DNA from: Sphaerisporangium corydalis | GTDB taxonomy: Bacteria > Actinomycetota > Actinomycetes > Streptosporangiales > Streptosporangiaceae | Reading direction: 5' to 3' | NCBI RefSeq assembly: GCF_025506355.1 | Contig: NZ_JANZYP010000002.1 | Span: 1 to 64,000 of the forward strand | Length of the DNA stretch: 64,000 bases | In this document: positions 1 through 64,000 of the stretch, piece by piece | How positions within the stretch are numbered: the stretch's first letter is position 1 | How the letters are laid out: the number at the start of each line of letters is the position of its first letter | Notes under the pieces: generated by a model | The model's database searches: none | What the model was told of the DNA's origin: nothing | Seen by the model: the letters and a program-made list of their open reading frames with translations, nothing else | Program-made: the position numbers and the translations under genes

Positions 1-132
1 CAGTCCGAGACCGAACGCCGCCAAGCACTCCCCAGCTGGCTCCACACCTACAATCACCACCGCGGCCACACCGCACTCAACGGCCAACCACCCGCCAGCC
101 GCGTACCCAACCTCACAGGGCAGTACAGCTAG
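1..132 (+). CDS. IS481-type transposase, C-terminal end (partial)
   Basis: The reading frame is open from the first base and stops at TAG 130-132, giving 43 residues. It contains YNHHRGHTALNGQPPASRV, the typical end of the rve integrase core of IS481-family transposases: a YN..RPH.AL block followed by PP..R. The catalytic DDE residues lie upstream of the window, so it cannot be told whether the copy is intact. It stands next to a broken gene and tRNA-Ser, which suggests a worn integration site. The family call is confident; activity is unknown. Confidence 0.8.
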   Translation, partial: QSETERRQALPSWLHTYNHHRGHTALNGQPPASRVPNLTGQYS

Positions 133-209
133 CCAGCGCCTACTTGGCGAGGCGATACAGCATGAATCAAGGACATCCTTGGCTCGCAACCTGGCCTCCT
201 CTGACGAAC

Positions 210-452
210 TCAGCGGAATCGGCCGGCCACCTCCCAGTACGGCGCCGTGCCGAGCGCCCCCGCCGCAGCGTTCCCCGTGCACGAGCCGAGGTCGCCCTGG
301 TCCAGGATCGGCAGCGCCCGCTCCCACCGCCGGTCGCCCAGCGGGCGCGCCATCGCCGAGGCGGCCCGCTCCACCATGTACGCCACGGACCGGGCATCCA
401 GCCACAGGTTCCGGCCCAGGCGCGGCGCCTGCTCGTACCGGCGGTACTTCAG
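210..452 (-). pseudogene. C1-peptidase-like gene fragment
   Basis: An open frame of about 80 codons starts abruptly next to the tRNA-Ser terminator, with no ATG/GTG and no ribosome site, and ends at TGA 210-212. It encodes LDQGDLGSCTGNAAAG, which resembles the active-site Cys segment (DQG.lGSCtGnA) of papain-type C1 peptidases found in actinomycete and phage genomes. The rest of the domain, with the catalytic His and Asn, is missing. The start and the body are therefore both lost. An insertion or deletion beside the tRNA, possibly linked to the IS481 remnant, would explain this. The family is inferred from one motif. Confidence 0.5.
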
Positions 453-454
453 GA

Positions 455-490
455 CACAAAAAGGCCCTCTCCCGGAAGGGGAGAGGGCCT
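455..490 (-). terminator. Rho-independent terminator of tRNA-Ser(GCT)
   Basis: The arms 462-473 (aggccctctccc) and 479-490 pair perfectly over 12 bp around a 5-nt loop. On the minus strand the hairpin is followed by TTTTTGTG. It begins 8 nt past the tRNA 3' end, as expected for its terminator. Confidence 0.85.
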
Positions 491-498
491 CTGAAGTG

Positions 499-588
499 CG
501 GAGGCTCGGGGATTTGAACCCCGGATGGGCTGTAGACCCAAACCGCATTAGCAGTGCGGCGCCATAGACCTGACTAGGCGAAGCCTCC
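499..588 (-). tRNA. tRNA-Ser (anticodon GCT)
   Basis: On the minus strand GGAGGCT (588 downward) pairs with AGCCTCC (ending at 500), and the discriminator base at 499 is G, as in serine tRNAs. The anticodon loop CTGCTAA gives GCT, reading AGC/AGU. There is a long variable arm, and the T arm contains GGTTCAAATCC. CCA is not encoded. Its 3' side faces the transposase and peptidase remnants, the position where integrative elements usually insert. Confidence 0.95.
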
Positions 589-925
589 TGGTAGCCCCGT
601 CGGGTCACTGGCAGACCGACTGGCTCAGCACAGAGTACCGGCCTTGATGCTGGGCGGCAAAGTGGATTCGCCGTGCCGACCGAACATGTCAGGGAAGGGG
701 TGGTTTGTCCCCTGGCTGTTCTGGAAACCCGGTCAGGTCTGACCAGGGGCGCAGGTGGGTCTCACCGGCGAACCCGCTGGTCAGACCGGACTCGGGTCTC
801 CTCCGGTCTGTGTGGTGCCGACCGGCGGAGAGTTTCCCACACGCTGTATCCACAGGCTGTGGACACAGCGTGTGAACGATGGATCGAGCACGCGGGCCGT
901 GGAGTCGGCGTGTGGGAAGGGTGGG
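589..925. other. Intergenic region with two inverted repeats, no gene
   Basis: No credible coding frame is seen. It holds an 11-bp perfect inverted repeat, ggtctgaccag at 736-746 and its complement at 777-787. The left arm overlaps a smaller palindrome, ggtcag-gt-ctgacc, at 731-744. A near-perfect 37-nt palindrome follows at 838-874 (listed separately). The segment 589-670 should contain the promoter of the minus-strand tRNA, but no clear -35/-10 pair could be assigned. Confidence 0.5.
838..874. repeat. 37-nt near-perfect palindrome with DnaA-box-like core
   Basis: Outer arms cacacgctgt (838-847) and acagcgtgtg (865-874) pair perfectly. Inner arms tccacag (849-855) and ctgtgga (857-863) also pair perfectly, so only three positions break symmetry. 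TATCCACAG resembles a DnaA box in each direction. The palindrome lies 52 bp past the yceI stop codon and could simply be its terminator, although no T-run follows. Confidence 0.6.
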
Positions 926-1489
926 TCAGGCGCGGCGGGTGGCTTCGCCTTCGATCTCGATCTTGACCTTCTTGCCTACCAGGACGCCGCCGGTCTCCAG
1001 GGCGACGTTCCAGGTCAGGCCGAACTCCTCGCGCTCGATCTCCGTCTCGATGGAGAAGCCGAAGAGCTCCAGGCCCCACGGGTTGGTGCCGGCGCCGCCG
1101 TACTCGACCTTGAGGGTGACCTCCTTGGTGACGTCACGGATCGTGAGGTCACCGGCGACGACGAGGTCCTCGCCGGAGTGGCTGACGACGCGCGTGCTCT
1201 GGAAGGTGATCGAGGGGAACTTGTCCACCGACAGGAAGTCGTCGCTGCGCAGGTGGGTGTCACGGTCCGCGCTGTCGGTGTCGATGCTGGCGGTGTGGAT
1301 GGTGAGCTCGGCCGACGACTCGAGCGGGTTCTCGGCGATCGTGACGCTGCCGGCGAACTCGCCGAAACGGCCCCGGACCTTGCTCACCATCATGTGCTTC
1401 GCGGAAAAGCCCAGACGCGTGTGCGCGGCATCCAGATCGAAGGTGCCGGGCTCGGGGATCGCGATGCCTTCCCAGGCGCGAGTGCTCAT
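926..1489 (-). CDS. YceI family protein
   Basis: 187 aa. The protein matches the YceI family throughout: an N-terminal FDLDAAHTRLGFSAKHMM segment, then an alternating beta pattern with DDFLSVDKFPSITFQST and the closing VALETGGVLVGKKVKIEIE. YceI proteins form a lipocalin-like barrel that binds isoprenoid lipids. This copy has no signal peptide, so it is probably cytoplasmic like many actinobacterial homologues. ATG 1489 is chosen because GGAG lies 9 nt upstream; an ATG at 1498 is too close to that site. It is divergent from a marR gene across a palindrome-rich 101-bp gap, which suggests control by that regulator. Confidence 0.9.
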   Translation of the reverse strand: MSTRAWEGIAIPEPGTFDLDAAHTRLGFSAKHMMVSKVRGRFGEFAGSVTIAENPLESSAELTIHTASIDTDSADRDTHLRSDDFLSVDKFPSITFQSTRVVSHSGEDLVVAGDLTIRDVTKEVTLKVEYGGAGTNPWGLELFGFSIETEIEREEFGLTWNVALETGGVLVGKKVKIEIEGEATRRA

Positions 1490-1550
1490 TGAATCCATCT
1501 CCGTGAAGGAAGTAGTTGCCGTGCGGATGTCTGCTCCAACAGATGTCTAC

Positions 1551-1590
1551 ACGAGGAATATTCCTCTCGTCAACTAACGTCGTCTAGACT
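1551..1590. promoter_or_regulatory. Candidate MarR operator between yceI and marR
   Basis: A perfect 12-bp palindrome AGGAATATTCCT (1554-1565) sits inside a longer imperfect one (acgag...ctcgt). A second palindrome, GTCTAGAC, lies at 1582-1589 just before the marR start. Palindromes in the shared gap of a divergent marR/target pair are the usual binding sites of MarR dimers. The assignment is from position only. Confidence 0.5.
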
Positions 1591-2209
1591 ATGGACGTGA
1601 TCCCATCTGATGACCCGAGCCTCACCGCGATGGGCCTGATCTCCGAGGTCCACGCCGGGTTGGTGACCAAGATGCGCCCCGCGTTCGCGGCGGCCGGACT
1701 GGCCGAAATCGACTTCGAAACCCTCATCCGCCTCGCGCGGTCCCCCGCCCGCCGGCTGCGCATGAGCGACCTGGCGGCCCAGACGTCCCTGTCCACCAGC
1801 GGCGTGACCCGTGTCGTCGACCGGCTGGAGCGCGACGGCCTGGTCGAGCGCGTGGCCTGCGCCAGCGACCGGCGGGCGTCCTACGCCACGCTGACCGACG
1901 CCGGCCTGGCCAGGCTGGAGACCGTCGTCCCCCAGCACGTCAAGGATATCGAGACGTGGTTCATCAGCCTGCTCACCCCCGAGCAACTCAAGGAGTTCCT
2001 GGCCACGCTGCGCGTCATCCGTGACATCGTGCGGCCGTGTGCCACCGCCGGCGCGGTCGAACCGGGCGCGGTCGAAGGCGCGGTCGAACCGGGCGCCGTC
2101 GAACCGGGCGCGGTCGAACCGGGCGCGGTCGAATCGGGCGCCGTCGAACCGGGCGCCGTCGAACCGGGCGCGGTCGAATCGGGCGCCGTCGATGCCACCG
2201 CCGGAACGG

Positions 2210-2229
<20 letters not shown>
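1591..2229 (+). CDS. MarR family regulator with repetitive C-terminal tail
   Basis: 212 aa. Residues 1-145 form a MarR-type winged helix: a recognition-helix region LAAQTSLSTSGVTRVVDRLE, then a wing with ERVACASDRRASYATLTDAG. MarR proteins are dimeric repressors that often answer to small phenolics or oxidants. After about residue 150 the protein becomes a run of A-V-E-P/S-G pentapeptides encoded by a 15-bp tandem repeat. This tail is absent from ordinary MarR proteins of about 150 aa. The gene is divergent from yceI, its likely target, and converges on the acyl-CoA synthetase with a 20-bp overlap of the 3' ends. Confidence 0.9.
2055..2190 (+). repeat. 15-bp coding tandem repeat in marR
   Basis: About nine copies of gcggtcgaaccgggc and close variants run through the 3' end of marR. 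Variants change aac to atc (Pro to Ser), and one copy is shortened (AVEG). All changes keep the frame. Such arrays tend to vary in copy number by slippage. Confidence 0.85.
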
Positions 2230-3805
<1,576 letters not shown>

Positions 3806-3950
3806 TCGTGCCACCTCCGTTTCCCGAGTCTGGCCCGGCGCCGGGCCGTACACAAGCGCTCGTTCGGATCCGCCGCGAAGCCGGGAGCGGGCGCCGGACG
3901 CGGGCGCCGCACGCGGCACGCGCGGGCCTGGGCCGACCGCGAGCGAAAGA

Positions 3951-4469
3951 TCATAGTTGCGGTTGCATGCCCGCCTGGCGGCGCTCGACCAGGACCATGT
4001 CGCCACGGAGCTTGGCCATGGCCCGCGACACCGTGCTCTTCACCGTCCCGATGCTGATCCCGAGGGCCTTGGCGATCTCCGGCTCGCTCATGTCCTCGTA
4101 GTACCGCAGCACGATCGCGGTGCGCTGGCGGGCGGGCAGCCGGTTGATGGCGTCCTCCAGCAGCTCGTGGATCTCGCCGGGGCTGGGGCCGTCCCTGACC
4201 GGCGCCTCGGGCAGTTCCTCCGAGGGGTACTCCTCCAGCTTCCTGCGCCGCCACCACGAGATGTTGATGTTGACCATCGCCCGGCGGACGTACCCGTCGA
4301 GCGCGGCGCGGTCGTTGATGCGGTCCCAGGCGAGGTAGGTCTTGGCCAGGGCGGCCTGCAGGAGATCCTCGGCGTCGGCGGGCTGACCGGTGAGCTGGTA
4401 GGCCACGCGCAGCAGCGCGGGACCGCGGGCCACCACGTACTCGCGGAACTCGTCGTCCTTACCGCTCAT
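3951..4469 (-). CDS. SigE-family ECF RNA polymerase sigma factor
   Basis: 172 aa. Region 2 includes LLRVAYQLTGQPADAEDLLQ, then WDRINDRAALDGYVRRAMVN. Region 4 carries LPARQRTAIVLRYYEDMSE and a helix-turn-helix ALGISIGTVKSTVSRAMAKL. The pattern fits the actinobacterial SigE subfamily (SigE70-like), whose members are often encoded without a cognate anti-sigma factor. None is visible here. ATG 4469 gives the standard N terminus (MSGKDDEFREYVVARGPAL). The gene is divergent from the Cys-rich/MauE pair, which could be a target, but there is no direct evidence for that. Confidence 0.9.
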   Translation of the reverse strand: MSGKDDEFREYVVARGPALLRVAYQLTGQPADAEDLLQAALAKTYLAWDRINDRAALDGYVRRAMVNINISWWRRRKLEEYPSEELPEAPVRDGPSPGEIHELLEDAINRLPARQRTAIVLRYYEDMSEPEIAKALGISIGTVKSTVSRAMAKLRGDMVLVERRQAGMQPQL

Positions 4470-4764
4470 GCGATCACCGATGCCGTGACGAAGGACAATG
4501 ATTCGTGCGGATCTTGTGGTCAGAATCGCAGCCGGACGCCCGGATTCGGCTGAACCGGAATTCATGTTTCGTCCCGCCAACGGCAAAGATCGTTACAGTC
4601 GGGCGACCCGCCGGGGCTGCGAGTAGTTCATCCTGGGGTGGGTAATTTGCTACCGGCACGGCCCCCGGGGGAAAATTTCTCTCCTATGTGGCGTAGGAGG
4701 CCGGCGAAACGTGTGACGCTAGCGGATGTACAGGAGACTCGCGACGGCGACCGGGGAGGGGCCG

Positions 4765-5706
4765 ATGGGAGTTGAGCGTCGCTATGCACTGGCGTCCGCC
4801 GCACTCGGACGAAGCGCCGTACCACCACAGGCGGAGGAGGAAGAGCGCCCCGAGCTGACCGGGGTCACCGGCGAGATCCTCGACATCAGCCCGCACCTCA
4901 TCATCGTGGAGAACCCCGAGGGGGTCGAGGAGCGTCTGGTCATCGCGCCCTGGGCCACGGCCTGGCGGGGGCAGCAGGTCGGCCCATCCGGCCTGCCGAT
5001 CGGTTCCCGGGTCACGATCCGCGCCCGCCAGTCGGGCCGGGTGGCCGAGCGGCTCTGGGGCGACATCACCCGCGTCACCGGGGTGATCCTCTCCCTGGGC
5101 CGGGAGCGCAGGGACCTGACCATCGAGCTCGACTGCGGGCCGCACCGAGGGACGCGCAGCGTCGTCATACCGTACGGCGCCTCGGGGCGCATCCGGGTGC
5201 GGCACCCCCAGCTCCAGCCCGGCTACCTCTTCGACGCCATCGGCACGCGGCTGGACGGCGTGACGTTCGCCCAGCTCCCCGCGACGTCCCAGCCCGCCTA
5301 CCGGGCCCGATCGGTCCCGCCGCCCCCGCCCGCGTACGGCGGGGTGCAGTCGCGCATCTCCGGGGCGGCCGTCTGGTCGGACGCCTTCGACGACGGGGAG
5401 ACCGGCGCCGCGTATCCGATGTTGGAACGCGCCGATTCGGGATGCGACGACGCCGGGGTGTCGTGCACCGGCCTGCCCTACCTGGCGATCGGTTCGATGC
5501 TGTACGTGGGCAACGTGTGCGAGGGGCGCGCCGGGGTGATACCGATCGTCGCGTGCGGATGCGTCGCCGGGCGGTTCTGCGACCGGTGCGTCGAGTGCGG
5601 CACCTCCCCCCGGGGGCGGATCGTTGAGCTCTCCCCGGTCTCCTATGTCCAGCTCGGCGGGGACCTGGTCAAAGGCTGCTTCAACGCCCGCGTCGGACTG
5701 GGGTGA
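4765..5706 (+). CDS. Cys-rich protein of unknown function, coupled to MauE
   Basis: 313 aa, not assigned to a named family. Residues 30-170 look like small beta domains (VTGEILDISPHLIIVENPEG, then GSRVTIRARQSGRVAERLWG), possibly OB-like folds. A Pro-rich linker follows. The C-terminal 90 residues contain eight cysteines, with CGCVAGRFCDRCVECGTSP as the core and GRIVELSPVSYVQLGG, which vaguely recalls a double-psi barrel. No signal peptide is evident. ATG 4765 is chosen for GGGGAGGG 4 nt upstream; an ATG at 4726 lacks a site. The gene overlaps the next by 4 nt, so the two products are probably made together. The Cys pattern and the MauE partner point to a disulfide- or metal-related role, by inference. 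Confidence 0.75.
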   Translation: MGVERRYALASAALGRSAVPPQAEEEERPELTGVTGEILDISPHLIIVENPEGVEERLVIAPWATAWRGQQVGPSGLPIGSRVTIRARQSGRVAERLWGDITRVTGVILSLGRERRDLTIELDCGPHRGTRSVVIPYGASGRIRVRHPQLQPGYLFDAIGTRLDGVTFAQLPATSQPAYRARSVPPPPPAYGGVQSRISGAAVWSDAFDDGETGAAYPMLERADSGCDDAGVSCTGLPYLAIGSMLYVGNVCEGRAGVIPIVACGCVAGRFCDRCVECGTSPRGRIVELSPVSYVQLGGDLVKGCFNARVGLG

Positions 5707-6545
5707 CCATGGACGTCGTGACGCTCGCCACCGCCGCGCTCGCGCTTCTCGTGTTCCTGCTGCTTCTCGGTGGTACGGCGAAGCTCGCGACCGCCGGGAC
5801 CGACTCCGAGCCGGGCGGGCTCTCCCGTCTCGGCCCGGGGGTCCTGGTCCCCGAGCGGTGGCGCAAGCCCGTGATGATCTTCTGCTCCTTCGGTGAGGCC
5901 GTGCTCGCGGCCGGTCTGGTCTTCACGAGCAACCCGCTGCCCCGGTGGGGGACGATCGCGTTCTTCTCGGTGGCGACCTACGTCCTGTGGGAGCTGCGCC
6001 GACGGCGGCCGGACGTGGGGTGCGGCTGCTTCGGCGAGGCGAGCAGTGCCCCGGTCGGCCTGCGCTCGATCGGGCGGGCCGTCGTCCTGGCCGGTCTGGG
6101 GGTGGTCGTCGCGATCGTCCCGGTCTCGGGGGCCGACCTGCTGTCCGAGTTCTCGTGGGAGCTGGTGGCGGCGGTCGCCGTGGGCGCGGCCGTGCTGATG
6201 GTCCTCTCGCCCGAGCTGGAGGAGGGGATCGCGCGGGTACGGTACCGCGCGCCGTGCGAGCAGCGGCCGGTGTCCACGTCCCGGATCCTGTCCCGGCTGC
6301 GGTCGAGCGCCGAGTGGCGGTCGCACAACGAGCTGCTCACCGCCGCCGAGCCGGAGGACACCTGGCGGGAGCTGTGCTGGCGGTTCTTCGTCTATTCCGG
6401 GCGCACCGCGTCGGGCGCGCGGGCGGAGGTCGTCTTCGCGGTGTACCTCATCGGGCGGCGGCCGGCCGTACGGGTCGCCGTGGTGGAGACCGAGACGGCG
6501 GGCGACCCTCTTGTGAAATCTATCGGCCTATCGGCCACAGGCTAG
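5703..6545 (+). CDS. MauE/DoxX-like redox membrane protein
   Basis: 280 aa. The first 165 residues form four hydrophobic segments with a GCGCFGEASSAPV motif after an Arg-rich loop. This is the signature of the MauE-like proteins of actinobacteria, relatives of the membrane protein needed for disulfide formation in methylamine dehydrogenase. The C-terminal 110 residues are soluble and unassigned. GTG 5703 overlaps the upstream TGA (GTGA); ATG 5709 is an alternative. Coupling to a Cys-rich gene suggests it passes electrons to, or forms bonds in, that partner. Confidence 0.8.
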   Translation: MTMDVVTLATAALALLVFLLLLGGTAKLATAGTDSEPGGLSRLGPGVLVPERWRKPVMIFCSFGEAVLAAGLVFTSNPLPRWGTIAFFSVATYVLWELRRRRPDVGCGCFGEASSAPVGLRSIGRAVVLAGLGVVVAIVPVSGADLLSEFSWELVAAVAVGAAVLMVLSPELEEGIARVRYRAPCEQRPVSTSRILSRLRSSAEWRSHNELLTAAEPEDTWRELCWRFFVYSGRTASGARAEVVFAVYLIGRRPAVRVAVVETETAGDPLVKSIGLSATG

Positions 6546-6642
6546 AGAGCCTTAGATTCCCCGATCCGGACACGCGGACACGACCCCAGCACCCGGGGGT
6601 CGTGTCCGCGCGCCGCAGGAGCTCACGGCGTGGCGAATTCAT

Positions 6643-6686
6643 CTCTCTACGGCTCTCTAGCTTCCCCTCTAGAAAGCCGTAGAGAG
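6643..6686. repeat. 18-bp inverted repeat downstream of ATPase gene
   Basis: Arms ctctctacggctctctag (6643-6660) and ctagaaagccgtagagag (6669-6686) match at 17 of 18 positions around an 8-nt loop. It lies in the convergent gap between the MauE and ATPase genes, so a bidirectional terminator is the simplest reading. Its CCGTAGA word recurs at the other end of the ATPase gene. Confidence 0.75.
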
Positions 6687-6738
6687 GTCAATGGGGACGG
6701 GCGTGATCACCACGTCCGGCTTGGGGCTCCGGAGCGGC

Positions 6739-7920
6739 CTACAGCGGCTGCGCCCGGAGGAACTTTCCGAAGTGCGGCACGGTGAACGCGATGAAGCCGC
6801 GCTCGGCGCTGAAGATGAGTCCCTTCTTGATGAGGCTGTCACGGGCCGGGGACAGGCTGGACGGCTTGCGCCCGAGCAGCTCGGCCACGTCCGACGTCGG
6901 CACGGGCTCGTCGCCGACCGAGGCCATCGCGTGCATGTAGTCGCGCTCGGCGGGGGTGGCGCGCTCGTAGCGGCTTCCGAAGAACCCGACCGCGAGCTCC
7001 TCCTCGGCCTCGGGAGAGGCCACCCGTATGTCGTCGGCCGTGATCGGGCTGCCGGGCGCGAGATCCCAGACGACCTTGCCGTAGGCCTGGACGAAGTAGG
7101 GATAGCCGTCGGCCGCTTCGTACAGCGCGTCGAGGGCCTCCGGGGTGAACTCCACCTTCTCCCGCTCGGCGGGCGCGATGAGCGCGAGGTCGGCGGCCTC
7201 CCGGTCGAGCCGGTCGATGCGCGCGTAGCGGAAGAGGCGCTCGGAGTAGCTCTTGCTGGCGCTCAGCACGCTGGGAAGGTGGGGCAGGCCGGCACCGACC
7301 ACGATCAGCGGGCCGCCGCTCTGGGACAGCTCGTGGCAGGCGGCGCACAGCGCGGAGATGTCGGACGCCTGCACGTCCTGCATCTCGTCGATGAACAGGG
7401 CGACGCCGACGCCCAGGTCGGTCGCCACCGAGGCGGCGTCGACGAAGAGCTCGGTGAGGTCGATCTCCATGTCACCCGAGTCGGCCCGGCCCCTGCCCGC
7501 GGGCACGTCGATCGCCGGGGACCAGTGGGAGGTGCCCTTGGCCGCGCCGGGATCGCGCATGGCGAAGGCCTTGAGCACGCCGAGGAACTCCTCGATGCGC
7601 TCGGGCGCGCGGTGGCGGGGGGCCAGTTCGCGGATCGCCATGTGCAGGGCGGCGGCGACCGGTCGGCGGATCGACTGCTCGGGGCGGGCCTCGATCTTGC
7701 CGGTGCCCCACAGCCGCTGCATGGCCATGGACTTGAAGGTGTTGAGCAGCACGGTCTTGCCGACACCGCGCAGCCCGGTCAGGACCATGCTGCGCTCGGG
7801 GCGGCCACGGGCCACCCGCTCCAGCACGATCTCGAACTGCTGCAGCTCACGATCGCGCCCGGCGAGCTCCGGAGGGCGCTGCCCCGCACCGGGGGCGTAG
7901 GGATTGCGCACGGGGTCCAC
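6739..7920 (-). CDS. AAA+ ATPase of the Orc1/Cdc6-like type with winged-helix tail
   Basis: 393 aa from GTG 7920. Walker A is TGLRGVGKTVLLN near residue 50, Walker B is VALFIDEMQD near 205, and a sensor-1-like segment is PLIVVGAGLP. A lid region follows, and a C-terminal winged helix includes VAELLGRKPSSLSPARDSLI. The architecture matches a common actinobacterial group of unknown function annotated only as ATP-binding proteins. Conserved sequence starts at VDPVRNPYAPGAG, which supports GTG 7920. ATG 8052 would add an Arg-rich leader without similarity and would place a palindrome inside the gene. It stands alone, divergent from the M15 peptidase gene. Function cannot be stated beyond ATP-dependent action, possibly on DNA. 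Confidence 0.8.
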   Translation of the reverse strand: MDPVRNPYAPGAGQRPPELAGRDRELQQFEIVLERVARGRPERSMVLTGLRGVGKTVLLNTFKSMAMQRLWGTGKIEARPEQSIRRPVAAALHMAIRELAPRHRAPERIEEFLGVLKAFAMRDPGAAKGTSHWSPAIDVPAGRGRADSGDMEIDLTELFVDAASVATDLGVGVALFIDEMQDVQASDISALCAACHELSQSGGPLIVVGAGLPHLPSVLSASKSYSERLFRYARIDRLDREAADLALIAPAEREKVEFTPEALDALYEAADGYPYFVQAYGKVVWDLAPGSPITADDIRVASPEAEEELAVGFFGSRYERATPAERDYMHAMASVGDEPVPTSDVAELLGRKPSSLSPARDSLIKKGLIFSAERGFIAFTVPHFGKFLRAQPL

Positions 7921-7963
7921 GCTCTCGGACTTTATGACCGGATATAGCGGCCGTCCTAGATTT

Positions 7964-7981
7964 CCGTAGAAAGGGCTACGG
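7964..7981. promoter_or_regulatory. CCGTAG-CTACGG palindrome upstream of ATPase gene
   Basis: ccgtag (7964-7969) and ctacgg (7976-7981) form a palindrome with a 6-nt spacer, ending 44 bp upstream of the chosen GTG. The half-site matches the arms of the inverted repeat past the gene's 3' end. An operator is plausible; no binding protein is known. Confidence 0.4.
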
Positions 7982-8256
7982 CGTGTCGCGGACCGGCGGG
8001 TGGCGGGCGCCCGGCCGGGCATCCGCTGTGCGGGAGGCGAGAGCAACGCCATGGCACATCACCCCTCACCTGGACCTCTCGGCCCGAACCCCTGTTCGAT
8101 CCGATGGCCAAGACTGTAGCGCGCCCTCGAACACATGCGCGAGGTCTTTCGAGTAAAAGCCAGGGTACGGATCCCGATTCCCCTGCCACGCCGAGTCGGC
8201 GCGCCCGACATCACGATTGCGTCACGAGCGGCACCGGCGGGGCCTTACCCTGGCGT

Positions 8257-9036
8257 ATGTCCGAGATACGAATGCGTCGCCACCTGGGCCTTCTCGCCCT
8301 GGCCTGCGTATCGGCCGTCATCACCGCCTGCGGCGCCGCGGCGCCGTCGCCGTCCCCCGGCCCGAGCGCGGCGCCCTCCAGAGGACCGGACGCGACGGCC
8401 GCCCCGCCGTCCCCCGCCGCGCCGGAGACGCCGGGGACGCCGACCGCCACCCCTTCCCCGCCGGGCCCGCCGGACTTCTCGGCGAAGGTCTCCAAGGTCT
8501 CCGCCGCGCAGCTCGGCCGCTCGTGGCACTCCGGCTGCCCGGTCGGCCCGGACGACCTGCGGAAGGTGACGATGACGTACTGGGGCTTCGACAAGAAGGC
8601 CCACACGGGGGCGCTGGTCGTCGACCGGGCGGTCACCGACGACGTGGTCGCGGTGTTCGGGCGGCTGTACGAGTGGCGGTTCCCGATCACCCGCATGGAG
8701 CCGATCGACGCCTACCAGGGCAGCGACTTCGACTCCATCGAGGCCGACAACACCTCGGCGTTCAACTGCCGCAGGACCACCGGCGCCAGCAGCTGGTCCA
8801 AGCACTCCTACGGCCGCGCCGTCGACCTCGACCCCCGCGAGAACCCCTGGGTCGAGCCCGACGGCTCCAACGCCCACCAGAACGCCCGCCGGTTCACCAC
8901 ACGCCCTCTGCACAAGCCGGGAGTCATCAACCCCGGCGACCGCGTGGTCAAGCTGTTCGGCCGGTACGGATGGGAGTGGGGCGGCTACTTCAACGGCGCC
9001 AAGGACTACCAGCACTTCGCCAAGGGCGGCGGGTAG
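8257..9036 (+). CDS. M15-family D-alanyl-D-alanine carboxypeptidase-like lipoprotein
   Basis: 259 aa. A signal peptide ends in a lipobox, SAVITAC, with Cys near residue 25, so it is probably a lipoprotein. A Pro/Ser/Ala/Thr-rich spacer of about 50 residues leads to the catalytic domain. Zinc-ligand motifs are present: SKHSYGRAVDLDP (S.H..G.A.D) and WEWGGYFNGAKDYQHF (W.GG......D..HF). Enzymes of this group cleave the D-Ala end of peptidoglycan stem peptides or act as L,D-type peptidases. ATG 8257 is chosen; ATG 8272 is possible. No strong ribosome site is seen for either. Confidence 0.85.
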   Translation: MSEIRMRRHLGLLALACVSAVITACGAAAPSPSPGPSAAPSRGPDATAAPPSPAAPETPGTPTATPSPPGPPDFSAKVSKVSAAQLGRSWHSGCPVGPDDLRKVTMTYWGFDKKAHTGALVVDRAVTDDVVAVFGRLYEWRFPITRMEPIDAYQGSDFDSIEADNTSAFNCRRTTGASSWSKHSYGRAVDLDPRENPWVEPDGSNAHQNARRFTTRPLHKPGVINPGDRVVKLFGRYGWEWGGYFNGAKDYQHFAKGGG

Positions 9037-9095
9037 GGCGCCCGTCCCTGATGTTGGAATTTGCGGCTTTTGGGGGTGAGTGGGGGATAAGATCC

Positions 9096-9710
9096 GTGGC
9101 CGTGACCACTCCGGATCCTTCATCTGGGCGGGGGGCGGTGGGGCCGTGGGCCGTCGTCACCGGTGTGGCGTTCGTGGTGGCGACGGTGCTGGCGCTGGCG
9201 TGGCCGGCCGGAGGGCTCAAGGAGGCCGCGGCCGAGATCCCGCACCGCCGGCTCGGCGAGACCACCACCGGCCACCGCCTGGCGATAGCGCCCTACAGGG
9301 TGACGTACGCGACCAAGGACCCCGCGCCCGTGTTCGGCGACGCCAAGGCCGGCCGGTTCCTGGCGGTCGAACTGGAGGTGCGCAACGTCAGCGACCAGAC
9401 CGCGAAGGTCGGCGACCTGGCGTTCAGGCTCTATCTCACCGTCTCGCCCGGCGGTTCGACGATCGACAGGATCAGGGACAAGACCGCCGGCTTCGTGATC
9501 CGGGACGGCAGGTACGACCGCGACCAGATCCAGCCGGGCCTCTCGGAGCGCGTGATGATCGTCTACACGGTTCCCGCGCCGCTTCCCGATCCCACCGACC
9601 TGACGGTCACCTTCCGGGACGACCAGTACGTCGCCGGGTTCAGCTCAGAGCTCTCGGAGTGGTACGAGGGCCCCGACCTGGCGATCTACGACCTCAAGGT
9701 GGACCGGTGA
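9096..9710 (+). CDS. Exported protein, first of a three-gene set
   Basis: 204 aa, no firm family. One N-terminal membrane segment (WAVVTGVAFVVATVLALAW) is followed by a beta-rich domain. FLAVELEVRNVSDQTAKVGDLAFRLYL is the kind of sequence seen in DUF4352/Telokin-like domains, which are extracellular beta sandwiches. GTG 9096 has GGGGGA 8 nt upstream. The gene overlaps the next by four bases (GTGA). The three consecutive genes have similar sizes and layouts and look like diverged duplicates. Their job is unknown. Confidence 0.75.
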   Translation: MAVTTPDPSSGRGAVGPWAVVTGVAFVVATVLALAWPAGGLKEAAAEIPHRRLGETTTGHRLAIAPYRVTYATKDPAPVFGDAKAGRFLAVELEVRNVSDQTAKVGDLAFRLYLTVSPGGSTIDRIRDKTAGFVIRDGRYDRDQIQPGLSERVMIVYTVPAPLPDPTDLTVTFRDDQYVAGFSSELSEWYEGPDLAIYDLKVDR

Positions 9711-10297
9711 GACGCGCCGTCCTGAGCGTGGTCATGGGCGTGGTGCTGCTGGCCGCGATCATCGGGGTGCGGCGGGCGACTCCCGGCGTGGACGAGCGGT
9801 ACGCGCCGATCGCGGTCTCGGGCGCGCTGGGCGAGCAGGTCGACACCGCCGCCTTCCAGTTGCGTGTGGACCGCCTGGAGCTCGGCGGGGCGGTCAGGAT
9901 CACCGACGACTACGGCCTCACGGGTGAGCCGAAGTCCACGGCGGGCATCTGGGTGGTCGTCTGGGCCACCGTCGCCGCCGCGTCCACGTCCCTCCAGGTG
10001 CAGGGGGCGCGGCTGCGCACCGCGGACGGGTCCGAGTACCTGGCCAGCTCGACGATCGGCACGCTCGACAAGACCGACCTTTCACCCGGCATCCCCGCGT
10101 ACGGCCCGATCCTCTTCGAGATCCCGCCCGACCGCCTCACGGGCGCCGTCCTCAGCGTCACGACACACTCCGTCAAGGGCCTCGACCTCCTGGGACCCGC
10201 CGCGGACGTGGACCTCGGCCTGACCGCCTCCTACGCGACCGGGCTCCTCCAGCGGATGCCGCCCACCGTGACCGTCGGGCCGGTGCGGAACCTGTGA
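9707..10297 (+). CDS. Exported protein, second of a three-gene set
   Basis: 196 aa. N-terminal membrane anchor (AVLSVVMGVVLLAAIIGV), then a beta-rich domain with GIWVVVWATVAAASTSLQVQ and an ending PPDRLTGAVLSVTTH. This follows the order of its upstream neighbour: ligand-poor N part, strand block, then a polar loop. GTG 9707 overlaps the previous stop (GTGA), and its own end overlaps the next gene in the same way, so the three are one translational unit. There are no catalytic motifs. Confidence 0.75.
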   Translation: MRRAVLSVVMGVVLLAAIIGVRRATPGVDERYAPIAVSGALGEQVDTAAFQLRVDRLELGGAVRITDDYGLTGEPKSTAGIWVVVWATVAAASTSLQVQGARLRTADGSEYLASSTIGTLDKTDLSPGIPAYGPILFEIPPDRLTGAVLSVTTHSVKGLDLLGPAADVDLGLTASYATGLLQRMPPTVTVGPVRNL

Positions 10298-10860
10298 CCT
10301 GGGTGAGGAAGGCCGGATATGGGCTCGGGCTGCTGGTGCTCGTCCCCGTCGTGATCGCCGCCAGGGTGCTGCCGTGGCGGGACAAGTACGAGACCCTCAC
10401 CGGCGAGGGCGGCCGGCGGGTCGTGGCGGCAGGCGGTCGGGCCGCCGTGCTCGACGGGGTGGAGTGGCGCCTGAAGAGCGTCACCGAGGGGCGGCTCGCC
10501 GACCCGGCCGCCCGCCCGCTGCCGCCGCGCACACGGATCGCCATCGTCCTCACCTCGATGAAGCCGCTGACCGACCAGGCCGCGAAGAAGTTCGCCGCCG
10601 GTACGCGCGACTGCAAGTTCCGGGTCGTGGACCGGGCCGGGCGGAGCTGGCCGTCGAGTTTCCGCGGCGACCTCGCCCCGAGGAACGGCAACGCCGGCTC
10701 GTGCTGGACGATGGACCAGGACTACAAGATCGTCCCCACTCCGGCGGGCAAGGAGCTGACGATCCAGACGGTCTACGTCGTCCCCGAGGACGCGTTCGCG
10801 AGCCTGGAGGTCGAGGTCCACCTCGGGCCGGAATCACGGACGGTGCGGCTCACCCCATAG
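10294..10860 (+). CDS. Exported protein, third of a three-gene set
   Basis: 188 aa. One N-terminal membrane segment (GLGLLVLVPVVIAARVL), then a beta-rich domain with TRIAIVLTSMKPLTDQA and two cysteines (DCKFRVVDRAG and GSCWTMDQDYKI) that could form a disulfide outside the cell. The other two proteins of the set lack this Cys pair. GTG 10294 overlaps the preceding stop. The gene converges with a polytopic membrane protein gene 47 bp away. Function unknown. Confidence 0.75.
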   Translation: MTWVRKAGYGLGLLVLVPVVIAARVLPWRDKYETLTGEGGRRVVAAGGRAAVLDGVEWRLKSVTEGRLADPAARPLPPRTRIAIVLTSMKPLTDQAAKKFAAGTRDCKFRVVDRAGRSWPSSFRGDLAPRNGNAGSCWTMDQDYKIVPTPAGKELTIQTVYVVPEDAFASLEVEVHLGPESRTVRLTP

Positions 10861-10907
10861 ACGAGGCGCGCCCCAGGACAGGACCGTCAGGACAGGACCG
10901 TCACGGC

Positions 10908-12155
10908 TCACCCGGCGGACGCGGCGGGCACGGGCGCCGTCCTGGCGGCCCCGCGCGCGTACGCCCGGCGCAGGGCCAGGTCGAAGGTCACGGCGAGCAG
11001 GCAGACGCGGAGCACCTCGTGCAGCAGGCTGACCGGGAACGCCGCGGCGCCCTCCCACATCTGCCACCACAGGACCTCGTGCGGCCCGATCAGCCGGGTG
11101 ACGCCGATGAACGCGACGGACGCCAGCGCCTCCAGGGCGGCGTAGACCAGGCAGAAGGTCAGGTAGAACAGGGCGCCACCGCTCAGGACGAAGCGGAAGC
11201 CGTTCACCAGCGGGACGTACTTGTCGCGGACCCCCCGGGACAGGAACTCGGCGGCGGTCTGGACCGGGGCGGGGATCCGCCGCCAGAGCCAGGAGACGCG
11301 CGCCTCGACCCGGGTGCCCTCGATGAGCCGCGCCTCCTCGGTCGTCGAGGAGCTGTACACGACGGCCGCCATGGCGAGCCACACCAGCGGCTCGACCAGG
11401 CCGTCCTTCAGGTCGGGCAGGTAGGGGGCGATCACCTCCAGGCCCTTCTTGAGGTCGGCGGCCAGCGGCGCCCAGCCGATCGCGTCCAGGGCCTCCGCCC
11501 AGACGACGCGGCTGGTCAGCCAGTCGACGGCGTCGCCGACCCAGTTGCCCAGCGAGATGAGGCCGAAGAACATCCACATGCACTCGAAGGTGCTGTTCGC
11601 CACGCCGAGCAGCCGGTTGCCCCTGGCCCGGTACAGCCGCTCGCACACGACCTTGACCAGGAAGATCACCAGCGTGACGACCACGATCAGGGCGTTGACG
11701 TCGAAGAGGTTCAGCAGCAGGTCGATCGTGCCCAGGTCGATGCCGGGCCTGAGCTCGTTCGACAGCCGCTGGAAGGTGCTCAGGTCGGCCCTGAAGAGCC
11801 CCCACGCGCTGTAGAACACCAGGAAGGGCAGCAGGGTGTGGGCGATCGCGTCGACCAGTTCGCGCTCGCGCTCGTCGGCGGTGGCGGCCTGGATCTCCTC
11901 GGTGCGCAGGGCCCTGCCCGCCGCGTTCAGCATCGCGATATACGCGGTCAGGGTGACCAGCACCCCGAAGCTGAGGACGGCGAACCCCAGGTAGGCGTGC
12001 CATCCTTTGGGTTCGGCCAGGCGGACGGCGAGCAGGATCACCCCCTCGTGGACCAGCAGGCCGAGGGAGTAGAAGAAGGCGAGCGGCAGGAAGAGGCGCC
12101 CCACGAGACGGAAGGTGTCGAAGGGCAATCGGAGCGGGGAGAGTGATCCGTCCAT
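10908..12155 (-). CDS. Polytopic membrane protein of unknown function
   Basis: 415 aa with about eight hydrophobic segments (for example LFLPLAFFYSLGLLVHEGVI, ALIVVVTLVIFLVKVVC, and LSGGALFYLTFCLVYAALEA). No transporter or enzyme motif is recognised. ATG 12155 has no Shine-Dalgarno, but TACGAT lies 8 nt upstream and could be a -10 box for a leaderless mRNA. An ATG at 12218 would overlap the divergent NUDIX start and is less likely. The C terminus is Ala/Arg-rich and cytoplasmic in appearance. Confidence 0.7.
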   Translation of the reverse strand: MDGSLSPLRLPFDTFRLVGRLFLPLAFFYSLGLLVHEGVILLAVRLAEPKGWHAYLGFAVLSFGVLVTLTAYIAMLNAAGRALRTEEIQAATADERERELVDAIAHTLLPFLVFYSAWGLFRADLSTFQRLSNELRPGIDLGTIDLLLNLFDVNALIVVVTLVIFLVKVVCERLYRARGNRLLGVANSTFECMWMFFGLISLGNWVGDAVDWLTSRVVWAEALDAIGWAPLAADLKKGLEVIAPYLPDLKDGLVEPLVWLAMAAVVYSSSTTEEARLIEGTRVEARVSWLWRRIPAPVQTAAEFLSRGVRDKYVPLVNGFRFVLSGGALFYLTFCLVYAALEALASVAFIGVTRLIGPHEVLWWQMWEGAAAFPVSLLHEVLRVCLLAVTFDLALRRAYARGAARTAPVPAASAG

Positions 12156-12216
12156 CGCTGGAGGATCGTAGCGAACCGGACGAATCCCCATGGCCTGGTT
12201 GAGGCAGGATAGGAAC

Positions 12217-13131
12217 ATGGCGGCGAAGGACGGCGACGGCTGGGCGTTGTGCGAGCGCGGCCACCGGCACTGGGGAGTGCACGGGGCCTCGGGGCTGCTG
12301 GCCGTCCACTACGACCTCACCGGCCTGCCGCACGTCCTGATGCAGAAGCGGGCGTCCTGGAGCCACCACGGGGGCACGTGGGGGCTCCCCGGCGGCGCCC
12401 TGGACAGCCACGAGGACGCCGTGACGGGCGCGATGCGGGAGGCCCTGGAGGAGGCGGCCCTGCGGGGGGACGGGCTGCGCGTCCTCGGCGTCTACACCGA
12501 CGACCACGGCGGCTGGTCGTTCCAGACGGTGATCGCGGAGGCGGAGTCCCTGTTCCCCGCGGCACCGGCCAACGACGAGAGCACCGACATGCGGTGGCTG
12601 CCCGCCGAGGTGATCTCCGCGGAGAAGCTGCTGCATCCCGGCTTCGCCGAGACCTGGCCGGCCATCCTGCCGGCCCTCCCGCCGTCCGTGGTCGTCCTCG
12701 ACGCGGCCAACATCGTCGGCGCGCGGGCCGAGCACGGCTGGTGGCGCGACCGGGCGGGCGCGGCCAAGCGCCTGCTGGAGGACGTGGAGGAGCGGGCCGT
12801 GCTGGGCCTGACCCCTCCGGAGGGGTTCCCCGCCCCGGCCAGGTGGTTCCCGAGGATCGTCCTGGTGGTCGAGGGGGCGGCGCGCGGCGTGCACGGGACC
12901 GGCTCCGTGACCGTGGTCGAGGCGCCCGGCAGCGGGGACGACGCGATCGTGGAGACGGTCGGCGACCTGCGGCGGGCCAGGCCGTGGGAGCGGGTGCTGG
13001 TCGTGACCGCCGACCGGGGGCTGCGACGGCGGGTGGAGGGGCTGGGCGCTGAGTACACCGGCCCCAGTTGGGTGCTTGGGCAGCTCCGCCCCAGAGGACG
13101 GGTGTACCGTCAGGGCGGCCGTCAAAACTGA
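12217..13131 (+). CDS. NUDIX hydrolase fused to a NYN/PIN-like domain
   Basis: 304 aa. Residues 25-150 form a NUDIX domain with a full box: GG at 61, GALDSHEDAVTGAM, then REALEEA. This domain hydrolyses a nucleoside diphosphate linked to another group. From about residue 155, SVVVLDAANIVGARAEHGWW opens a second domain with GSGDDAIVETVGDLR and VLVVTADRGLRRRVEGLGA. This D-N...D-D...TAD-G pattern is that of NYN/PIN-like nucleases. The ribosome site is AGGATAGGAAC. The fusion suggests coupled nucleotide sanitation and RNA cleavage; the second half is an inference from motifs. Confidence 0.8.
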   Translation: MAAKDGDGWALCERGHRHWGVHGASGLLAVHYDLTGLPHVLMQKRASWSHHGGTWGLPGGALDSHEDAVTGAMREALEEAALRGDGLRVLGVYTDDHGGWSFQTVIAEAESLFPAAPANDESTDMRWLPAEVISAEKLLHPGFAETWPAILPALPPSVVVLDAANIVGARAEHGWWRDRAGAAKRLLEDVEERAVLGLTPPEGFPAPARWFPRIVLVVEGAARGVHGTGSVTVVEAPGSGDDAIVETVGDLRRARPWERVLVVTADRGLRRRVEGLGAEYTGPSWVLGQLRPRGRVYRQGGRQN

Positions 13132-13179
13132 CTTTCATCCCAGACCCCGTCAATATCCAGAAATACCCATAAATCCTTT

Positions 13180-14124
13180 ATGAGCGACCGAACGACACTC
13201 GACTGGAGCCCTGAGCCCGAGAGCTCGGCCCCCCCGCCGACCTGGGGGCGGCGCGCCCCGGAGGCCCAGGTCCTCCTCTGGGTGTTCGCGGCCCTGGCCG
13301 GCTTCCTGTTGCTCGGCAACGTACTGCTGTCGCCCCACCTCACCGCCCCCGCCCTGCGCACCTGGTCCACGATCTTCGTGTCGATCTGCGTGCAGGCCGT
13401 GCCCTTCCTGGTGTGCGGTGTGGCGCTGTCCTCGGCGATCACCGCGTTCGTGCCGCCGTCCTTCTGGGCGAAGGTGCCGCGACGGCCGTACGCCGCGCCG
13501 GTACCGGGCACGGCGGTCAGGAGGGCGCTCGCGTTCCTGCCGGCCTCGCCCGCCGTCAACCCCGTCGTGCTCGTGGCGACCGCCGTCGCCTTCCCCGGCC
13601 ACCCGGACCTGGTCCTCGCCCGGTTCGCCGCCTCGCTGGTCGTCTCGGTGCTCGCGGGCTGGATCTGGCAGGCGACCGGCCGGCCCGGCCCGGCGCGCGT
13701 CCCCGCCCGCGCGGCCGAGGAGGGCGAGTCCCGGTGGGCCGCTTTCCTGTCGGAGATGCGGTACGACCTCCTGCGCGCCGGCGGGTTCCTGGTCATCGGC
13801 GGCCTGGTCGCCGCGACGCTGAACGTGGTGGTCCCCCGATCATGGCTCGCCTCGGTGAGCGGGATCCCGTGGCTGCCGGTGCTGGTCCTCGCGGTGCTCG
13901 CGGTCGTCCTTTCGCTCCGCCCCGAGACGGACGCCTTCGTGGCCGCCTCGCTCACGGGCTTCTCGCCGACGGCCAGGCTCGTCTTCCTCGTGGCCGGCCC
14001 GATGGTGGACCTGACCGCCCTGCGGGCGGGCGCGCCCGCCCGGGCGTACGCGGTGCGGTTCGTGCCGCCGGTGCTCACGGCGGCCGTCCTGGTGAGCGTG
14101 CTCGCGGGACGGGTGCTGCTGTGA
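13180..14124 (+). CDS. YraQ-type permease (DUF318/UPF0718)
   Basis: 314 aa with eight to nine hydrophobic segments in two halves. The first half carries VQAVPFLVCGVALSSAITAF and LPASPAVNPVVLVATAVAF. The second has PETDAFVAASLTGFSPTAR. The repeated P-F-L-x-G and sP..nP patterns are those of the YraQ/YcgR permease family, which in Bacillus is paired with a TIGR03943 partner. Substrate unknown; metal or metal-complex transport has been proposed for relatives. ATG 13180 has no ribosome site, but CATAAAT 5 nt upstream could serve a leaderless mRNA. It overlaps the next gene by four bases. Confidence 0.85.
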   Translation: MSDRTTLDWSPEPESSAPPPTWGRRAPEAQVLLWVFAALAGFLLLGNVLLSPHLTAPALRTWSTIFVSICVQAVPFLVCGVALSSAITAFVPPSFWAKVPRRPYAAPVPGTAVRRALAFLPASPAVNPVVLVATAVAFPGHPDLVLARFAASLVVSVLAGWIWQATGRPGPARVPARAAEEGESRWAAFLSEMRYDLLRAGGFLVIGGLVAATLNVVVPRSWLASVSGIPWLPVLVLAVLAVVLSLRPETDAFVAASLTGFSPTARLVFLVAGPMVDLTALRAGAPARAYAVRFVPPVLTAAVLVSVLAGRVLL

Positions 14125-14804
14125 ACCGCATGACCCAGAGCATCATCCTGACGCTGCTCGGCGGGGCGGTCCTGCGGGTCTCGGCGCTGTCCTCCCTCTA
14201 TGTGAACTACGTCCGGCCCGGCTTCCGGGTGCCGCTCGTCGCGGCGGGCGTGGTCGTCCTCGCGCTCGGCGTCCTCGGCCTGGTCCAGGAGTGGCGCAGG
14301 CCGTACGCCCCGGGAACCGCACGCCCGTCAGGCCCCAGGGCCGCCTGGCTGCTGTGCCTGCCCGTGGTGATCATCTTCCTGATCGCCCCGCCCGCGCTCG
14401 GCTCGTACGCCGCCGGACTGGACCCGGCGCCGCGGCCCATGCCGGCCGGGCCGTACGCGGCGCTGCCGGCGGGCGGGCCCCCGGCCATGTCGCTCGGCGA
14501 GTTCATCGGCCGGGCCCGGAGCGGCACTAGCCCGTCCCTCGCGGGCCGCCAGGTCACGCTGACCGGCTTCGCGGTGCGCGCGGACGGCGGCCGGTGGTAC
14601 CTCACCCGCATGCGGATCGGCTGCTGCGCCGCCGACGCGTCGCCCCTGAGGGTGGCCGTGCTCGGGGTGCCCGCGCCGCGCGACGACACCTGGGTCACGG
14701 TCACGGGCACGTGGGTGCCCACGCCCGACGAGCGCGCGCCGGCCCCCGAGATGCGGGCCACGCGCCTTACCGTGATCGCCCCGCCCGCCGAGCCGTACGA
14801 GTAG
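14121..14804 (+). CDS. TIGR03943-type permease subunit (YcgQ-like)
   Basis: 227 aa. Three hydrophobic segments (residues 8-30, 40-60, 75-95), then a soluble domain containing YLTRMRIGCCAADASPLRVA. The CC-ADA motif is diagnostic for TIGR03943, the companion of YraQ permeases. The soluble part has an OB-like strand pattern (GRQVTLTGFAVR, TWVTVTGTWVPT). GTG 14121 overlaps the permease stop; ATG 14130 is possible. The two proteins very probably form one complex. In other bacteria this pair is often Zur-controlled; no Zur box was recognised here. Confidence 0.85.
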   Translation: MNRMTQSIILTLLGGAVLRVSALSSLYVNYVRPGFRVPLVAAGVVVLALGVLGLVQEWRRPYAPGTARPSGPRAAWLLCLPVVIIFLIAPPALGSYAAGLDPAPRPMPAGPYAALPAGGPPAMSLGEFIGRARSGTSPSLAGRQVTLTGFAVRADGGRWYLTRMRIGCCAADASPLRVAVLGVPAPRDDTWVTVTGTWVPTPDERAPAPEMRATRLTVIAPPAEPYE

Positions 14805-14901
14805 CCAGGGCGGGCGCGCGTCCGGCCGCGAAGGCGGGCGCACGCCGATGAGAACTCGCGCGCGAGCGCCCGCCGGGCACCGCTATCGTTGGTCTCGCAC
14901 T

Positions 14902-14991
14902 GGAGGGTTCGCATAGTGGACGAGTGCAGCCGCCTTGAAAGCGGCCAGGTCGGCGACGGCCTCGTGGGTTCGAATCCCACACCCTCCGCCA
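14902..14991 (+). tRNA. tRNA-Ser (anticodon TGA)
   Basis: GGAGGGT (14902-14908) pairs with ACCCTCC (14981-14987), and the discriminator is G. CCA is encoded at 14989-14991. The anticodon loop CTTGAAA gives TGA, reading UCA/UCG. A long variable arm and the T-loop GGTTCGAATCC are present. It is the second serine tRNA in the window and the only one here with an encoded CCA. Confidence 0.95.
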
Positions 14992-15022
14992 CGGCGGTCC
15001 ACGCCCGGGGCCCTTCGGGGGT

Positions 15023-17601
15023 TCACGCCTGCGGGCCCCCGAAACCGTCGCCCACCGACGCGGCGAGCAGCAGGTAGGACTCCCGGGTGGCCGGCAGCAG
15101 GCGGTCGAGGTCGATCTCCGCGCCCTCCTCCAGGTGGGGGTCGTAGGGCACGCGGATGACGGCGCGGCAGCGGGCGGCGAAGTGCGCCTCCAGCCGGTCC
15201 AAATCGACGGTCGACTTCGAACGCGGGCGCACACTGCACAGCACCACCGTCGCGGCCTTCACCAGGTCGGCGTAGTGGTGCGCCTCCAGCCAGTCGAGGG
15301 TCGCCGACGCGGCACGCGCGCCGTCCACCGACGGTGAGCTGACCAGCACGAGCTGGTCGGCCAGGCCGAGGACGCCCGACATCGCGGAGTGCAGCAGGCC
15401 GGTGCCGCAGTCGGTGAGGCAGATCGAGTAGAAGTTCTCCAGGACCTGCGAGACCGACTGGTAGTCGGCGGCGCTGAACGCCTCCGACACCGAAGGATCG
15501 CGGTCGGAGGCAAGGATCTCCAGCCGCGAGGGCGCCTGCGAGGTGAACGCCCGGATGTCGACATACCGCTTGATCTGCTGCCGCTCGTTGAGCAGGTCGC
15601 GCACGGTCGCCGAGGTCTCCAGCTCGACCTTGTCCGACAGCGTCCCCCGGTCGGGGTTGGCGTCGACCGCGATCACCCGGTCGCCGCGCACCGACGCCAG
15701 CGTGGCCCCGAGCCCGACGGTCGTCGTGGTCTTGCCGACGCCGCCCTTGAGGCTGAGCACGGCCACGCGGTGGTGGCCGGTGGCGACGGGCGTACGGGCC
15801 CGTGTGAGCAGCTCGCGGCGGCGGCGCACCTCGGGGGACTCCCCCGGCTTGATGAGCCCGGCGGAGGCCTTGAACACGAGCTTGCGCCAGCCGCCCGCGG
15901 GAGCGTTCCTGCGGCCACGGAGCAGGGACACCGGGTCGAGGCTGTCGGCGGTCTGCCGCACCCCGGCCGTGCCCTTGGCGCCCGCCGCCTGCCGTCCAGG
16001 CGAGCCGAACGCGGGCTGCGGGGGCGGCGGGGGGGACTGGCGGCGGCGCGGCCGGTACGGCTCACGCTCCTCCAGCGGATCCTCCCGGGTCACCGGGCCG
16101 CTCTCCCTGGTCGCCGCCGGATCGGTTTCCCTGATCGGGGCCGGGTCGTTCTCCCTGGTCGCGGGCCCGGCGGCGGCGACCGCCGCGCGAGGCGGAGCGG
16201 CCGGAGCGGCGGAACCGAGGGAACCCCGGGAGGCGGGAGAACCGCCCTTACCCAGGGAGCCGGGGCCGAAGGGGTCGGCGGAGGCGGGGGGATCGACCGG
16301 GCCGGTGGGCGACTTCGGCTCGGCGACGGGCGCCGCTGCGCGGGCGGGGCCGCCTTCTCGGTCACCGGCTCGTACAGGACGTGCTCCACGCGGGGGACCA
16401 CGACGTCGTCGGTGTCGGCGCCGCCACCGGAGGCGAAGGAGCCGAAACGTTCCTGCGGGGCCTCGGGCTCGGCGGTCTCCACCGCGGGGAGCGCGGCCTC
16501 CAGCCAGCCGCGCACGGGCTGCTCGCCGGTGGTCTCGGCCTCCGGCTGCCGGAAGGGCTCGGGCTCCTCGTACGGCTCGGACCGCTCGTAGGACTCCGGT
16601 TCCTTGGGCGGTTCCGCGGCCTTGGGCGGCTTCCGCGCGTTCTCGCCGGAGGTGAGCGGGCCCGCCGGGATCCATCCGGAGGACGTGCCGCCGGGCGGCT
16701 CTTCGGTGAGCGAGCCGAAGGTGAAGCTGTCGGTGTCCTCGCTGACCCCCTGCCGCTCCTGGGCGGCCGGCGCGGCGGAGGACGGCTGGGGCGGCGAGGC
16801 GGGTCGCTCGCCGAACGCGCCCGCCCCCGAAGCGGGCCGCTCGCCGAACGCGCCGAGCCCCGGCGCGGGGGGGCGTTCGCCGAAGGCGCCCGACCCGGAG
16901 GACCGTTCCCCGAACGCGCCTGACGCGGCCGGTCCTGAGGACCGTTCCCCGAAGGCGCTGGATCCGGTGGCCGGTCCTGAGGACCGTTCCCCGAAGGCGC
17001 TGGATCCGGTGGCCGGTCCTGAGGACCGTTCCCCGAAGGCGCTGGAGCCGGGGGCCGGGGGCCGTTCGCCGAACGCGCCCGACCCCGCGGACGGCGCGCG
17101 GTCGCCGAAGGCGCCGCCCGTGGAGGACAGGCCGGAGCGGGACAGCGGCTCGGACGGCGCGTTGATCGGCGCGGAGAACGCGCCGCCGTCCCGCCCGCCG
17201 AGGTTTCCGGTGTCACGGCCACCTAGCGGGCCGGTGTCGCGGCCGCCGCGCGGGCCCGTGTCGCGCCCGGCCGGCTTGGCCGGGGGCTCGGACGGCGTGC
17301 CCCACGGGTCGCGGTCGCCGGACGGCCGGACCTCGGCGGTGTCGCCGTGGTCGCGCTCGCCCGTGTCGTCGGGCTGGGTGGAGCCGTGGAGGGGATCCCC
17401 CGCGGCGCGGAACAGCGGCGACGAGGCCGCCGGCGGGTCGGCCGGCACCATGGCCCAGGGGTCCTTGGGATATGGCGAGACGACGGTCTCGTCCGCGGTG
17501 ACGGTCACCTGGACGGGTGCTTCCTCCGTCTCCTTGATGGCGTCGAGCCACGCGAGCTGCTCTTCAAGAGAATGAGGATCCTCACGATCGTGCCTTGCCA
17601 C
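15023..17601 (-). pseudogene. EspI-like Pro-rich ParA/MinD ATPase, frameshifted
   Basis: GTG 17601 with GAGGGGG upstream opens a frame: MARHDREDPHSLEEQLAWLD, then a long Pro/Ser/Gly region with FGERSSGPATG-type repeats. It runs sensibly to EPVTEKAAPPAQ (about 16350). The continuation lies in another frame: PVAEPKSPTGPVDPP, a further Pro-rich stretch, then a ParA/MinD domain with deviant Walker A SLKGGVGKTTTTVG, VIAVDANPDRGTLSDKV and LTDCGTGLLHSAM. Together they make about 860 residues, the layout of EspI-like ATPases linked to ESX/type VII secretion. The shift falls in a G/C-rich run (16335-16375), so it may be a sequencing error or a true mutation. No ESX genes are adjacent. Confidence 0.7.
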
Positions 17602-17715
17602 CGTGTTCCCCCTCGGGACTGGGCTAAAGGGGCAGCAAATAGAATGAAGATTACCGCCCGCAATCACGACCAACGTGGCCAACCGCCGACTTGGCTACCC
17701 GGATACCTTGGTCAC

Positions 17716-18672
17716 ATGCGCGCGATCGTGGTTTCCGAGCCCGGTGGACCCGAGGTACTGGAGTGGCGGGAGGTTCCAGAACCTCGCCCCACACGGGGAG
17801 AAGTGCTGATCGAGGTGACCGCCGCCGGGGTCAACCGTGCCGACCTGATGCAACGGCAGGGTTTGTACCCTCCGCCGCCAGGAGTCTCGGAAATTCCCGG
17901 TCTGGAGTGTTCGGGCGTGGTCGCCGAGGTGGGCGAGGACGTCGAGGGCTTCGCGCCCGGCGACGAGGTGTGCGCGCTGCTGGCCGGCGGAGGGTACGCC
18001 GAGAGGGTGGCCGTCCCCTGGGAGCAGGTGCTCCCCGCGCCTTCTGGGGTCACTCTGGCGGAGGCGGCCGGGCTGCCCGAGGTCGTGTGCACCGTCTGGT
18101 CGAACGTCTTCATGGCCGGGCGGCTGCGGCGCGGGGAGACGCTCCTCGTGCACGGCGGGGCGAGCGGCATCGGCACCTGCGCGATCCAGATGGCCAAGGC
18201 GTTCGGCTCCCGCGTGGTGGTCACGGCGGGCACCCCGGAGAAGATCGCGTACTGCCTGGAGCTGGGCGCGGACGAGGCGATCAACCATCGCGAGGAGGAC
18301 TTCGCCGAGAAGGTCACCGCCGACGTAATCCTCGACATCATGGGCGCCAAGTACCTCGGCAGGAACGTCTCCGCGCTGAACACCGGGGGCCGGCTGGTGG
18401 TCATCGGCCTCCAGGGCGGGCTCAGGGGCGAGCTGGACCTCGGGGCGCTGATGGCCAGGCGTGGCTCGATCATCTCGACCGGGCTGCGCAACCGGCCCGT
18501 GGCGGACAAGGGCGTCATCGTGCGCGGCGTCCTCGAGAACGTGTGGCCTCTGGTGGCCGCGGGAGCGGTCCTGCCGATCGTCCACGAGGTCGTCCCGATG
18601 GCGGATGCCGCGCGGGCGCACCGGATCCTCGAATCCGGGGACCACATCGGGAAAGTCCTGCTGGCCAGGTGA
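17716..18672 (+). CDS. NAD(P)H quinone oxidoreductase (zinc-free MDR family)
   Basis: 318 aa, the usual length. It is a medium-chain dehydrogenase/reductase of the quinone reductase group (PIG3/TP53I3-like). The N-terminal part carries AGVNRADLMQRQGLYPPPPG and GLECSGVVAEVGEDV. The Rossmann part carries LLVHGGASGIGTCAIQMAKA and VVVTAGTPEKIAYCLELGAD. Zinc-ligand residues of alcohol dehydrogenases are absent, as expected. Such enzymes reduce quinones or alkenals with NADPH in the cytoplasm. ATG 17716 lacks a ribosome site; TACCTT 6 nt upstream could be a -10 box of a leaderless mRNA. bpa follows 15 bp downstream. Confidence 0.9.
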   Translation: MRAIVVSEPGGPEVLEWREVPEPRPTRGEVLIEVTAAGVNRADLMQRQGLYPPPPGVSEIPGLECSGVVAEVGEDVEGFAPGDEVCALLAGGGYAERVAVPWEQVLPAPSGVTLAEAAGLPEVVCTVWSNVFMAGRLRRGETLLVHGGASGIGTCAIQMAKAFGSRVVVTAGTPEKIAYCLELGADEAINHREEDFAEKVTADVILDIMGAKYLGRNVSALNTGGRLVVIGLQGGLRGELDLGALMARRGSIISTGLRNRPVADKGVIVRGVLENVWPLVAAGAVLPIVHEVVPMADAARAHRILESGDHIGKVLLAR

Positions 18673-18687
18673 GCTAGGTTGAATGTC

Positions 18688-19206
18688 ATGAATGCTGAGG
18701 AGAGCACCCCCCATATCGTGGTCGTCGGTCCCGATGGCCTGACGGTGGACGGGGCCGGCGGCGAGCACGAGGAGCGTTCGGTCGCCGAGCTGGTGGAGCA
18801 GCCGGCGAAGGTGATGCGCATCGGAAGCATGATCCGTCAGCTTCTGGAGGAGGTACGCGCCGCCCCTCTCGACGAGGCGAGCCGCAAGCGCCTCAAGGAC
18901 ATCCACCAGAGCTCGATCAAGGAGCTGGAGGACGGCCTCGCCCCCGAGCTGGTGGACGAGCTGGAGCGGCTGTCCCTGCCGTTCAGCGGCGGCGACGACG
19001 GTCCCGCGCCGAGCGACGCGGAGCTCCGTGTGGCCCACGCCCAGCTCGTCGGCTGGCTGGAGGGCCTGTTCCACGGCATCCAGACCACGCTGTTCGCCCA
19101 GCAGATGGCCGCCCGCGCCCAGCTGGAGCAGATGCGGCGCGCGCTGCCTGGCGGCGTCTCCCAGGACGAGCACCCGCCCCAGCGCAGCTCCGGCCCCTAC
19201 CTGTAA
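18688..19206 (+). CDS. bpa: Bacterial proteasome activator Bpa/PafE
   Basis: 172 aa, close to the Mycobacterium PafE length. After an acidic, disordered N terminus, residues 40-150 are helical (KVMRIGSMIRQLLEEVRAAP, then RLKDIHQSSIKELEDGLAPE), matching the four-helix bundle that builds the dodecameric ring. The protein ends in GPYL, the HbYX-type tail (-Gly-X-Tyr-Leu) that docks into the alpha-ring and opens the 20S proteasome gate without ATP. This implies the organism has a 20S proteasome. ATG 18688 is chosen; TAGGTT lies 7 nt upstream. It is 15 bp after the oxidoreductase, probably in the same transcript. Confidence 0.9.
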   Translation: MNAEESTPHIVVVGPDGLTVDGAGGEHEERSVAELVEQPAKVMRIGSMIRQLLEEVRAAPLDEASRKRLKDIHQSSIKELEDGLAPELVDELERLSLPFSGGDDGPAPSDAELRVAHAQLVGWLEGLFHGIQTTLFAQQMAARAQLEQMRRALPGGVSQDEHPPQRSSGPYL

Positions 19207-19245
19207 CCCGCCCGCCCCCTGTAGGCCCTCCGGCCGGCACCCCTG

Positions 19246-20043
19246 TCAGCCGTACAGCTTCTCCAGTACCTGGGCCACCCCGTCGTCGTCGTTGGCCGCC
19301 GTCACGTGCGTGACGGCGGCCAGCACGTCCCGGTGGGCGTTGGCCACGGCGTACGACGTGCCGGCCCAGTCGAGCATCGGCAGGTCGTTCGGCATGTCGC
19401 CGAAGGCCACCACCTCCTCCGCGCCGATGAGGTGCTCCCGGGCGAGCGCGGCGAGCGCGGTCGCCTTCGTCACGCCCTGGGCGCTCATCTCGATCAGCGC
19501 CCTGCCGCTGGAGTGGGTGGCGGTCAGCAGGTCGCCCACGGCCTCCTCCACGAGGAGGTGGAGCAGGTCGGGGTTCATGGTGCGGTGGAAGGCCAGCAGC
19601 TTGGCGCAGGGCCGCGAGATCAGCGTGGCGGCGCCCACGTGCGGCCCCGGGACCTCACCGCGGTCCCAGCCGCCGAGCCGGAACCCGCTCTCGTGGGCGA
19701 AGCCGCCCTCGTACTCCACCGAGAAGGTGAGCCCCGGGATGCGCTCCCGCAGGCGGCGCACGGCCTCGGAGAGCACCGCCGGGTCGATGAGGTGGGACTC
19801 GACGATGCGCTCGGCGTGCAGGTCGTACACCAGTGCGCCGTTGGCGCAGATGGCGAGTCCTCGGTGGCGCACGGACCCTGCGACGTTGCCCATCCACCTC
19901 GGCGGCCTGCCGGTGACGAACACCAGGACCGCGCCCGCCTGCTCCACGAGCGCGAACGCCGCCGCCGTACGCGGCGAGATGGTGCCGTCCGACCGCAGGG
20001 CGGTGCCGTCCAGGTCGGTGGCGATGAGTCTGGGGCTGGCCAT
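19246..20043 (-). CDS. HAD-superfamily Cof-type phosphatase
   Basis: 265 aa. Motif I is LIATDLDGTALRSDG with the nucleophile Asp near residue 9. Motif II is VFVTGRPPRW, a conserved Lys follows (GVTKATALAAL), and motif IV is VVAFGDMPNDLPML. The C2-type cap between motifs II and III identifies the Cof/YbiV group, which dephosphorylates sugar phosphates, FMN and similar metabolites. The exact substrate cannot be told. It is divergent from the cold-shock gene and 40 bp from the end of bpa, with which it converges. Confidence 0.9.
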   Translation of the reverse strand: MASPRLIATDLDGTALRSDGTISPRTAAAFALVEQAGAVLVFVTGRPPRWMGNVAGSVRHRGLAICANGALVYDLHAERIVESHLIDPAVLSEAVRRLRERIPGLTFSVEYEGGFAHESGFRLGGWDRGEVPGPHVGAATLISRPCAKLLAFHRTMNPDLLHLLVEEAVGDLLTATHSSGRALIEMSAQGVTKATALAALAREHLIGAEEVVAFGDMPNDLPMLDWAGTSYAVANAHRDVLAAVTHVTAANDDDGVAQVLEKLYG

Positions 20044-20206
20044 AACAAGCTCTAGTTTGCCCTGTGTGAGAACCGGGACCCCCGTCAGCCCAGGGAGTAA
20101 AAGAATCTCGCCAGGAGGGGGAACAAAGGGCCGCAGATGGTGTTAGATGTGGTGGCGTTGTATTAGCTGAACCCGATGTGCGAAACCAGCTTGACTGTCT
20201 GAGCGG

Positions 20207-20280
20207 CCCCGGGAAGCTGTGCGACACACCCCGGGGTTCGCGAGGTGTGGACCCCAAGATCAATCGCAGGGAGAGCTTTA
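20207..20280 (+). promoter_or_regulatory. Structured leader of the cold-shock gene
   Basis: The leader holds two mutually exclusive stems: ccccggg (20207-20213) with the ccccgggg run at 20229-20236, or cacacc (20225-20230) with ggtgtg (20244-20249). They share bases 20229-20230. Long foldable leaders control cspA-type mRNAs by temperature in other bacteria; here this is inference. The ribosome site GGGAGAG lies 6 nt before the start. Confidence 0.35.
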
Positions 20281-20484
20281 ATGGCTCAGGGAACCGTCAA
20301 GTGGTTCAACGCCGAGAAGGGCTACGGATTCATCGCCCCCGACGGTGAGGCTCCGGATGTCTTCGTGCACTTCTCCGAGATCGTCGGCAACGGCTACCGC
20401 AGTCTCGAAGACGGCCAGCGGGTCGAGTTCGAGGTCACGCAGGGACAGAAGGGTCCGCAGGCGTCGCAGGTCCGCGCCGTCTGA
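20281..20484 (+). CDS. CspA-family cold-shock protein
   Basis: 67 aa, the standard single cold-shock domain. It contains [19 protein letters not shown] (RNP1) and VFVHFSEI (RNP2), the aromatic nucleic-acid-binding surface. These proteins bind single-stranded RNA and DNA and melt secondary structure. The position after Asp 21 reads [10 protein letters not shown], as in the actinobacterial forms. It is a single-gene unit with a strong terminator 15 bp downstream and a structured leader. Confidence 0.95.
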
Positions 20485-20498
20485 CCACTGACACACAC

Positions 20499-20531
20499 AA
20501 GGCGGGGTTCGCGTAAAGCGAACCCCGCCTT
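20499..20531 (+). terminator. Hairpin terminator after cold-shock gene
   Basis: Perfect 14-bp arms, aaggcggggttcgc (20499-20512) and its complement (20518-20531), with loop gtaaa. No T-run follows, which is common in actinomycetes. The convergent serS gene ends at 20644, so it may serve both directions. Confidence 0.8.
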
Positions 20532-20643
20532 CGTGTCGTATATCGCCCACACCACTCTGACAAAGCGGACATAGGTAGCAGACAGTGCGAGAGTAAGCCC
20601 CCTTCCAAAGGGGAATAGCGGTTTACTCTTCGTCAGGACCTGA

Positions 20644-21906
20644 CTACTTGACCGGCTCCAGGACGTCCAGTCCGACATAAGGCCGCAGCGCCTTGGGCAC
20701 CACCACCGACCCGTCGGCCTGCTGGTGGTTCTCCAGGATGGCCACGATCCATCGCGTGGTCGCCAGGGTGCCGTTGAGGGTGGCGACGTGCCTCGGCTTC
20801 TCGTCGGTGTCGCGGTAGCGCACGGCGAGCCTTCGGGCCTGGAACTCGGTGCAGTTGGACGTCGAGGTGAGCTCCAGGTAGCGGTTCTGCGTCGGCAGCC
20901 ACGCCTCGCAGTCGAACTTCCTGGCGGCGCTGGTGCCGAGGTCGCCCGCCGCGGTGTCGATCACCCGGTACGGCAGCTCGGCCTTGGCCAGCATCTCCTT
21001 CTCCCACCCGAGAAGGCGGGCGTGCTCCTCGCGCGCGTCCTCGGGACGGCAGTAGGAGAACATCTCGACCTTGTCGAACTGGTGGACCCGGATGATGCCC
21101 CGCGTGTCCTTGCCGTACGACCCGGCCTCGCGCCGGAAGCACGACGACCACCCGGCGTACCGGATCGGCAGCGACCCGCCGTCGAGGATCTCGTTGCCAT
21201 GGTAGGCGGCCATGGGGGCCTCGGAGGTGCCCACGAGGTAGAGGTCGTCGGCCTCCAGGCGGTAGACCTCCGAGGAGTGGGACCCGAGGAAGCCCGTGCC
21301 GGCCATCGCCTCGGGCTTGAGCAGCACCGGAGTGATCATCGGCACGAAACCGGCCTCGATCGCCTGCTGCATGGCCATGTTGAGCAGGCCGAGCTGCAGC
21401 CGCGCGCCCGCGCCGGTCAGGAAGAAGAACCGGGCACCGGACACCTTGGCGCCGCGCTCGGTGTCGATCGCCCCGAGCATCTCGCCGAGTTCGAGGTGGT
21501 CGCGCGGCGTGAAGTCGAAGCTGGGCTTGTCCCCGACCTCCTCCAGCACCACGTAGTCGTCCTCGCCGCCGGCCGGGGCGCCCTCCTCGATGATGTTGGG
21601 CACGCCCGCCAGGAGCGCGTCGAGCTCCTTGGCCAGCTTCTCCGACTCGGCCTCGGCGCCCTTCACGTTGGCGGCGAGATCCTTGGCACGGCCGAGAAGC
21701 GCGGCACGCTCGTCGCCGGAGGACCTGGACACCGACTTGCCGACGGTCTTCTGCTCGGCGCGCAGCGACTCGTAGCCGCTCAGCGCGCTTCTGCGCCGCT
21801 CGTCCAGGTCGAGCAGCGTGTCGACGACGGAGTCGTCCTCACCGCGGGCACGCTGCGACGCCCGTAGCCGGTCCGGGTCCTCACGAAGGGTACGCAGGTC
21901 AATCAC
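20644..21906 (-). CDS. serS: Seryl-tRNA synthetase
   Basis: 420 aa, typical of bacterial class IIa SerRS. The N-terminal coiled-coil arm that grips the long variable arm of tRNA-Ser spans residues 25-110. Class II motif 2 includes [20 protein letters not shown], and motif 3 is [25 protein letters not shown] is the serine-binding TXE segment. GTG 21906 starts the protein as [12 protein letters not shown], the usual N terminus. It lies 52 bp after pheA on the same strand, an order shared by many actinomycetes. Confidence 0.97.
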
Positions 21907-21958
21907 GTGGTAAAGGCTACCGATGTCCGACCGGCGCTCGCGCGCCTATTGTCCTCTG

Positions 21959-22879
21959 TCAGGCCTGGCCGGTGCGGATCCTGGCCAGCCAGCCGGCCGC
22001 CTCGGCGAAGTCGGGGTCGGCCACACCGGACTTGAGCTGCGGAGAGACCCGGTCGGCGCGCGGGTAGCTGCCGAGGAAGCGCACGTCGTCGGAAAGCCTG
22101 CGCAGACCCGACAGGGCCTCGCCGACCCGGGCGTCGCCGACGTGACCCTCGGCGTCGAAGTGGAAGAAATAGCGCCCGATGCCGTCGCCGGTCGGCCGCG
22201 ACTCGATGCGCGTCAGGTTGACCCCGCGCACCGCGAACTCGCTCAGCATCTCCAGCAGCGCGCCCGGGTGGTCGTCGCGGAGGAAGGCCACCAACGAGGT
22301 GCGGTCGGCACCGGTCGGCTCGGGCAGCGGGCCCGGCCGGGAGACCCGGACGAACCGGGTGACGGTGTCGTCGCGGTCGCCCATGCGGGCCGCCAGCTCG
22401 AACAGCCCGTAGTGCTCGCCCGCGATGGCCGGCCCGATCGCCGCGTCGTACGGCGAGCCGGGCATGGAGACCTCAAGCGCGGCGGCGGCCGTCGACGGCG
22501 CGGCGACCACCACGGCGTCGGGCAGCTCGCGGGCCAGGTAGTTGCGGCACTGGGTGATCGCGGCCGGGTGGGTGTAGACCCGCTTGATCTGCGGCAGGCC
22601 GATGCCGGGCCGCACCAGCAGGGAGAACTCGACGGGCAGGAGCAGTTCGGCGCTGATCAGGAGCGGCTCGCCCCAGGCCAGCTCGTCGAGCGTGACCGTG
22701 ATCGCGCCCTCGACGGAGTTCTCCAGGGGGACGACGGCGCCGTCGGCCTCGCCGCCCCGCGCGGCGTCCAGCGCCGCCGACACGTTGGCGCACGGCAGAC
22801 GCTCGGCGTCCGGCGCGAGGATCCGCAGGGCCGCTTCGCAGAACGTGCCCTCGGGTCCGAGATAGGCGAGTTTCGGCAT
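21959..22879 (-). CDS. pheA: Prephenate dehydratase
   Basis: 306 aa. The catalytic domain begins MPKLAYLGPEGTFCEAAL, includes VVPLENSVEGAITVTLDEL, and reaches the conserved DTVTRFVRV with the catalytic Thr. The C-terminal ACT domain carries ALLEMLSEFAVRGVNLTRI and ESRP, which bind phenylalanine for feedback inhibition. It converts prephenate to phenylpyruvate. It is a monofunctional enzyme without chorismate mutase, as usual in actinobacteria. The gene precedes serS and follows a glycosyltransferase gene on the same strand with a 30-bp gap. Confidence 0.96.
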   Translation of the reverse strand: MPKLAYLGPEGTFCEAALRILAPDAERLPCANVSAALDAARGGEADGAVVPLENSVEGAITVTLDELAWGEPLLISAELLLPVEFSLLVRPGIGLPQIKRVYTHPAAITQCRNYLARELPDAVVVAAPSTAAAALEVSMPGSPYDAAIGPAIAGEHYGLFELAARMGDRDDTVTRFVRVSRPGPLPEPTGADRTSLVAFLRDDHPGALLEMLSEFAVRGVNLTRIESRPTGDGIGRYFFHFDAEGHVGDARVGEALSGLRRLSDDVRFLGSYPRADRVSPQLKSGVADPDFAEAAGWLARIRTGQA

Positions 22880-22909
22880 ATCACAAGGCTACCGGCCTGT
22901 CCGCCCCTC

Positions 22910-24214
22910 TCACTCGAGATATCCATGACTGACGCTGGAGCCGGGCCCGACAGGGGTCGCGGCCCCGCGACGGGCCAGCAGCCACACCAGGCCGACGGCC
23001 CCGAGCCCGAACGCGTCCTGGACGATCCGCCCGGCGACGGGGCTGAGTACCGGGATCTCGGCGGCTCGCAGCGAGACCCCCCACCACGGGATCGGCAGCA
23101 CGTAGTAGAGCCAGACGCCCGCGGGCACCCAGAGCCACGCGAGCTCGCGCCACCCCCGCGCGGAGGCGGTGGCGGTGGCGTGCCCGGCCAGCGCGGCGAG
23201 GACGACGATCATCCAGGCCAGGTGGTGGATCCAGGCGACCGGCGAGATCAGCACGGCCATCAGGCCCGTCAGCGCCACGGCCGTCATCTGGTCGCCGTCG
23301 CGCAGCGCCCTGCGGGCGTGGCGGAACCCGTACCAGGCGATGGCGGCCACCAGGGCCAGCCAGAGGAGCGAGGTGAGCCAGCCGGGCAGGTAGAGGCGCA
23401 GCAGCATCCCGCGGATCGACTGGTTGGTGGTGGAGGTGTTGGACCCCACCCGATCGGAGTCGAGCAGGGCGGAGAACCAGAAGGCGCCGGCGTCGTGCGG
23501 GATCACCAGGAACGGCAGGACGGTCAGCAGCAGCGTGGTGAGGGCCGCGATGGAGAAGGTCCTGCGCTGCTCGGGAAGGCCGTCCCTCCCGAAGCCGGTG
23601 ATCAGGAGATATATCAGGAAGACGCCGGGGGTGAGCTTGACCGCCGTGGCCAGCCCGATCAGCATGCCGCGCGGCCACCACGGCCGGCGCGCGACACAGT
23701 CCACCAGGCACAACATCACCAGGATGATGTCCACCTGGCCGAACCGCACCTGGTCCCTGATCGGCATGAGGTACATGCCCGCGACCGTCAGCACTGCGAA
23801 CAGCGCCGGCACCGCCCACGCCGGCCGGCCGGGAAGGTGGCGCTCGAACCGGGCGAGCAGCTCGCGGAAGGCGAACCAGACCGTCACGGCGAGGGAGGCG
23901 AGGACGCCGATCGTCCACACCCACTGGGCCGCCGGCCAGGACATCGCGGCCAGCGGCACGGCGAGCAGCGCGGCGATCGGCGGGTAGGTGAACGGCAGCA
24001 ACTGGGGCGCGGGCGTGAACGCGTCGTAGACCGGGAACCCGCGCAGGACGCTCTCGCCGCCGAGACGGTAGACGTCCAGGTCGACCAGGCGCTGGTCGAG
24101 GGGGTTGGACAGCCAGTAGGCGACCAGGGGGACGGCCGCCGCGCCGATGATCAGCAGGGCCAGCGGCCACGTCCACCACCGCCGTACGGGCAAGGGCGCG
24201 GGCTCAGTACTCAC
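22910..24214 (-). CDS. GT87-type polyprenol-phosphate mannosyltransferase
   Basis: 434 aa with about ten membrane segments. The first extracellular loop has LVDLDVYRLGGESVLRG, with the acidic pair expected for GT-C enzymes, then LPFTYPPIAALLAVPL. Later comes GQVDIILVMLCLVD and AVKLTPGVFLIYLL. These are family traits of DUF2029/GT87, which includes PimE and other alpha-1,2-mannosyltransferases of lipomannan synthesis. The sugar acceptor is not predictable. Start GTG 24214. Three more envelope-glycan genes lie within 5 kb. Confidence 0.85.
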   Translation of the reverse strand: MSTEPAPLPVRRWWTWPLALLIIGAAAVPLVAYWLSNPLDQRLVDLDVYRLGGESVLRGFPVYDAFTPAPQLLPFTYPPIAALLAVPLAAMSWPAAQWVWTIGVLASLAVTVWFAFRELLARFERHLPGRPAWAVPALFAVLTVAGMYLMPIRDQVRFGQVDIILVMLCLVDCVARRPWWPRGMLIGLATAVKLTPGVFLIYLLITGFGRDGLPEQRRTFSIAALTTLLLTVLPFLVIPHDAGAFWFSALLDSDRVGSNTSTTNQSIRGMLLRLYLPGWLTSLLWLALVAAIAWYGFRHARRALRDGDQMTAVALTGLMAVLISPVAWIHHLAWMIVVLAALAGHATATASARGWRELAWLWVPAGVWLYYVLPIPWWGVSLRAAEIPVLSPVAGRIVQDAFGLGAVGLVWLLARRGAATPVGPGSSVSHGYLE

Positions 24215-24323
24215 GACCTGGCAGGCTACCGCCTCTTCGCGGGGACGCGGGGGTCGTGGTCCTGGCTATGGTTTCCAGGGCGAAGTGGTCGCCGGAGGGT
24301 GGAAGCGAGGGTTCCCGTTGGAC

Positions 24324-26729
24324 ATGCGAGACGCCGTCCGGACGTGGGCGGCGCTGGTGTGGGCGCTCGGGCTGGCCGTCCTGCCCACCGGCCCGGCCCA
24401 GGCCGCCTCGCACACCGCTCCCGCCCCGCGAGAGGTCACGGCGCTCCGGCACGGTGCGGCGCCCCCGCACGAATCCGCCGCCCAGGTGACGCTCCGACAC
24501 GGCGGATCCGGGACGTATTCGGCGCCCCCGCGCGAATCCACCGCCCAGGCGACACTCCGGCAGCGCGGACCCGGGGCGCGGGGAGCGGTGCCGGCCGTTC
24601 GCGGCGCGGGCGCCGCCGGGCGAGGGGCGATCGCCGGGCGTGTGGTGCTGGTCGGGGTGCCGGGGCTGGAGTGGGCCGATCTCAGTGAGGCCGGCACGCC
24701 CAACCTGTGGGCGCTGGCGGGCCGGGGCGCGTCGGCGTCGATGTCGATCCGTGCCTATCCCCGGCCCGACCGGGCGAGCACCTGCCCGGTCGCCGGATGG
24801 CTGACGGTCTCGGCCGGCCAGCGCGCGGGGTCGGCGGCGGGCGAGTGCGGCCTTCCCCCCGCCCCCGTGGCCGCTCCCGACGGCTCGGCGAGCGTGCCCG
24901 GGTGGGCCGATCTGGCGTCCTTCAACGCCGCCACCTCCTACCGCGCCACGATCGGCCTGCTCGGCCAGGCCGTGCGGGACGCCGGGGGGACGGTGGCCGC
25001 CGCCGGGCCCGGTGCCGCCCTCGGCGCCGCCGACAGATCCGGAAAAATCGCGAAATATGCCGAGAACGTGGGCGGGCTCGGCGATCTCGGCCGGTACGAC
25101 CTCGTCGTGGCCGGCATCGACGACCTGGCCCGCGCCTGGATCACCCAGCCGGGCGCGGCCGCGCCGCCCCCCGACCTGACCCGGCAGGCACGGGCCGAGG
25201 CGGTTGCCCGCGCCGACCGCCAGGCCGGCGAGATCCTGCGGCTGGTCCCCCCAGGCGCCACCACCCTCATCGCGGGCCTGTCCGACGCCTCCGCGCGCTC
25301 CCACCTGCACGTCGCGATCGCCGAGGGCCCCTCCCCGAGCGGGCCGCCGTACCGCCACGGGCACCTCACCGCCACCTCGACCCGCCAGGACGCCCTGGTC
25401 ACCATCACGGACGTGACCACCACCGTCCTGGACACTCTCGGCGTCCCGGTCCCTGAAGGCGCCGTAGGGCGCCCCTGGGCCTCCGGAGGGCCATCCCCCG
25501 AACGGGTCTCCGACGCCGTCAGGGAGCTGTCCGACGCCGATCTGGCGAGCCGTGTCCTGGTCGAGGTGCGCGCGCCCTTCTTCGCGGTGCTCGTCGCCCT
25601 CCAGCTGATCTTCTACGGGCTGGCCGCCCTCGCCGTCCGCCGAGGGTGGGGCGGCGCCCGCGTCCTGGCGGCCACCCAGGTCCTCGCCGTGGCCGCCGGG
25701 GCCGTCGCGGTGTCGACGTTCCTGGCGCAGCTCGTCCCGTGGTGGAACCTGCCGCACCCGATGGCCGCGCTGATCGCGACGATCGCGGCGAGCGCCGGGC
25801 TGCTGGCGGCGCTCGCGTTCGCCGGGCCGTGGCGCGCCCACGTCCTCGGCCCGCTGACCGTCGTCGCGGCCGTGACCTCGCTCGCGCTGATGATCGACGT
25901 GATGACCGGGTCCCGGCTCCAGGTGAACGCCGTCACCGGGTACGAACCGGTCACCGGCGGCCGGTTCTACGGCTTCAGCAACATCGCGTTCGCCGTGTAC
26001 GCGACCGGCACGATCCTCGCGCTCGCCAGCGTGGCGCAGGTCCTGATGGAACGCGGGCGCCGCGCGGTGGCCCTGGCCGTCTGCCTGGTGTACGGGCTTT
26101 TGGCGATCTTCGCGGACGGGTGGCCGGGGTGGGGGGCCGACTTCGGCGGGGTGCCCGCGTTCGTCCTCGGGTTCGCGGTGTTCATGCTGATGCTGTCCGG
26201 CAGGAAGGTGACCCCCGGGCGGCTGGTGGTCGTCGCGGCCGGCGGGGCCGCGCTGGTCGGCGTGATCGCGGTGGCCGACTGGCTGCGCCCGAGCGAGCAG
26301 CGCACCCACCTGGGCGCCTTCGTCCAGCAGGTGGCCGACGGCGAGGCGCTGCCGGTGGTCGGCCGCAAGCTCGGCGCGATGCTCGGCACGCTCGGGAACT
26401 GGCAGCTCACGGCTCTCTCGCTGGCCGCCCTTGCGTTCCTGTTCTTCGTGCTCGCCCGCCCCTCGCGGTGGGGCGTCTCGGCCCTCGGCCTGGCCTACAC
26501 CGGGGCGCCCGCGCTGCGCGCCGGGCTGTTCGGGGTGCTCACCACGGCGCTGGCCGGCTTCCTGGTCAACGACTCCGGCATCGCCATCCCGGCCATGGCG
26601 CTCACGGTCGCGGTGCCGCTGACCCTGGCCGCGTCCATCCGCGCGCTGCAGCGCGGAGGGCCCACCACACCAGGCCGGCCGTCAGCGCCAGCAGGATCCA
26701 CGGCACCACCTGACCCCGCCACACCGTGA
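24324..26729 (+). CDS. Alkaline-phosphatase-like membrane protein
   Basis: 801 aa. A signal peptide is followed by an Ala/Arg-rich linker, then a domain opening VVLVGVPGLEWADL and running past ARSHLHVAIAEGPSPSG and TSTRQDALVTITDVTTTVLD. The order resembles alkaline-phosphatase/sulfatase superfamily proteins, though metal ligands are not all clear. From about residue 415 there are ten or so membrane helices (AVLVALQLIFYGLAALAV and others) with TGYEPVTGGRFYGFSNIAFA. Conserved actinobacterial proteins of this layout are uncharacterised; envelope polymer work is inferred from the glycosyltransferases around it. TTG 24318 is a possible start. Its end overlaps the convergent gene by 128 bp. Confidence 0.75.
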   Translation: MRDAVRTWAALVWALGLAVLPTGPAQAASHTAPAPREVTALRHGAAPPHESAAQVTLRHGGSGTYSAPPRESTAQATLRQRGPGARGAVPAVRGAGAAGRGAIAGRVVLVGVPGLEWADLSEAGTPNLWALAGRGASASMSIRAYPRPDRASTCPVAGWLTVSAGQRAGSAAGECGLPPAPVAAPDGSASVPGWADLASFNAATSYRATIGLLGQAVRDAGGTVAAAGPGAALGAADRSGKIAKYAENVGGLGDLGRYDLVVAGIDDLARAWITQPGAAAPPPDLTRQARAEAVARADRQAGEILRLVPPGATTLIAGLSDASARSHLHVAIAEGPSPSGPPYRHGHLTATSTRQDALVTITDVTTTVLDTLGVPVPEGAVGRPWASGGPSPERVSDAVRELSDADLASRVLVEVRAPFFAVLVALQLIFYGLAALAVRRGWGGARVLAATQVLAVAAGAVAVSTFLAQLVPWWNLPHPMAALIATIAASAGLLAALAFAGPWRAHVLGPLTVVAAVTSLALMIDVMTGSRLQVNAVTGYEPVTGGRFYGFSNIAFAVYATGTILALASVAQVLMERGRRAVALAVCLVYGLLAIFADGWPGWGADFGGVPAFVLGFAVFMLMLSGRKVTPGRLVVVAAGGAALVGVIAVADWLRPSEQRTHLGAFVQQVADGEALPVVGRKLGAMLGTLGNWQLTALSLAALAFLFFVLARPSRWGVSALGLAYTGAPALRAGLFGVLTTALAGFLVNDSGIAIPAMALTVAVPLTLAASIRALQRGGPTTPGRPSAPAGSTAPPDPATP

Positions 26730-28179
26730 CCAGCCAGCCCAGGTCGGGCGGCTGGTCCTTCTGGCGGGCCGGCAGGTAGGCGAGCGACAACACGGCCATG
26801 CGGGCGGCCACGAACCCGTCCAGACCGGTCGCGGGCACCATCGCCAGCAGCGCGAAGGCCAGCCCGTCGTACCAGGGCAGGGCGTACGGGGTGGCGAACA
26901 GCCAGGCGGCGACCGCCACCGCGGCCACCCCCGCGGCCTCGACCGGCCGCCCGAGGATCTCCTCGGGCCCGCGTGCGGCCCGCGCCACCCGCTCACGGAA
27001 CCCTCGCCACCCCGGGACGCGCCGCCCGTACGGCCTCACCGGCGCCGCGCCGGTGATCCCGTACGGCTCCCGCAGGGCGCGCGCGAGGACGGTGGCGAGC
27101 AGCGCGAGCGAGAGGAGCGACGCGGCCTGGATCCAGGCCCGGTAGGCCCCCGGCCCGAAGACCGACTGGAGCCCGTGCTGCAGGAGGTGCCAGGGGGTGG
27201 CCCAGGAGATCGACTTGCTGGCGTGCAGCACCTGGTCCAGCGAGCGCGGGCCCGCGGCCAGGTAGGCGGCCACCACGACCAGGACCGCCGGGACCGCGAC
27301 CGCCACGAGCCGGAGCGGATGCCGCCGCAGCCGCCACGCGGGGCCGAGGGCGACCAGCCCCGCGTTGACCTTGACCGCGACGCCCAGGCCGAGCAGGACA
27401 CCGGCCGTCCACCAGCGCCTACCGCCGCCGGCGGCCAGCGCGGCGGCCATGAAGACGATGGCGAGGGTGTCGACGTGCATCCCGGCGACGAGCTGGTAGA
27501 TCACCAGGGGGTTGGCCGTCCACATCAGCGCGGCGCGGGCCTGCCGTGACCGGTCGCCGCGCGTGGACCGGTGCAGCAGCAGCCCCGTGACCACGAACGC
27601 GGCCGCGTTGACCGCCGCGAGCGCGAACACCGTCAGCCGCACGGAGGAGCCGCCGACGAGGGAGGCCAGGGCCTGCACGGCCGTCGCGACGGGCCCGTAG
27701 ACGCTCGGCTCCTCCTGCCAGGGCACCTCGACCGCGTCCGCGATCGGGTCTCCCGGCAGCGAGAGGGCGCCGGTGGCGTAGGGGTCGTGGCCGAGTACCG
27801 CCATCCGGCCGTAGGCGGCGTAGTTGAGGTGGTCGGCCGAGCCCGAGGGCGGCAGGAAGGCCAGCACCACGACGGCGAGGCATCCGGCGAACAGCAGGAC
27901 GCGCGGGTCGGGCGACCAGCCCCTGCGGGCGGCGACCAGCCCGGCGCCGAGGCCGAGCGCGCCCAGGATGACGGCCGCCGCCTCCATGGCGATGACAAGG
28001 TGGCCGCCGGGGTGGGCCTCCAGCGAGTACGGCGGCTGCCACGCGGGTCCGGCCAGGCGCGGCACTACGGCCGAGGGGCCCAGGGCGCCGATGGCGAACG
28101 TGACCATGACGCTGAGCACGACGCCCGCCCCCGCGACGCCGCCCAGCCGGGCGGCCGCCGGCCCCTCGCTCCCGTTCAC
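26602..28179 (-). CDS. GT-C mannosyltransferase-like membrane protein
   Basis: 525 aa with ten to twelve membrane segments. The loop GSADHLNYAAYGRMAVLGHD-PY is the conserved acidic/aromatic loop seen in MptA/MptB-type alpha-1,6-mannosyltransferases and relatives. Next come WQEEPSVYGPVATAVQALAS and HVDTLAIVFMAAALAAGG. Such proteins use polyprenyl-phosphate-mannose on the outer face of the membrane. GTG 28179 is chosen. The C-terminal 42 codons overlap the convergent gene's end, so both tails should be viewed with caution. It follows the GT2 gene by 127 bp on the same strand. Confidence 0.8.
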   Translation of the reverse strand: MNGSEGPAAARLGGVAGAGVVLSVMVTFAIGALGPSAVVPRLAGPAWQPPYSLEAHPGGHLVIAMEAAAVILGALGLGAGLVAARRGWSPDPRVLLFAGCLAVVVLAFLPPSGSADHLNYAAYGRMAVLGHDPYATGALSLPGDPIADAVEVPWQEEPSVYGPVATAVQALASLVGGSSVRLTVFALAAVNAAAFVVTGLLLHRSTRGDRSRQARAALMWTANPLVIYQLVAGMHVDTLAIVFMAAALAAGGGRRWWTAGVLLGLGVAVKVNAGLVALGPAWRLRRHPLRLVAVAVPAVLVVVAAYLAAGPRSLDQVLHASKSISWATPWHLLQHGLQSVFGPGAYRAWIQAASLLSLALLATVLARALREPYGITGAAPVRPYGRRVPGWRGFRERVARAARGPEEILGRPVEAAGVAAVAVAAWLFATPYALPWYDGLAFALLAMVPATGLDGFVAARMAVLSLAYLPARQKDQPPDLGWLVTVWRGQVVPWILLALTAGLVWWALRAAARGWTRPGSAAPRP

Positions 28180-28306
28180 CGGACGATTCCAGCACACCAC
28201 CGGAGCTCCCCGCGCCACACCGGCGCCCAGGGGACCGCGCGGCCACCAGGGACCGCGTCGGACCGGGAGAGACCGCCGCGCGCCCGTGAGGCCGGGAGAG
28301 GCGGGG

Positions 28307-29047
28307 TCAGCGGGAGCCGCGTACCGCGCCCTTGAGGTCGGCGAGCACGCGCTCGCGGGCCGCGATGGCCAGCGCGACGTCACGGAACTGCCGGGCGCGG
28401 TGGACCTGGGCGTGCCAGTCGGTGCCGGTCGCGCGGTGGGCCATCTCGACCTCGACCTCGACGACCCGGAAGCCCTTGCGCACCAGGTCGATCGTCAGGC
28501 CGGTCTCGACGCCGAAGCCGTGGGCCAGGGGGCGGGCCGCCTCGAACGCGGCCCGGGTCAGGCAGCGCTGCCCGTTGAGCGGCTGGCCGGCGTCCCAGCC
28601 GGAGGCGCGCTTGATGCCCTCGCGCGCCAGCCGCACGACGAAGCCGTGGCCGCCCAGCCTCACGCGCGTGGTGAACACGGCGATGCTCATGTCGGCCGTG
28701 CCGGCGCGCACGGGGTCGACCAGCGGCGCCGCCCTGCCCGCCGTCTCGGCCAGGTCGGCGTCGAGGAACAGCAGGTGGTGGGCCACCTCGCCGTCGAAGA
28801 GGCGCACGGCCTCGGCGCCGCTCTCCATGGCCGCCGCCTTGCCGCGGTTGCGGCTGTGGCGGACGACGCGCGCGCCCGCCGCCTTGGCGACCCTGCCCGT
28901 GTCGTCGAACGAGCCGTCGTCGACCACCATGACCAGGTCCACCCCGGGAATGGCCAGGGCGGCGGTCACGGTGGCGCCGATGCGGTCGGCCTCGTCCTTG
29001 GCCGGGATGATCACCGCTGTGTCGGGCTGTGCGGATGGGTCGCTCAT
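28307..29047 (-). CDS. GT2-family glycosyltransferase (polyprenyl-phosphate type)
   Basis: 246 aa. A GT-A fold is visible: AVIIPAKDEADRIGATV at residues 10-27, MVVDDGSFDDTGRVA, the metal-binding LLFLDADLAET, and QPLNGQRCLTRAAFEAA. It has no transmembrane tail. The group includes enzymes that charge polyprenyl phosphate with a sugar, which would supply donors for the two GT-C proteins next door. That link is inferred from position. The ribosome site GGACGAGGAGCG stands just before ATG 29047. Confidence 0.88.
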   Translation of the reverse strand: MSDPSAQPDTAVIIPAKDEADRIGATVTAALAIPGVDLVMVVDDGSFDDTGRVAKAAGARVVRHSRNRGKAAAMESGAEAVRLFDGEVAHHLLFLDADLAETAGRAAPLVDPVRAGTADMSIAVFTTRVRLGGHGFVVRLAREGIKRASGWDAGQPLNGQRCLTRAAFEAARPLAHGFGVETGLTIDLVRKGFRVVEVEVEMAHRATGTDWHAQVHRARQFRDVALAIAARERVLADLKGAVRGSR

Positions 29048-29089
29048 CGCTCCTCGTCCGATTCGGTGCCGTGAGGCGGCCGATCGACG

Positions 29090-29440
29090 CTAGCCCGGAT
29101 GCTCCGACGTGAGCAACTCGGCCGGGATGGTGTCGTGGACGGTGAACACCGAGTCGAGACCCGTCACCTGAAGGATCTTGCGGACGGCCGGGCGTGGTGA
29201 GGCGACCTCCAGGAGGCCGCCGCGTTCTCGCATTCTCTTGAGCGCGGACAGCAGGACGTTCATGCCGGTGGAGTCGCAGAACTCCACGCCGGACATGTCT
29301 ATGACGACCCGTTCGGGCCCGGTCTCCAGCAGGCGGGTGAACTCCGCCTGCAGGCGAGGCGCGGTGTACAGGTCGATTTCGCCGACGACCGTCAAGATGG
29401 CCTGGCCGGCATGTGATCGGGTCGAGACCTTGAGCTCCAC
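29090..29440 (-). CDS. STAS-domain anti-sigma-factor antagonist
   Basis: 116 aa, a single STAS domain. It contains AILTVVGEIDLYTAPRLQAE and VVIDMSGVEFCDSTGMNVLL, with the phosphorylatable Ser in DSTG. Such proteins release sigma factors by binding HATPase-type anti-sigma kinases. One kinase of that type (34796-35230) is nearby but not adjacent. GTG 29440 fits the family N terminus (VELKVSTR), and a TAGTGT box 7 nt upstream suits a leaderless mRNA; GTG 29449 is an alternative. Confidence 0.9.
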   Translation of the reverse strand: MELKVSTRSHAGQAILTVVGEIDLYTAPRLQAEFTRLLETGPERVVIDMSGVEFCDSTGMNVLLSALKRMRERGGLLEVASPRPAVRKILQVTGLDSVFTVHDTIPAELLTSEHPG

Positions 29441-29666
29441 AGCGGGCACACTAGCGCCGTACCGGCTCCGGGTCACGTTCTACGCGATAACCGAAGAGTC
29501 GTCCGCCCTTTGTTCCCTGTTTCCGCCTCATGGAAACGCTGAGTACGCAAAGCTTGACGCTATGCGACACCGGCTCGGCCGGAAGGGGGGAGGCCCGGAA
29601 CCTCCGCGTCCGGTCGTCACTTCGAGAAGGAGGGGCGGGCGTGAAGAGCGACGGGCCCGACAGCTG

Positions 29667-30521
29667 ATGAACACTGAGATACCTGAGGATCCCCAGCGAC
29701 AGTGCATGCGGCGGCGCCTGGAGGGGATCCTGGCCCGGACGGACAGGGCCCGCGCCTGGGGAGACGCGGCCCTTCCACTCCAGTCGTTGATCAACAGAGA
29801 TGGATTCGTCCCGATAAAGACGCGCCTGTCCGTCGACGATCTTGAAATGCTCGTGGGGGTGCGTAAAGAACTGCTCTGTTTCTCCGAGCTGGGCCTGCGC
29901 CTGCTCGACCTGCACCAGCCGCGTGACGCGGGCGGCATCACCAGCGACGCCGCCCATCCGATCCTGCGCTGCCGCAGTTGCATGTGGCGCTGGCCGTGCC
30001 CGACGTTCCGCGCGATGTCGGAGGCGCTCGACGCCCTGTCCGCCGAGGAGCCCGCGCGAGGCCAAGCGCCCGCCGCCGGGCCCGCGGGCGCGTCGGAGGG
30101 CTTCGGCGCGGCCGTCCCCTTCCGGGCGGGCGACGTGGCCGACACCAACGCGTCCATCGACATGTCCGGCTACCGCTTCGTCAGCGGCTGGGCCGGGGGG
30201 CCCGTCGAAGGCACCGTCACCGGACCCGCGCCGGAGTTCCGCCCGGCCGGCGGCGCGCCGGGCTTCCCGCCGCCCGGCGGAGGGGCGCAGGAGTTCCGCC
30301 CGGCGGCCGGGGTGGGGCCGGAGTTCCGGTCAGGTCGCGGGGTCGCAGACCGGAAGCCGGATCTCGAAGCGGCACCCCGCGCCTTCGTTGACCACGGCGA
30401 TGGCGCCTTCGTGCGCTTCGACGATCCCGCGCGCGATGGCGAGCCCCAGCCCCGCGCCCCGATCGGGGCCAGGGGTCCGCGCGGCCTCGCCGCGAAAGGC
30501 CACGTCGAAGACCCGTGGTAG
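29667..30521 (+). CDS. Conserved actinobacterial protein with CxxC-x5-C motif
   Basis: 284 aa, no named family. Residues 10-115 look conserved: RTDRARAWGDAALPLQSLIN, then LVGVRKELLCFSELGLRLLD, and a Cys cluster CRSCMWRWPCPTF that could bind zinc or iron. After about residue 130 the sequence is Pro/Gly/Ala-rich and looks disordered. The final 64 codons overlap the convergent sensor kinase and read like its antisense. The ancestral stop may thus have been lost. ATG 29667 follows a purine-rich stretch without a clear ribosome site. Role unknown. Confidence 0.65.
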   Translation: MNTEIPEDPQRQCMRRRLEGILARTDRARAWGDAALPLQSLINRDGFVPIKTRLSVDDLEMLVGVRKELLCFSELGLRLLDLHQPRDAGGITSDAAHPILRCRSCMWRWPCPTFRAMSEALDALSAEEPARGQAPAAGPAGASEGFGAAVPFRAGDVADTNASIDMSGYRFVSGWAGGPVEGTVTGPAPEFRPAGGAPGFPPPGGGAQEFRPAAGVGPEFRSGRGVADRKPDLEAAPRAFVDHGDGAFVRFDDPARDGEPQPRAPIGARGPRGLAAKGHVEDPW

Positions 30522-31457
30522 GTCGTCCTCGGGGATCCCGCCGCACCCGTCGGCCACCGACAGGCGCGCGGTCGACGCGTCGGCGACCAGCCGCACGGTC
30601 ACGGTGCCGTCCTCGGGGGTGTGCCTGATCGCGTTGACGACGAGGTTGCGCAGGGCCCGGCCGAGTTCGGCCGCGTCCGCGTAGACGGGCAGCACGGGCC
30701 CGGCCTCGCCGGTCAGCCGCACTCCCTTGGCCCTGGCCAGGGCCTCCACCCCCGCGAGGGCGTCGGCCACCACGTCGCCGAGGCCCACGCGGCGCGGGGA
30801 CAGCCGCAGCGCTCCCGCGTGGATGCGGGACAGCTCGAAGAGGTCGTCCACCATGTGCGACAGGCGGTCGACCTCGACCCCGATCTGGCCGTGGTAGCGG
30901 CGCACGGTGGCCGCGTCGTCCACGACGCCGTCCTCCAGGGCCTCCACCATGGCCCGCATGCCCGCCAGCGGCGTGCGGAGGTCGTGGCTGACCCAGGCGA
31001 CCAGTTCGCGCCGCGCGCCCTCCAGGGCCCGCTCGCGTTCCCGCCCCTCGCGCAGCCGCTCGTACGCCTGGTCCAGCGCCCGGGAGATCGTCTCCAGCTC
31101 CGCGGGGAGGCGGCCGGGCGGCGGGACGTAGTCCTGCGAAGGGGACACCGCCTCAACGGCGCCGACGAGTGTGGTGCTGGCGGCGACCACCTGGCGGGCC
31201 ACGACCATCGCGACGCCGACGCCGACCAGGCCGCCGACCACGACGACGGTGAGCACGACGTTCTTGGGATGGCCGTCGATGATCATGTCGATGGTGATGG
31301 CCACCACTCCCGCCAGCGTGGCCGTGACGGTCACCACCGCGACGACGGTCAGCATGACGCCGATGGAGCGCCCGCGCAGCAGCCGGAGCACGGCCAGGCC
31401 GAGCGCGGCGATGACCAGCCCCAGCCCGGCCGTGACGGCCGTGATCTGCAGGATCAC
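30330..31457 (-). CDS. Two-component sensor histidine kinase
   Basis: 375 aa. Two N-terminal membrane segments (residues 4-28 and 35-58) plus a third at 68-90 leave almost no extracellular sensor domain. A HAMP-like linker leads to the H-box LVAWVSHDLRTPLAGMRAMV with His near 158. The N-box LRNLVVNAIRHTPEDG and the G boxes SVADGCGGIPEDDL and GAGLGLAIARGIVE follow. The partner response regulator lies 28 bp upstream on the same strand. Start is GTG 31457. The signal is probably membrane-borne, given the short sensor. Confidence 0.93.
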   Translation of the reverse strand: MILQITAVTAGLGLVIAALGLAVLRLLRGRSIGVMLTVVAVVTVTATLAGVVAITIDMIIDGHPKNVVLTVVVVGGLVGVGVAMVVARQVVAASTTLVGAVEAVSPSQDYVPPPGRLPAELETISRALDQAYERLREGRERERALEGARRELVAWVSHDLRTPLAGMRAMVEALEDGVVDDAATVRRYHGQIGVEVDRLSHMVDDLFELSRIHAGALRLSPRRVGLGDVVADALAGVEALARAKGVRLTGEAGPVLPVYADAAELGRALRNLVVNAIRHTPEDGTVTVRLVADASTARLSVADGCGGIPEDDLPRVFDVAFRGEAARTPGPDRGAGLGLAIARGIVEAHEGAIAVVNEGAGCRFEIRLPVCDPAT

Positions 31458-31485
31458 CGGACCGCCAGGGCGCCGGCGCGGCGGG

Positions 31486-32211
31486 TCACGCGCGCGGCCC
31501 GTCGGCGTCGCCGGCCACCGGCTCGTAGCGGTACCCCACTCCCCATACCGTCACGATACGGCGGGGGGCGGTGGGATCCTGCTCGACCTTCTCCCGCAGC
31601 CTGCGGACGTGGACGGTGACCGTGGAGGTGTCGCCGAACGACCATCCCCACACCTGGTCCAGGAGCGCGGCCCGGCTGAACGCCTGCCGGGGGTTGCGCA
31701 TGAAGTACGCGAGCAGGTCGAACTCGCGGGCCGTCAGGGTGATCTCACGGTCGCCCAGCCGCACCTCGTGGGCACCCACGTCGACCAGCAGGTCGCCGTC
31801 GCGCAGCACGCCGGTGCCGGAGGTGACCAGGGCGCCCCGCGCCCGCCGCAGCACCGACTGGACGCGCAGGGCGAGCTCGCGCGGGCTGAACGGCTTGGTG
31901 ACGTAGTCGTCGGCGCCGGTCTCCAGGCCGACGACCCGGTCCATCTCCTCGCCGAGCGCGGTCAGCATGATCACCGGTACGGGCCAGCGCTCCCTGAGCT
32001 TCTTGCAGACCTGCAGGCCGTCCATGCCGGGGAGCATCAGGTCGAGGACCAGCAGGTCGGGCGGGTCGGCCAGCGCCCTGCGCAGCGCCTCGGCGCCGTC
32101 GCCGACGCTCTCGACCAGGTGCCCGTCGCGCTGGAGGTACTTGACGACGACCTCCGCGACGGTCGGGTCATCGTCCACCACGAGGATCCGAGGTCGGGGC
32201 GTCGCGTTCAT
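31486..32211 (-). CDS. OmpR/PhoB-family response regulator
   Basis: 241 aa. Receiver domain: ILVVDDDPTVAEVVVKYL with the acidic pair, phospho-acceptor Asp in LVLDLMLPGMDG, MLTA with the conserved Thr, and YVTKPFSPREL with the Lys. The C-terminal winged helix includes LTAREFDLLAYFMRNPRQAF and the recognition segment TVTVHVRRLREKVE. It pairs with the downstream kinase in one operon. ATG 32211 is chosen; GTG 32214 is possible. Target genes are unknown; the divergent small membrane protein gene is a candidate. Confidence 0.94.
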   Translation of the reverse strand: MNATPRPRILVVDDDPTVAEVVVKYLQRDGHLVESVGDGAEALRRALADPPDLLVLDLMLPGMDGLQVCKKLRERWPVPVIMLTALGEEMDRVVGLETGADDYVTKPFSPRELALRVQSVLRRARGALVTSGTGVLRDGDLLVDVGAHEVRLGDREITLTAREFDLLAYFMRNPRQAFSRAALLDQVWGWSFGDTSTVTVHVRRLREKVEQDPTAPRRIVTVWGVGYRYEPVAGDADGPRA

Positions 32212-32352
32212 CACCCCACGTTAGAGCCGTTGCAGACCCTTCCACGAATCCCGTCACCACTTCGTAAGACCGGCGCGCGCGGGAAAGTCACGATCTCGGC
32301 CAATGATCGGGCAACGCTCGCGAGCGGGCGCGGTGCGACGTACCTTCTGGAT

Positions 32353-32520
32353 ATGGCCCGCATAGTTCTCTCCGTTCTCGGCGTCTTGCTCGCGCTTTTC
32401 GTGGTGTTCGGGATCCTGATCCCGGCCGTCGTCGGGATCCTCAAGCTCCTGTTCGTCATCGCCGTCATCGGCTTCGTGGTCGTCGCCGGCGTCACCTTGG
32501 TGGGAAGGCTCTCGAAGTAA
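32353..32520 (+). CDS. Small membrane protein
   Basis: 55 aa, almost entirely two hydrophobic helices (IVLSVLGVLLALFVVFGILI, then LLFVIAVIGFVVVAGVTLVG) with a Lys end. No family is recognised. ATG 32353 is preceded at 6 nt by TACCTT, a possible -10 box for a leaderless mRNA. It is one base upstream of the next gene's start and so likely cotranscribed with the YidC-like gene, hinting at a membrane-insertion or stress role. Confidence 0.65.
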   Translation: MARIVLSVLGVLLALFVVFGILIPAVVGILKLLFVIAVIGFVVVAGVTLVGRLSK

Positions 32521-32521
32521 C

Positions 32522-32791
32522 GTGACCCCCCTCCACACCACCGTCGCGCTGCTCGCGCAGCTCCTCGCCGGGCCGTCTGGTCCGGCGACGCTGACGACGG
32601 CCGGGCTGGTGGGGGTCACCCTTCTGCTGTTCGCCTGGGCTCTCGGACGGCTGGCCTCGGTCCCCCGGGTGGCGGTGGCCACCGGACCACGCCCCCGTGC
32701 CGCGCACACCGTGTTCGTGCGGCTGTGCCACCCGGCCACCGCCGGCCGCCCGAGGCCCAGAGCACCATCGGCAGGCCCCGCGCCCGTCTAG
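32522..32791 (+). CDS. DUF6412-like small membrane protein
   Basis: 89 aa. One or two hydrophobic segments (residues 5-18, and GLVGVTLLLFAWALGRLA), then an Arg/Pro-rich tail with GRPRPRAPSAGPA. This tail and the place just before a yidC gene match the DUF6412 proteins of Streptomyces. GTG 32522 begins one base after the preceding stop. Role unknown; perhaps an accessory of the insertase encoded next. Confidence 0.7.
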   Translation: MTPLHTTVALLAQLLAGPSGPATLTTAGLVGVTLLLFAWALGRLASVPRVAVATGPRPRAAHTVFVRLCHPATAGRPRPRAPSAGPAPV

Positions 32792-32878
32792 CGGTCCAGG
32801 TCACGGCCCCTCCGTGCCCGGCCCGCTCCGGCGGGCGCTTCGTCATGCTCACCCCCACGACGAAGGGTCCTCCCGATC

Positions 32879-33532
32879 ATGTTCGACACCGTCATCGACT
32901 CCGCCTACCACCTCATCAACGCCCTCGGTTCCCTCACGGGCGCGGCCGTCGCCATCGTCCTTTTCACCCTGGCCGTCCGCCTGCTCCTGCTGCCGCTCAG
33001 CGTCCGGCAGGCCAGGGCGCAGAAGGCGCGCCTGCGCGTCGCCCCGCAGGTCGAGGCGCTCAGGAAGCGTTTCGCCCGCGACCCCGAGCGCCTCATGAAG
33101 GAGACCTCGAAGCTGTACGCCGCCGAGGGGACCTCGATGTTCGCGGGAATCCTGCCCGGTCTCGGCCAGGCGCCGTTCTTCATGGTCACCTACCGGGTGT
33201 TCATCTCGGCGGTCATCGCCGGGCACCCCAACCTGCTGCTCGCGCAGAGCGCGCTCGGCGTGCCGCTCGGCGAGCATTTCGCCACCGTGGTCGCGGGCGG
33301 CCTGCTCAGCCCGCCCGCGCTGGTCTTCCTCGGGTTGTTCGCGCTGCTGGCGGTGCTGGCCTGGGTGACGTGGCGGCGCATGGCCGACGTCCGGCCCCGC
33401 GCGCTGCGGCTGATGCCGTTCGCCACCATCGTGGCCGCGGCGTTCCTCCCGCTGGCCGCGGGACTTTATCTGCTGGTCAGCACGGCGTGGACGGCGGGGG
33501 AACGGGCCCTGTTGTACCCGAAGCCGGTCTGA
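32879..33532 (+). CDS. YidC/Oxa1-family membrane protein insertase
   Basis: 217 aa, shorter than the principal actinobacterial YidC. The Oxa1 core is visible: AIVLFTLAVRLLLLPLSVRQ, then a Lys/Arg loop ARAQKARLRVAPQVEALRKR, ILPGLGQAPFFMVTYRVF, and two late helices. The positively charged residue expected in the first core helix is the Arg in LAVRLLLLPLS. It inserts small membrane proteins. As it lies away from rpmH/rnpA, it is probably a second copy. The RBS region is not distinctive. Confidence 0.88.
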   Translation: MFDTVIDSAYHLINALGSLTGAAVAIVLFTLAVRLLLLPLSVRQARAQKARLRVAPQVEALRKRFARDPERLMKETSKLYAAEGTSMFAGILPGLGQAPFFMVTYRVFISAVIAGHPNLLLAQSALGVPLGEHFATVVAGGLLSPPALVFLGLFALLAVLAWVTWRRMADVRPRALRLMPFATIVAAAFLPLAAGLYLLVSTAWTAGERALLYPKPV

Positions 33533-33613
33533 TGTGGCCCCTTGGGGTGCTTGTACGCCACTACGGTTGATTGTCGTATGTTCGAGCGAAGTGCTGCGAC
33601 CGGAGGGCGAACC

Positions 33614-34813
33614 ATGAACGGTGCCGACAGCGAGGTCGGACGGCTGGAGACGGTCATGCTCCACCGTCCCGGCGCCGAGCTCAAACGGCTGACGCCCCGC
33701 AACAGCGACAAGCTGCTCTTCGACGGCATCCCCTGGGTGGGCAAGGCCCAGGAGGAGCACGACGCGTTCGCGCAGGCGCTGCGCGACCACGATGTCGAGG
33801 TCCTCTACCTGACCGAGCTGCTCCAGGACACGCTGGAGTACGACGCCGCGCGGCAGGAGATCATCACCGCCGTGCTGGAGGATCGGCGGCTCGGCGACCG
33901 GCTCGCGCAGCTCACCCGCGACCACCTGGGGGACCTCGACCCCGAGGACCTCACCCAGACGCTGATCGCGGGGCTCGCCCGGGAGGAGCTGAAGACCGGG
34001 CGCGGCCTGGTGTACGGGCTGATGGACCGGCACGACTTCGTGATCGACCCGCTGCCCAACCTGCTGTTCACCAGGGACTCCAGCGTGTGGATCGGCGACC
34101 GGGTGGCCGTGACCAGCCTCGCCATGCCGGCCCGTACGCGCGAGAGCCTGCTGACCCGCCTGATCTACACCCACCACCCGAGGTTCGCGGGCGTCGACCA
34201 CCTGTACGAGCCGTGGCTGGAGCACGTGGAGGGCGGCGACGTGCTGCTGATGGCCCCGGGCGTCATCGCCGTGGGCACCGGCGAGCGTACGACGCCGGCC
34301 GGGGTGGAGCGGCTGTGCCGGCGGGTGTTCGCGGCGGGTCTGGCGCACACCATGCTGGCGGTGCCGATCGCCCAGCAGCGGGCGACGATGCATCTCGACA
34401 CGATCTGCACCATGGTCGACGTGGACACCGTGGTCATGTACCCGCCGGTGGCCTACTCGCTTCAGGCGTACACCGTGACCATGATGGACAACGACGAGCT
34501 TCGCGTGTTCGAACCCCGCCCCTTCCTGGAGGCGGCGGCCCAGGCGATGGGCATCGAGCGGGTCAAGGTCATCGACACCGGCCTCGACCCCGTCACGGCC
34601 GAGCGCGAGCAGTGGGACGACGGCAACAACACCCTCGCGCTGGCCCCGCGCGTGGCGGTGGCCTACGAGCGGAACGTGGAGACGAACGCCCGCCTAGAGG
34701 CGTCGGGCGTCAAGGTGATCCGAATTGCGGGCAGCGAACTCGGCAGCGGCCGGGGCGGCCCGAGGTGCATGTCCTGCCCTATCAGCAGAGAGCGGCTACC
34801 CGCACTCGCGTAG
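33614..34813 (+). CDS. arcA: Arginine deiminase
   Basis: 399 aa, the usual length. Catalytic motifs are present: [13 protein letters not shown] (substrate Asp), [26 protein letters not shown] with the catalytic His, and the nucleophile Cys in [10 protein letters not shown] near the C terminus. It hydrolyses arginine to citrulline and ammonia. The usual partners arcB, arcC and arcD are not adjacent, so here it may serve ammonia release, pH balance or arginine turnover rather than fermentation. Ribosome site GGAGGG 6 nt before ATG 33614. The end overlaps the convergent anti-sigma-type gene by 18 bp. Confidence 0.95.
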
Positions 34814-35230
34814 GGTCCCCATTTCGGGCGTTCGTACTTGTGAATTAAGGACAGCGACCGGGGCGTGCAACGTCGCCCATACCGTGGTCGTCTCGCCGTC
34901 GTGGCGCACCCCCCAGCGCACCGCGAGGAACTCGACGATGCCGAGCCCCCGGCCGCCGAGAGAGGAGAGCGTGGGGCGTCCGGCGCGAGGCTCGGTGGCC
35001 GCTCCACCATCACTGACCGTGACCTCCAGATGTTCGTCGGCCCAGTCCCATGTGGCCATGATCTGGCCTGATGGGAGCGGGTGTGCGTGACGCAACGCAT
35101 TGCTCAGCAGCTCGCTCACCACTAGCACGGCATCCTCGACCGCGGAGGCGAACACTCCCCATGACTCGAGATCGGCGCTGAGACGCTGGCGTGCGACGGC
35201 GACGCTGGTCGGCGTATACGGCAACAGCAC
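34796..35230 (-). CDS. RsbW-like HATPase protein (anti-sigma type)
   Basis: 144 aa, a single HATPase_c domain. N box [15 protein letters not shown]1 [13 protein letters not shown], then [17 protein letters not shown]. Proteins of this class phosphorylate STAS antagonists and bind sigma factors. Streptomycetes and relatives have dozens, many without assigned partners. GTG 35230 has GAGGG 5 nt upstream. The STAS protein at 29090-29440 is a possible partner by distance only. Confidence 0.9.
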
Positions 35231-35382
35231 GACGCCCTCACTTCCCCGTTACCCTGCATTTCCCCCTGAGGAAAACACATCCCAGTACGACCGAAATGCC
35301 CCGTTCGATGGTTCTGGAAACCGCACGGCGATCATTGCTTGTGCAGATTCGACAATAGGCGAGCACACTCGTTACCAGCCCG

Positions 35383-37269
35383 TTACCGGTTCGGTGTGTC
35401 GGATCCGATATAGGCCGGCGCGGTGCCGAGGACGAACCTCATTCGGGTGCCTCCACCAGGGCGGGGATGCGCGGTGACCTCGCCTCCCTGAGCGCGCGCG
35501 AGGCTGCGCACGATGTAAAGCCCGAGCCCCACTCCGCCGAACCTGCGGCGGTCTCCCGCGTCGGCCTGGACGAATCGTTCGAACACGCGCTCACGGTCGC
35601 CCGGCGCGATTCCCACGCCCTCGTCGTCCACCACCAGGACCACTCGGTCCTTTTCCGACCAGGCCAGAACGCGGATCAATCCGCCTTCCGGTGAGTATTT
35701 GAAGGCGTTCTCCAGAAGCTGGCCGAGCAGGATGTCGGTGGCCAGCGCGTCGCCGTCCACCCATGGCAGGTCGCCGGGGATGACGACCTCGACGCGGTGC
35801 CGGTCGGACAGGACCGGCATGCCGAGCGTGGCCGCGCGCACCCGCTCCCCGAGGTCGAAGCTCTCGACCTGGACCTTCAGCTCCTCGGCCCCGGCACGCG
35901 CGCCGAGCAGCAGGTGGTCCATGAGCTGGCCGAGCGCGCGTGACCGCTCGGCGATCGTGCGGACGGCGGAGCGCCGCTCGACGTCCGACAGCTTGTCCCA
36001 GCGGGCGTCCAGCGTGCTGGCGAACCCCCGCACCACGGTGATCGGCGTGCGGAGCTCGTGGCTGGTGGTGGCCAGGAACAGGTCCTTGGCCTCCTCCAGC
36101 TCCTTGGCCCGCGTCACGTCGCGGAAGTCGACGACGATCTCGTCGGTCTCGTTGATCCCCGCGCTGACCACGTCCAGCCAGCGGCCCGAGGGGAGCTGGG
36201 TGGTGAGCTTCTCCCCCGGGGAGGGCAGCGGGAAGGGCGGCGGCCCGCCGATCACCTCCTCGGCACGCAGCCCGGTGAGCTCCTCGGCCGAGGGGTTCCA
36301 CTGGCGGACGAGCCCGAGGCCGTCGAGGACCGCGATGCCGTCCGCGCTGGCGTCGACGACGGCCCGCTCGTGGGCGCGCTGCCGCACGGCGTCCTGGTAG
36401 GCCATCGCGTTGGCCAGGGCGATCCCAGCGTGCCCGGCCAGCAGCTCCAGCAGTTCCAGCTCCAGGTGACCGGCCTTGCGCTTGGCGAACAGCGCGTACA
36501 GCGCACCGTACGGCCGGCCGCCCACCGCGGCCACGCCGAGCGCGATGGTGTGCAGGCCGGGCAGCTCCGACCAGATCAGCTCGTCGAGCGCGGCCTGGTC
36601 GCCGGTCTCCAGCAGCACGGTCTTGCCGGTGCGCAGGAGCTTGCCGACCAGGCTGGTCCGCAGGTCGGCCGTCGCGCCCCGTAGCCGGTCGGGCAGGCCG
36701 CTGGTGCTGACCAGCCGCAGGCGCCCGTTCTCGATCAGCACGAAACCGCCGGCGTCCGCGCCGGTCAGCTCGGTGAGGCTCGCCGCGATACGGTCGAGGA
36801 CCGGCGGCAGCTCCAGCTCGGCGTTGATGCCGCCGACCACGTCGGTCAGCCGCCGGACGAGCCTGGCCCTGCGTGCGCCCCTCTCCCTGGTCACCGAGTC
36901 GCTCTCGACGGGGTGGTAGACGCTCACGTACCCGAGCAGCGCGCCGGCCGCGGACCGCAGCGCGCTGATGTCCACCCCGACGTCGATCGCCGACCCGTCG
37001 CTGCGCAGGCGCTTGGTGCGCAGCGAGACCGGCCCCCCGGTGCGTACGCGCTCCAGCACCGCGTTGTGCTCGGCGACCAGCTCCCCGGGGACGAGCGGCG
37101 CCCTGCGCCCGGTGATGTCGCCCGCGGTCCAGCCGAAGAGGTGCTCCGCGGCGGGATTCCACACCAGGACCGACAGGTCGCGATCGACGGCGATGACGGC
37201 GTTGGGGGAACTCGCGAGGACAGCGGTGGCCAGGCCGTCATCGGCGTTCTCTACCCCGTCGTCACTCAT
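35383..37269 (-). CDS. PAS/GAF hybrid sensor histidine kinase
   Basis: 628 aa, soluble. Residues 12-130 are a PAS domain (VDRDLSVLVWNPAAEHLFGW). A GAF domain spans 150-305 (LTGADAGGFVLIENGRLRLV). A second PAS lies at 315-395 (WNPSAEELTGLRAEEVIGG), then the HisKA H-box LFLATTSHELRTPITVVRG and HATPase boxes LENAFKYSPEGG, VDDEGVGIAPGD and GGVGLGLYIVRSLA. No membrane helix is seen, so the signal is internal. No response regulator is next to it (orphan kinase). ATG 37269 is chosen; 37278 is an alternative. It is divergent from the DNA methyltransferase gene. Confidence 0.92.
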   Translation of the reverse strand: MSDDGVENADDGLATAVLASSPNAVIAVDRDLSVLVWNPAAEHLFGWTAGDITGRRAPLVPGELVAEHNAVLERVRTGGPVSLRTKRLRSDGSAIDVGVDISALRSAAGALLGYVSVYHPVESDSVTRERGARRARLVRRLTDVVGGINAELELPPVLDRIAASLTELTGADAGGFVLIENGRLRLVSTSGLPDRLRGATADLRTSLVGKLLRTGKTVLLETGDQAALDELIWSELPGLHTIALGVAAVGGRPYGALYALFAKRKAGHLELELLELLAGHAGIALANAMAYQDAVRQRAHERAVVDASADGIAVLDGLGLVRQWNPSAEELTGLRAEEVIGGPPPFPLPSPGEKLTTQLPSGRWLDVVSAGINETDEIVVDFRDVTRAKELEEAKDLFLATTSHELRTPITVVRGFASTLDARWDKLSDVERRSAVRTIAERSRALGQLMDHLLLGARAGAEELKVQVESFDLGERVRAATLGMPVLSDRHRVEVVIPGDLPWVDGDALATDILLGQLLENAFKYSPEGGLIRVLAWSEKDRVVLVVDDEGVGIAPGDRERVFERFVQADAGDRRRFGGVGLGLYIVRSLARAQGGEVTAHPRPGGGTRMRFVLGTAPAYIGSDTPNR

Positions 37270-37466
37270 GACCCCCATCGTGCCCGTTTTTGCAACCGCG
37301 CCTCGGCACTTTCGATGTGCGAATCGTCGCATTCGCCGGTCACGTACCTAATCGCGGCCTTTGTGGCACCCTGGCGGGACGACATGGGCGCCGCGCCCTC
37401 TGTCGCGGCCGGTGGACGGCTCCGCTCCTATACGCTGCGGATAGCGGGACCGGGAGGGGTGCGGCC

Positions 37467-38030
37467 ATGACGACAGGGGATCTCGAGGCCCTGGTGCGGG
37501 TGACCGCTCCCGGATACGTGGGCGAGACCCCGCCGGACGTGGCGTTCGGGATGACCGACACCCCGGTCGGGCGGCTGGCGCTCGGCGTCACCGCGCGCGG
37601 CGTGGTCGCCTGCAGCTACGAGAACGAGCACGTGGTCTTCGCGCGCATCACCAAGGAGATCGGCACCTTCATCGGCCCCGACCCCCGCCGCCTGGACCCC
37701 ATCCGCCGCGAGCTGGACGGCTACTTCTCCGGCCGGCTGCGCGCCTTCACCCTGCCGGTGGACCTGCGGCTCGCCACGCCCTTCGCCCGCACGGTGCTCC
37801 AGATGACGATGTCGGTGCCCTACGGCAGCGTCACGACCTTCCCGGAGATCGCCGAACGCATCGGACGGCCGCAGGCGTTGCGCGCCATCGGCAACGCGCT
37901 GACGGCCAACCCCATCTGCGTGATCATCCCCTGCCATCGGGCGATCGAGGCGCCGGGTCGTCCTGGAGGCTACGCCGGTGGCCTCGCCGCCAAGGAGCGG
38001 CTCCTCCGCCACGAAGGCGCCACCCACTGA
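37467..38030 (+). CDS. ogt: Methylated-DNA-[protein]-cysteine S-methyltransferase
   Basis: 187 aa. The active-site block is NPICVIIPCHRAIEAPGRPG; the Cys of PCHR accepts the alkyl group from O6-methylguanine. Upstream, VPYGSVTTFPEIAERIG is the helix-turn-helix that flips the base, and GMTDTPVGRLALGV starts the N-terminal domain. The enzyme is single-turnover. RBS GGGAGGGG just ahead of ATG 37467. The last 107 bp overlap the convergent cytX end, and the product tail (AAKERLLRHEGATH) is normal for the family. Confidence 0.92.
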   Translation: MTTGDLEALVRVTAPGYVGETPPDVAFGMTDTPVGRLALGVTARGVVACSYENEHVVFARITKEIGTFIGPDPRRLDPIRRELDGYFSGRLRAFTLPVDLRLATPFARTVLQMTMSVPYGSVTTFPEIAERIGRPQALRAIGNALTANPICVIIPCHRAIEAPGRPGGYAGGLAAKERLLRHEGATH

Positions 38031-39315
38031 CCAGCGTCACCAGCGCGGACACCAGGAACGCGGCCAGCGCGGCGTTCATCCAGACCGGCCGCTCGAACCC
38101 GATCGCGTCCCGCAGGCCCGTCCACACCGCGTCCCACCACGACACCGTCTCGGCCGTCGTGACCAGCCAGTACGCCACGAACCCGAGCACCCACGGCACG
38201 AGCATCCCCCACCGCGACGGCGCCCCCGCCGAGGTGTCCCACCGGGCGGCACCGCCGAGCAGGAAGTAGTCGACCGCGAGGACGGCGAACATCGGGACGA
38301 ACACCGCGCCGATGACGCTCAGGAAGGCCGCGTAGGAGTTCACGTCGGCCGACAGCGCGATGACCGTCGTCAGCACGCCCACGCCGACCGAGAAGACGCG
38401 CCGGTCCACCTTCGGCAGGAAGTTCTGCAGCGACATGGCGGTGGAGTACACGTTGGCGAACGACTGGTCGGCCTCGCGGAGCACGAGGACGCCGAAGAAC
38501 AGCCCGCCGAGCGGCACCGCGACGAACGCGTCCCACACCCGCGCGGGGTCGTTCCCCACCAGGCTCAGCGCGAGGATGCCGAGGACCAGGCACGCGACCT
38601 GGGCGATCGTGTAGCCACTGACCACGCCGGCGAAGGCCGACCGGCCGGACCGCGAATGGCGGGCGTAGTCGGCCGCCACCGGCACCCAGGAGACCGACAG
38701 CGCGATCACGTAGTCGACCGCCGGGGCGAACCCGCTCCAGCCCCCGCCGCCCAGGGAGGGCGCCTCGCGCAGCAGCGCCACCGCGAGCCACACCATCGCG
38801 ACGACGACCCCCGCCGTCACGAACCGGCGCAGCAGGCGGATGGCGCCCAGCGGCCGGATCGTCAGCGCGATGGTGAGCAGGCCCGCCGCCACCACCCACA
38901 CCTGCTTCGACACCGCGTCACCGAAGATCGCGGCGGCGCCCTCGGCGATCACCCACAGCTCGAAGGCCCCCCAGCCCAGCATCTGCAGGATGTTCAGGAC
39001 CGTCGGGACGTAGGACAGCTTCGCCCCGAACAGCCCGCGCAGCAGCACCATCGCCGGCGCGCCGGTGTGGGCGCCCGGCACCGCCGCGAGGCCGACCATG
39101 ACGGTGCCGACCAGGCTGCCGACCACCGCCGCGAGCACGGCCGCCACCAGGCTCAACGGCGCGCCGCCCGGCGGGTGGAGCAGGTAGAGGGCCCCGGAGA
39201 AGCCGAGCAGGCTCACCCCGAGATTCGCCCAGAACGCCCCCTGGTCCAGCAGCCCGAGTGTCCTTGGCGGAGCCTCACCGAGGGTCAGGGGAACCTCATC
39301 GACGACGGACGACAT
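37924..39315 (-). CDS. cytX: NCS1-type permease under a TPP riboswitch (CytX-like)
   Basis: 463 aa, about 12 membrane segments. It is a member of the cytosine/purine/thiamine NCS1 family: FWANLGVSLLGFSGALYLLH at the N terminus, PAMVLLRGLFGAKLSYVPTV (helix 3), and a core WAFELWVIAEG-like region. A TPP riboswitch leads directly into its ATG, so the cargo is most likely a thiamine precursor such as hydroxymethylpyrimidine, as for CytX proteins. That assignment rests on the riboswitch and family, not on residues. The 3' end overlaps ogt. Confidence 0.88.
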   Translation of the reverse strand: MSSVVDEVPLTLGEAPPRTLGLLDQGAFWANLGVSLLGFSGALYLLHPPGGAPLSLVAAVLAAVVGSLVGTVMVGLAAVPGAHTGAPAMVLLRGLFGAKLSYVPTVLNILQMLGWGAFELWVIAEGAAAIFGDAVSKQVWVVAAGLLTIALTIRPLGAIRLLRRFVTAGVVVAMVWLAVALLREAPSLGGGGWSGFAPAVDYVIALSVSWVPVAADYARHSRSGRSAFAGVVSGYTIAQVACLVLGILALSLVGNDPARVWDAFVAVPLGGLFFGVLVLREADQSFANVYSTAMSLQNFLPKVDRRVFSVGVGVLTTVIALSADVNSYAAFLSVIGAVFVPMFAVLAVDYFLLGGAARWDTSAGAPSRWGMLVPWVLGFVAYWLVTTAETVSWWDAVWTGLRDAIGFERPVWMNAALAAFLVSALVTLVSGWRLRGGGAAPWRRGHRRSLQDDPAPRSPDGRG

Positions 39316-39319
39316 CGCA

Positions 39320-39404
39320 CACTCCCTACGCCGGCATTACCCGGACAGGTTCATGCGGTCGGCAGCGGTCCCAGCTACCCTCTCAGCCCGTTACCCCGAG
39401 CTCC
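39320..39404 (-). promoter_or_regulatory. TPP riboswitch (THI element)
   Basis: On the minus strand the conserved blocks appear in order: CTCGGGGT near the 5' side, GGGCTGAGAGGGT, ACCGCATGAACCTG, CCGGGTAATGCCGGCG, then TAGGGAG. These match the TPP aptamer from P1 through P4/P5. The 3' strand of P1 contains AGGGAG, 6 nt before the cytX ATG, so ligand binding would hide the ribosome site. The bases 39345-39404 also belong to a direct repeat found again at 42261. Confidence 0.95.
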
Positions 39405-39485
39405 CGCGATCTTTTCGCACTTGGCGCCCCCATCATGCCTCATCAGACGTCCGCCGACCATGAGAGGTAGCTCACGGCCCGACCA
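39345..39485. repeat. Left direct repeat: cytX leader
   Basis: From acaggttcatgcggtcgg to the block ctcacggcccgacca, this segment matches 42261-42393 in the same direction. Identity is roughly four-fifths by eye, with one gap of about 7 nt. It contains the 5' two thirds of the TPP riboswitch (in minus orientation) and the stretch upstream, probably the cytX promoter. The two copies enclose the low-GC island. Confidence 0.85.
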
Positions 39486-40299
39486 ACGGGTACGTCCGTG
39501 AACGTCCGCCAAAGTACAGCCAAGTCCGCAGCGGTAGCTGTACTTTCCGGCTGTACATCGCGTACGAGCACCAGGGCTTCGCGCGACCATCCGGTAGCGA
39601 CGCGACAGGGACACACCCAACCGCACCCAGAGGATCTAGCCGCTAGACGCGTCTACCTCCTCCTGGCTTCGAAGGGCTGCATCTCAACATCGTGACCATC
39701 TGGTTGACCAAGAGCGGCTATGCCACCAGCAAACCTGACTTGGCGCTGTACATATGGGTATGCCAATCGACTGGATGAATCAAATGCAATACTCCGACGG
39801 CATCGCAGACCCACCACAAAAAGCACCCTGATCAGGAGGAAAGTGTCTCTAAGCGGAAATTTCAAACCTATTCAGCGAACGATCCTCATCCAGCAAGTGA
39901 TCCTTTGAAGCAGTCCGCCAAACCACCTTGCTGTTAGGCGCTGGGGCACCTACTGCAAACGGATGCCGGTCAGGACGCAGAGGCTCCCATGAGTGTATTC
40001 GGGGGCGTGCACAAGGCCGGTGGCGATCAACCGGATGAGAGAACTCTGCGTGCAGCCCTCCTGGTCGGTCACTCGTCCGGCAACCCACACCAGGGGCCAC
40101 GCTGGGCCCACAGCCCGGAAGCTGCGCTGTAGTTACTCGCTCCCGACCACGTACCAGCTCCAACCTCGGCGTGACGATGGTTGTGTCAGCCCAAGCGGCT
40201 AGGTGTCTGCATGCGTGCTGCGCTCAGATCTCGGATTTCGTCCAAGTTTTACGGTCTAGCCTCTGTGTTAGCGGCGAGGTTGCAAGGTACGGTGAGATC
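39486..40299. other. Gene-poor left part of the island
   Basis: No convincing gene is found in 814 bp. Short open frames exist but have no recognisable product or good ribosome site, except an AGGAGG at 39835-39840 followed closely by GTG and only 21 codons. The part near 39511-39556 carries GCTGTAC-type repeats, with another copy at 39744. The stretch just before 40300 should contain the promoter of the ATPase gene. Confidence 0.5.
39511..39556. promoter_or_regulatory. GTACAGC/GCTGTAC repeat cluster
   Basis: aaagtacagc (39511-39520) and gctgtacttt (39537-39546) form a perfect 10-bp inverted repeat with a 16-nt spacer. A third gctgtac lies at 39550-39556 and a fourth at 39744-39750. Clustered palindromic half-sites suggest a repressor-binding region. 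No regulator gene remains in the island. Confidence 0.45.
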
Positions 40300-41592
40300 A
40301 TGTTGATCAGGTTTGAAGCGACGAACTATCGCTCCATCCGGGAGACGGTCGAACTCTCGATGGTCGCGATCGATCGAGATCGAGAAGCAGCCCGCTTCGA
40401 GCCGCTGCTCGGAGAGAGCCTTCTGCCAGTTGCGGCGGTGTATGGGCCAAACGCCTCCGGGAAATCCAATGTCATATCCGCATTTGCTTGGCTTCGTGAC
40501 GCAGTACACCTTTCACTCCAAATTTGGGAGGATGAAATACCAATTGACGCATTTGCCTTTGGTGGTGGCCCTGCATCCGCTAGTGAATTTAACATCGAAA
40601 TTGTGGTCAATGGTGTTCGTTTCGAATATATACTCATAGTGGATCGCGAACATGTGATCCACGAAGGGTTGTTCCACTACCCCGAGAAGAAGCGCAAGCG
40701 AATATTTGAACGAGAGAACTCCGAACTAAAACTGCAAAGAGGCCTGGGTGGCCTATCCGGCACTCGCGAACTCATGACGCCCAGGTCGCTGGCACTTTCA
40801 ATCGCGCGACGGTTCGATGAGCCACTGATATCGAACTTCACACAGAAATTGCTGGGCATACAGAACCTAGGCCACATGCCCAGAAATGGCATCTTCCCAG
40901 GCATTTCAAGGAGAATACTCCGAAGCTCGTCTTATCGCCCAACGGTTCGATGGTTTGAAGAAGCCAGCAACCAACCATCACTCTTTAGTGATAGCGACCT
41001 TGGTGATAAATTCACGGGAACTCGTCAACAGGCTTTGGCGCTGCTGCGCTTGGCAGATCTTGGTATCGAAGACGTAATCGTCGATCACCAAGAGATTAAT
41101 TACTCTGATTCGGAGGTGCGTACCCAGCGTAGAATCCGGCTGCTCCACAAGACCTCCGAAGAGAGCGCACCGTTTGATTTCAATAACGAGTCGGATGGAA
41201 CGAGAACATGGTTCTCTTTAATCGGTCCGGTTCTAACCGCCCTGCAGGCGGGCTCAGTTGTGCTCTTCGATGAATTGGATGCGAGTTTACATCCAACCTT
41301 GTCGGCAGAATTAGTGAGCCTCTTCCACAGCCCAGCTACGAATCCCCGGGGCGCTCAGCTGATCTTCACGTCTCACGACACGAGTCTTCTGAATCACCTA
41401 AATAGGGACGAGGTCTGGCTAACGGAAAAGCAGGCTGACGGATCCACCCGGCTCGGCGCATTGGCCGATTTCGCCGGGGAGCGCGTGCGCAGATCCCAGA
41501 ATCTCGAGAATGCATACCTTCATGGAAGGTTCGGCGCTCTTCCTCAGGTTGATCAGACGGCTTTGCTACGCGCTCTAGGATTGATCGGCTGA
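40300..41592 (+). CDS. RloA-like AAA ATPase (AAA_15/AAA_21 type)
   Basis: 430 aa. The N terminus MLIRFEATNYRSIRETVEL and Walker A YGPNASGKSN near residue 50 are typical of the AAA_15/21 ATPases related to SMC/OLD proteins. The signature region is SDGTRTWFSLIGPVL. Walker B is VVLFDELDASLHP near 330, and FTSHDTSLL supplies the switch His. The C terminus ends LLRALGLIG. This is the RloA layout, whose partner RloB follows with a 1-nt overlap (TGATG). Pairs of this kind are known or presumed phage-exclusion systems (RloAB, lactococcal AbiL type). TTA codons and low GC mark it as acquired. GGTGAG precedes ATG 40300. Confidence 0.9.
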   Translation: MLIRFEATNYRSIRETVELSMVAIDRDREAARFEPLLGESLLPVAAVYGPNASGKSNVISAFAWLRDAVHLSLQIWEDEIPIDAFAFGGGPASASEFNIEIVVNGVRFEYILIVDREHVIHEGLFHYPEKKRKRIFERENSELKLQRGLGGLSGTRELMTPRSLALSIARRFDEPLISNFTQKLLGIQNLGHMPRNGIFPGISRRILRSSSYRPTVRWFEEASNQPSLFSDSDLGDKFTGTRQQALALLRLADLGIEDVIVDHQEINYSDSEVRTQRRIRLLHKTSEESAPFDFNNESDGTRTWFSLIGPVLTALQAGSVVLFDELDASLHPTLSAELVSLFHSPATNPRGAQLIFTSHDTSLLNHLNRDEVWLTEKQADGSTRLGALADFAGERVRRSQNLENAYLHGRFGALPQVDQTALLRALGLIG

Positions 41593-42209
41593 TGGTTTTG
41601 AATAGATACCAGAGAGGTGGCCGACCACTTAGGAGAACGGCCGCGAAGCGGCCCGAACTACGTACAATAATGGTGTTTTGTGAAGGCAAAAACTCCGAGC
41701 CCGACTACGTGAACGGTCTGAGAAAACTGCCCCATATAGCTGAAAATACAGCACTGAGCATAAAGATTCACCCCGATCAAGGGGTACCACTTACCCTGGT
41801 CAAGAACGCCATAGAGTATAAGAACGACCCCGAAATTGACGAATGCTGGTGCCTTTTTGACGTCGAATGGCCTAAACATCACCCCAACTTAAACCAAGCA
41901 ATCAGTCTCGCAAGTTCAAACGAAATAAACCTCGCAATATCAAATCCATGCTTTGAACTGTGGCTAATCCTGCACTACCAGAACTGTGGCGCATTCATGG
42001 ACACAGATTCCGCAGAACGTCAATCTCGTTCACTAGACGGCCGACTTGGGAAAAGTATTGATTCTGCAATCTATATGCCCTTACGAAAAAAGGCTGCGCA
42101 TTACGCTAAACTTCTCGAGGAAAGACACATCCAGGACGGCACATGTTTCCCACACGACAATCCCTCCTCCGGGATGTATAAGTTTCTTTTAGATCTTGAG
42201 GGTGAGTAG
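41592..42209 (+). CDS. RloB-like Toprim-family protein
   Basis: 205 aa. The conserved blocks are IMVFCEGKNSEPDYVNGL near residue 30, DECWCLFDVEWPKHHPN near 85, and LAISNPCFELWLILHYQNCG near 115. This is the pattern of the RloB family, with the E...D.D-like acids expected for a Toprim-type nuclease. The Toprim part is thought to be the toxic effector that the ATPase partner restrains. The start overlaps the ATPase stop by one base, so the proteins are made in a fixed ratio. TTA codons occur in ATGCCCTTACGA and CTTTTAGAT. The gene ends 51 bp before the right repeat. Confidence 0.88.
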   Translation: MVLNRYQRGGRPLRRTAAKRPELRTIMVFCEGKNSEPDYVNGLRKLPHIAENTALSIKIHPDQGVPLTLVKNAIEYKNDPEIDECWCLFDVEWPKHHPNLNQAISLASSNEINLAISNPCFELWLILHYQNCGAFMDTDSAERQSRSLDGRLGKSIDSAIYMPLRKKAAHYAKLLEERHIQDGTCFPHDNPSSGMYKFLLDLEGE

Positions 42210-42260
42210 CGACGGACGTGGCCAGCACGGTATGATTCGCCGACTGTGTTCGCCTCGCTC

Positions 42261-42393
42261 ACAGGTTCATGCGGTCGGTAGCGATGTCAACTACTCTCTC
42301 AGCCCGTTGCTCCGACGATCATTTTGCACTTGGCGCTTCCCTGTCGCCTCACCAGACACCCCCGACCACGAGAGATACCTCACGGCCCGGCCA
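42261..42393. repeat. Right direct repeat: truncated TPP-riboswitch relic
   Basis: A second, diverged copy of the cytX leader. It keeps acaggttcatgcggtcgg and ctctcagcccgtt (GGGCTGAGAG on the minus strand) but lacks the CCGGGTAATGCCGGCG half, so no complete aptamer can form. No gene lies behind it in the minus direction except antisense rloB. It marks the right end of the island. Confidence 0.85.
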
Positions 42394-42653
42394 TTGCGGG
42401 GGTTGATCGCCGCGAAGCGGCTGGGAATCGCGCGAAGCACCGTTTTCTGGATGGGCGTCTTGAGGCCTGGGTACGGCTCGGCGCGCCTTGGGGGTGGAGG
42501 CGCGCTGAGACGTGTGGGTGGTGGAGGGGGAGATACGGCTCGGCCGCCGCAGGGCCGGGGGACGCCCCGGAGGTCGCGTCACTCCCTGGGGGCGAGGCCG
42601 TGCGCGGGCCGGTCAGCCCGGGGTGAGGCTGCCGGCGGACCGGCCGGGCCTTT
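42394..42653. other. Intergenic region right of the island
   Basis: GC content returns to background. No gene is supported. G-rich tracts occur at 42484-42570. The last 35 bases hold ggccggtccgccggc-like self-complementary sequence followed on the minus strand by the rhodanese stop side, a possible weak terminator. Nothing else was recognised. Confidence 0.4.
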
Positions 42654-42977
42654 TCATGCGACGAACGGGCGGCCTCCGTTCTCGGCGACCATAGGGCGGC
42701 CCGCGGCCTCCCAGGACTGCATGCCACCTTCGATGTTGACGGCCTCGCGGCCGACGTGGTTGAGCCATGCTGTGGCGCTGGCGGACCTGCCGCCGACGCG
42801 GCAGACGACGTACACCGGCACGCCGGTGGGGACCTCGTTCACTCGCTGCTGGAGCATGCCGAGCGGTATGTGGACGGCCGTGGGGGCGTGTCCCGCCTGC
42901 CACTCGTCGGGCTCGCGCACGTCGAGCAGGAAGACGTCGTCGGGCACGGCCGTTGCCTCGATCTCTGGGACGGTCAT
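42654..42977 (-). CDS. Rhodanese-domain protein
   Basis: 107 aa, one rhodanese domain. It includes DVFLLDVREPDEWQAGHAPT and the active-site loop VYVVCRVGGRSASATAWL with Cys near residue 60, then VNIEGGMQSWEAAG. Single-domain rhodaneses carry sulfane sulfur. This loop, CRVGGRS, matches the actinobacterial small forms. ATG 42977 is preferred; ATG 42986 adds three residues. No thiamine or molybdenum gene is beside it. Confidence 0.92.
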   Translation of the reverse strand: MTVPEIEATAVPDDVFLLDVREPDEWQAGHAPTAVHIPLGMLQQRVNEVPTGVPVYVVCRVGGRSASATAWLNHVGREAVNIEGGMQSWEAAGRPMVAENGGRPFVA

Positions 42978-43123
42978 GCCGTCCATTGTCCCCGCTCTGC
43001 GAGCGTTCCGCCCGCTAACGGACGGTTGTGTGTTGATAACATTCCGTCGCCGCGGCCGTCCCAGGGCCTGGTCCGGACGTTCCGGCACCTCAGGGGCCGG
43101 GTGCGGCGGGAGGTGGGGTGGGA

Positions 43124-44002
43124 TTATTTGAGGAGGCGGGAGAGGCGGCGGTCGGCGAGGGGCTTGCCTCCGGTCTGGCACGTCGGGCAGTACTGCAGCG
43201 CGGAGTCGGCGAACGAGACCTCCTTGATCGTGTCGCCGCAGACCTCGCACACCTGCCCGGCCCGGCCGTGGACGCGCAGGCCCGACTTCTTCTCGGTCTT
43301 GAGGTCCTTCGCGGCGATGCCCCGCGAGCGCTCGACGGCGTCGCGCAGGGTGGTGACGATCGCCTCGTGCAGTTCCGCGACCCCGTCCTCGGTCAGCGAG
43401 CCCGCGATCTTGAACGGGGACATCCTGGCGGCGTGCAGCACCTCGTCGGAGTAGGCGTTGCCGATGCCGGCGATCACCTTCTGGTCGCGCAGGAGGCCTT
43501 TGATCCGCGTGCGGCTGCCGTTCAGGATGGCGCCCAGCGCCTCGGGGGTGAACTCGGGCGCCAGCGGGTCGGGGCCGAGGCTCACGATGCCGGGCACCTC
43601 GCCCGGGTCGCGGACGACGTACACCGCGAGCCGCTTCTGGGTGCCCGCTTCGGTGAGCTCGAACCCGGGCTGCCTGCCGTCGTCGTCGGGGGCGAACCGC
43701 ACCCGCACCGCGAGCGGGCTCTTGCCGGGCCGCACGGGCTTGGCGCCCGACAGGTCGTCCCGCCAGCGGAGCCAGCCGCCGCGGGCGAGGTGGGTGATGA
43801 AGTGGATCCCGTCACAGTCGAGGTCGAGGAACTTGCCGTGCCGGGCGACCCCCGTCACCGTCAGGCCGGCCAGCGACGTCACCGGCGGGTCGACCGTCTT
43901 CAGCGCCTGGAAGCCCGGCACCTCCACGGAGGCGATCGGCCGGCCGACGGCATGCTCGCGCAGGAACCCGGCGAGCGACTCCACTTCGGGAAGCTCTGGC
44001 AT
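43124..44002 (-). CDS. Fpg/Nei-family DNA glycosylase
   Basis: 292 aa. It starts MPELPEVESLAGFLREHAVG, where Pro2 and Glu3 are the catalytic residues. The helix-two-turn-helix has LRDQKVIAGIGNAYSDEVLH. The C-terminal zinc finger is CEVCG...YCPTCQTGGK, with four cysteines intact, but its loop reads VSFADSALQ in place of the usual Arg-containing beta hairpin. It excises oxidised bases. The changed finger suggests the Nei-like actinobacterial branch rather than classical MutM. It lies downstream of the LCP gene, separated by a large palindrome. Confidence 0.9.
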   Translation of the reverse strand: MPELPEVESLAGFLREHAVGRPIASVEVPGFQALKTVDPPVTSLAGLTVTGVARHGKFLDLDCDGIHFITHLARGGWLRWRDDLSGAKPVRPGKSPLAVRVRFAPDDDGRQPGFELTEAGTQKRLAVYVVRDPGEVPGIVSLGPDPLAPEFTPEALGAILNGSRTRIKGLLRDQKVIAGIGNAYSDEVLHAARMSPFKIAGSLTEDGVAELHEAIVTTLRDAVERSRGIAAKDLKTEKKSGLRVHGRAGQVCEVCGDTIKEVSFADSALQYCPTCQTGGKPLADRRLSRLLK

Positions 44003-44104
44003 GTCCTCACACTAACCGCAGATCAGCGCCTTGAACCTCGGCCCGGCGAACACCTCGAGGGCGCGCGCCGGGCCCGCCACAGGTGGGCAGGTCCCTGCCC
44101 GTAC

Positions 44105-44132
44105 GACGTGGGCAGGACGTCCTGCCCACGTC
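44105..44132. terminator. Perfect 28-bp palindrome after LCP gene
   Basis: gacgtgggcaggac and its reverse complement abut with no spacer (44105-44132). It lies between the LCP stop (44151) and the Fpg start (44002). Part of it, gggcaggacgtcct, is repeated at the 3' end of the LCP coding region. No T-run follows, so terminator function is probable but not certain. Confidence 0.55.
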
Positions 44133-44150
44133 ACCTGAACGGACCGCGCC

Positions 44151-45509
44151 CTACTTGGGCAGGACGTCCTTCGGCACCGGCTTGTCCTCGGCCAGCGCCT
44201 TGAACAGCCGCAGCGCGCGCTGGGTGTCCCACTTGACGACCGAGGCGCCGTTGATGGTCGGGAACGAGCCCGCGGGGACGGCGGTCGCGATCGGGTCGCC
44301 GCTCATCGCGCGCCCGAGCGACAGCAGGTCGAAGGCGCCGGTGCCCGGGTCCACCGCGACCGAGTCGGTGGCGCTGGCCGCGAGCGGGATCGACTTGAAC
44401 GGGTTGATCAGGATGCCGGGGCTGGCGGCCTTCTTGACCACGGCCGAGAAGAACTGCCGCTGCCGCTGGGTGCGGTCGAAGTCGGGGATGGCGCCGGTGG
44501 CGCGGGTGCGGACGTACCCGAGCGCGGTTCCGCCGGCCATGTCCTGACACCCCTTCTTCAGGTTGATACCGGCCTTGGGGTCCTTGATGTTCTGCTTGAC
44601 GCAGATGTTGACGCCGCCGATCGCGTCCACGATCCCGACGAAACCGCCGAAGCCGATCTCCATGTAGTGGTCGAGACGGATGTCGGTGACCTTCTCGATC
44701 GTCTTGGCCAGCAGCTTGGGACCGCCGAAAGCGTACGCGGCGTTCAGCTTGTCGCTGCCGTGCCCGTCGATGGGCACGTAGGAGTCGCGGGGCAGGCTGA
44801 CCAGGGTCGGCCGGTCGCCGCCGCTCGGGATGTGCAGGAGCATCATCGTGTCGGTGCGCTTGCCGACCGCCCGCCCGGTGGCGAGCTTCTTGCGCTGGGC
44901 GGCGGTCAGCCCGGCCCGGCTGTCGGACCCGACCAGCAGCCAGTCCTCGCCCGGCGTCGCGGCGGGACGGCCCGCGTAGTCGGCCAGGGACTCGATGCTG
45001 ACGATGCGCGAGTTGATCCAGAAGAACCCGCCCGCGGCCAGGACGACCAGCAGCACGAGCAGGATCACGATGACCCGGACCACGATGCGGCCCGTCCGCC
45101 TCGGGCGCCCGCCGGACGGCTCGCCGTCGTCGCCGCCGCCCTTGCGTCCGCCGGGCGGGGCCATCTCGGCCGACAGGGGCTGCACCGGCGCCTCGCCGGA
45201 GCGGGGTTTGCCGTAGACGCGCGACCTGCCCCGCGCGGCGCCGGCGGGTTCTGCGGCCGGCGGCGCGCCGCCGCCGGCGGGCATCGCCTGCCGCACGGTC
45301 CTGTCGTCGCCGATCTCCCCGGCGCCCGCGTCCGGTTCACGCGGGGGCAAGCGGTGGGCCGGTTGGCCCGCCGAGTAGGACCCGTCGTTCCGGGCCGGTG
45401 GCGGGAAAGGCGCGTCAGCGCCGCCCGGACGTCGCAGAGCCCGGGTCGGGCCCTCGTGGGACCCCCCCTCGTCGGACCCCCCCGACCGGTCTCCAGGCCA
45501 TTCGCCCAC
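44151..45509 (-). CDS. LytR-CpsA-Psr (LCP) family phosphotransferase
   Basis: 452 aa. A cytoplasmic Pro/Gly/Arg-rich N terminus of about 140 residues precedes one membrane helix (VVRVIVILLVLLVVLAAGGF). The outer LCP domain contains LLVGSDSRAGLT, RTDTMMLLHIPSGG, LVSLPRDSYVPI and FDRTQRQRQFFSAV, with the Arg and Asp residues that bind polyprenyl pyrophosphate and Mg. LCP enzymes attach glycopolymers such as arabinogalactan or teichoic acids to peptidoglycan. GTG 45509 is the start. Probably a single-gene unit. Confidence 0.93.
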   Translation of the reverse strand: MGEWPGDRSGGSDEGGSHEGPTRALRRPGGADAPFPPPARNDGSYSAGQPAHRLPPREPDAGAGEIGDDRTVRQAMPAGGGAPPAAEPAGAARGRSRVYGKPRSGEAPVQPLSAEMAPPGGRKGGGDDGEPSGGRPRRTGRIVVRVIVILLVLLVVLAAGGFFWINSRIVSIESLADYAGRPAATPGEDWLLVGSDSRAGLTAAQRKKLATGRAVGKRTDTMMLLHIPSGGDRPTLVSLPRDSYVPIDGHGSDKLNAAYAFGGPKLLAKTIEKVTDIRLDHYMEIGFGGFVGIVDAIGGVNICVKQNIKDPKAGINLKKGCQDMAGGTALGYVRTRATGAIPDFDRTQRQRQFFSAVVKKAASPGILINPFKSIPLAASATDSVAVDPGTGAFDLLSLGRAMSGDPIATAVPAGSFPTINGASVVKWDTQRALRLFKALAEDKPVPKDVLPK

Positions 45510-45783
45510 GTTCGTCTACCCCGTCCTGTGGCTAGAGCCGCCTTTGCTTCGAAGCTACGCCGTCGTCCATGCGAGGGAAGCTTCCTCACCAAGGTTTTCT
45601 CATGTAAAAGTACGCAGAGTCACAATAAGTCACCAATGTCGCGTCGCGGGAAACAATGGCCGGGCGCGGATCGTTACGGTTGACGACTATGTCTAGCGAA
45701 AGGACAGTCGTGTCCACTCCCGACCCCTGGAGTACAAGCCCGTGCCACGGCACGGGCCCAATCCAATCGGGGACGGCAGACCT

Positions 45784-47151
45784 GTGAGCATGGTTCTCGG
45801 GCTGCCCGCCGTACTGCTTCTCACCCTCGCGACCGGGTACTTCGTCGCGCAGGAGTTCGCGTTCATCGCGGTCGACCGGTCGGCGCTCCGCGCGCAAGCC
45901 GCGTCGGGCGACGCCGCCGCCGGTCGGGCCCTCGCGGTCACCGGCAGGCTCTCCTTCATGTTGTCGGGCGCGCAGCTCGGGATCACCGTGACCACGCTGC
46001 TCGTCGGATTCGTCACCGGACCCGCCCTGACCCCGCTGATCAGCCCGGCCCTGTCCGCCGCGGGCGTACCCCAGGGCGCGGTGCCCGGCATCGCGGTGGT
46101 CCTCGGCCTGGTGATCGCCACGGTCATCCAGATGGTACTGGGCGAACTGGTCCCCAAGAACTTCGGAATCGCCAGGCCCGAGCCGCTCGCCAAGTGGCTG
46201 TCCCGGTCGACGCTGGCCTACCTCGCCGTCGCCGGCCCCGTCATCCGGCTCTTCGACACCGCGGCCACCCGCCTGCTCCGGCTGGTCGGCGTCGAGCCGG
46301 TGGAGGAGGTCCAGCACGGTGCCACCCCCGAGGAGCTGTCGCGCATCATCGCCGAGTCCGAGGCGGCGGGCGAGCTGTCCGAGCGCCTGTCGGACCTGCT
46401 GGAGCGCGCGCTGGAGTTCGGCGACCGGATCGCCGAGGACGTCATGGTCCCCCGGCCCCGGGTGGTCTCGCTCCGCGCCGGGCGCCCCGCGTCCGATCTG
46501 CTGGAGGCCGTGCGGTCCTCGGGCCACTCCCGCTACCCCGTGCTGGGCGCGGACGGCGGCGACGTCGTCGGCGTGATCGGCCTGTGCGAGCTGCTCCGCA
46601 GCGAGTCGCCCGACGTGCCGATCGAGCGCATCAGCGGCGCGCCCCTGCTCGTGCCCACCACGCTGCCGCTGCCCGCGCTGCTCGAACGGATGCGCGCGGC
46701 GCACAGCGAGATGGTGTGCGTCATCGACGAGTACGGCGGGCTCGCCGGGGTCGTCACCATGGAGGATCTCGCCGAGGAGCTCGTCGGCGAGCTGATGGAC
46801 GAGAACGACGCCGACGCGGCCGAGGCCGTGCCCCAGGGCGACGGCGTCTGGGACGTGCCGGCCACCCTGCGGCTGGACGAGGTGGAGCGGGCGACCGGCC
46901 TTCGGCTCCCTGAGAGCGAGGACTACGAGACGGTGGCCGGCCTGATCATGGCCCGCCTCGGCCGCCTCGCCGAGCCCGGCGACGAGATGACCCTGTCCCT
47001 GGTCACCGACCACCATCTCTTCGACAAGGACGGGCCCGCGCGCGAGGACGTCCTGCTCACCGTGCTGGAAGTGCAGCGCAGGATCCCCGGCCGGGTGCGG
47101 CTCGCGCCCCGGCTGGCCGACGCGGCGATCGTGGGCGGTGAGCCCCGATGA
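45784..47151 (+). CDS. CNNM/HlyC-CorC family protein (first of pair)
   Basis: 455 aa. A DUF21 transmembrane domain (residues 1-200: TGYFVAQEFAFIAVDRSALR, LSGAQLGITVTTLLVGF, VIQMVLGELVPKNFGIARPE) is followed by two CBS domains (DVMVPRPRVVSLRAG and MVCVIDEYGGLAGVVTMEDL) and a CorC_HlyC domain near the end. These proteins are Mg2+/cobalt transport or tolerance factors. The next gene is a shorter paralogue overlapping by four bases (ATGA), a standard actinobacterial pair. GTG 45784 and ATG 45790 are both possible starts. Confidence 0.92.
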   Translation: MSMVLGLPAVLLLTLATGYFVAQEFAFIAVDRSALRAQAASGDAAAGRALAVTGRLSFMLSGAQLGITVTTLLVGFVTGPALTPLISPALSAAGVPQGAVPGIAVVLGLVIATVIQMVLGELVPKNFGIARPEPLAKWLSRSTLAYLAVAGPVIRLFDTAATRLLRLVGVEPVEEVQHGATPEELSRIIAESEAAGELSERLSDLLERALEFGDRIAEDVMVPRPRVVSLRAGRPASDLLEAVRSSGHSRYPVLGADGGDVVGVIGLCELLRSESPDVPIERISGAPLLVPTTLPLPALLERMRAAHSEMVCVIDEYGGLAGVVTMEDLAEELVGELMDENDADAAEAVPQGDGVWDVPATLRLDEVERATGLRLPESEDYETVAGLIMARLGRLAEPGDEMTLSLVTDHHLFDKDGPAREDVLLTVLEVQRRIPGRVRLAPRLADAAIVGGEPR

Positions 47152-48218
47152 GCCCGTTGACCGCGCTCCTGCTGGGCGTCGTCCTGCTGGTCGGCAACGG
47201 CCTGTTCGTGGCCGCCGAGTTCGCCGTGGTGTCGGGCAAGCGGCACCGCCTGGAGGAGGCCGCCGGTGGCGGCGGCCGGCTGACCAGGGCGGCCGGGCGT
47301 GCCGCGCTCCGCAACGGGCGCGAGCTGTCGCTCATGCTGGCCGGGGCCCAGCTCGGCATCACGCTGTGCTCCCTGGGCCTGGCCATGGTCACCGAGCCGG
47401 CCATCGAGCACCTTCTGGAGCCGGTCTTCGGGCTCGTCGGCCTCCCCGAGTCCGCGCGGGTGGGCGTCGCGTACGTCATCGCGCTGACGATCATCACGTT
47501 CCTGCACATGGTGGTGGGGGAGATGGCGCCCAAGTCGTGGGCCCTCACCCACCCCGAGCGGGCCGCGATGGGGCTGGCCCTGCCGTTCCGTGGTTTCACG
47601 TGGATCGCCCGGCCGGTCCTGTCGGCGCTCAACGGCCTGTCCAACGGGCTGCTGGGCGCGTTCGGCGTCCGCCCGAAGGACGAGCTCGCCACCACGCGCA
47701 CCCCGCCGCAGCTCGCGATGCTGGTGGGCGAGTCGGGCCGCATGGGCCTGCTGGACCGGAACGAGCACGACCTGCTGACCCGGGCGCTCAAGGTCCAGTC
47801 CCAGACGATCGAGCGGCTGACGGTGCCGATCGCCTCGGCCACGGCCGTGCCCGCCGGCGCCGCCGACGATCTCGTACGCGACGTCGCGGCCATGAGCGGG
47901 CACCTGCGCCTGCTGGTCAACGGCGGCGCGCCCGAGGACGTGCTCGGCGTGCTGCATGTGCGCGACACGCTGATCCACCCCGGCAGCGCGCCTGAGAAGC
48001 TCATGAGCCCCGCTCCGCGCCTGGAGTCGTCCACCACGATCCCGGAGGCGGTGGCCCTTCTCCAGGACGCTCACGCCCATCTGGGGCTCGTCACGGACGC
48101 GGCGGGCCGGGTCGTCGGCCTGGTCAGCCTCACCGACCTCGTCGGCGAGCTCCTCGACACCCGCGCGGCTTCCACGCCGGCCCGCGACCGCAGGGTCAGG
48201 CGCCTTCCGGCGGCGTAG
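47148..48218 (+). CDS. CNNM/HlyC-CorC family protein (second of pair)
   Basis: 356 aa. DUF21 membrane domain: GNGLFVAAEFAVVSGKRHRL, LAGAQLGITLCSLGLAMV and HMVVGEMAPKSWALTHPERA. Two CBS modules follow (RLTVPIASATAVPAG and HLGLVTDAAGRVVGLVSLTD). It lacks the C-terminal CorC_HlyC domain that its partner has. The two probably form a heteromer for divalent-cation transport. ATG 47148 overlaps the preceding stop. The end overlaps the convergent MFS gene by 23 bp. Confidence 0.9.
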   Translation: MSPLTALLLGVVLLVGNGLFVAAEFAVVSGKRHRLEEAAGGGGRLTRAAGRAALRNGRELSLMLAGAQLGITLCSLGLAMVTEPAIEHLLEPVFGLVGLPESARVGVAYVIALTIITFLHMVVGEMAPKSWALTHPERAAMGLALPFRGFTWIARPVLSALNGLSNGLLGAFGVRPKDELATTRTPPQLAMLVGESGRMGLLDRNEHDLLTRALKVQSQTIERLTVPIASATAVPAGAADDLVRDVAAMSGHLRLLVNGGAPEDVLGVLHVRDTLIHPGSAPEKLMSPAPRLESSTTIPEAVALLQDAHAHLGLVTDAAGRVVGLVSLTDLVGELLDTRAASTPARDRRVRRLPAA

Positions 48219-49341
48219 CGAGGGCCGCCGCGACGGCGAGCGCCCCCGCCAGCCCGAAGGCGGCGCCGAACCCGGCCTGGGTGATCAGCGCCCCGAGCGC
48301 GGCGGGGGTGGCGGCGGCGACCAGGTTCTGCACGGTGTTCTGGCCGCCCAGGGCCCGCCCGGCCCAGGCGGACCCGGCCATCTCCGACACCGCCGTGAAG
48401 GCCAGGCCGTTGCCGCTCATGGAGATCACCAGCGCGGCGATCAGCAGCGGGGTCCCCGCCAGGGACCCCGCCTGGACGGCGAGCGCCAGCAGGACCATCA
48501 CGGTGGCGTTGAGGAGCGCGAGGCGGCGCATGGGCCGCACGCGGCTGCGCGCCCGGTCCGACCACCGCCCGCACAGCAGCCGCCCGCCCGCCCCGCCGAA
48601 CTGCGCGACCGCGACGAGCTGCCCCGCGTGCGCGGGGTCCCAGTGGCGTTCGGCGACCAGGTAGGTGAGGGCGAACGTCGCGGTCGCGAACTGCGGGACG
48701 ACCAGCAGCATGCTCGCCCCGTGGACGCGCCACAGCCCCGGGGAGCGGTACGGGGAGCCCGTGCGCTCCCCGGCCGCCGGCGGCCTGCGCGGCGGGTCGA
48801 CGACCAGGAACGCGACCGCGACGGCCGTGACCAGGCAGATGGCGGCCATCGCGAGCAGCGCCTCGCGCACGCTCCCCATGAGCGGCAGCACGGCGCCCGC
48901 GACCGCCACCCCGATGGGCTGGGCCGTCTGCCGCCACCCCATCGCCACCCCGCGCCGCTCGGCGGGGAACCACCCGAGGACGACCCTGCCGCTCGCCGCG
49001 TTCGCGGAGGCCCCCGAGGCGCCCGCGAGCGCGAGAAGGGCGGCGAGGGGTCCGGGGGTGGTCGTGAAGGCCGCGCACACGAGGAAGGCGGTCGCGAGGC
49101 CGAGCCCGAGGGTCATCGCCGGGCGCTCGCCGAACCGGTCGGCCGCCCATCCCCAGGCGATGAGGGTGAGCAGCATCCCGGCGCTCGGCGCGCCCACGAT
49201 CAGGCCGGCTTGTGCCAGCCCGAGCCCGAGCTCCGCACGGAGCACCGGGAGGAGGAACGGCAGACCGTACATGAACACGCAGCCGGCCGCCTGCGCGGCC
49301 ATGCCGAGGCCGAGCATCACCCAGCGATTCGGTGCCCTCAT
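48196..49341 (-). CDS. MFS transporter
   Basis: 381 aa, twelve predicted membrane segments in two halves. The loop 2/3 motif is GWAADRFGERPAMTLGLG, close to G-x-x-x-D-R-x-G-R-R/K. Later comes GRVVLGWFPAERRGVAMGWR. It is of the metabolite-transporter/drug-efflux type; the cargo cannot be told. ATG 49341 is chosen; GTG 49350 adds three residues. Two palindromes just upstream suggest a repressor, but no regulator gene is adjacent. Confidence 0.88.
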   Translation of the reverse strand: MRAPNRWVMLGLGMAAQAAGCVFMYGLPFLLPVLRAELGLGLAQAGLIVGAPSAGMLLTLIAWGWAADRFGERPAMTLGLGLATAFLVCAAFTTTPGPLAALLALAGASGASANAASGRVVLGWFPAERRGVAMGWRQTAQPIGVAVAGAVLPLMGSVREALLAMAAICLVTAVAVAFLVVDPPRRPPAAGERTGSPYRSPGLWRVHGASMLLVVPQFATATFALTYLVAERHWDPAHAGQLVAVAQFGGAGGRLLCGRWSDRARSRVRPMRRLALLNATVMVLLALAVQAGSLAGTPLLIAALVISMSGNGLAFTAVSEMAGSAWAGRALGGQNTVQNLVAAATPAALGALITQAGFGAAFGLAGALAVAAALATPPEGA

Positions 49342-49365
49342 GCGAGGCACGATAGACCGCGTCTC

Positions 49366-49398
49366 GTCTTACAAGACAGTCCGTCTCGTATTTCGAGA
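49366..49398. promoter_or_regulatory. Tandem palindromes upstream of MFS gene
   Basis: GTCTTACAAGAC (49366-49377) and TCTCG-TATTT-CGAGA (49384-49398) are two distinct palindromes 25-57 bp upstream of the MFS start. Arrangement and distance fit operator sites of a TetR- or MarR-type repressor, as is usual for efflux genes. No such regulator lies next to it, so it would act in trans. Confidence 0.5.
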
Positions 49399-49665
49399 TC
49401 GCGGGACATTTTCTTGACCGGGGGCCCACGGCGGGCCGGGCCGCCGGCGCACGGGTGCAAGTCCCTCGAAAGCGGGCTGAAAGCCCGAGGGGCTAGACAT
49501 CCTGGATGAGCGAACCGCACGGGAGGGTAAAGGAACGGCCTCAGACCTTGGGCCGGGCCTTCTCTCACCGGGTGCCAACGACTACCTTGATCGCACGGGA
49601 CAGGCTCACGCCTCGACCGGGCGGAGACCCCTTGGGGACACCGGCGGATCGTCTCACTGGGATAA
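49399..49665. other. Intergenic region with unassigned RNA-like structure
   Basis: No gene is supported. The segment 49449-49496 folds into a nested hairpin: ccctcg (49463-49468) with cgaggg (49489-49494) around the inner stem cgggct-gaa-agcccg (49474-49488). GGGTGCAAGTCCC sits just before it. It is reminiscent of group II intron or riboswitch elements but fits none that I can name. 49500-49560 is G-rich without a clear fold. Confidence 0.4.
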
Positions 49666-49666
49666 C

Positions 49667-49709
49667 GAAAAAACCCCGGCGTAAGAAGCTTTCGCTTCCG
49701 TCACCGGGG
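49667..49709 (-). terminator. Rho-independent terminator of tRNA-Leu
   Basis: On the minus strand CCCCGG (49709-49704) pairs with CCGGGG (49679-49674), enclosing a second stem with a GAAA loop (GGAAGC-GAAA-GCTTC). TTTTTT follows. It lies 7 nt past the tRNA-Leu 3' end. Confidence 0.9.
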
Positions 49710-49715
49710 ACCGTG

Positions 49716-49798
49716 TGGGCGAGGAGGGATTTGAACCCTCACGTCCTTTCGGACACACGGACCTGAACCGTGCGCGTCTGCCGTTCCGCCACTCGCCC
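49716..49798 (-). tRNA. tRNA-Leu (anticodon CAG)
   Basis: GGGCGAG (49798 downward) pairs with CTCGCCC ending at 49717; the discriminator is A, as in leucine tRNAs. The anticodon loop TTCAGGT gives CAG, reading CUG, the main Leu codon here. A long variable arm (GTCCGAAAGGACG) and the T loop GGTTCAAATCC are clear. CCA is not encoded. Confidence 0.95.
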
Positions 49799-49890
49799 TC
49801 TTTGAGTGCGTGGAAAGGCTAGCACGGATCCGTGCATGCCACCGAACCCGGATACGATCCTCCTAGACGATGGAGGAAGGGAGGTACCCG

Positions 49891-50631
49891 GTGGGAGTCC
49901 TTCAGCGCTTCGAGCGAAGGCTCGAAGGCTTGGTTGAGGGGGCCTTTGCGCGGGCGTTCAAATCTGACCTTCAGCCGGTCGAGGTCGCCAGCGCTGTGCA
50001 GCGGGAGATGGACGAACGCGCCGCGATCGTGGCACAGGGTCGCACTCTTGTGCCCAACGACTTCGTGGTGGAGCTGTCCACGACCGACAGCGAGCGGCTG
50101 GAGGTGTACGCCGACAGCATCAGTCATGAGCTCGCCAACCTCGCCAGGGAGTACGCCAAGGAACAGGGGTACTCGTTCGTGGGACCCGTCCGGGTTCGGT
50201 TCGAGACGGCCGACGATCTGGCGGTCGGGTTGTTCCGTATCCGCTCGGGCGTCATCCGAGGGGCCACGGTCGAGCAGGACGAGATCCGGCAGCCCGTAAG
50301 CGATCTTCCCGCGAGCAAGCCGAACGCGTTCGGCGGCCGCCCACGCCTGCTGGTGTCCACCCAGGACGACCCGCAGGGGCAGCGGTCATATGACCTGACG
50401 ACCCCCGTGACGCTTCTCGGACGGGGCACCGACTGCGATCTGCGGCTGGTGGACCCGGGCGTCTCCAGGCACCACGCCGAGCTCAGGGTCGAGGGTCCGT
50501 TGGTGGCCCTCGTCGATCTCGGTTCCACGAACGGCACTTTCGTCAACGGCCAGCCGGTTCGCCGGATCGAACTCCAGGACGGCACCCGAGTGACCTTGGG
50601 TCGCACAACCCTGGTGTTCCGGCGCGATTAA
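49891..50631 (+). CDS. fhaA: FHA-domain protein FhaA (DUF3662)
   Basis: 246 aa. The N-terminal DUF3662 domain has LQRFERRLEGLVEGAFARAF and VQREMDERAAIVAQGRT. The C-terminal FHA domain carries GRGTDCDLRLVDPGVSRHHA and LGSTNGTFVNG, the phosphothreonine-binding Arg, Ser and Asn. In Mycobacterium FhaA binds phosphorylated MviN and is a PknB substrate at the cell poles. The linker between domains is short here. GTG 49891 has GGGAGG 8 nt upstream. It is the first gene of the fhaA-pknB operon. Confidence 0.95.
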   Translation: MGVLQRFERRLEGLVEGAFARAFKSDLQPVEVASAVQREMDERAAIVAQGRTLVPNDFVVELSTTDSERLEVYADSISHELANLAREYAKEQGYSFVGPVRVRFETADDLAVGLFRIRSGVIRGATVEQDEIRQPVSDLPASKPNAFGGRPRLLVSTQDDPQGQRSYDLTTPVTLLGRGTDCDLRLVDPGVSRHHAELRVEGPLVALVDLGSTNGTFVNGQPVRRIELQDGTRVTLGRTTLVFRRD

Positions 50632-50648
50632 GGGTAGACAAACGGTCC

Positions 50649-51116
50649 ATGTCCGAGCTCACTCTGCTGCTGATCCGGCTCGCGTTCCTCGCGGTGCTGT
50701 GGTTCTTTGTGATTGCCGCGGTGGGTGTGATCCGGACAGACTTGTTCGGATCACGTACGGCGGCCCAGGTGGCCGTACGCAAACCCGCCAAACCCTCACG
50801 TCAGCCAGCCAAGCCGAAGAAGGGGGAGCCGCGACAACTGGTCGTTACCGGTGGTCCCCTGCAAGGAACCATCATCAACCTCACGGAGACGCCAATCACT
50901 ATCGGTCGGGCGAATGACGCCACGCTGGTACTCAGCGACGATTACGCTTCCAGCCGGCACGCCCGGCTGTTCCCCCAGGACGGTCAGTGGATCGTGGAAG
51001 ACCTCGGCTCGACCAACGGCACGTATCTCGACCGCTCAAAAGTCACCCGCCCGACTCCGGTGCACCTCGGCCAGCCGATCCGCATCGGTAAAACCGTCAT
51101 CGAATTGCGCAAATGA
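50649..51116 (+). CDS. fhaB: FHA-domain protein FhaB/FipA
   Basis: 155 aa. One N-terminal membrane helix (LLIRLAFLAVLWFFVIAAVG), a Lys/Pro-rich linker, then an FHA domain with TIGRANDATLVLSDDYASSR and LGSTNGTYLDR. It recruits phosphothreonine proteins to the membrane; in mycobacteria it links FtsZ and FtsQ under oxidative stress. It is 17 bp after fhaA and overlaps pstP by four bases. Confidence 0.95.
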   Translation: MSELTLLLIRLAFLAVLWFFVIAAVGVIRTDLFGSRTAAQVAVRKPAKPSRQPAKPKKGEPRQLVVTGGPLQGTIINLTETPITIGRANDATLVLSDDYASSRHARLFPQDGQWIVEDLGSTNGTYLDRSKVTRPTPVHLGQPIRIGKTVIELRK

Positions 51117-52411
51117 CAATCGCACTCCGCTACGCCGCCCGCTCGGACGTCGGCCTCCTCCGCGAAGGAAACGAGGACTCGGCGTACGCGAGCCCGCGCC
51201 TGCTCGCCGTCGCAGACGGTATGGGCGGGCACGCTCACGGTGAGGTGGCCAGTTCGGTCGCCATCACCGCGTTGTCGTCCCTCGACCGGGACGCGTCCGG
51301 GGGTGACCTGCTCAGCGCCATCGAGGCCGCGGTGCGCGACGCCAACCGCAAACTGCACGAGATGGTCGGCCGTGATCCCAGCCTCAAGGGCATGGGCACC
51401 ACCCTCACGGCCATGCTCTGGTCAGGCACCCGCGTCGCCCTCGTCCACGTCGGCGACTCCCGCGCCTACCTTCTCCGCAACGGCGAGCTGTACCAGATCA
51501 CCCACGATCACACCCTGGTGCAGTCGCTCGTTGACGACGGAAGGATCACGCAGGAGGAAGCCGCCAGCCATCCGCAGCGTTCGATCCTGCTCCGGGCCCT
51601 CGACGGGAGCGGCGAGGTCGACCCCGACCTCTCGCTGCGCGAGGCCCAGATCAACGACCGCTACCTTCTCTGCTCCGACGGTCTCTCCAGCGTGGTCAGC
51701 GCCGAGACCCTGCACCACACCCTGACCACCGTCGAGGAACCGGAGTCGGTGGTCCGCCAGCTCATCGACCTCGCCAACCGAGGCGGCGGTCCCGACAACA
51801 TCACCTGCATCGTCGCCGACGTCGTGGAGATCGAGGAGGGCCAGGTGGTCGCGGGGGACGCCGCGGTGGTGGGCGCCGCCGGTTCCAACCGCCTCCGCTC
51901 CCAGCCTCCCGACACACCGGCGGGACGCGCGTCCACGATCACCGCTCCCCAGCCCGTGATCGTGGACGACGACCTCGACGATCGGCCCGTGGGCGGCCCG
52001 GCGGCCAACGCCGTGGCCGCCCCGCGGCGCGTCAGGCGCCGGCGGCTGTGGCCCATCGCGGTGACGGCGCTCATCCTGATCGTCGTCGTCGTGGGCGGCG
52101 GGGGCTACTTCGGCTACAAGTGGACCCAAGATCAGTATTATGTGGGGGCCCAAGGTGACGAGCTGGTCCTGTTTCGCGGAGTCGACAGCACCATCGGACC
52201 GATCCAACTGAACTCCGTGGCCCAGAGCACCGGCCTTTCGGTGTCCTCGATCCCCGAACCGGAGCGCGAGCAGGTGCGGCGAGGCATCCCCGTGGCCAAC
52301 CTCCAGGCAGGACAGACGAAGATCAACGACTTGAAGGCCAAGTCCGGCGGCGACCAGAAGACGACACAGCCGACCGCGACGCCGACCCCCAAGCCCTCGA
52401 GGTCCTCCTAA
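51113..52411 (+). CDS. pstP: PP2C Ser/Thr phosphatase PstP
   Basis: 432 aa. The PP2C domain (1-235) has ARSDVGLLREGNEDSAYASP, VADGMGGHAHGEVASSVAI, THDHTLVQSLVDDG, LLCSDGLSSVVS and GGPDNITCIVADV, with the Asp ligands of the Mn/Mg pair. A disordered linker, one membrane helix (VTALILIVVVVGGGGYFGYK) and an external domain of about 100 aa with a Thr/Pro tail follow. It reverses PknA/PknB phosphorylation. ATG 51113 overlaps fhaB. Confidence 0.96.
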   Translation: MTIALRYAARSDVGLLREGNEDSAYASPRLLAVADGMGGHAHGEVASSVAITALSSLDRDASGGDLLSAIEAAVRDANRKLHEMVGRDPSLKGMGTTLTAMLWSGTRVALVHVGDSRAYLLRNGELYQITHDHTLVQSLVDDGRITQEEAASHPQRSILLRALDGSGEVDPDLSLREAQINDRYLLCSDGLSSVVSAETLHHTLTTVEEPESVVRQLIDLANRGGGPDNITCIVADVVEIEEGQVVAGDAAVVGAAGSNRLRSQPPDTPAGRASTITAPQPVIVDDDLDDRPVGGPAANAVAAPRRVRRRRLWPIAVTALILIVVVVGGGGYFGYKWTQDQYYVGAQGDELVLFRGVDSTIGPIQLNSVAQSTGLSVSSIPEPEREQVRRGIPVANLQAGQTKINDLKAKSGGDQKTTQPTATPTPKPSRSS

Positions 52412-53794
52412 GTGAGTGCCGTCGACGCCGCCGAGGCCATCCCCATGACCGCCAAACGGCGGGGGGCGCAGCTCGTCATGCTCGCCTTCGCCGTGGCGAT
52501 CGTCATGGTCGCCTATGCCAACGTCGGCCTGGGCAAGGACGGCAAGGTCCCCGCGGGCATGCTGACCTACGGCCTCGGGCTGGGCGGCGTGATGCTCGCC
52601 GCCTACCTCGTGCTGGCCAGGTTCGCCCCCTGGGCCGATCCTCTCGTGCTTCCGCTGGTCACCCTGGTGAACGGCCTCGGGCTGGTGATGATCTACCGCA
52701 TCGAGCAGGCCGTGCCGAAGCTGGCCTCCGCCAGCACCCAGCTCTTCTGGACCGCCCTCGGGGTCGTCATGTTCTCCGTCACGCTCATCGTGCTGCGTGA
52801 CCACCGGGCGCTCCAGCGTATGACCTACACCGCCGGATTCGTGGGCCTCGGGCTGCTGATCCTCCCTCTGCTGCCCTTCGTGGGCAGGGAGATCAACGGC
52901 GCCCGCATCTGGGTCAGCGTCGGCGGGTTCTCCATCCAGCCGGGCGAGTTCGCCAAGCTGGCCCTGGTCATCTTCTTCGCCGGCTACCTGGTCGCCAAGC
53001 GCGACGTGCTGGCGCTCGCCGGGCGCCGCCTGCTCTTCATCGACCTGCCCCGCGCCCGCGACCTCGGCCCCGTGCTCATCACCTGGGTGGTCAGCGTCGG
53101 CGTGCTGGTCCTGGAGAAGGACCTCGGCACCTCGCTCCTGCTGTTCGGCGCCTTCATCGCGATGCTCTACATCGCCACGCAGCGCACCTCCTGGGTGCTC
53201 ATCGGCCTGCTGCTCTTCATCGGCGGCGCGGGCGTGGCGGGCGCGCTGTTCAGCCACGTCGGCGCCCGGTTCCAGGTGTGGCTCGACCCCTCGAGCCAGG
53301 CGCTGTACGACCTGCCGTTCGGCGGCAGCTACCAGCTCATGCAGGGCCTGTTCGGCATGGGCTCGGGCGGCATCCTCGGCACCGGGCTCGGCCAGGGCCA
53401 CCCCGACCTGATCCCGCTGTCGTTCTCCGACTTCATCTTCTCCGCGACCGGCGAGGAGCTCGGGCTCACCGGCCTGATGGCCCTGCTCATGGTGTACGCC
53501 CTGGTCGTCGAGCGCGGCCTGCGTACGGCGGTGGCCGCGCGCGACCCGTTCAGCAAGCTTCTGGCGGGCGGGTTGTCGTTCATCCTCGCCTGGCAGGTCT
53601 TCATCATCGTCGGTGGCGTGACCAACCTCATCCCGCTCACCGGACTGGTCACACCGTTCATGTCGCAGGGCGGATCCGCCCTCCTGGCTAACTGGATCCT
53701 TATCGCACTGCTGGTACGCATGTCAGACGCCGCACGCCGGCCGCCGCCGCAAGCCATCCAGGACGAGGGACTGACGCAGGTGTTCAAGCGATGA
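52412..53794 (+). CDS. rodA: SEDS peptidoglycan polymerase RodA/FtsW
   Basis: 460 aa with ten membrane helices. SEDS motifs include FVGREINGARIWVSVGGFSI, PGEFAKLALVIFFAGYLVAK and SFSDFIFSATGEELG. It polymerises glycan strands from lipid II with its class B PBP partner, encoded next. The stop of pstP is immediately followed by GTG 52412. In this cluster the gene is called rodA in Mycobacterium. The extracellular loop between helices 7 and 8 has the conserved Asp of the catalytic region. Confidence 0.95.
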   Translation: MSAVDAAEAIPMTAKRRGAQLVMLAFAVAIVMVAYANVGLGKDGKVPAGMLTYGLGLGGVMLAAYLVLARFAPWADPLVLPLVTLVNGLGLVMIYRIEQAVPKLASASTQLFWTALGVVMFSVTLIVLRDHRALQRMTYTAGFVGLGLLILPLLPFVGREINGARIWVSVGGFSIQPGEFAKLALVIFFAGYLVAKRDVLALAGRRLLFIDLPRARDLGPVLITWVVSVGVLVLEKDLGTSLLLFGAFIAMLYIATQRTSWVLIGLLLFIGGAGVAGALFSHVGARFQVWLDPSSQALYDLPFGGSYQLMQGLFGMGSGGILGTGLGQGHPDLIPLSFSDFIFSATGEELGLTGLMALLMVYALVVERGLRTAVAARDPFSKLLAGGLSFILAWQVFIIVGGVTNLIPLTGLVTPFMSQGGSALLANWILIALLVRMSDAARRPPPQAIQDEGLTQVFKR

Positions 53795-55239
53795 ACGGCA
53801 CGCTCAAGCGAGCCTCGGTGGCCTGCCTGCTCATGTTCGCCCTGTTGATGATCAACATCAACTACCTCCAGGCGGTCAAGGCCGACGACCTGCGCAAGGA
53901 CGGGCGCAACCAGCGGAGCTTCTTCGCCCGCTACCAGAACGAGCGCGGCATGATCACCGCCGGCGGCGAGACGCTCGCCAAGTCCGTCGACGTCGGCGGC
54001 ACGTTCCGGTTCCAGCGCAAGTACGCCGACGGCCCCGTGTACGCGCCCGTCATCGGGTTCTTCGCGCCGGAGAGCGCCCGCGGCATCGAGGACGCCGCGA
54101 ACCAGTACCTCGACGGCACCCACCCCGACCTGTTCGTCCGCCGCACGGTCGACCTGATCACCAGCAAGCCGACCCGCGGCGCGGCCGTCGACCTCACGCT
54201 GGTGCCCAAGGCCCAGAAGGCCGCCTACCAGGACATGAAGCGCAGCGGCAAGCGCGGCGCGGTGGTGGCGATCGACCCGACGACCGGGGCGATCCTGACC
54301 ATGGTGTCGGTGCCGAGCTACGACCCGAGCCCGATGGCCGTCCCCGACAAGGCCAAGGCCGCGGCGGCGTACAACAAGCTCAACGCCGACAAGGACGAGC
54401 CGCTCATCAACCGGGCCATCAGCAAGACGTACGCCCCGGGGTCGACGTTCAAGGTCGTCACCTCGGCCGCGTACCTCAGCGAGGACAGCACGCGCGACGT
54501 CAACACCACGGTGGACGCGCCCGACATCCTGCCGCTGCCCGGCACCACCATCGGCCTGCGCAACTTCCACGGCGAGTCGTGCGGCGGGCGGGCCTCGCTG
54601 ATCGACGCGCTCACGATCTCGTGCAACACGGCGTTCGGCACGATGGGCCTGGAAATGGGCTACGACAAGCTCAGCGAGCAGTCGGCGAAGTTCGGCATCG
54701 GCCAGCCGATGAGCATCCCCCTCGGCGTGGTCAAGAGCGACATCGGCCCCGACGAGGGCAAGGCCGCGCTGGCGCAGACCTCGATCGGGCAGCGCAGCAA
54801 CCAGATGACCCCGCTCCAGATGGCCATGGTGGCCGCCGGCGTCGCCAACAAGGGCAAGGTCATGAAGCCCTACCTGGTGAACAAGATCGTCAGCCCGGAC
54901 GGGGACGAGATCGACGCCGCCCGGCCCCAGGAGCTCGACGAGGCGATCACGCCGGACGTGGCCGACAAGCTCCGCCAGATGATGGTCAACGTGGTGCAGA
55001 ACGGCACCGGCACCGCCGCGCAGCTTCCTGGCATCAGCGTGGCCGGCAAGACGGGCACCGCCGAGACCGCCAAGGGCGCGGCGTCGCATGCCTGGTTCAT
55101 CTCCTTCGCCCCGGCCGAGGACCCGAAGGTCGCGGTCGCGGTGTTCGTCGAGTCCGGCAGCGCCGGCAACGACGCGACCGGCGGCCTGGTGGCCGCGCCC
55201 ATCGCGCACGACGTCATGCAGGCGGTGCTCGACCGGTGA
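53791..55239 (+). CDS. pbpA: Class B penicillin-binding protein PbpA
   Basis: 482 aa. One N-terminal membrane anchor, a pedestal region (RYQNERGMITAGGETLAKSV), then the transpeptidase domain. Active-site motifs are APGSTFK (Ser nucleophile), ISCNTAF (S-x-N) and GKTGTAE. It cross-links the strands that RodA makes. ATG 53791 overlaps rodA by four bases, as expected for partners needed together. Its end overlaps pknA by four bases. Confidence 0.96.
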   Translation: MNGTLKRASVACLLMFALLMININYLQAVKADDLRKDGRNQRSFFARYQNERGMITAGGETLAKSVDVGGTFRFQRKYADGPVYAPVIGFFAPESARGIEDAANQYLDGTHPDLFVRRTVDLITSKPTRGAAVDLTLVPKAQKAAYQDMKRSGKRGAVVAIDPTTGAILTMVSVPSYDPSPMAVPDKAKAAAAYNKLNADKDEPLINRAISKTYAPGSTFKVVTSAAYLSEDSTRDVNTTVDAPDILPLPGTTIGLRNFHGESCGGRASLIDALTISCNTAFGTMGLEMGYDKLSEQSAKFGIGQPMSIPLGVVKSDIGPDEGKAALAQTSIGQRSNQMTPLQMAMVAAGVANKGKVMKPYLVNKIVSPDGDEIDAARPQELDEAITPDVADKLRQMMVNVVQNGTGTAAQLPGISVAGKTGTAETAKGAASHAWFISFAPAEDPKVAVAVFVESGSAGNDATGGLVAAPIAHDVMQAVLDR

Positions 55240-56672
55240 GCTTCGCCAACCGGACGCTGAGCGACCGCTACCGGCTGACCGCTCGCATCGCGACCGGCGG
55301 CATGGGCGAGGTCTGGCGCGCGTCCGACGAGCTGCTGCGCCGGGAGGTCGCGGTCAAGCTCCTGCGCCAGCACGTGGCCGCCGACCCCGAGTTCCGCGAG
55401 CGCTTCCACAACGAGGCGCGGATCACCGCCGGTCTCGCCGACCCCGGGATCGCCCAGGTCTTCGACTACGGCGAGCAGGACGAGATCGCCTACCTGGTGA
55501 TGGAACTGGTCCCGGGCGAGCCGCTGTCGGCGGTCCTCGCCCGCAACACCACGCTCAGCGCCGAGGTCACCCTCGACGTGATCGGCCAGACGGCGCGGGC
55601 GCTGTACACCGCGCACCGCTCGGGCATCATCCACCGGGACATCAAGCCGGGGAACCTGCTCATCACCGAGACCGGCCTCATCAAGATCACCGACTTCGGC
55701 ATCGCGCGCGCCCTCGAGGGGTCGCGGATGACCATGACGGGCACCGTGCTCGGCACCGCCCAGTACGTCAGCCCCGAGCAGGCCTCCGGCAGCCTCCTGA
55801 CCCCGTCGACCGACATCTACTCGCTCGGCATCGTGGCGTACGAGTGCCTGGCGGGCCGGCCGCCGTTCACGGCGGACAACCAGGTGGCGATCGCCATCCT
55901 CCACCTCAACGAACAGGTCCCGCCGCTTCCCGCGAGCGTGCCCAGGCCGGTGCGCGACCTGGTCATGGCCATGCTGGCCAAGAGCCCCGACCACCGCCCG
56001 GCCACCACGCGGGAGCTGGCCGACCGGGCGATGGTGCTGCGCGACTCGCTCGCCACCGCCAGCGCCGCCGATCTGAGCATGTTCACCGACCCGTCGGGTT
56101 TCGCTGTGCGCGAAGCGCTTGAGCGGTCGGGGGCGTTCGAGCAGCCCGGCGACCCGTTCGCGGGCCTGTACGAGACCGCGGGAGCCGACGTCCCGCCTCC
56201 CGAGCCCACGCGCATCGGCCGCCCGCCGGCCGGTTCGCGGTCGACCGGACGGCCGGCGCCGGCCAGGCGCGGACGGCGGCGCGCCGCCATCGGGCTCGTC
56301 GCCGCCGCCGGTTGCGCGGCCGCGGTCGGGCTCGGCGCCCTGGCGGCGAGCAGCGTCCCTGAGCTGGGCCTTGACACCGGAACGCTGCGGCCCGCCCAGC
56401 CGGTGAGCGGCGAGCCCACCCGGCCCGCCTCCCCCGTGAGGTCGGCCACGACATCGCGACGACCGAAACCGGTGAAGTCTGTCAAGCCGTCGGTGTCACG
56501 GTCGGCTACCGTAAGTACGTCGGCGACACCCACCCGCCGACGGACGCCGACGCCCACTCCGACTCCCACTCCGACCCCGACTCCGACGCCCACACCGACC
56601 CCCACGCCGAGTGAGACGCCAAGCCCCACCTCATCCGCAAGCACCACAATCCCCCCGAACGGGGAGACGTAA
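55236..56672 (+). CDS. pknA: Ser/Thr protein kinase PknA
   Basis: 478 aa. The kinase domain (10-270) contains IATGGMGEVWRASDELLRRE (Gly loop), the VAVKLL Lys, HRDIKPGNLL (catalytic loop), KITDFGIARA and GTAQYVSPEQA. One membrane helix is at about 350-370 (AAIGLVAAAGCAAAVGLGAL). The outer tail is Pro/Thr-rich and ends in a stretch of T-P dipeptides. It has no PASTA domain, unlike PknB. GTG 55236 overlaps pbpA by four bases. It phosphorylates division and wall-synthesis proteins in mycobacteria. Confidence 0.94.
   Translation: MSFANRTLSDRYRLTARIATGGMGEVWRASDELLRREVAVKLLRQHVAADPEFRERFHNEARITAGLADPGIAQVFDYGEQDEIAYLVMELVPGEPLSAVLARNTTLSAEVTLDVIGQTARALYTAHRSGIIHRDIKPGNLLITETGLIKITDFGIARALEGSRMTMTGTVLGTAQYVSPEQASGSLLTPSTDIYSLGIVAYECLAGRPPFTADNQVAIAILHLNEQVPPLPASVPRPVRDLVMAMLAKSPDHRPATTRELADRAMVLRDSLATASAADLSMFTDPSGFAVREALERSGAFEQPGDPFAGLYETAGADVPPPEPTRIGRPPAGSRSTGRPAPARRGRRRAAIGLVAAAGCAAAVGLGALAASSVPELGLDTGTLRPAQPVSGEPTRPASPVRSATTSRRPKPVKSVKPSVSRSATVSTSATPTRRRTPTPTPTPTPTPTPTPTPTPTPSETPSPTSSASTTIPPNGET
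56540..56615 (+). repeat. TPTP-coding low-complexity repeat in pknA
   Basis: A six-base unit, ccgacn with third-base changes, encodes a run of about 14 Thr-Pro pairs in the extracellular tail of PknA. Third positions vary, so simple slippage is limited. Thr/Pro stretches like this are common O-mannosylation sites in actinobacterial envelope proteins. Confidence 0.75.
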
Positions 56673-56745
56673 TGCGGCGCGGGGTCGATGATGGACACCG
56701 GCAGCCGCACCGCGGGCCGGTACCCAAGATGAACGGCAAGGGACA

Positions 56746-58590
<1,845 letters not shown>

Positions 58591-58605
<15 letters not shown>

Positions 58606-58624
58606 CGGATTTCGGCAACTGACG
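58591..58624 (+). repeat. 17-bp tandem duplication at the pknB stop
   Basis: gatttcggcaactgacg occurs at 58591-58607 and again at 58608-58624. The first copy holds the pknB stop TGA. The second is now untranslated. It is a local duplication. Confidence 0.9.
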
Positions 58625-58650
58625 CCGCCGGGCACCGGCAGGCCCGGCGA

Positions 58651-58690
58651 AGCGAAAGCCTCTCCCTCGTCGAGGGAGAGGCTTTCTCGC
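58651..58690 (+). terminator. Terminator of the pkn operon
   Basis: The arms gaaagcctctccctcg (58654-58669) and cgagggagaggctttc (58671-58686) are perfect over 16 bp. It stands 45 bp past the pknB stop and before the convergent amidotransferase gene. TTTCTCGC follows. It probably stops transcription from both sides. Confidence 0.9.
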
Positions 58691-58816
58691 TATGAAAGTC
58701 ACTGGTGAGGCACGCGCGATCGGCGTCTCCACCACCAGAACAGAGAAGAGGATCTCCGCCGCTCGGGGGCGACGGCGGAGACCCTCACTCGGTAGTCGTC
58801 CCAAAGCCCTCCGGCG

Positions 58817-59389
58817 TTACACGATCTGGCCAAGCCAATTGGAAAGAAGTCGGTGGCCGTGCTCGGAGAGCACCGACTCGGGGTGGAACTGCACTCCCTC
58901 GACGCGCGCGAACCGGTGCCGGAGCCCCATGATCACGCCCGATTCGGCGACGGCGCTGACCGCGAGGACGTCGGGCACGGTGCCGGGCACCACCGCCAGG
59001 GAGTGGTAGCGGGTCATGGTGACCGGCGAGGGGATGCCCTCGAAGACGCCCTTGCCATCGTGGGTGATCTCGCTGGTGCGGCCGTGCATCAGCTCGGGCG
59101 CGCGGGCCACGACGCCCCCGTAGGCCACGGCGATGGCCTGGTGGCCGAGGCAGACGCCGAGCAGGGGCAGGTCGCGCTCGGCGCAATAGCCCACCAGGGG
59201 GACGCTGACCCCGGCGTCCTCGGGCGTGCCGGGACCGGGGCTGATGACCACCCCGTCGAAGCCCTCGGCGTCCTCGGCGCGCACGCGGTCCCTCGGCCGC
59301 ACCTCGCACTCGGCGCCGAGACCGCGGAGGTACTGCACGATCGTGTGGACGAAGCTGTCGTGGTTGTCCACGACGAGCACGCGGGTCAT
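58817..59389 (-). CDS. Class I glutamine amidotransferase, PabA/TrpG type
   Basis: 190 aa. The glutaminase triad is visible: Cys in LLGVCLGHQAIAVAYGG, and His and Glu in VEGVQFHPESVLSEHG. The start MTRVLVVDNHDSFVHTIVQY is typical of PabA/TrpG. It supplies ammonia to make aminodeoxychorismate or anthranilate. The synthase subunit is not adjacent, so folate or tryptophan cannot be decided. The same gene lies beside pknB and crgA in other actinomycetes. ATG 59389 overlaps the upstream small gene (ATGA). Confidence 0.93.
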   Translation of the reverse strand: MTRVLVVDNHDSFVHTIVQYLRGLGAECEVRPRDRVRAEDAEGFDGVVISPGPGTPEDAGVSVPLVGYCAERDLPLLGVCLGHQAIAVAYGGVVARAPELMHGRTSEITHDGKGVFEGIPSPVTMTRYHSLAVVPGTVPDVLAVSAVAESGVIMGLRHRFARVEGVQFHPESVLSEHGHRLLSNWLGQIV

Positions 59390-59544
59390 GGGCCCACGGT
59401 CACCCGGTCGACGGGCACGTGCGGCTCCAGCATGGGGAACACGACACACCAGAGTACGACCCCCGCGGCACCGGCCAGCACCAGCACCGTCACCAGCTTG
59501 ACCCCGGTGCCGCCGGGGATGATCCGCCAGATCCATCCGTACAT
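59386..59544 (-). CDS. 52-aa small membrane protein
   Basis: A short gene: MYGWIWRIIPGGTGVKLVTV, then one hydrophobic helix LVLAGAAGVVLWCVVFPML and a short tail. The ribosome site GAGGAGGG lies 4 nt before ATG 59544, and the stop overlaps the amidotransferase start by four bases. These features make it a real gene. Similar tiny membrane genes stand here in related genomes, from memory. The role may be in the envelope, next to sortase and CrgA. Confidence 0.8.
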   Translation of the reverse strand: MYGWIWRIIPGGTGVKLVTVLVLAGAAGVVLWCVVFPMLEPHVPVDRVTVGP

Positions 59545-59568
59545 GGGACCCTCCTCGCTGGAACCGTG

Positions 59569-60192
59569 TCAGGCGTCGTCCCGGGTGCCCGCCAGGACGC
59601 CGAAGACGACGAGCCGCTGCCGGGCGGAGTACTCCGGGTGGCAGGTGGTCAGGGTGATCACGGCCTTGGACGGCGTCCTGTCCGGATGGCCGGGGACCGG
59701 GGCGATGACGTCCACGTCGGCCGGGTCCACGACCTGCTTGCCGGAGACCCGGTAGGTGTACCGCCGCCCGGTGGAGTCGATGATGATCTCGTCGCCGCGC
59801 CGGAGCTCGTCGATCCGGTTGAAGGGGGCGGCGTACGTCGTGCGGTGCCCGGACAGGACGAAGTTGCCGACCCCGCCGGGCATCGCCGTGCCGGGGTAGT
59901 GTCCCGGTCCCCGGCGCAGGTCCTCGGTGGTGACGCCCTCAAGGACGGCGTACTCGTAGTCGCGGCCGAGCCGGGGGATCCGGATGAGCCCGACCGTGCC
60001 CGCGCGGACGTGGGCCGGCCGGTTCCCGTGGGCGGCGGTCCCGGCCCTGGCGTCGCGCAGCTCGCGCTTGAGCACGCGCTGGTACCACTCGGTGTAGGAG
60101 CTGGTCCCCCACAGCAGGTAGCCGCAGAACAGGAGCATCACCAGGCCGGCGGTGACGCTCAGTTCACCGCAGGCCCGAAGCAGCGCCCTCAC
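59569..60192 (-). CDS. Class E sortase
   Basis: 207 aa. An N-terminal membrane helix (VTAGLVMLLFCGYLLWG) anchors the catalytic domain. Catalytic His is in LSGHRTTYAAPFNRI, Cys in ITLTTCHPEYSARQRL, and Arg in the same block (SARQR). TxTTCHP is the class E signature; those enzymes prefer LAxTG and anchor proteins such as the chaplins. GTG 60192 starts it. It lies 24 bp from the small membrane gene, same strand. Confidence 0.94.
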   Translation of the reverse strand: MRALLRACGELSVTAGLVMLLFCGYLLWGTSSYTEWYQRVLKRELRDARAGTAAHGNRPAHVRAGTVGLIRIPRLGRDYEYAVLEGVTTEDLRRGPGHYPGTAMPGGVGNFVLSGHRTTYAAPFNRIDELRRGDEIIIDSTGRRYTYRVSGKQVVDPADVDVIAPVPGHPDRTPSKAVITLTTCHPEYSARQRLVVFGVLAGTRDDA

Positions 60193-60517
60193 GCGGCAGG
60201 CGGCATGATCATGAGATGTCCGGACCCGGGATCGGCGGCGCGCGGAGCACGCCCTGGCCGGTCAGCGTATTCACCGGGGACGGGCGCGGGTCCGGCGACA
60301 CCCGGGGCCTTGACCCGGATTTTGCCCTCGCGGCCGGGTCCGCGGTCATGCGGAGCCCGGAATGCCATGATTTCGGGCTGTGATAACGAGCTTGTCCGGC
60401 CGGGAATCACCGTTCGCGTCCCGCGCCGACTAGGCTTACTCGGGTCTTCACACCCCAGCGACTACGCTGGCTGCCACAGCCCGCGACACCGCGCGGGTCC
60501 CCACCAGGAGAGCTGCC
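60193..60517. other. Intergenic region between sortase and crgA
   Basis: This 325-bp divergent gap should hold promoters for both sides. A minus-strand open frame (60189-60368 from an ATG) would overlap the sortase start by GTGA, but its Pro/Gly/Ala-rich product resembles nothing and lacks a ribosome site. TACGCT at 60465-60470 is a possible -10 box for crgA. No RNA gene is seen. Confidence 0.4.
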
Positions 60518-60763
60518 GTGCCCAAGTCCAACACCCGCAAGAAGGCGGTCTACACTCCGCCGCAGAAGTCGCAGCAGATCAAGGTGAGCCCCCGCTGGCT
60601 GGCACCGGTCATGGTCGCGTCGTGGATCATCGGCATCCTGTGGATCGCGGTGTTCTACATCGCGCCGAACACGCCCGGCATCGCCACGCTCGGCAACTGG
60701 AACCTGCTGGTGGGCTTCGTCCTGATCATCTTCGGCGTCGTCCTGTCCACGCGCTGGCGATAG
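60518..60763 (+). CDS. crgA: Cell division protein CrgA
   Basis: 81 aa, two membrane helices (WLAPVMVASWIIGILWIAVF and LLVGFVLIIFGVVLSTRWR). The N terminus MPKSNTRKKAVYTPPQKSQ and the conserved PGI..LGNWN loop (TPGIATLGNWN) match CrgA. It recruits FtsI and FtsQ in Mycobacterium and coordinates septation in Streptomyces. GTG 60518. The location beside pknB, amidotransferase and sortase is the classical one. Confidence 0.95.
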   Translation: MPKSNTRKKAVYTPPQKSQQIKVSPRWLAPVMVASWIIGILWIAVFYIAPNTPGIATLGNWNLLVGFVLIIFGVVLSTRWR

Positions 60764-60801
60764 CGGCAGGTCAGGGGGCGCGCCCGGCAAGCGGCGGACA
60801 T

Positions 60802-60823
60802 TTTTCCACAGGTTTTATCCACA
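60802..60823 (+). promoter_or_regulatory. Two DnaA-box-like sites
   Basis: TTTTCCACA (60802-60810) and TTATCCACA (60815-60823) are direct repeats. The second matches the strict DnaA box. They lie in the convergent gap after crgA. Two boxes are too few for an origin; they could titrate DnaA or be chance outliers of the nearby oriC. Confidence 0.5.
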
Positions 60824-60855
60824 ACCTGGGGAAGCAGCCCGCCGGCGGGCGGCCC

Positions 60856-61731
60856 CTAAACTCCCATCGGGCTCAGGAACACCACGATCAGCACGCACGC
60901 CGCGAGCACCGCCAGTCCCGTGCCGAGCTGGAAGGCCTTGCGGTTGCGCTCGGGCGCGTAGGCGAACAGCGCGGTGACGATCGCGCCGACGACCAGGCCG
61001 CCGAGGTGGCCCTGCCAGCTGATCCCCGGGATGACGAAGGTCAGCACCGCGTTGATCCCGATCAGCCAGAGCACGCCACGCGCGTCGTACCCGAGGCGGC
61101 GGGCGACCACGAACATGGCCCCGAACAGGCCGTAGATCGCGCCTGAGGCCCCGACGGCGTAGTCGCCGAACAGGTAGACCGCGACCGACCCGCCGAGCGC
61201 GGCCAGCAGGTACACCGAGAGGAACCGCAGCGAGCCGAGCATCCTCTCCAGCTGCGGGCCGATGACGAACAGCGCCCACATGTTGAACAGGATGTGCCAG
61301 TACGACGGCGGCGGCGCGTGCAGGAAGGCGCCGCTGAACAGCCGCCACCACTGGCCCGCGGCGACATGGTCGGCCGACATCGCGAACCGGTTGACGACCT
61401 CCTGGGCGTTGACCACCTCGGCGAGGTAGACCAGCACGTTGATCGCCATCAGGGTCCACGTCACGAATGGCGTGGTGACCGGCCGGCCGCCGAACGGCGC
61501 CTCCGCCTGGCGGATGTTCCTGCTGCCGTCGCGCACGCACTCCACGCACTGGTGGCCGACCGAGGCGACGCGCATGCAGTCGGGGCAGATCGACCGGTCG
61601 CAGCGCTGGCACCGCACGTAGGTCTCGCGGTCGGGGTGCCGATAGCAGGTGGGAACGGCGTCCTTCGGCTCAGGCTGTGCCTGGCCCTCGGGCCGGTCCG
61701 ACGGGTTCGGGTGATCTGGCTGAGTGGTCAT
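60856..61731 (-). CDS. Rhomboid protease with zinc finger
   Basis: 291 aa. An N-terminal treble-clef-like finger has CYRHPDRETYVRCQRCDRSI then CPDCMRVASVGHQC. Six membrane helices follow. Catalytic Ser is in GASGAIYGLFGAMF, and His in GHLGGLVVGAIV. WHILFNMWALFVIG is the conserved N-rich helix. It cleaves within membrane helices. Such B-box/finger rhomboids are typical of actinobacteria; natural substrates are unknown. ATG 61731. Confidence 0.93.
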   Translation of the reverse strand: MTTQPDHPNPSDRPEGQAQPEPKDAVPTCYRHPDRETYVRCQRCDRSICPDCMRVASVGHQCVECVRDGSRNIRQAEAPFGGRPVTTPFVTWTLMAINVLVYLAEVVNAQEVVNRFAMSADHVAAGQWWRLFSGAFLHAPPPSYWHILFNMWALFVIGPQLERMLGSLRFLSVYLLAALGGSVAVYLFGDYAVGASGAIYGLFGAMFVVARRLGYDARGVLWLIGINAVLTFVIPGISWQGHLGGLVVGAIVTALFAYAPERNRKAFQLGTGLAVLAACVLIVVFLSPMGV

Positions 61732-61924
61732 CGCCTGTTCGAGGCCCCTTCGCCTGTGCGCTTAGTCCACAGACTGCCACCCTATTCACGCCTCCGGGCA
61801 CCCCGCGCCATGCGGCCCTGCGCGAAATCGCCCGGGAGGGCCGCTCCCGGCGGCCTCCGGTCGCCCGGGGCCGCCTGGGAGGGCCCGTCACGCGGGACCG
61901 CGCCCGCGCCTTAGAGCCGTGGGC

Positions 61925-62458
61925 TCAGGCCTGGACACGCTCGATGACGACCTCCTGGAGGACGACGTCGGTCACCGGGCGCTCCTGCCGGGTCGGGGTC
62001 TTGACGATCTTGTCCACGATGTCCGCGCCCTCGATCACCTCACCGAAGATGGTGTGCTTGCCGTTGAGGTGGGGGGTGGGGACGACCGTGATGAAGAACT
62101 GGGAGCCGTTGGTCCCCCGGCCGAAGCGCTTGCCGGCGTTGGCCATGGCGAGCAGGTAGGGCCGGTCGAACCTCAGGTCCGGGGCGATCTCGTCGTCGAA
62201 GTCGTAGCCGGGGCCGCCGATGCCCTGGCCGAGCGGGTCGCCGCCCTGGATCATGAAGTCCTGGATGACCCGGTGGAAGATCGTGCCGTCGTACAGCTTG
62301 TCGTTGCTCTTCTGCCCGGTCTCGGGGTGGGTCCACTCCCTGTCGCCCTGGGCGAGCTCTACGAAGTTGCGCACGGTCTTGGGCGCGTGGTCAGGGAAGA
62401 GACGGAGCGTGATGTCTCCGAGAGTGGTCCGCAGTTTTGCGATGAGATTCTCAGCCAC
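61925..62458 (-). CDS. Cyclophilin-type peptidyl-prolyl isomerase
   Basis: 177 aa, a single cytoplasmic cyclophilin domain. It shows ITLRLFPDHAPKTVRNFVEL, the catalytic YDGTIFHRVIQDFMIQGGDP with Arg, GTNGSQFFIT, and HLNGKHTIFGEVIEG. It catalyses cis-trans isomerisation of X-Pro bonds. GTG 62458 is chosen as it gives MAENLIAKLRTT. There is no signal peptide, so it is the cytosolic PpiA type of actinobacteria. Confidence 0.94.
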   Translation of the reverse strand: MAENLIAKLRTTLGDITLRLFPDHAPKTVRNFVELAQGDREWTHPETGQKSNDKLYDGTIFHRVIQDFMIQGGDPLGQGIGGPGYDFDDEIAPDLRFDRPYLLAMANAGKRFGRGTNGSQFFITVVPTPHLNGKHTIFGEVIEGADIVDKIVKTPTRQERPVTDVVLQEVVIERVQA

Positions 62459-62624
62459 GAGAGGACTGCCCCCTTCGATATGTCCGATTTCTGGGTCAGA
62501 TTCATGAGGTTTTGGTGAGTATGACGCATTGACCTCCCCCGCATCCTCCCATGCCGCGTAAGGATTGAGCCGCTTTCGAGCGGGAAGGTGAGCCTGCGGG
62601 GCCCCAAGGACCTGGGAGGTTATC

Positions 62625-63116
62625 GTGTCCCTGACACTGAGAAAGAACCGCGTCAGGCTGGTCGTACCCGGGACGCGGATGGATCGGATGAAGGCCCAGG
62701 CCGTGCGTACGGCGGACCAAGTCCGCCCGATGGCGAGCAACGCCCGAGAGGTCGCGGCTCACCGCATCGAGGACGCCCGAGTCTGGGCGGCGCCCGTGCT
62801 CGATCGCGCGGCGCATTCGGTGGAAGAGCAGATCGCGCCGAAGGTCAGCGCGTTCCTGGTCCAGGCGGCGGAGAAGATCGATCCCGCGCCGTCGATCAGG
62901 CGACGTGGACGCTGGTCGACGGTCGCGCTGCTGGCCGGCGTCGCCGCGTGCGCGGTGGGCATCATGATCTACCGCAACAACACCCGCCAGTGGGCCGACT
63001 CCATGAAGGACAGCGCGGCCGACGCCAGCAGGTGGTCGGGCGACCGCATGGAAGACGGGGGACGGCCCGACGAGAGCGGCAGGAGGGCCGACGACCCGTC
63101 GCGCAGAACGCACTGA
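62625..63116 (+). CDS. DUF5324-like protein
   Basis: 163 aa. A basic start (VSLTLRKNRVRLVVPGTRMD) leads to an amphipathic helical part, AQAVRTADQVRPMASNAREV and VLDRAAHSVEEQIAPKVSAF. One membrane helix (STVALLAGVAACAVGIMIY) follows, then a charged tail rich in Asp/Arg. This matches DUF5324 in size and order. Function unknown; the helical region resembles phasin- or apolipoprotein-like repeats. GGGAGG stands before GTG 62625. Confidence 0.75.
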   Translation: MSLTLRKNRVRLVVPGTRMDRMKAQAVRTADQVRPMASNAREVAAHRIEDARVWAAPVLDRAAHSVEEQIAPKVSAFLVQAAEKIDPAPSIRRRGRWSTVALLAGVAACAVGIMIYRNNTRQWADSMKDSAADASRWSGDRMEDGGRPDESGRRADDPSRRTH

Positions 63117-63130
63117 TCGGATAGGCGATC

Positions 63131-63157
63131 GCGCCCCCGGGGTCACCCCGGGGGCGC
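63131..63157 (+). terminator. GC-rich hairpin terminator
   Basis: gcgcccccggggt (63131-63143) and its perfect complement (63145-63157) form 13-bp arms. GTTCCGTTGTTG follows. It lies 14 bp past the DUF5324-like stop. Confidence 0.85.
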
Positions 63158-63189
63158 GTTCCGTTGTTGACGGTTGGCCAAGCGCTTGT

Positions 63190-63203
63190 TAGAACGTGTT
63201 CCA
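63190..63203. promoter_or_regulatory. KstR-like palindrome
   Basis: TAGAACGTGTTCCA fits TnnAACnnGTTnnA, the operator consensus of the TetR-type regulator KstR of steroid and lipid catabolism. It stands 24 bp upstream of the next gene. Motif length is short, so chance or a related TetR regulator is possible. Confidence 0.5.
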
Positions 63204-63226
63204 CATCACCGATCAGTGGAGCACCG

Positions 63227-64000
63227 ATGACGCTGTCGCCGCTCGACGACTTCCCGATCCACCAGACCTCTCAGGTGATGCGCCATGTCGCCACCTCCGA
63301 CCGCAACTTCTACGACCGGTACTACTTCAACTGCCACGCCGGATCCGACGAGCTCATGCTGATCATCGGCGTGGGCCAGTACCCCAACCTCGGCGTGACC
63401 GACGCGTTCGCCTGCGTGCGCACACCTGGCCTGCACCGCGTCGTCCGCGCCTCACGCGAGCTCGGGAATGACCGGATGGACACAACGGTCGGCCCGTTCC
63501 GCGTCGAGGTCATCGAGGGGCTCAAGCGCCTGCGGGTGGTGCTCTCGGACAACGAGCACGGCCTGTCGTTCGACCTCACCTGGGAGGGCACCATCCCGGC
63601 GACGCTCGAACCACGGCACTTCATCCGCTGGCAGGAGCGGGTCATGTTCGACTCGACGCGGATGGCGCAGACAGGCCGGTGGACCGGGCACATCATGGTC
63701 GGCGACGAGCGCATCGAGGTGACCCCCGACCGCTGGCAGGGCACCCGCGACCGGTCCTGGGGCATCCGCCCGGTTGGCGAGGCCGAGCCGCCCGGCATCC
63801 AGGCCAAGAACGCCGGCACCTTCTACTGGCTCTACGCCCCCATGCAGTTCGACGACCACGCCATCCTGTGCATCGTGCAGGAGGACGAGAAGGGCCGCCG
63901 CGTCCTTGAGGAGGCCGTGCGCGTGTGGCCGTCGGGCGAGGAGGAGTACCTGGGCCGGCCGGAGTACCGCCCCGAGTACGCTCCCGGCACCCGCGACGTC
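63227..64000 (+). CDS. Conserved hypothetical protein (N-terminal 258 aa, partial)
   Basis: ATG 63227 opens a frame that continues past the window end. It begins MTLSPLDDFPIHQTSQVMRH and includes FYDRYYFNCHAGSDELMLII, GPFRVEVIEGLKRLRVVLSD, and the strongly conserved TPDRWQGTRDRSWGIRPVGE. The set recalls a family of uncharacterised proteins of mycobacteria and relatives, beta-rich like hydroxyneurosporene-dehydratase-type lipocalins. No catalytic site is assigned. The KstR-like site before it hints at lipid or steroid metabolism. Confidence 0.8.
   Translation, partial: MTLSPLDDFPIHQTSQVMRHVATSDRNFYDRYYFNCHAGSDELMLIIGVGQYPNLGVTDAFACVRTPGLHRVVRASRELGNDRMDTTVGPFRVEVIEGLKRLRVVLSDNEHGLSFDLTWEGTIPATLEPRHFIRWQERVMFDSTRMAQTGRWTGHIMVGDERIEVTPDRWQGTRDRSWGIRPVGEAEPPGIQAKNAGTFYWLYAPMQFDDHAILCIVQEDEKGRRVLEEAVRVWPSGEEEYLGRPEYRPEYAPGTRDV

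Follow-up and report, generated by a model that had tools for sequence, protein, structure and literature searches.

Two adjacent genes on the plus strand, here called P1 and P2, were analysed in the window, which is the whole 64-kb stretch of DNA. The features at the locus are as follows.

3951-4469, minus strand: SigE-family ECF sigma factor, divergent neighbour (TIGR02983 SigE-fam_strep, 205.9 vs 141.55 bits)
4765-5706, plus strand: P1, predicted OB-OB-DPBB fusion protein of 313 aa (ORF, family alignment, AF2)
4774-4812, plus strand: N-terminal twin-arginine stub of P1, residues 4-16, ERRYALASAALGR (hhalign)
4858-5280, plus strand: two predicted OB-type beta barrels of P1, residues ~32-172 (AF2 strands, VIA-align)
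5353-5703, plus strand: predicted DPBB domain of P1 with nine cysteines, residues ~197-313 (Foldseek, VIA-align, paired cysteine change)
5703-6545, plus strand: P2, five-helix MauE-type membrane protein with an alpha/beta tail (PF07291, AF2, pairing)
6021-6029, plus strand: CGC core (C105, C107) of the GCGCFG loop between P2 helices 3 and 4
6252-6494, plus strand: P2 tail domain with C183 (6255-6257) and C223 (6375-6377)
6573-6610, no strand: perfect inverted repeat after P2, 15 nt with an 8-nt loop, terminator-like
6739-8052, minus strand: AAA_16 ATPase on the other flank (Pfam)

The P1-P2 pair was confirmed as a real observation. P2 has 278 residues and two start candidates, GTG at 5703 and ATG at 5709. 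The GTG start gives the four-base overlap with P1 on which the initial annotation had based translational coupling, and the ATG start gives a 2-base gap. Among 80 relatives, with start codons picked by rule, the gap was -4 in 19 and between +2 and +8 in 35, with other values in the remaining 26. On these gaps, coupling is plausible, but the exact four-base overlap is not conserved. Inverted arms (94%) at 6541-6556 and 6646-6661 surround the end of P2, and a long imperfect inverted pair lies nearby at 6618-6711, besides the perfect hairpin. Elsewhere in the window, a MarR-type protein (1591-2229) carries a repetitive Gly-Ala-Val-Glu-Pro tail encoded by a 15-base unit repeated 9.7 times (2050-2192). 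Adjoining tandem repeats of 33 and 42 bases occupy 16794-17058. Three tRNA-Ser (gct, tga, cga) and one tRNA-Leu were found at 498-588, 14902-14991, 28508-28596 and 49715-49798.

Neither Pfam nor NCBIfam returned a match for P1 at E up to 1. Its AF2 model (pLDDT 78.3, pTM 0.81) predicts two OB domains in tandem, joined in one chain to a double-psi beta-barrel (DPBB). VIA-align placed the first OB barrel (residues 25-101) on CusF with Z 9.6, and the second (residues ~97-179) on PolD, PriB and SSB with Z 8.1-8.4. The double-psi barrel was present in the predicted structure of the C-terminal half, for which Foldseek returned kiwellin (7.2e-5) and PA4485 (6.3e-4). VIA-align aligned this half with PA4485 (Z 9.4, rmsd 1.9, 82 aligned) and with expansins, the best of which had Z 8.6-9.0 (3d30: Z 9.0, rmsd 2.7, 93 aligned). 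P1 did not reach the PF03330 (DPBB_1) cut-off, and the best of 29 P1 members stood at 0.0056. The Cys domain is nevertheless homologous to free-standing Cys-rich DPBB_1 proteins, which belong to the three-gene system described below. The initial annotation had described a domain of eight cysteines without a recognised family and had proposed a structure prediction for it. That prediction gave the DPBB fold, which together with the homology to the three-gene system rules out the lack of a family. The count was also revised, as P1 has cysteines at 124, 227, 234, 252, 264, 266, 272, 275, 278 and 305, nine in the C-terminal domain and C124 in the OB part. A fold common to P1 and other OB or DPBB proteins proves no function.

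P2 scored 41.8 bits against MauE (PF07291; curated cut-off 27 bits, E 1.6e-10, residues 6-134 of 278), and 29 of 29 aligned P2 proteins matched this family at E up to 0.1. The original assignment of P2 as a MauE-like protein with a GCGCFG motif and a tail of about 110 residues thus held. The AF2 model of P2 had a pLDDT of 85.2. We take a Cys-x-Cys loop between helices 3 and 4 to be a defining trait of the MauE family, and P2 has this loop. C105 and C107 were present in 150/150 fused-type P2 and in all seven MauE proteins of the three-gene system. No Pfam family covers the tail. Its cysteines C183 and C223 were also present in 150/150 fused-type P2, and none of the seven three-gene MauE proteins has a cysteine at those columns. 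Five of the seven have a cysteine beyond the CGC pair, in four cases in the tail (L271, L274, L275, L221), and a cysteine in the tail is therefore not in itself peculiar to the pair. Structural matches of P2 were of no use for assigning a function. The best ones for the tail were weak (cystatin-like, Z 5.9), and Foldseek against the PDB gave nothing at E <= 0.001. VIA-align gave NACHO at Z 9.6, and its VKOR rows, at Z 5.2-5.6, were weak and too low to signify anything beyond a shared arrangement.

The charge distribution of P2 showed a clear bias. The mean number of K+R in 150 P2 was 4.8 in the first loop, 5.8 in the CGC loop and 4.0 after TM5, against 0.3 at the N-terminus, 1.1 in loop 2 and 0.4 in loop 4. 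The three-gene MauE proteins showed the same bias. Because the positive charges lie on the CGC loop and the tail, these segments are most likely on the cytoplasmic side, as judged from sequence. The NACHO and VKOR topologies would presumably place the CGC loop outside, contrary to the charge rule. This is the main conflict over the sidedness of P2.

The neighbourhood survey proposed in the initial annotation showed that P1 and P2 occur together. The P1 profile matched 287 of 297 genomes of the order, among them G038 and G039 only through unfused relatives, and found no match in the other 10. P2 was absent too from the four P1-negative genomes that were also searched for it (G012, G017, G037, G040). 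A set of 60 relatives contained 35 genomes with P1 and 35 with P2. P2 adjoined P1 on the same strand, with match ends at most 169 bases apart, in 34/34 genomes with a mostly full-length P1, including G023, where P1 was matched in two pieces. Two of the 60 were odd: G038 had a C-terminal P1 match only, and G024 had a P2 fragment close to the end of a contig of 3,185 bases. The pair was also adjacent in 41/41 genomes of the window's family (f1), out of 43 genomes chosen for a P1 match, and 80/80 named loci carried both genes. The sets of 34, 41 and 80 overlap and are not additive. The closest named loci were from Sphaerisporangium. Since the adjacency is conserved (34/34), chance pairing is excluded. 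In the window's family, a large group of soil actinomycetes, almost every sampled genome has the pair.

The cysteines of P1 were also conserved, so that neither of the two findings that would have spoken against the initial annotation, rare pairing and unconserved cysteines, was made. Cysteines 227, 234, 252, 264, 272, 275, 278 and 305 were each kept in 142 to 151 of 152 distinct P1. C266 (109/152) and C124 (85/152) were clade-specific. The association of C124 with C266 (phi 0.71) follows clades, and it was therefore not used as a disulfide claim. Changes were counted in the 152 P1 on a midpoint-rooted FastTree tree, where events were few. C234 and C272 changed on the same branch in three events, of four each, and one of the three was a regain. 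C252 and C278 changed on the same branch in two events, of two and three. C227, C264, C275 and C305 were lost jointly in one sequence. Single losses affected C234 in L175, C272 in L170, and C275 and C278 in L228. The joint changes are few but reflect more than relatedness alone. Because these cysteines change two by two on the same branches, they look disulfide-like, in agreement with the disulfides first proposed for the locus, and the paired change speaks for disulfides and against one metal site. C252, C264, C272 and C278 align with DPBB cysteines of the three-gene system, and C234 falls on C61 of that protein in one alignment and one column off in another.

Profiles built from fused sequences only pointed weakly but consistently to order-level relatives in G038 and G039. 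The E values were 5.6e-10 (G038) and 1.3e-6 (G039) for P1 and 5.1e-6 (G039) for P2, with no P2 match in G038. The operon in these two genomes comprises three genes (the trio), which encode a Cys-rich DPBB protein with 17 cysteines, a Tat-signal OB protein and a MauE protein with a similar tail. Against PF03330 (28.8 bits), the trio DPBB proteins of L273 (32.2) and L159 (33.7) passed and that of L274 (20.9) failed. Against the Tat signal model TIGR01409, the trio OB proteins of L159 and L221 passed and that of L274 failed (11.5 vs 16.7). The genome that contains the window also carries the trio, as do other members of f1, Nonomuraea gerenzanensis among them, and two genomes from a further family, f20. 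The gene order was identical in 12/12 loci with all three genes, and the trio models were built from seven of these twelve. In the window's own genome, the trio is a second copy of the system, located at L271:5940-7782 (G000:C84). G037 has genes for a Cys-rich DPBB and a Tat-OB protein, with no MauE gene in the 12-kb stretch around them (L278:5494-6536).

The trio is uncommon. It was detected in 20 of 150 order genomes at E < 1e-50. A mixed trio and fused model matched 42 of 394 class genomes, of which only the two f20 genomes lay outside f1. The trio DPBB model run over 396 phylum genomes matched the window's own genome alone. Among plasmid records, two queries gave one match each, both in a Nonomuraea gerenzanensis record with no gene annotated at that place. 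Two DPBB aspartates are present in 7/7 trio proteins, whereas the corresponding positions are Asp in just 9 and 16 of 152 P1. When a trio sequence was used as root, all 150 fused-type P2 grouped in one clade of the tree, free of trio members (support 0.79). The P1-P2 pair thus seems related to the exported three-gene system. The fused pair probably derived from the trio, a direction of descent that we infer.

A comparison of P1 with the trio Tat-OB protein showed what is left of the export signal. In hhalign, P1 residues 4-127 aligned with this protein (probability 97, E 1.2e-10), including the RRxxLxxAxLG pattern, and the gap in the alignment corresponds to the remaining part of the Tat signal peptide, which P1 is missing. 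R5, R6, G15 and R16 were invariant in 57 close sequences. The stub pattern was found in 99 of the 129 P1 with an anchor (152 in total), and some of the misses (L024, L025, L029) showed a looser RRR-x-A-x-LG by eye. Counted from RR onward, the stretch without charged residues never exceeded 9 residues in the 99 pattern-bearing P1, compared with 21 in four of the seven trio OB proteins. The remaining three have a charge close to RR, which halts the count at 2. In N-terminal windows of 17 residues, the KD hydropathy of the 152 P1 had a median of 0.44 and none reached 1.6, whereas the trio range was 1.36-1.76. Two P1 read from their furthest upstream start gave 1.52 and 1.37, within the trio range. 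TIGR01409 had no match in P1. P1 therefore has the twin-arginine stub only and not the hydrophobic core of a Tat substrate. The initial picture of a MauE protein serving a Cys-rich partner needs changing on this point: the pair is not simply a MauE protein with a secreted client, because P1 shows no signal peptide and the charges of P2 put its motif on the cytoplasmic side.

We consider it about an even chance that P1 and P2 constitute a thiol-disulfide unit of two dedicated partners, in which a MauE-type oxidoreductase acts on P1, probably at the cytoplasmic face. An exported trio would have given rise to P1 by fusion of its OB and DPBB proteins, with the signal losing its hydrophobic core and leaving the twin-arginine stub. 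P2 would be embedded in the membrane, and both its CGC loop and its tail would most likely face the cytoplasm. Electrons would then pass directly between the DPBB cysteine pairs of P1, C183/C223, the CGC pair of P2 and presumably a quinone, in a direction that may be either. The tail pair C183/C223 would serve as a shuttle. P1 would be oxidised at the membrane, or its redox state would be read out there, before any later action of P1. With no more than a stub of that signal left in P1, the pair may act from within the cell, forming disulfides or sensing them. It counts against this reading that cytosolic proteins seldom contain structural disulfides.

An alternative is that P1 continues to leave the cytoplasm, either by means of the stub or together with a different Tat cargo, and that P2 oxidises an extracytoplasmic Cys-rich DPBB protein, as in the trio. 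The strong conservation of the stub and the fit of paired, disulfide-like cysteines to an oxidising compartment favour export. The trio DPBB protein also has no signal of its own yet adjoins a Tat protein, and many of the DPBB matches are secreted proteins, for example kiwellin and expansins. The short uncharged run, the low N-terminal hydropathy and the missing TIGR01409 match argue against it, as do the positive charges on the CGC loop and tail of P2. We regard export of P1 as rather unlikely.

The thiol unit at the cytoplasmic face could be extended by a further speculation. MauE-type proteins might generally insert disulfides from the cytoplasmic face before export, and Tat would then export the folded client, with the DPBB protein riding with the Tat-OB protein. 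In the window's family, the cargo would have been fused and its signal cut to a stub, which would make it a permanent redox protein of the inner face, and P2 would have gained the cysteine shuttle in its tail. This scenario is doubtful, and we offer it as conjecture.

The flanking genes raise another possibility, in which P1 senses redox state or metal and thereby regulates the divergent SigE-family sigma factor, with the thiol state of P1 set by P2. The sigma factor, which the initial annotation had counted with the unit, belongs to the SigE family according to TIGR02983. At aligned positions it was kept in 105 of 112 loci, with at least two changes on the tree, and the AAA_16 ATPase came close behind (101 of 112; six changes or more); the 112 loci take in four with a long open frame overlapping P1. 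A separate count, made before both flanks were scored, found sigma in 130 of 137 loci, and AAA_16 stood beside the pair in 80/80 named loci. In the 32 loci with P1 below 60% identity, sigma was kept in 31 and AAA_16 in 21. The best genomic match to the window sigma in G031 and G061 was the neighbour of P1. The next best match in the window's own genome had 47% identity (33 matches including itself). By these sequence comparisons, the neighbour in G031 and G061 is the orthologue and not just any paralogue.

These counts favour a link with sigma, but the two flanks differ by few events. Sigma is missing beside the pair in L236 and in six loci from Herbidospora. In G037, from another family of the order, sigma and AAA_16 are direct neighbours without P1 and P2 (L283:4536-6701), and therefore the block can simply be inherited. 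P1 and P2 thus lie in a block passed on by descent, in which sigma is slightly stickier than AAA_16, and the tie to sigma is a lead. Upstream regions (148) showed C[AG]TGTGA near P1 in 85 and a different conserved block with CGAAAC and GGTTCAG on the sigma side (GGTTCAG in 56). No promoter motif common to the two sides was seen by eye in these regions, and we therefore make no regulon claim. P1 matches no anti-sigma family, since the Pfam and NCBIfam scans gave nothing for it at E up to 1. The idea of P1 as a zinc-binding anti-sigma factor was rejected for want of a profile match and because its fold is OB plus DPBB. Sigma as a partner of P1 and P2 is unproven, control of sigma by P1 seems improbable, and the AAA_16 ATPase is probably outside the unit.

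It is very unlikely that the P1 cysteines hold a metal (zinc, iron-sulfur or copper) while P2 has another job. The Cys-x2-Cys-x2-Cys spacing (FCDRCVEC) and the CusF-like first OB barrel (Z 9.6) would fit such a site. Against it, the cysteines change two by two while the rest stays, unlike one shared site, and the CusF match appears to be one of fold only.

P1 and P2 thus form a genuine lineage-wide thiol unit. The most fitting interpretation is a MauE system of derived type, in which the client no longer has its export signal, with mechanism and side as the conditional part of this reading. The four invariant cysteines of P2 and the two cysteine pairs of P1 are individually testable, and the three-gene version with a Tat signal provides a built-in comparison inside the same genome. 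To our knowledge, the chemistry and sidedness of the MauE family are unsettled. The pair would show whether MauE makes disulfides, and on which side of the membrane. It would also show whether an exported system can turn cytosolic by losing half a signal peptide.

Our literature searches returned no paper that we recognised as describing the fused pair or the trio, and at least some matches to MauE were an author's surname. Several known systems resemble parts of the pair. The DPBB_1 proteins RlpA, expansins and kiwellin are like the C-terminal half of P1 in fold. P1 differs from them in having no profile match and no signal peptide, and the aspartates of the trio are mostly lost in it. A Caulobacter ECF sigma regulon, as described in part of PMC3511200, contains a DoxX-family membrane protein, small conserved proteins, the membrane anti-sigma factor NrsF and DUF692. 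Its likeness to the window lies in the combination of an ECF sigma factor, a membrane protein and small conserved proteins; neither NrsF nor DUF692 was among the five window neighbours scanned.

In Streptomyces, a section of PMC7794033 describes clusters that combine a MauE homologue with a gene of eight or more cysteines, and reads them as candidate RiPP clusters of decRiPPter. As in the pair, a MauE homologue is clustered with a Cys-rich gene in an actinomycete; unlike the pair, the cluster is read as a RiPP. Going by that section, these clusters may equal the trio. The same section mentions the speculation that disulfides of methylamine dehydrogenase are formed by MauE. Among the five window neighbours scanned by Pfam, no mau genes (dehydrogenase, MauD) were found. 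Compared with the MauE/MauD maturation of methylamine dehydrogenase, P2 is likewise a MauE protein (PF07291) and likewise has a Cys-rich client, but P2 carries an extra tail with two invariant cysteines, and its client is an OB-DPBB protein.
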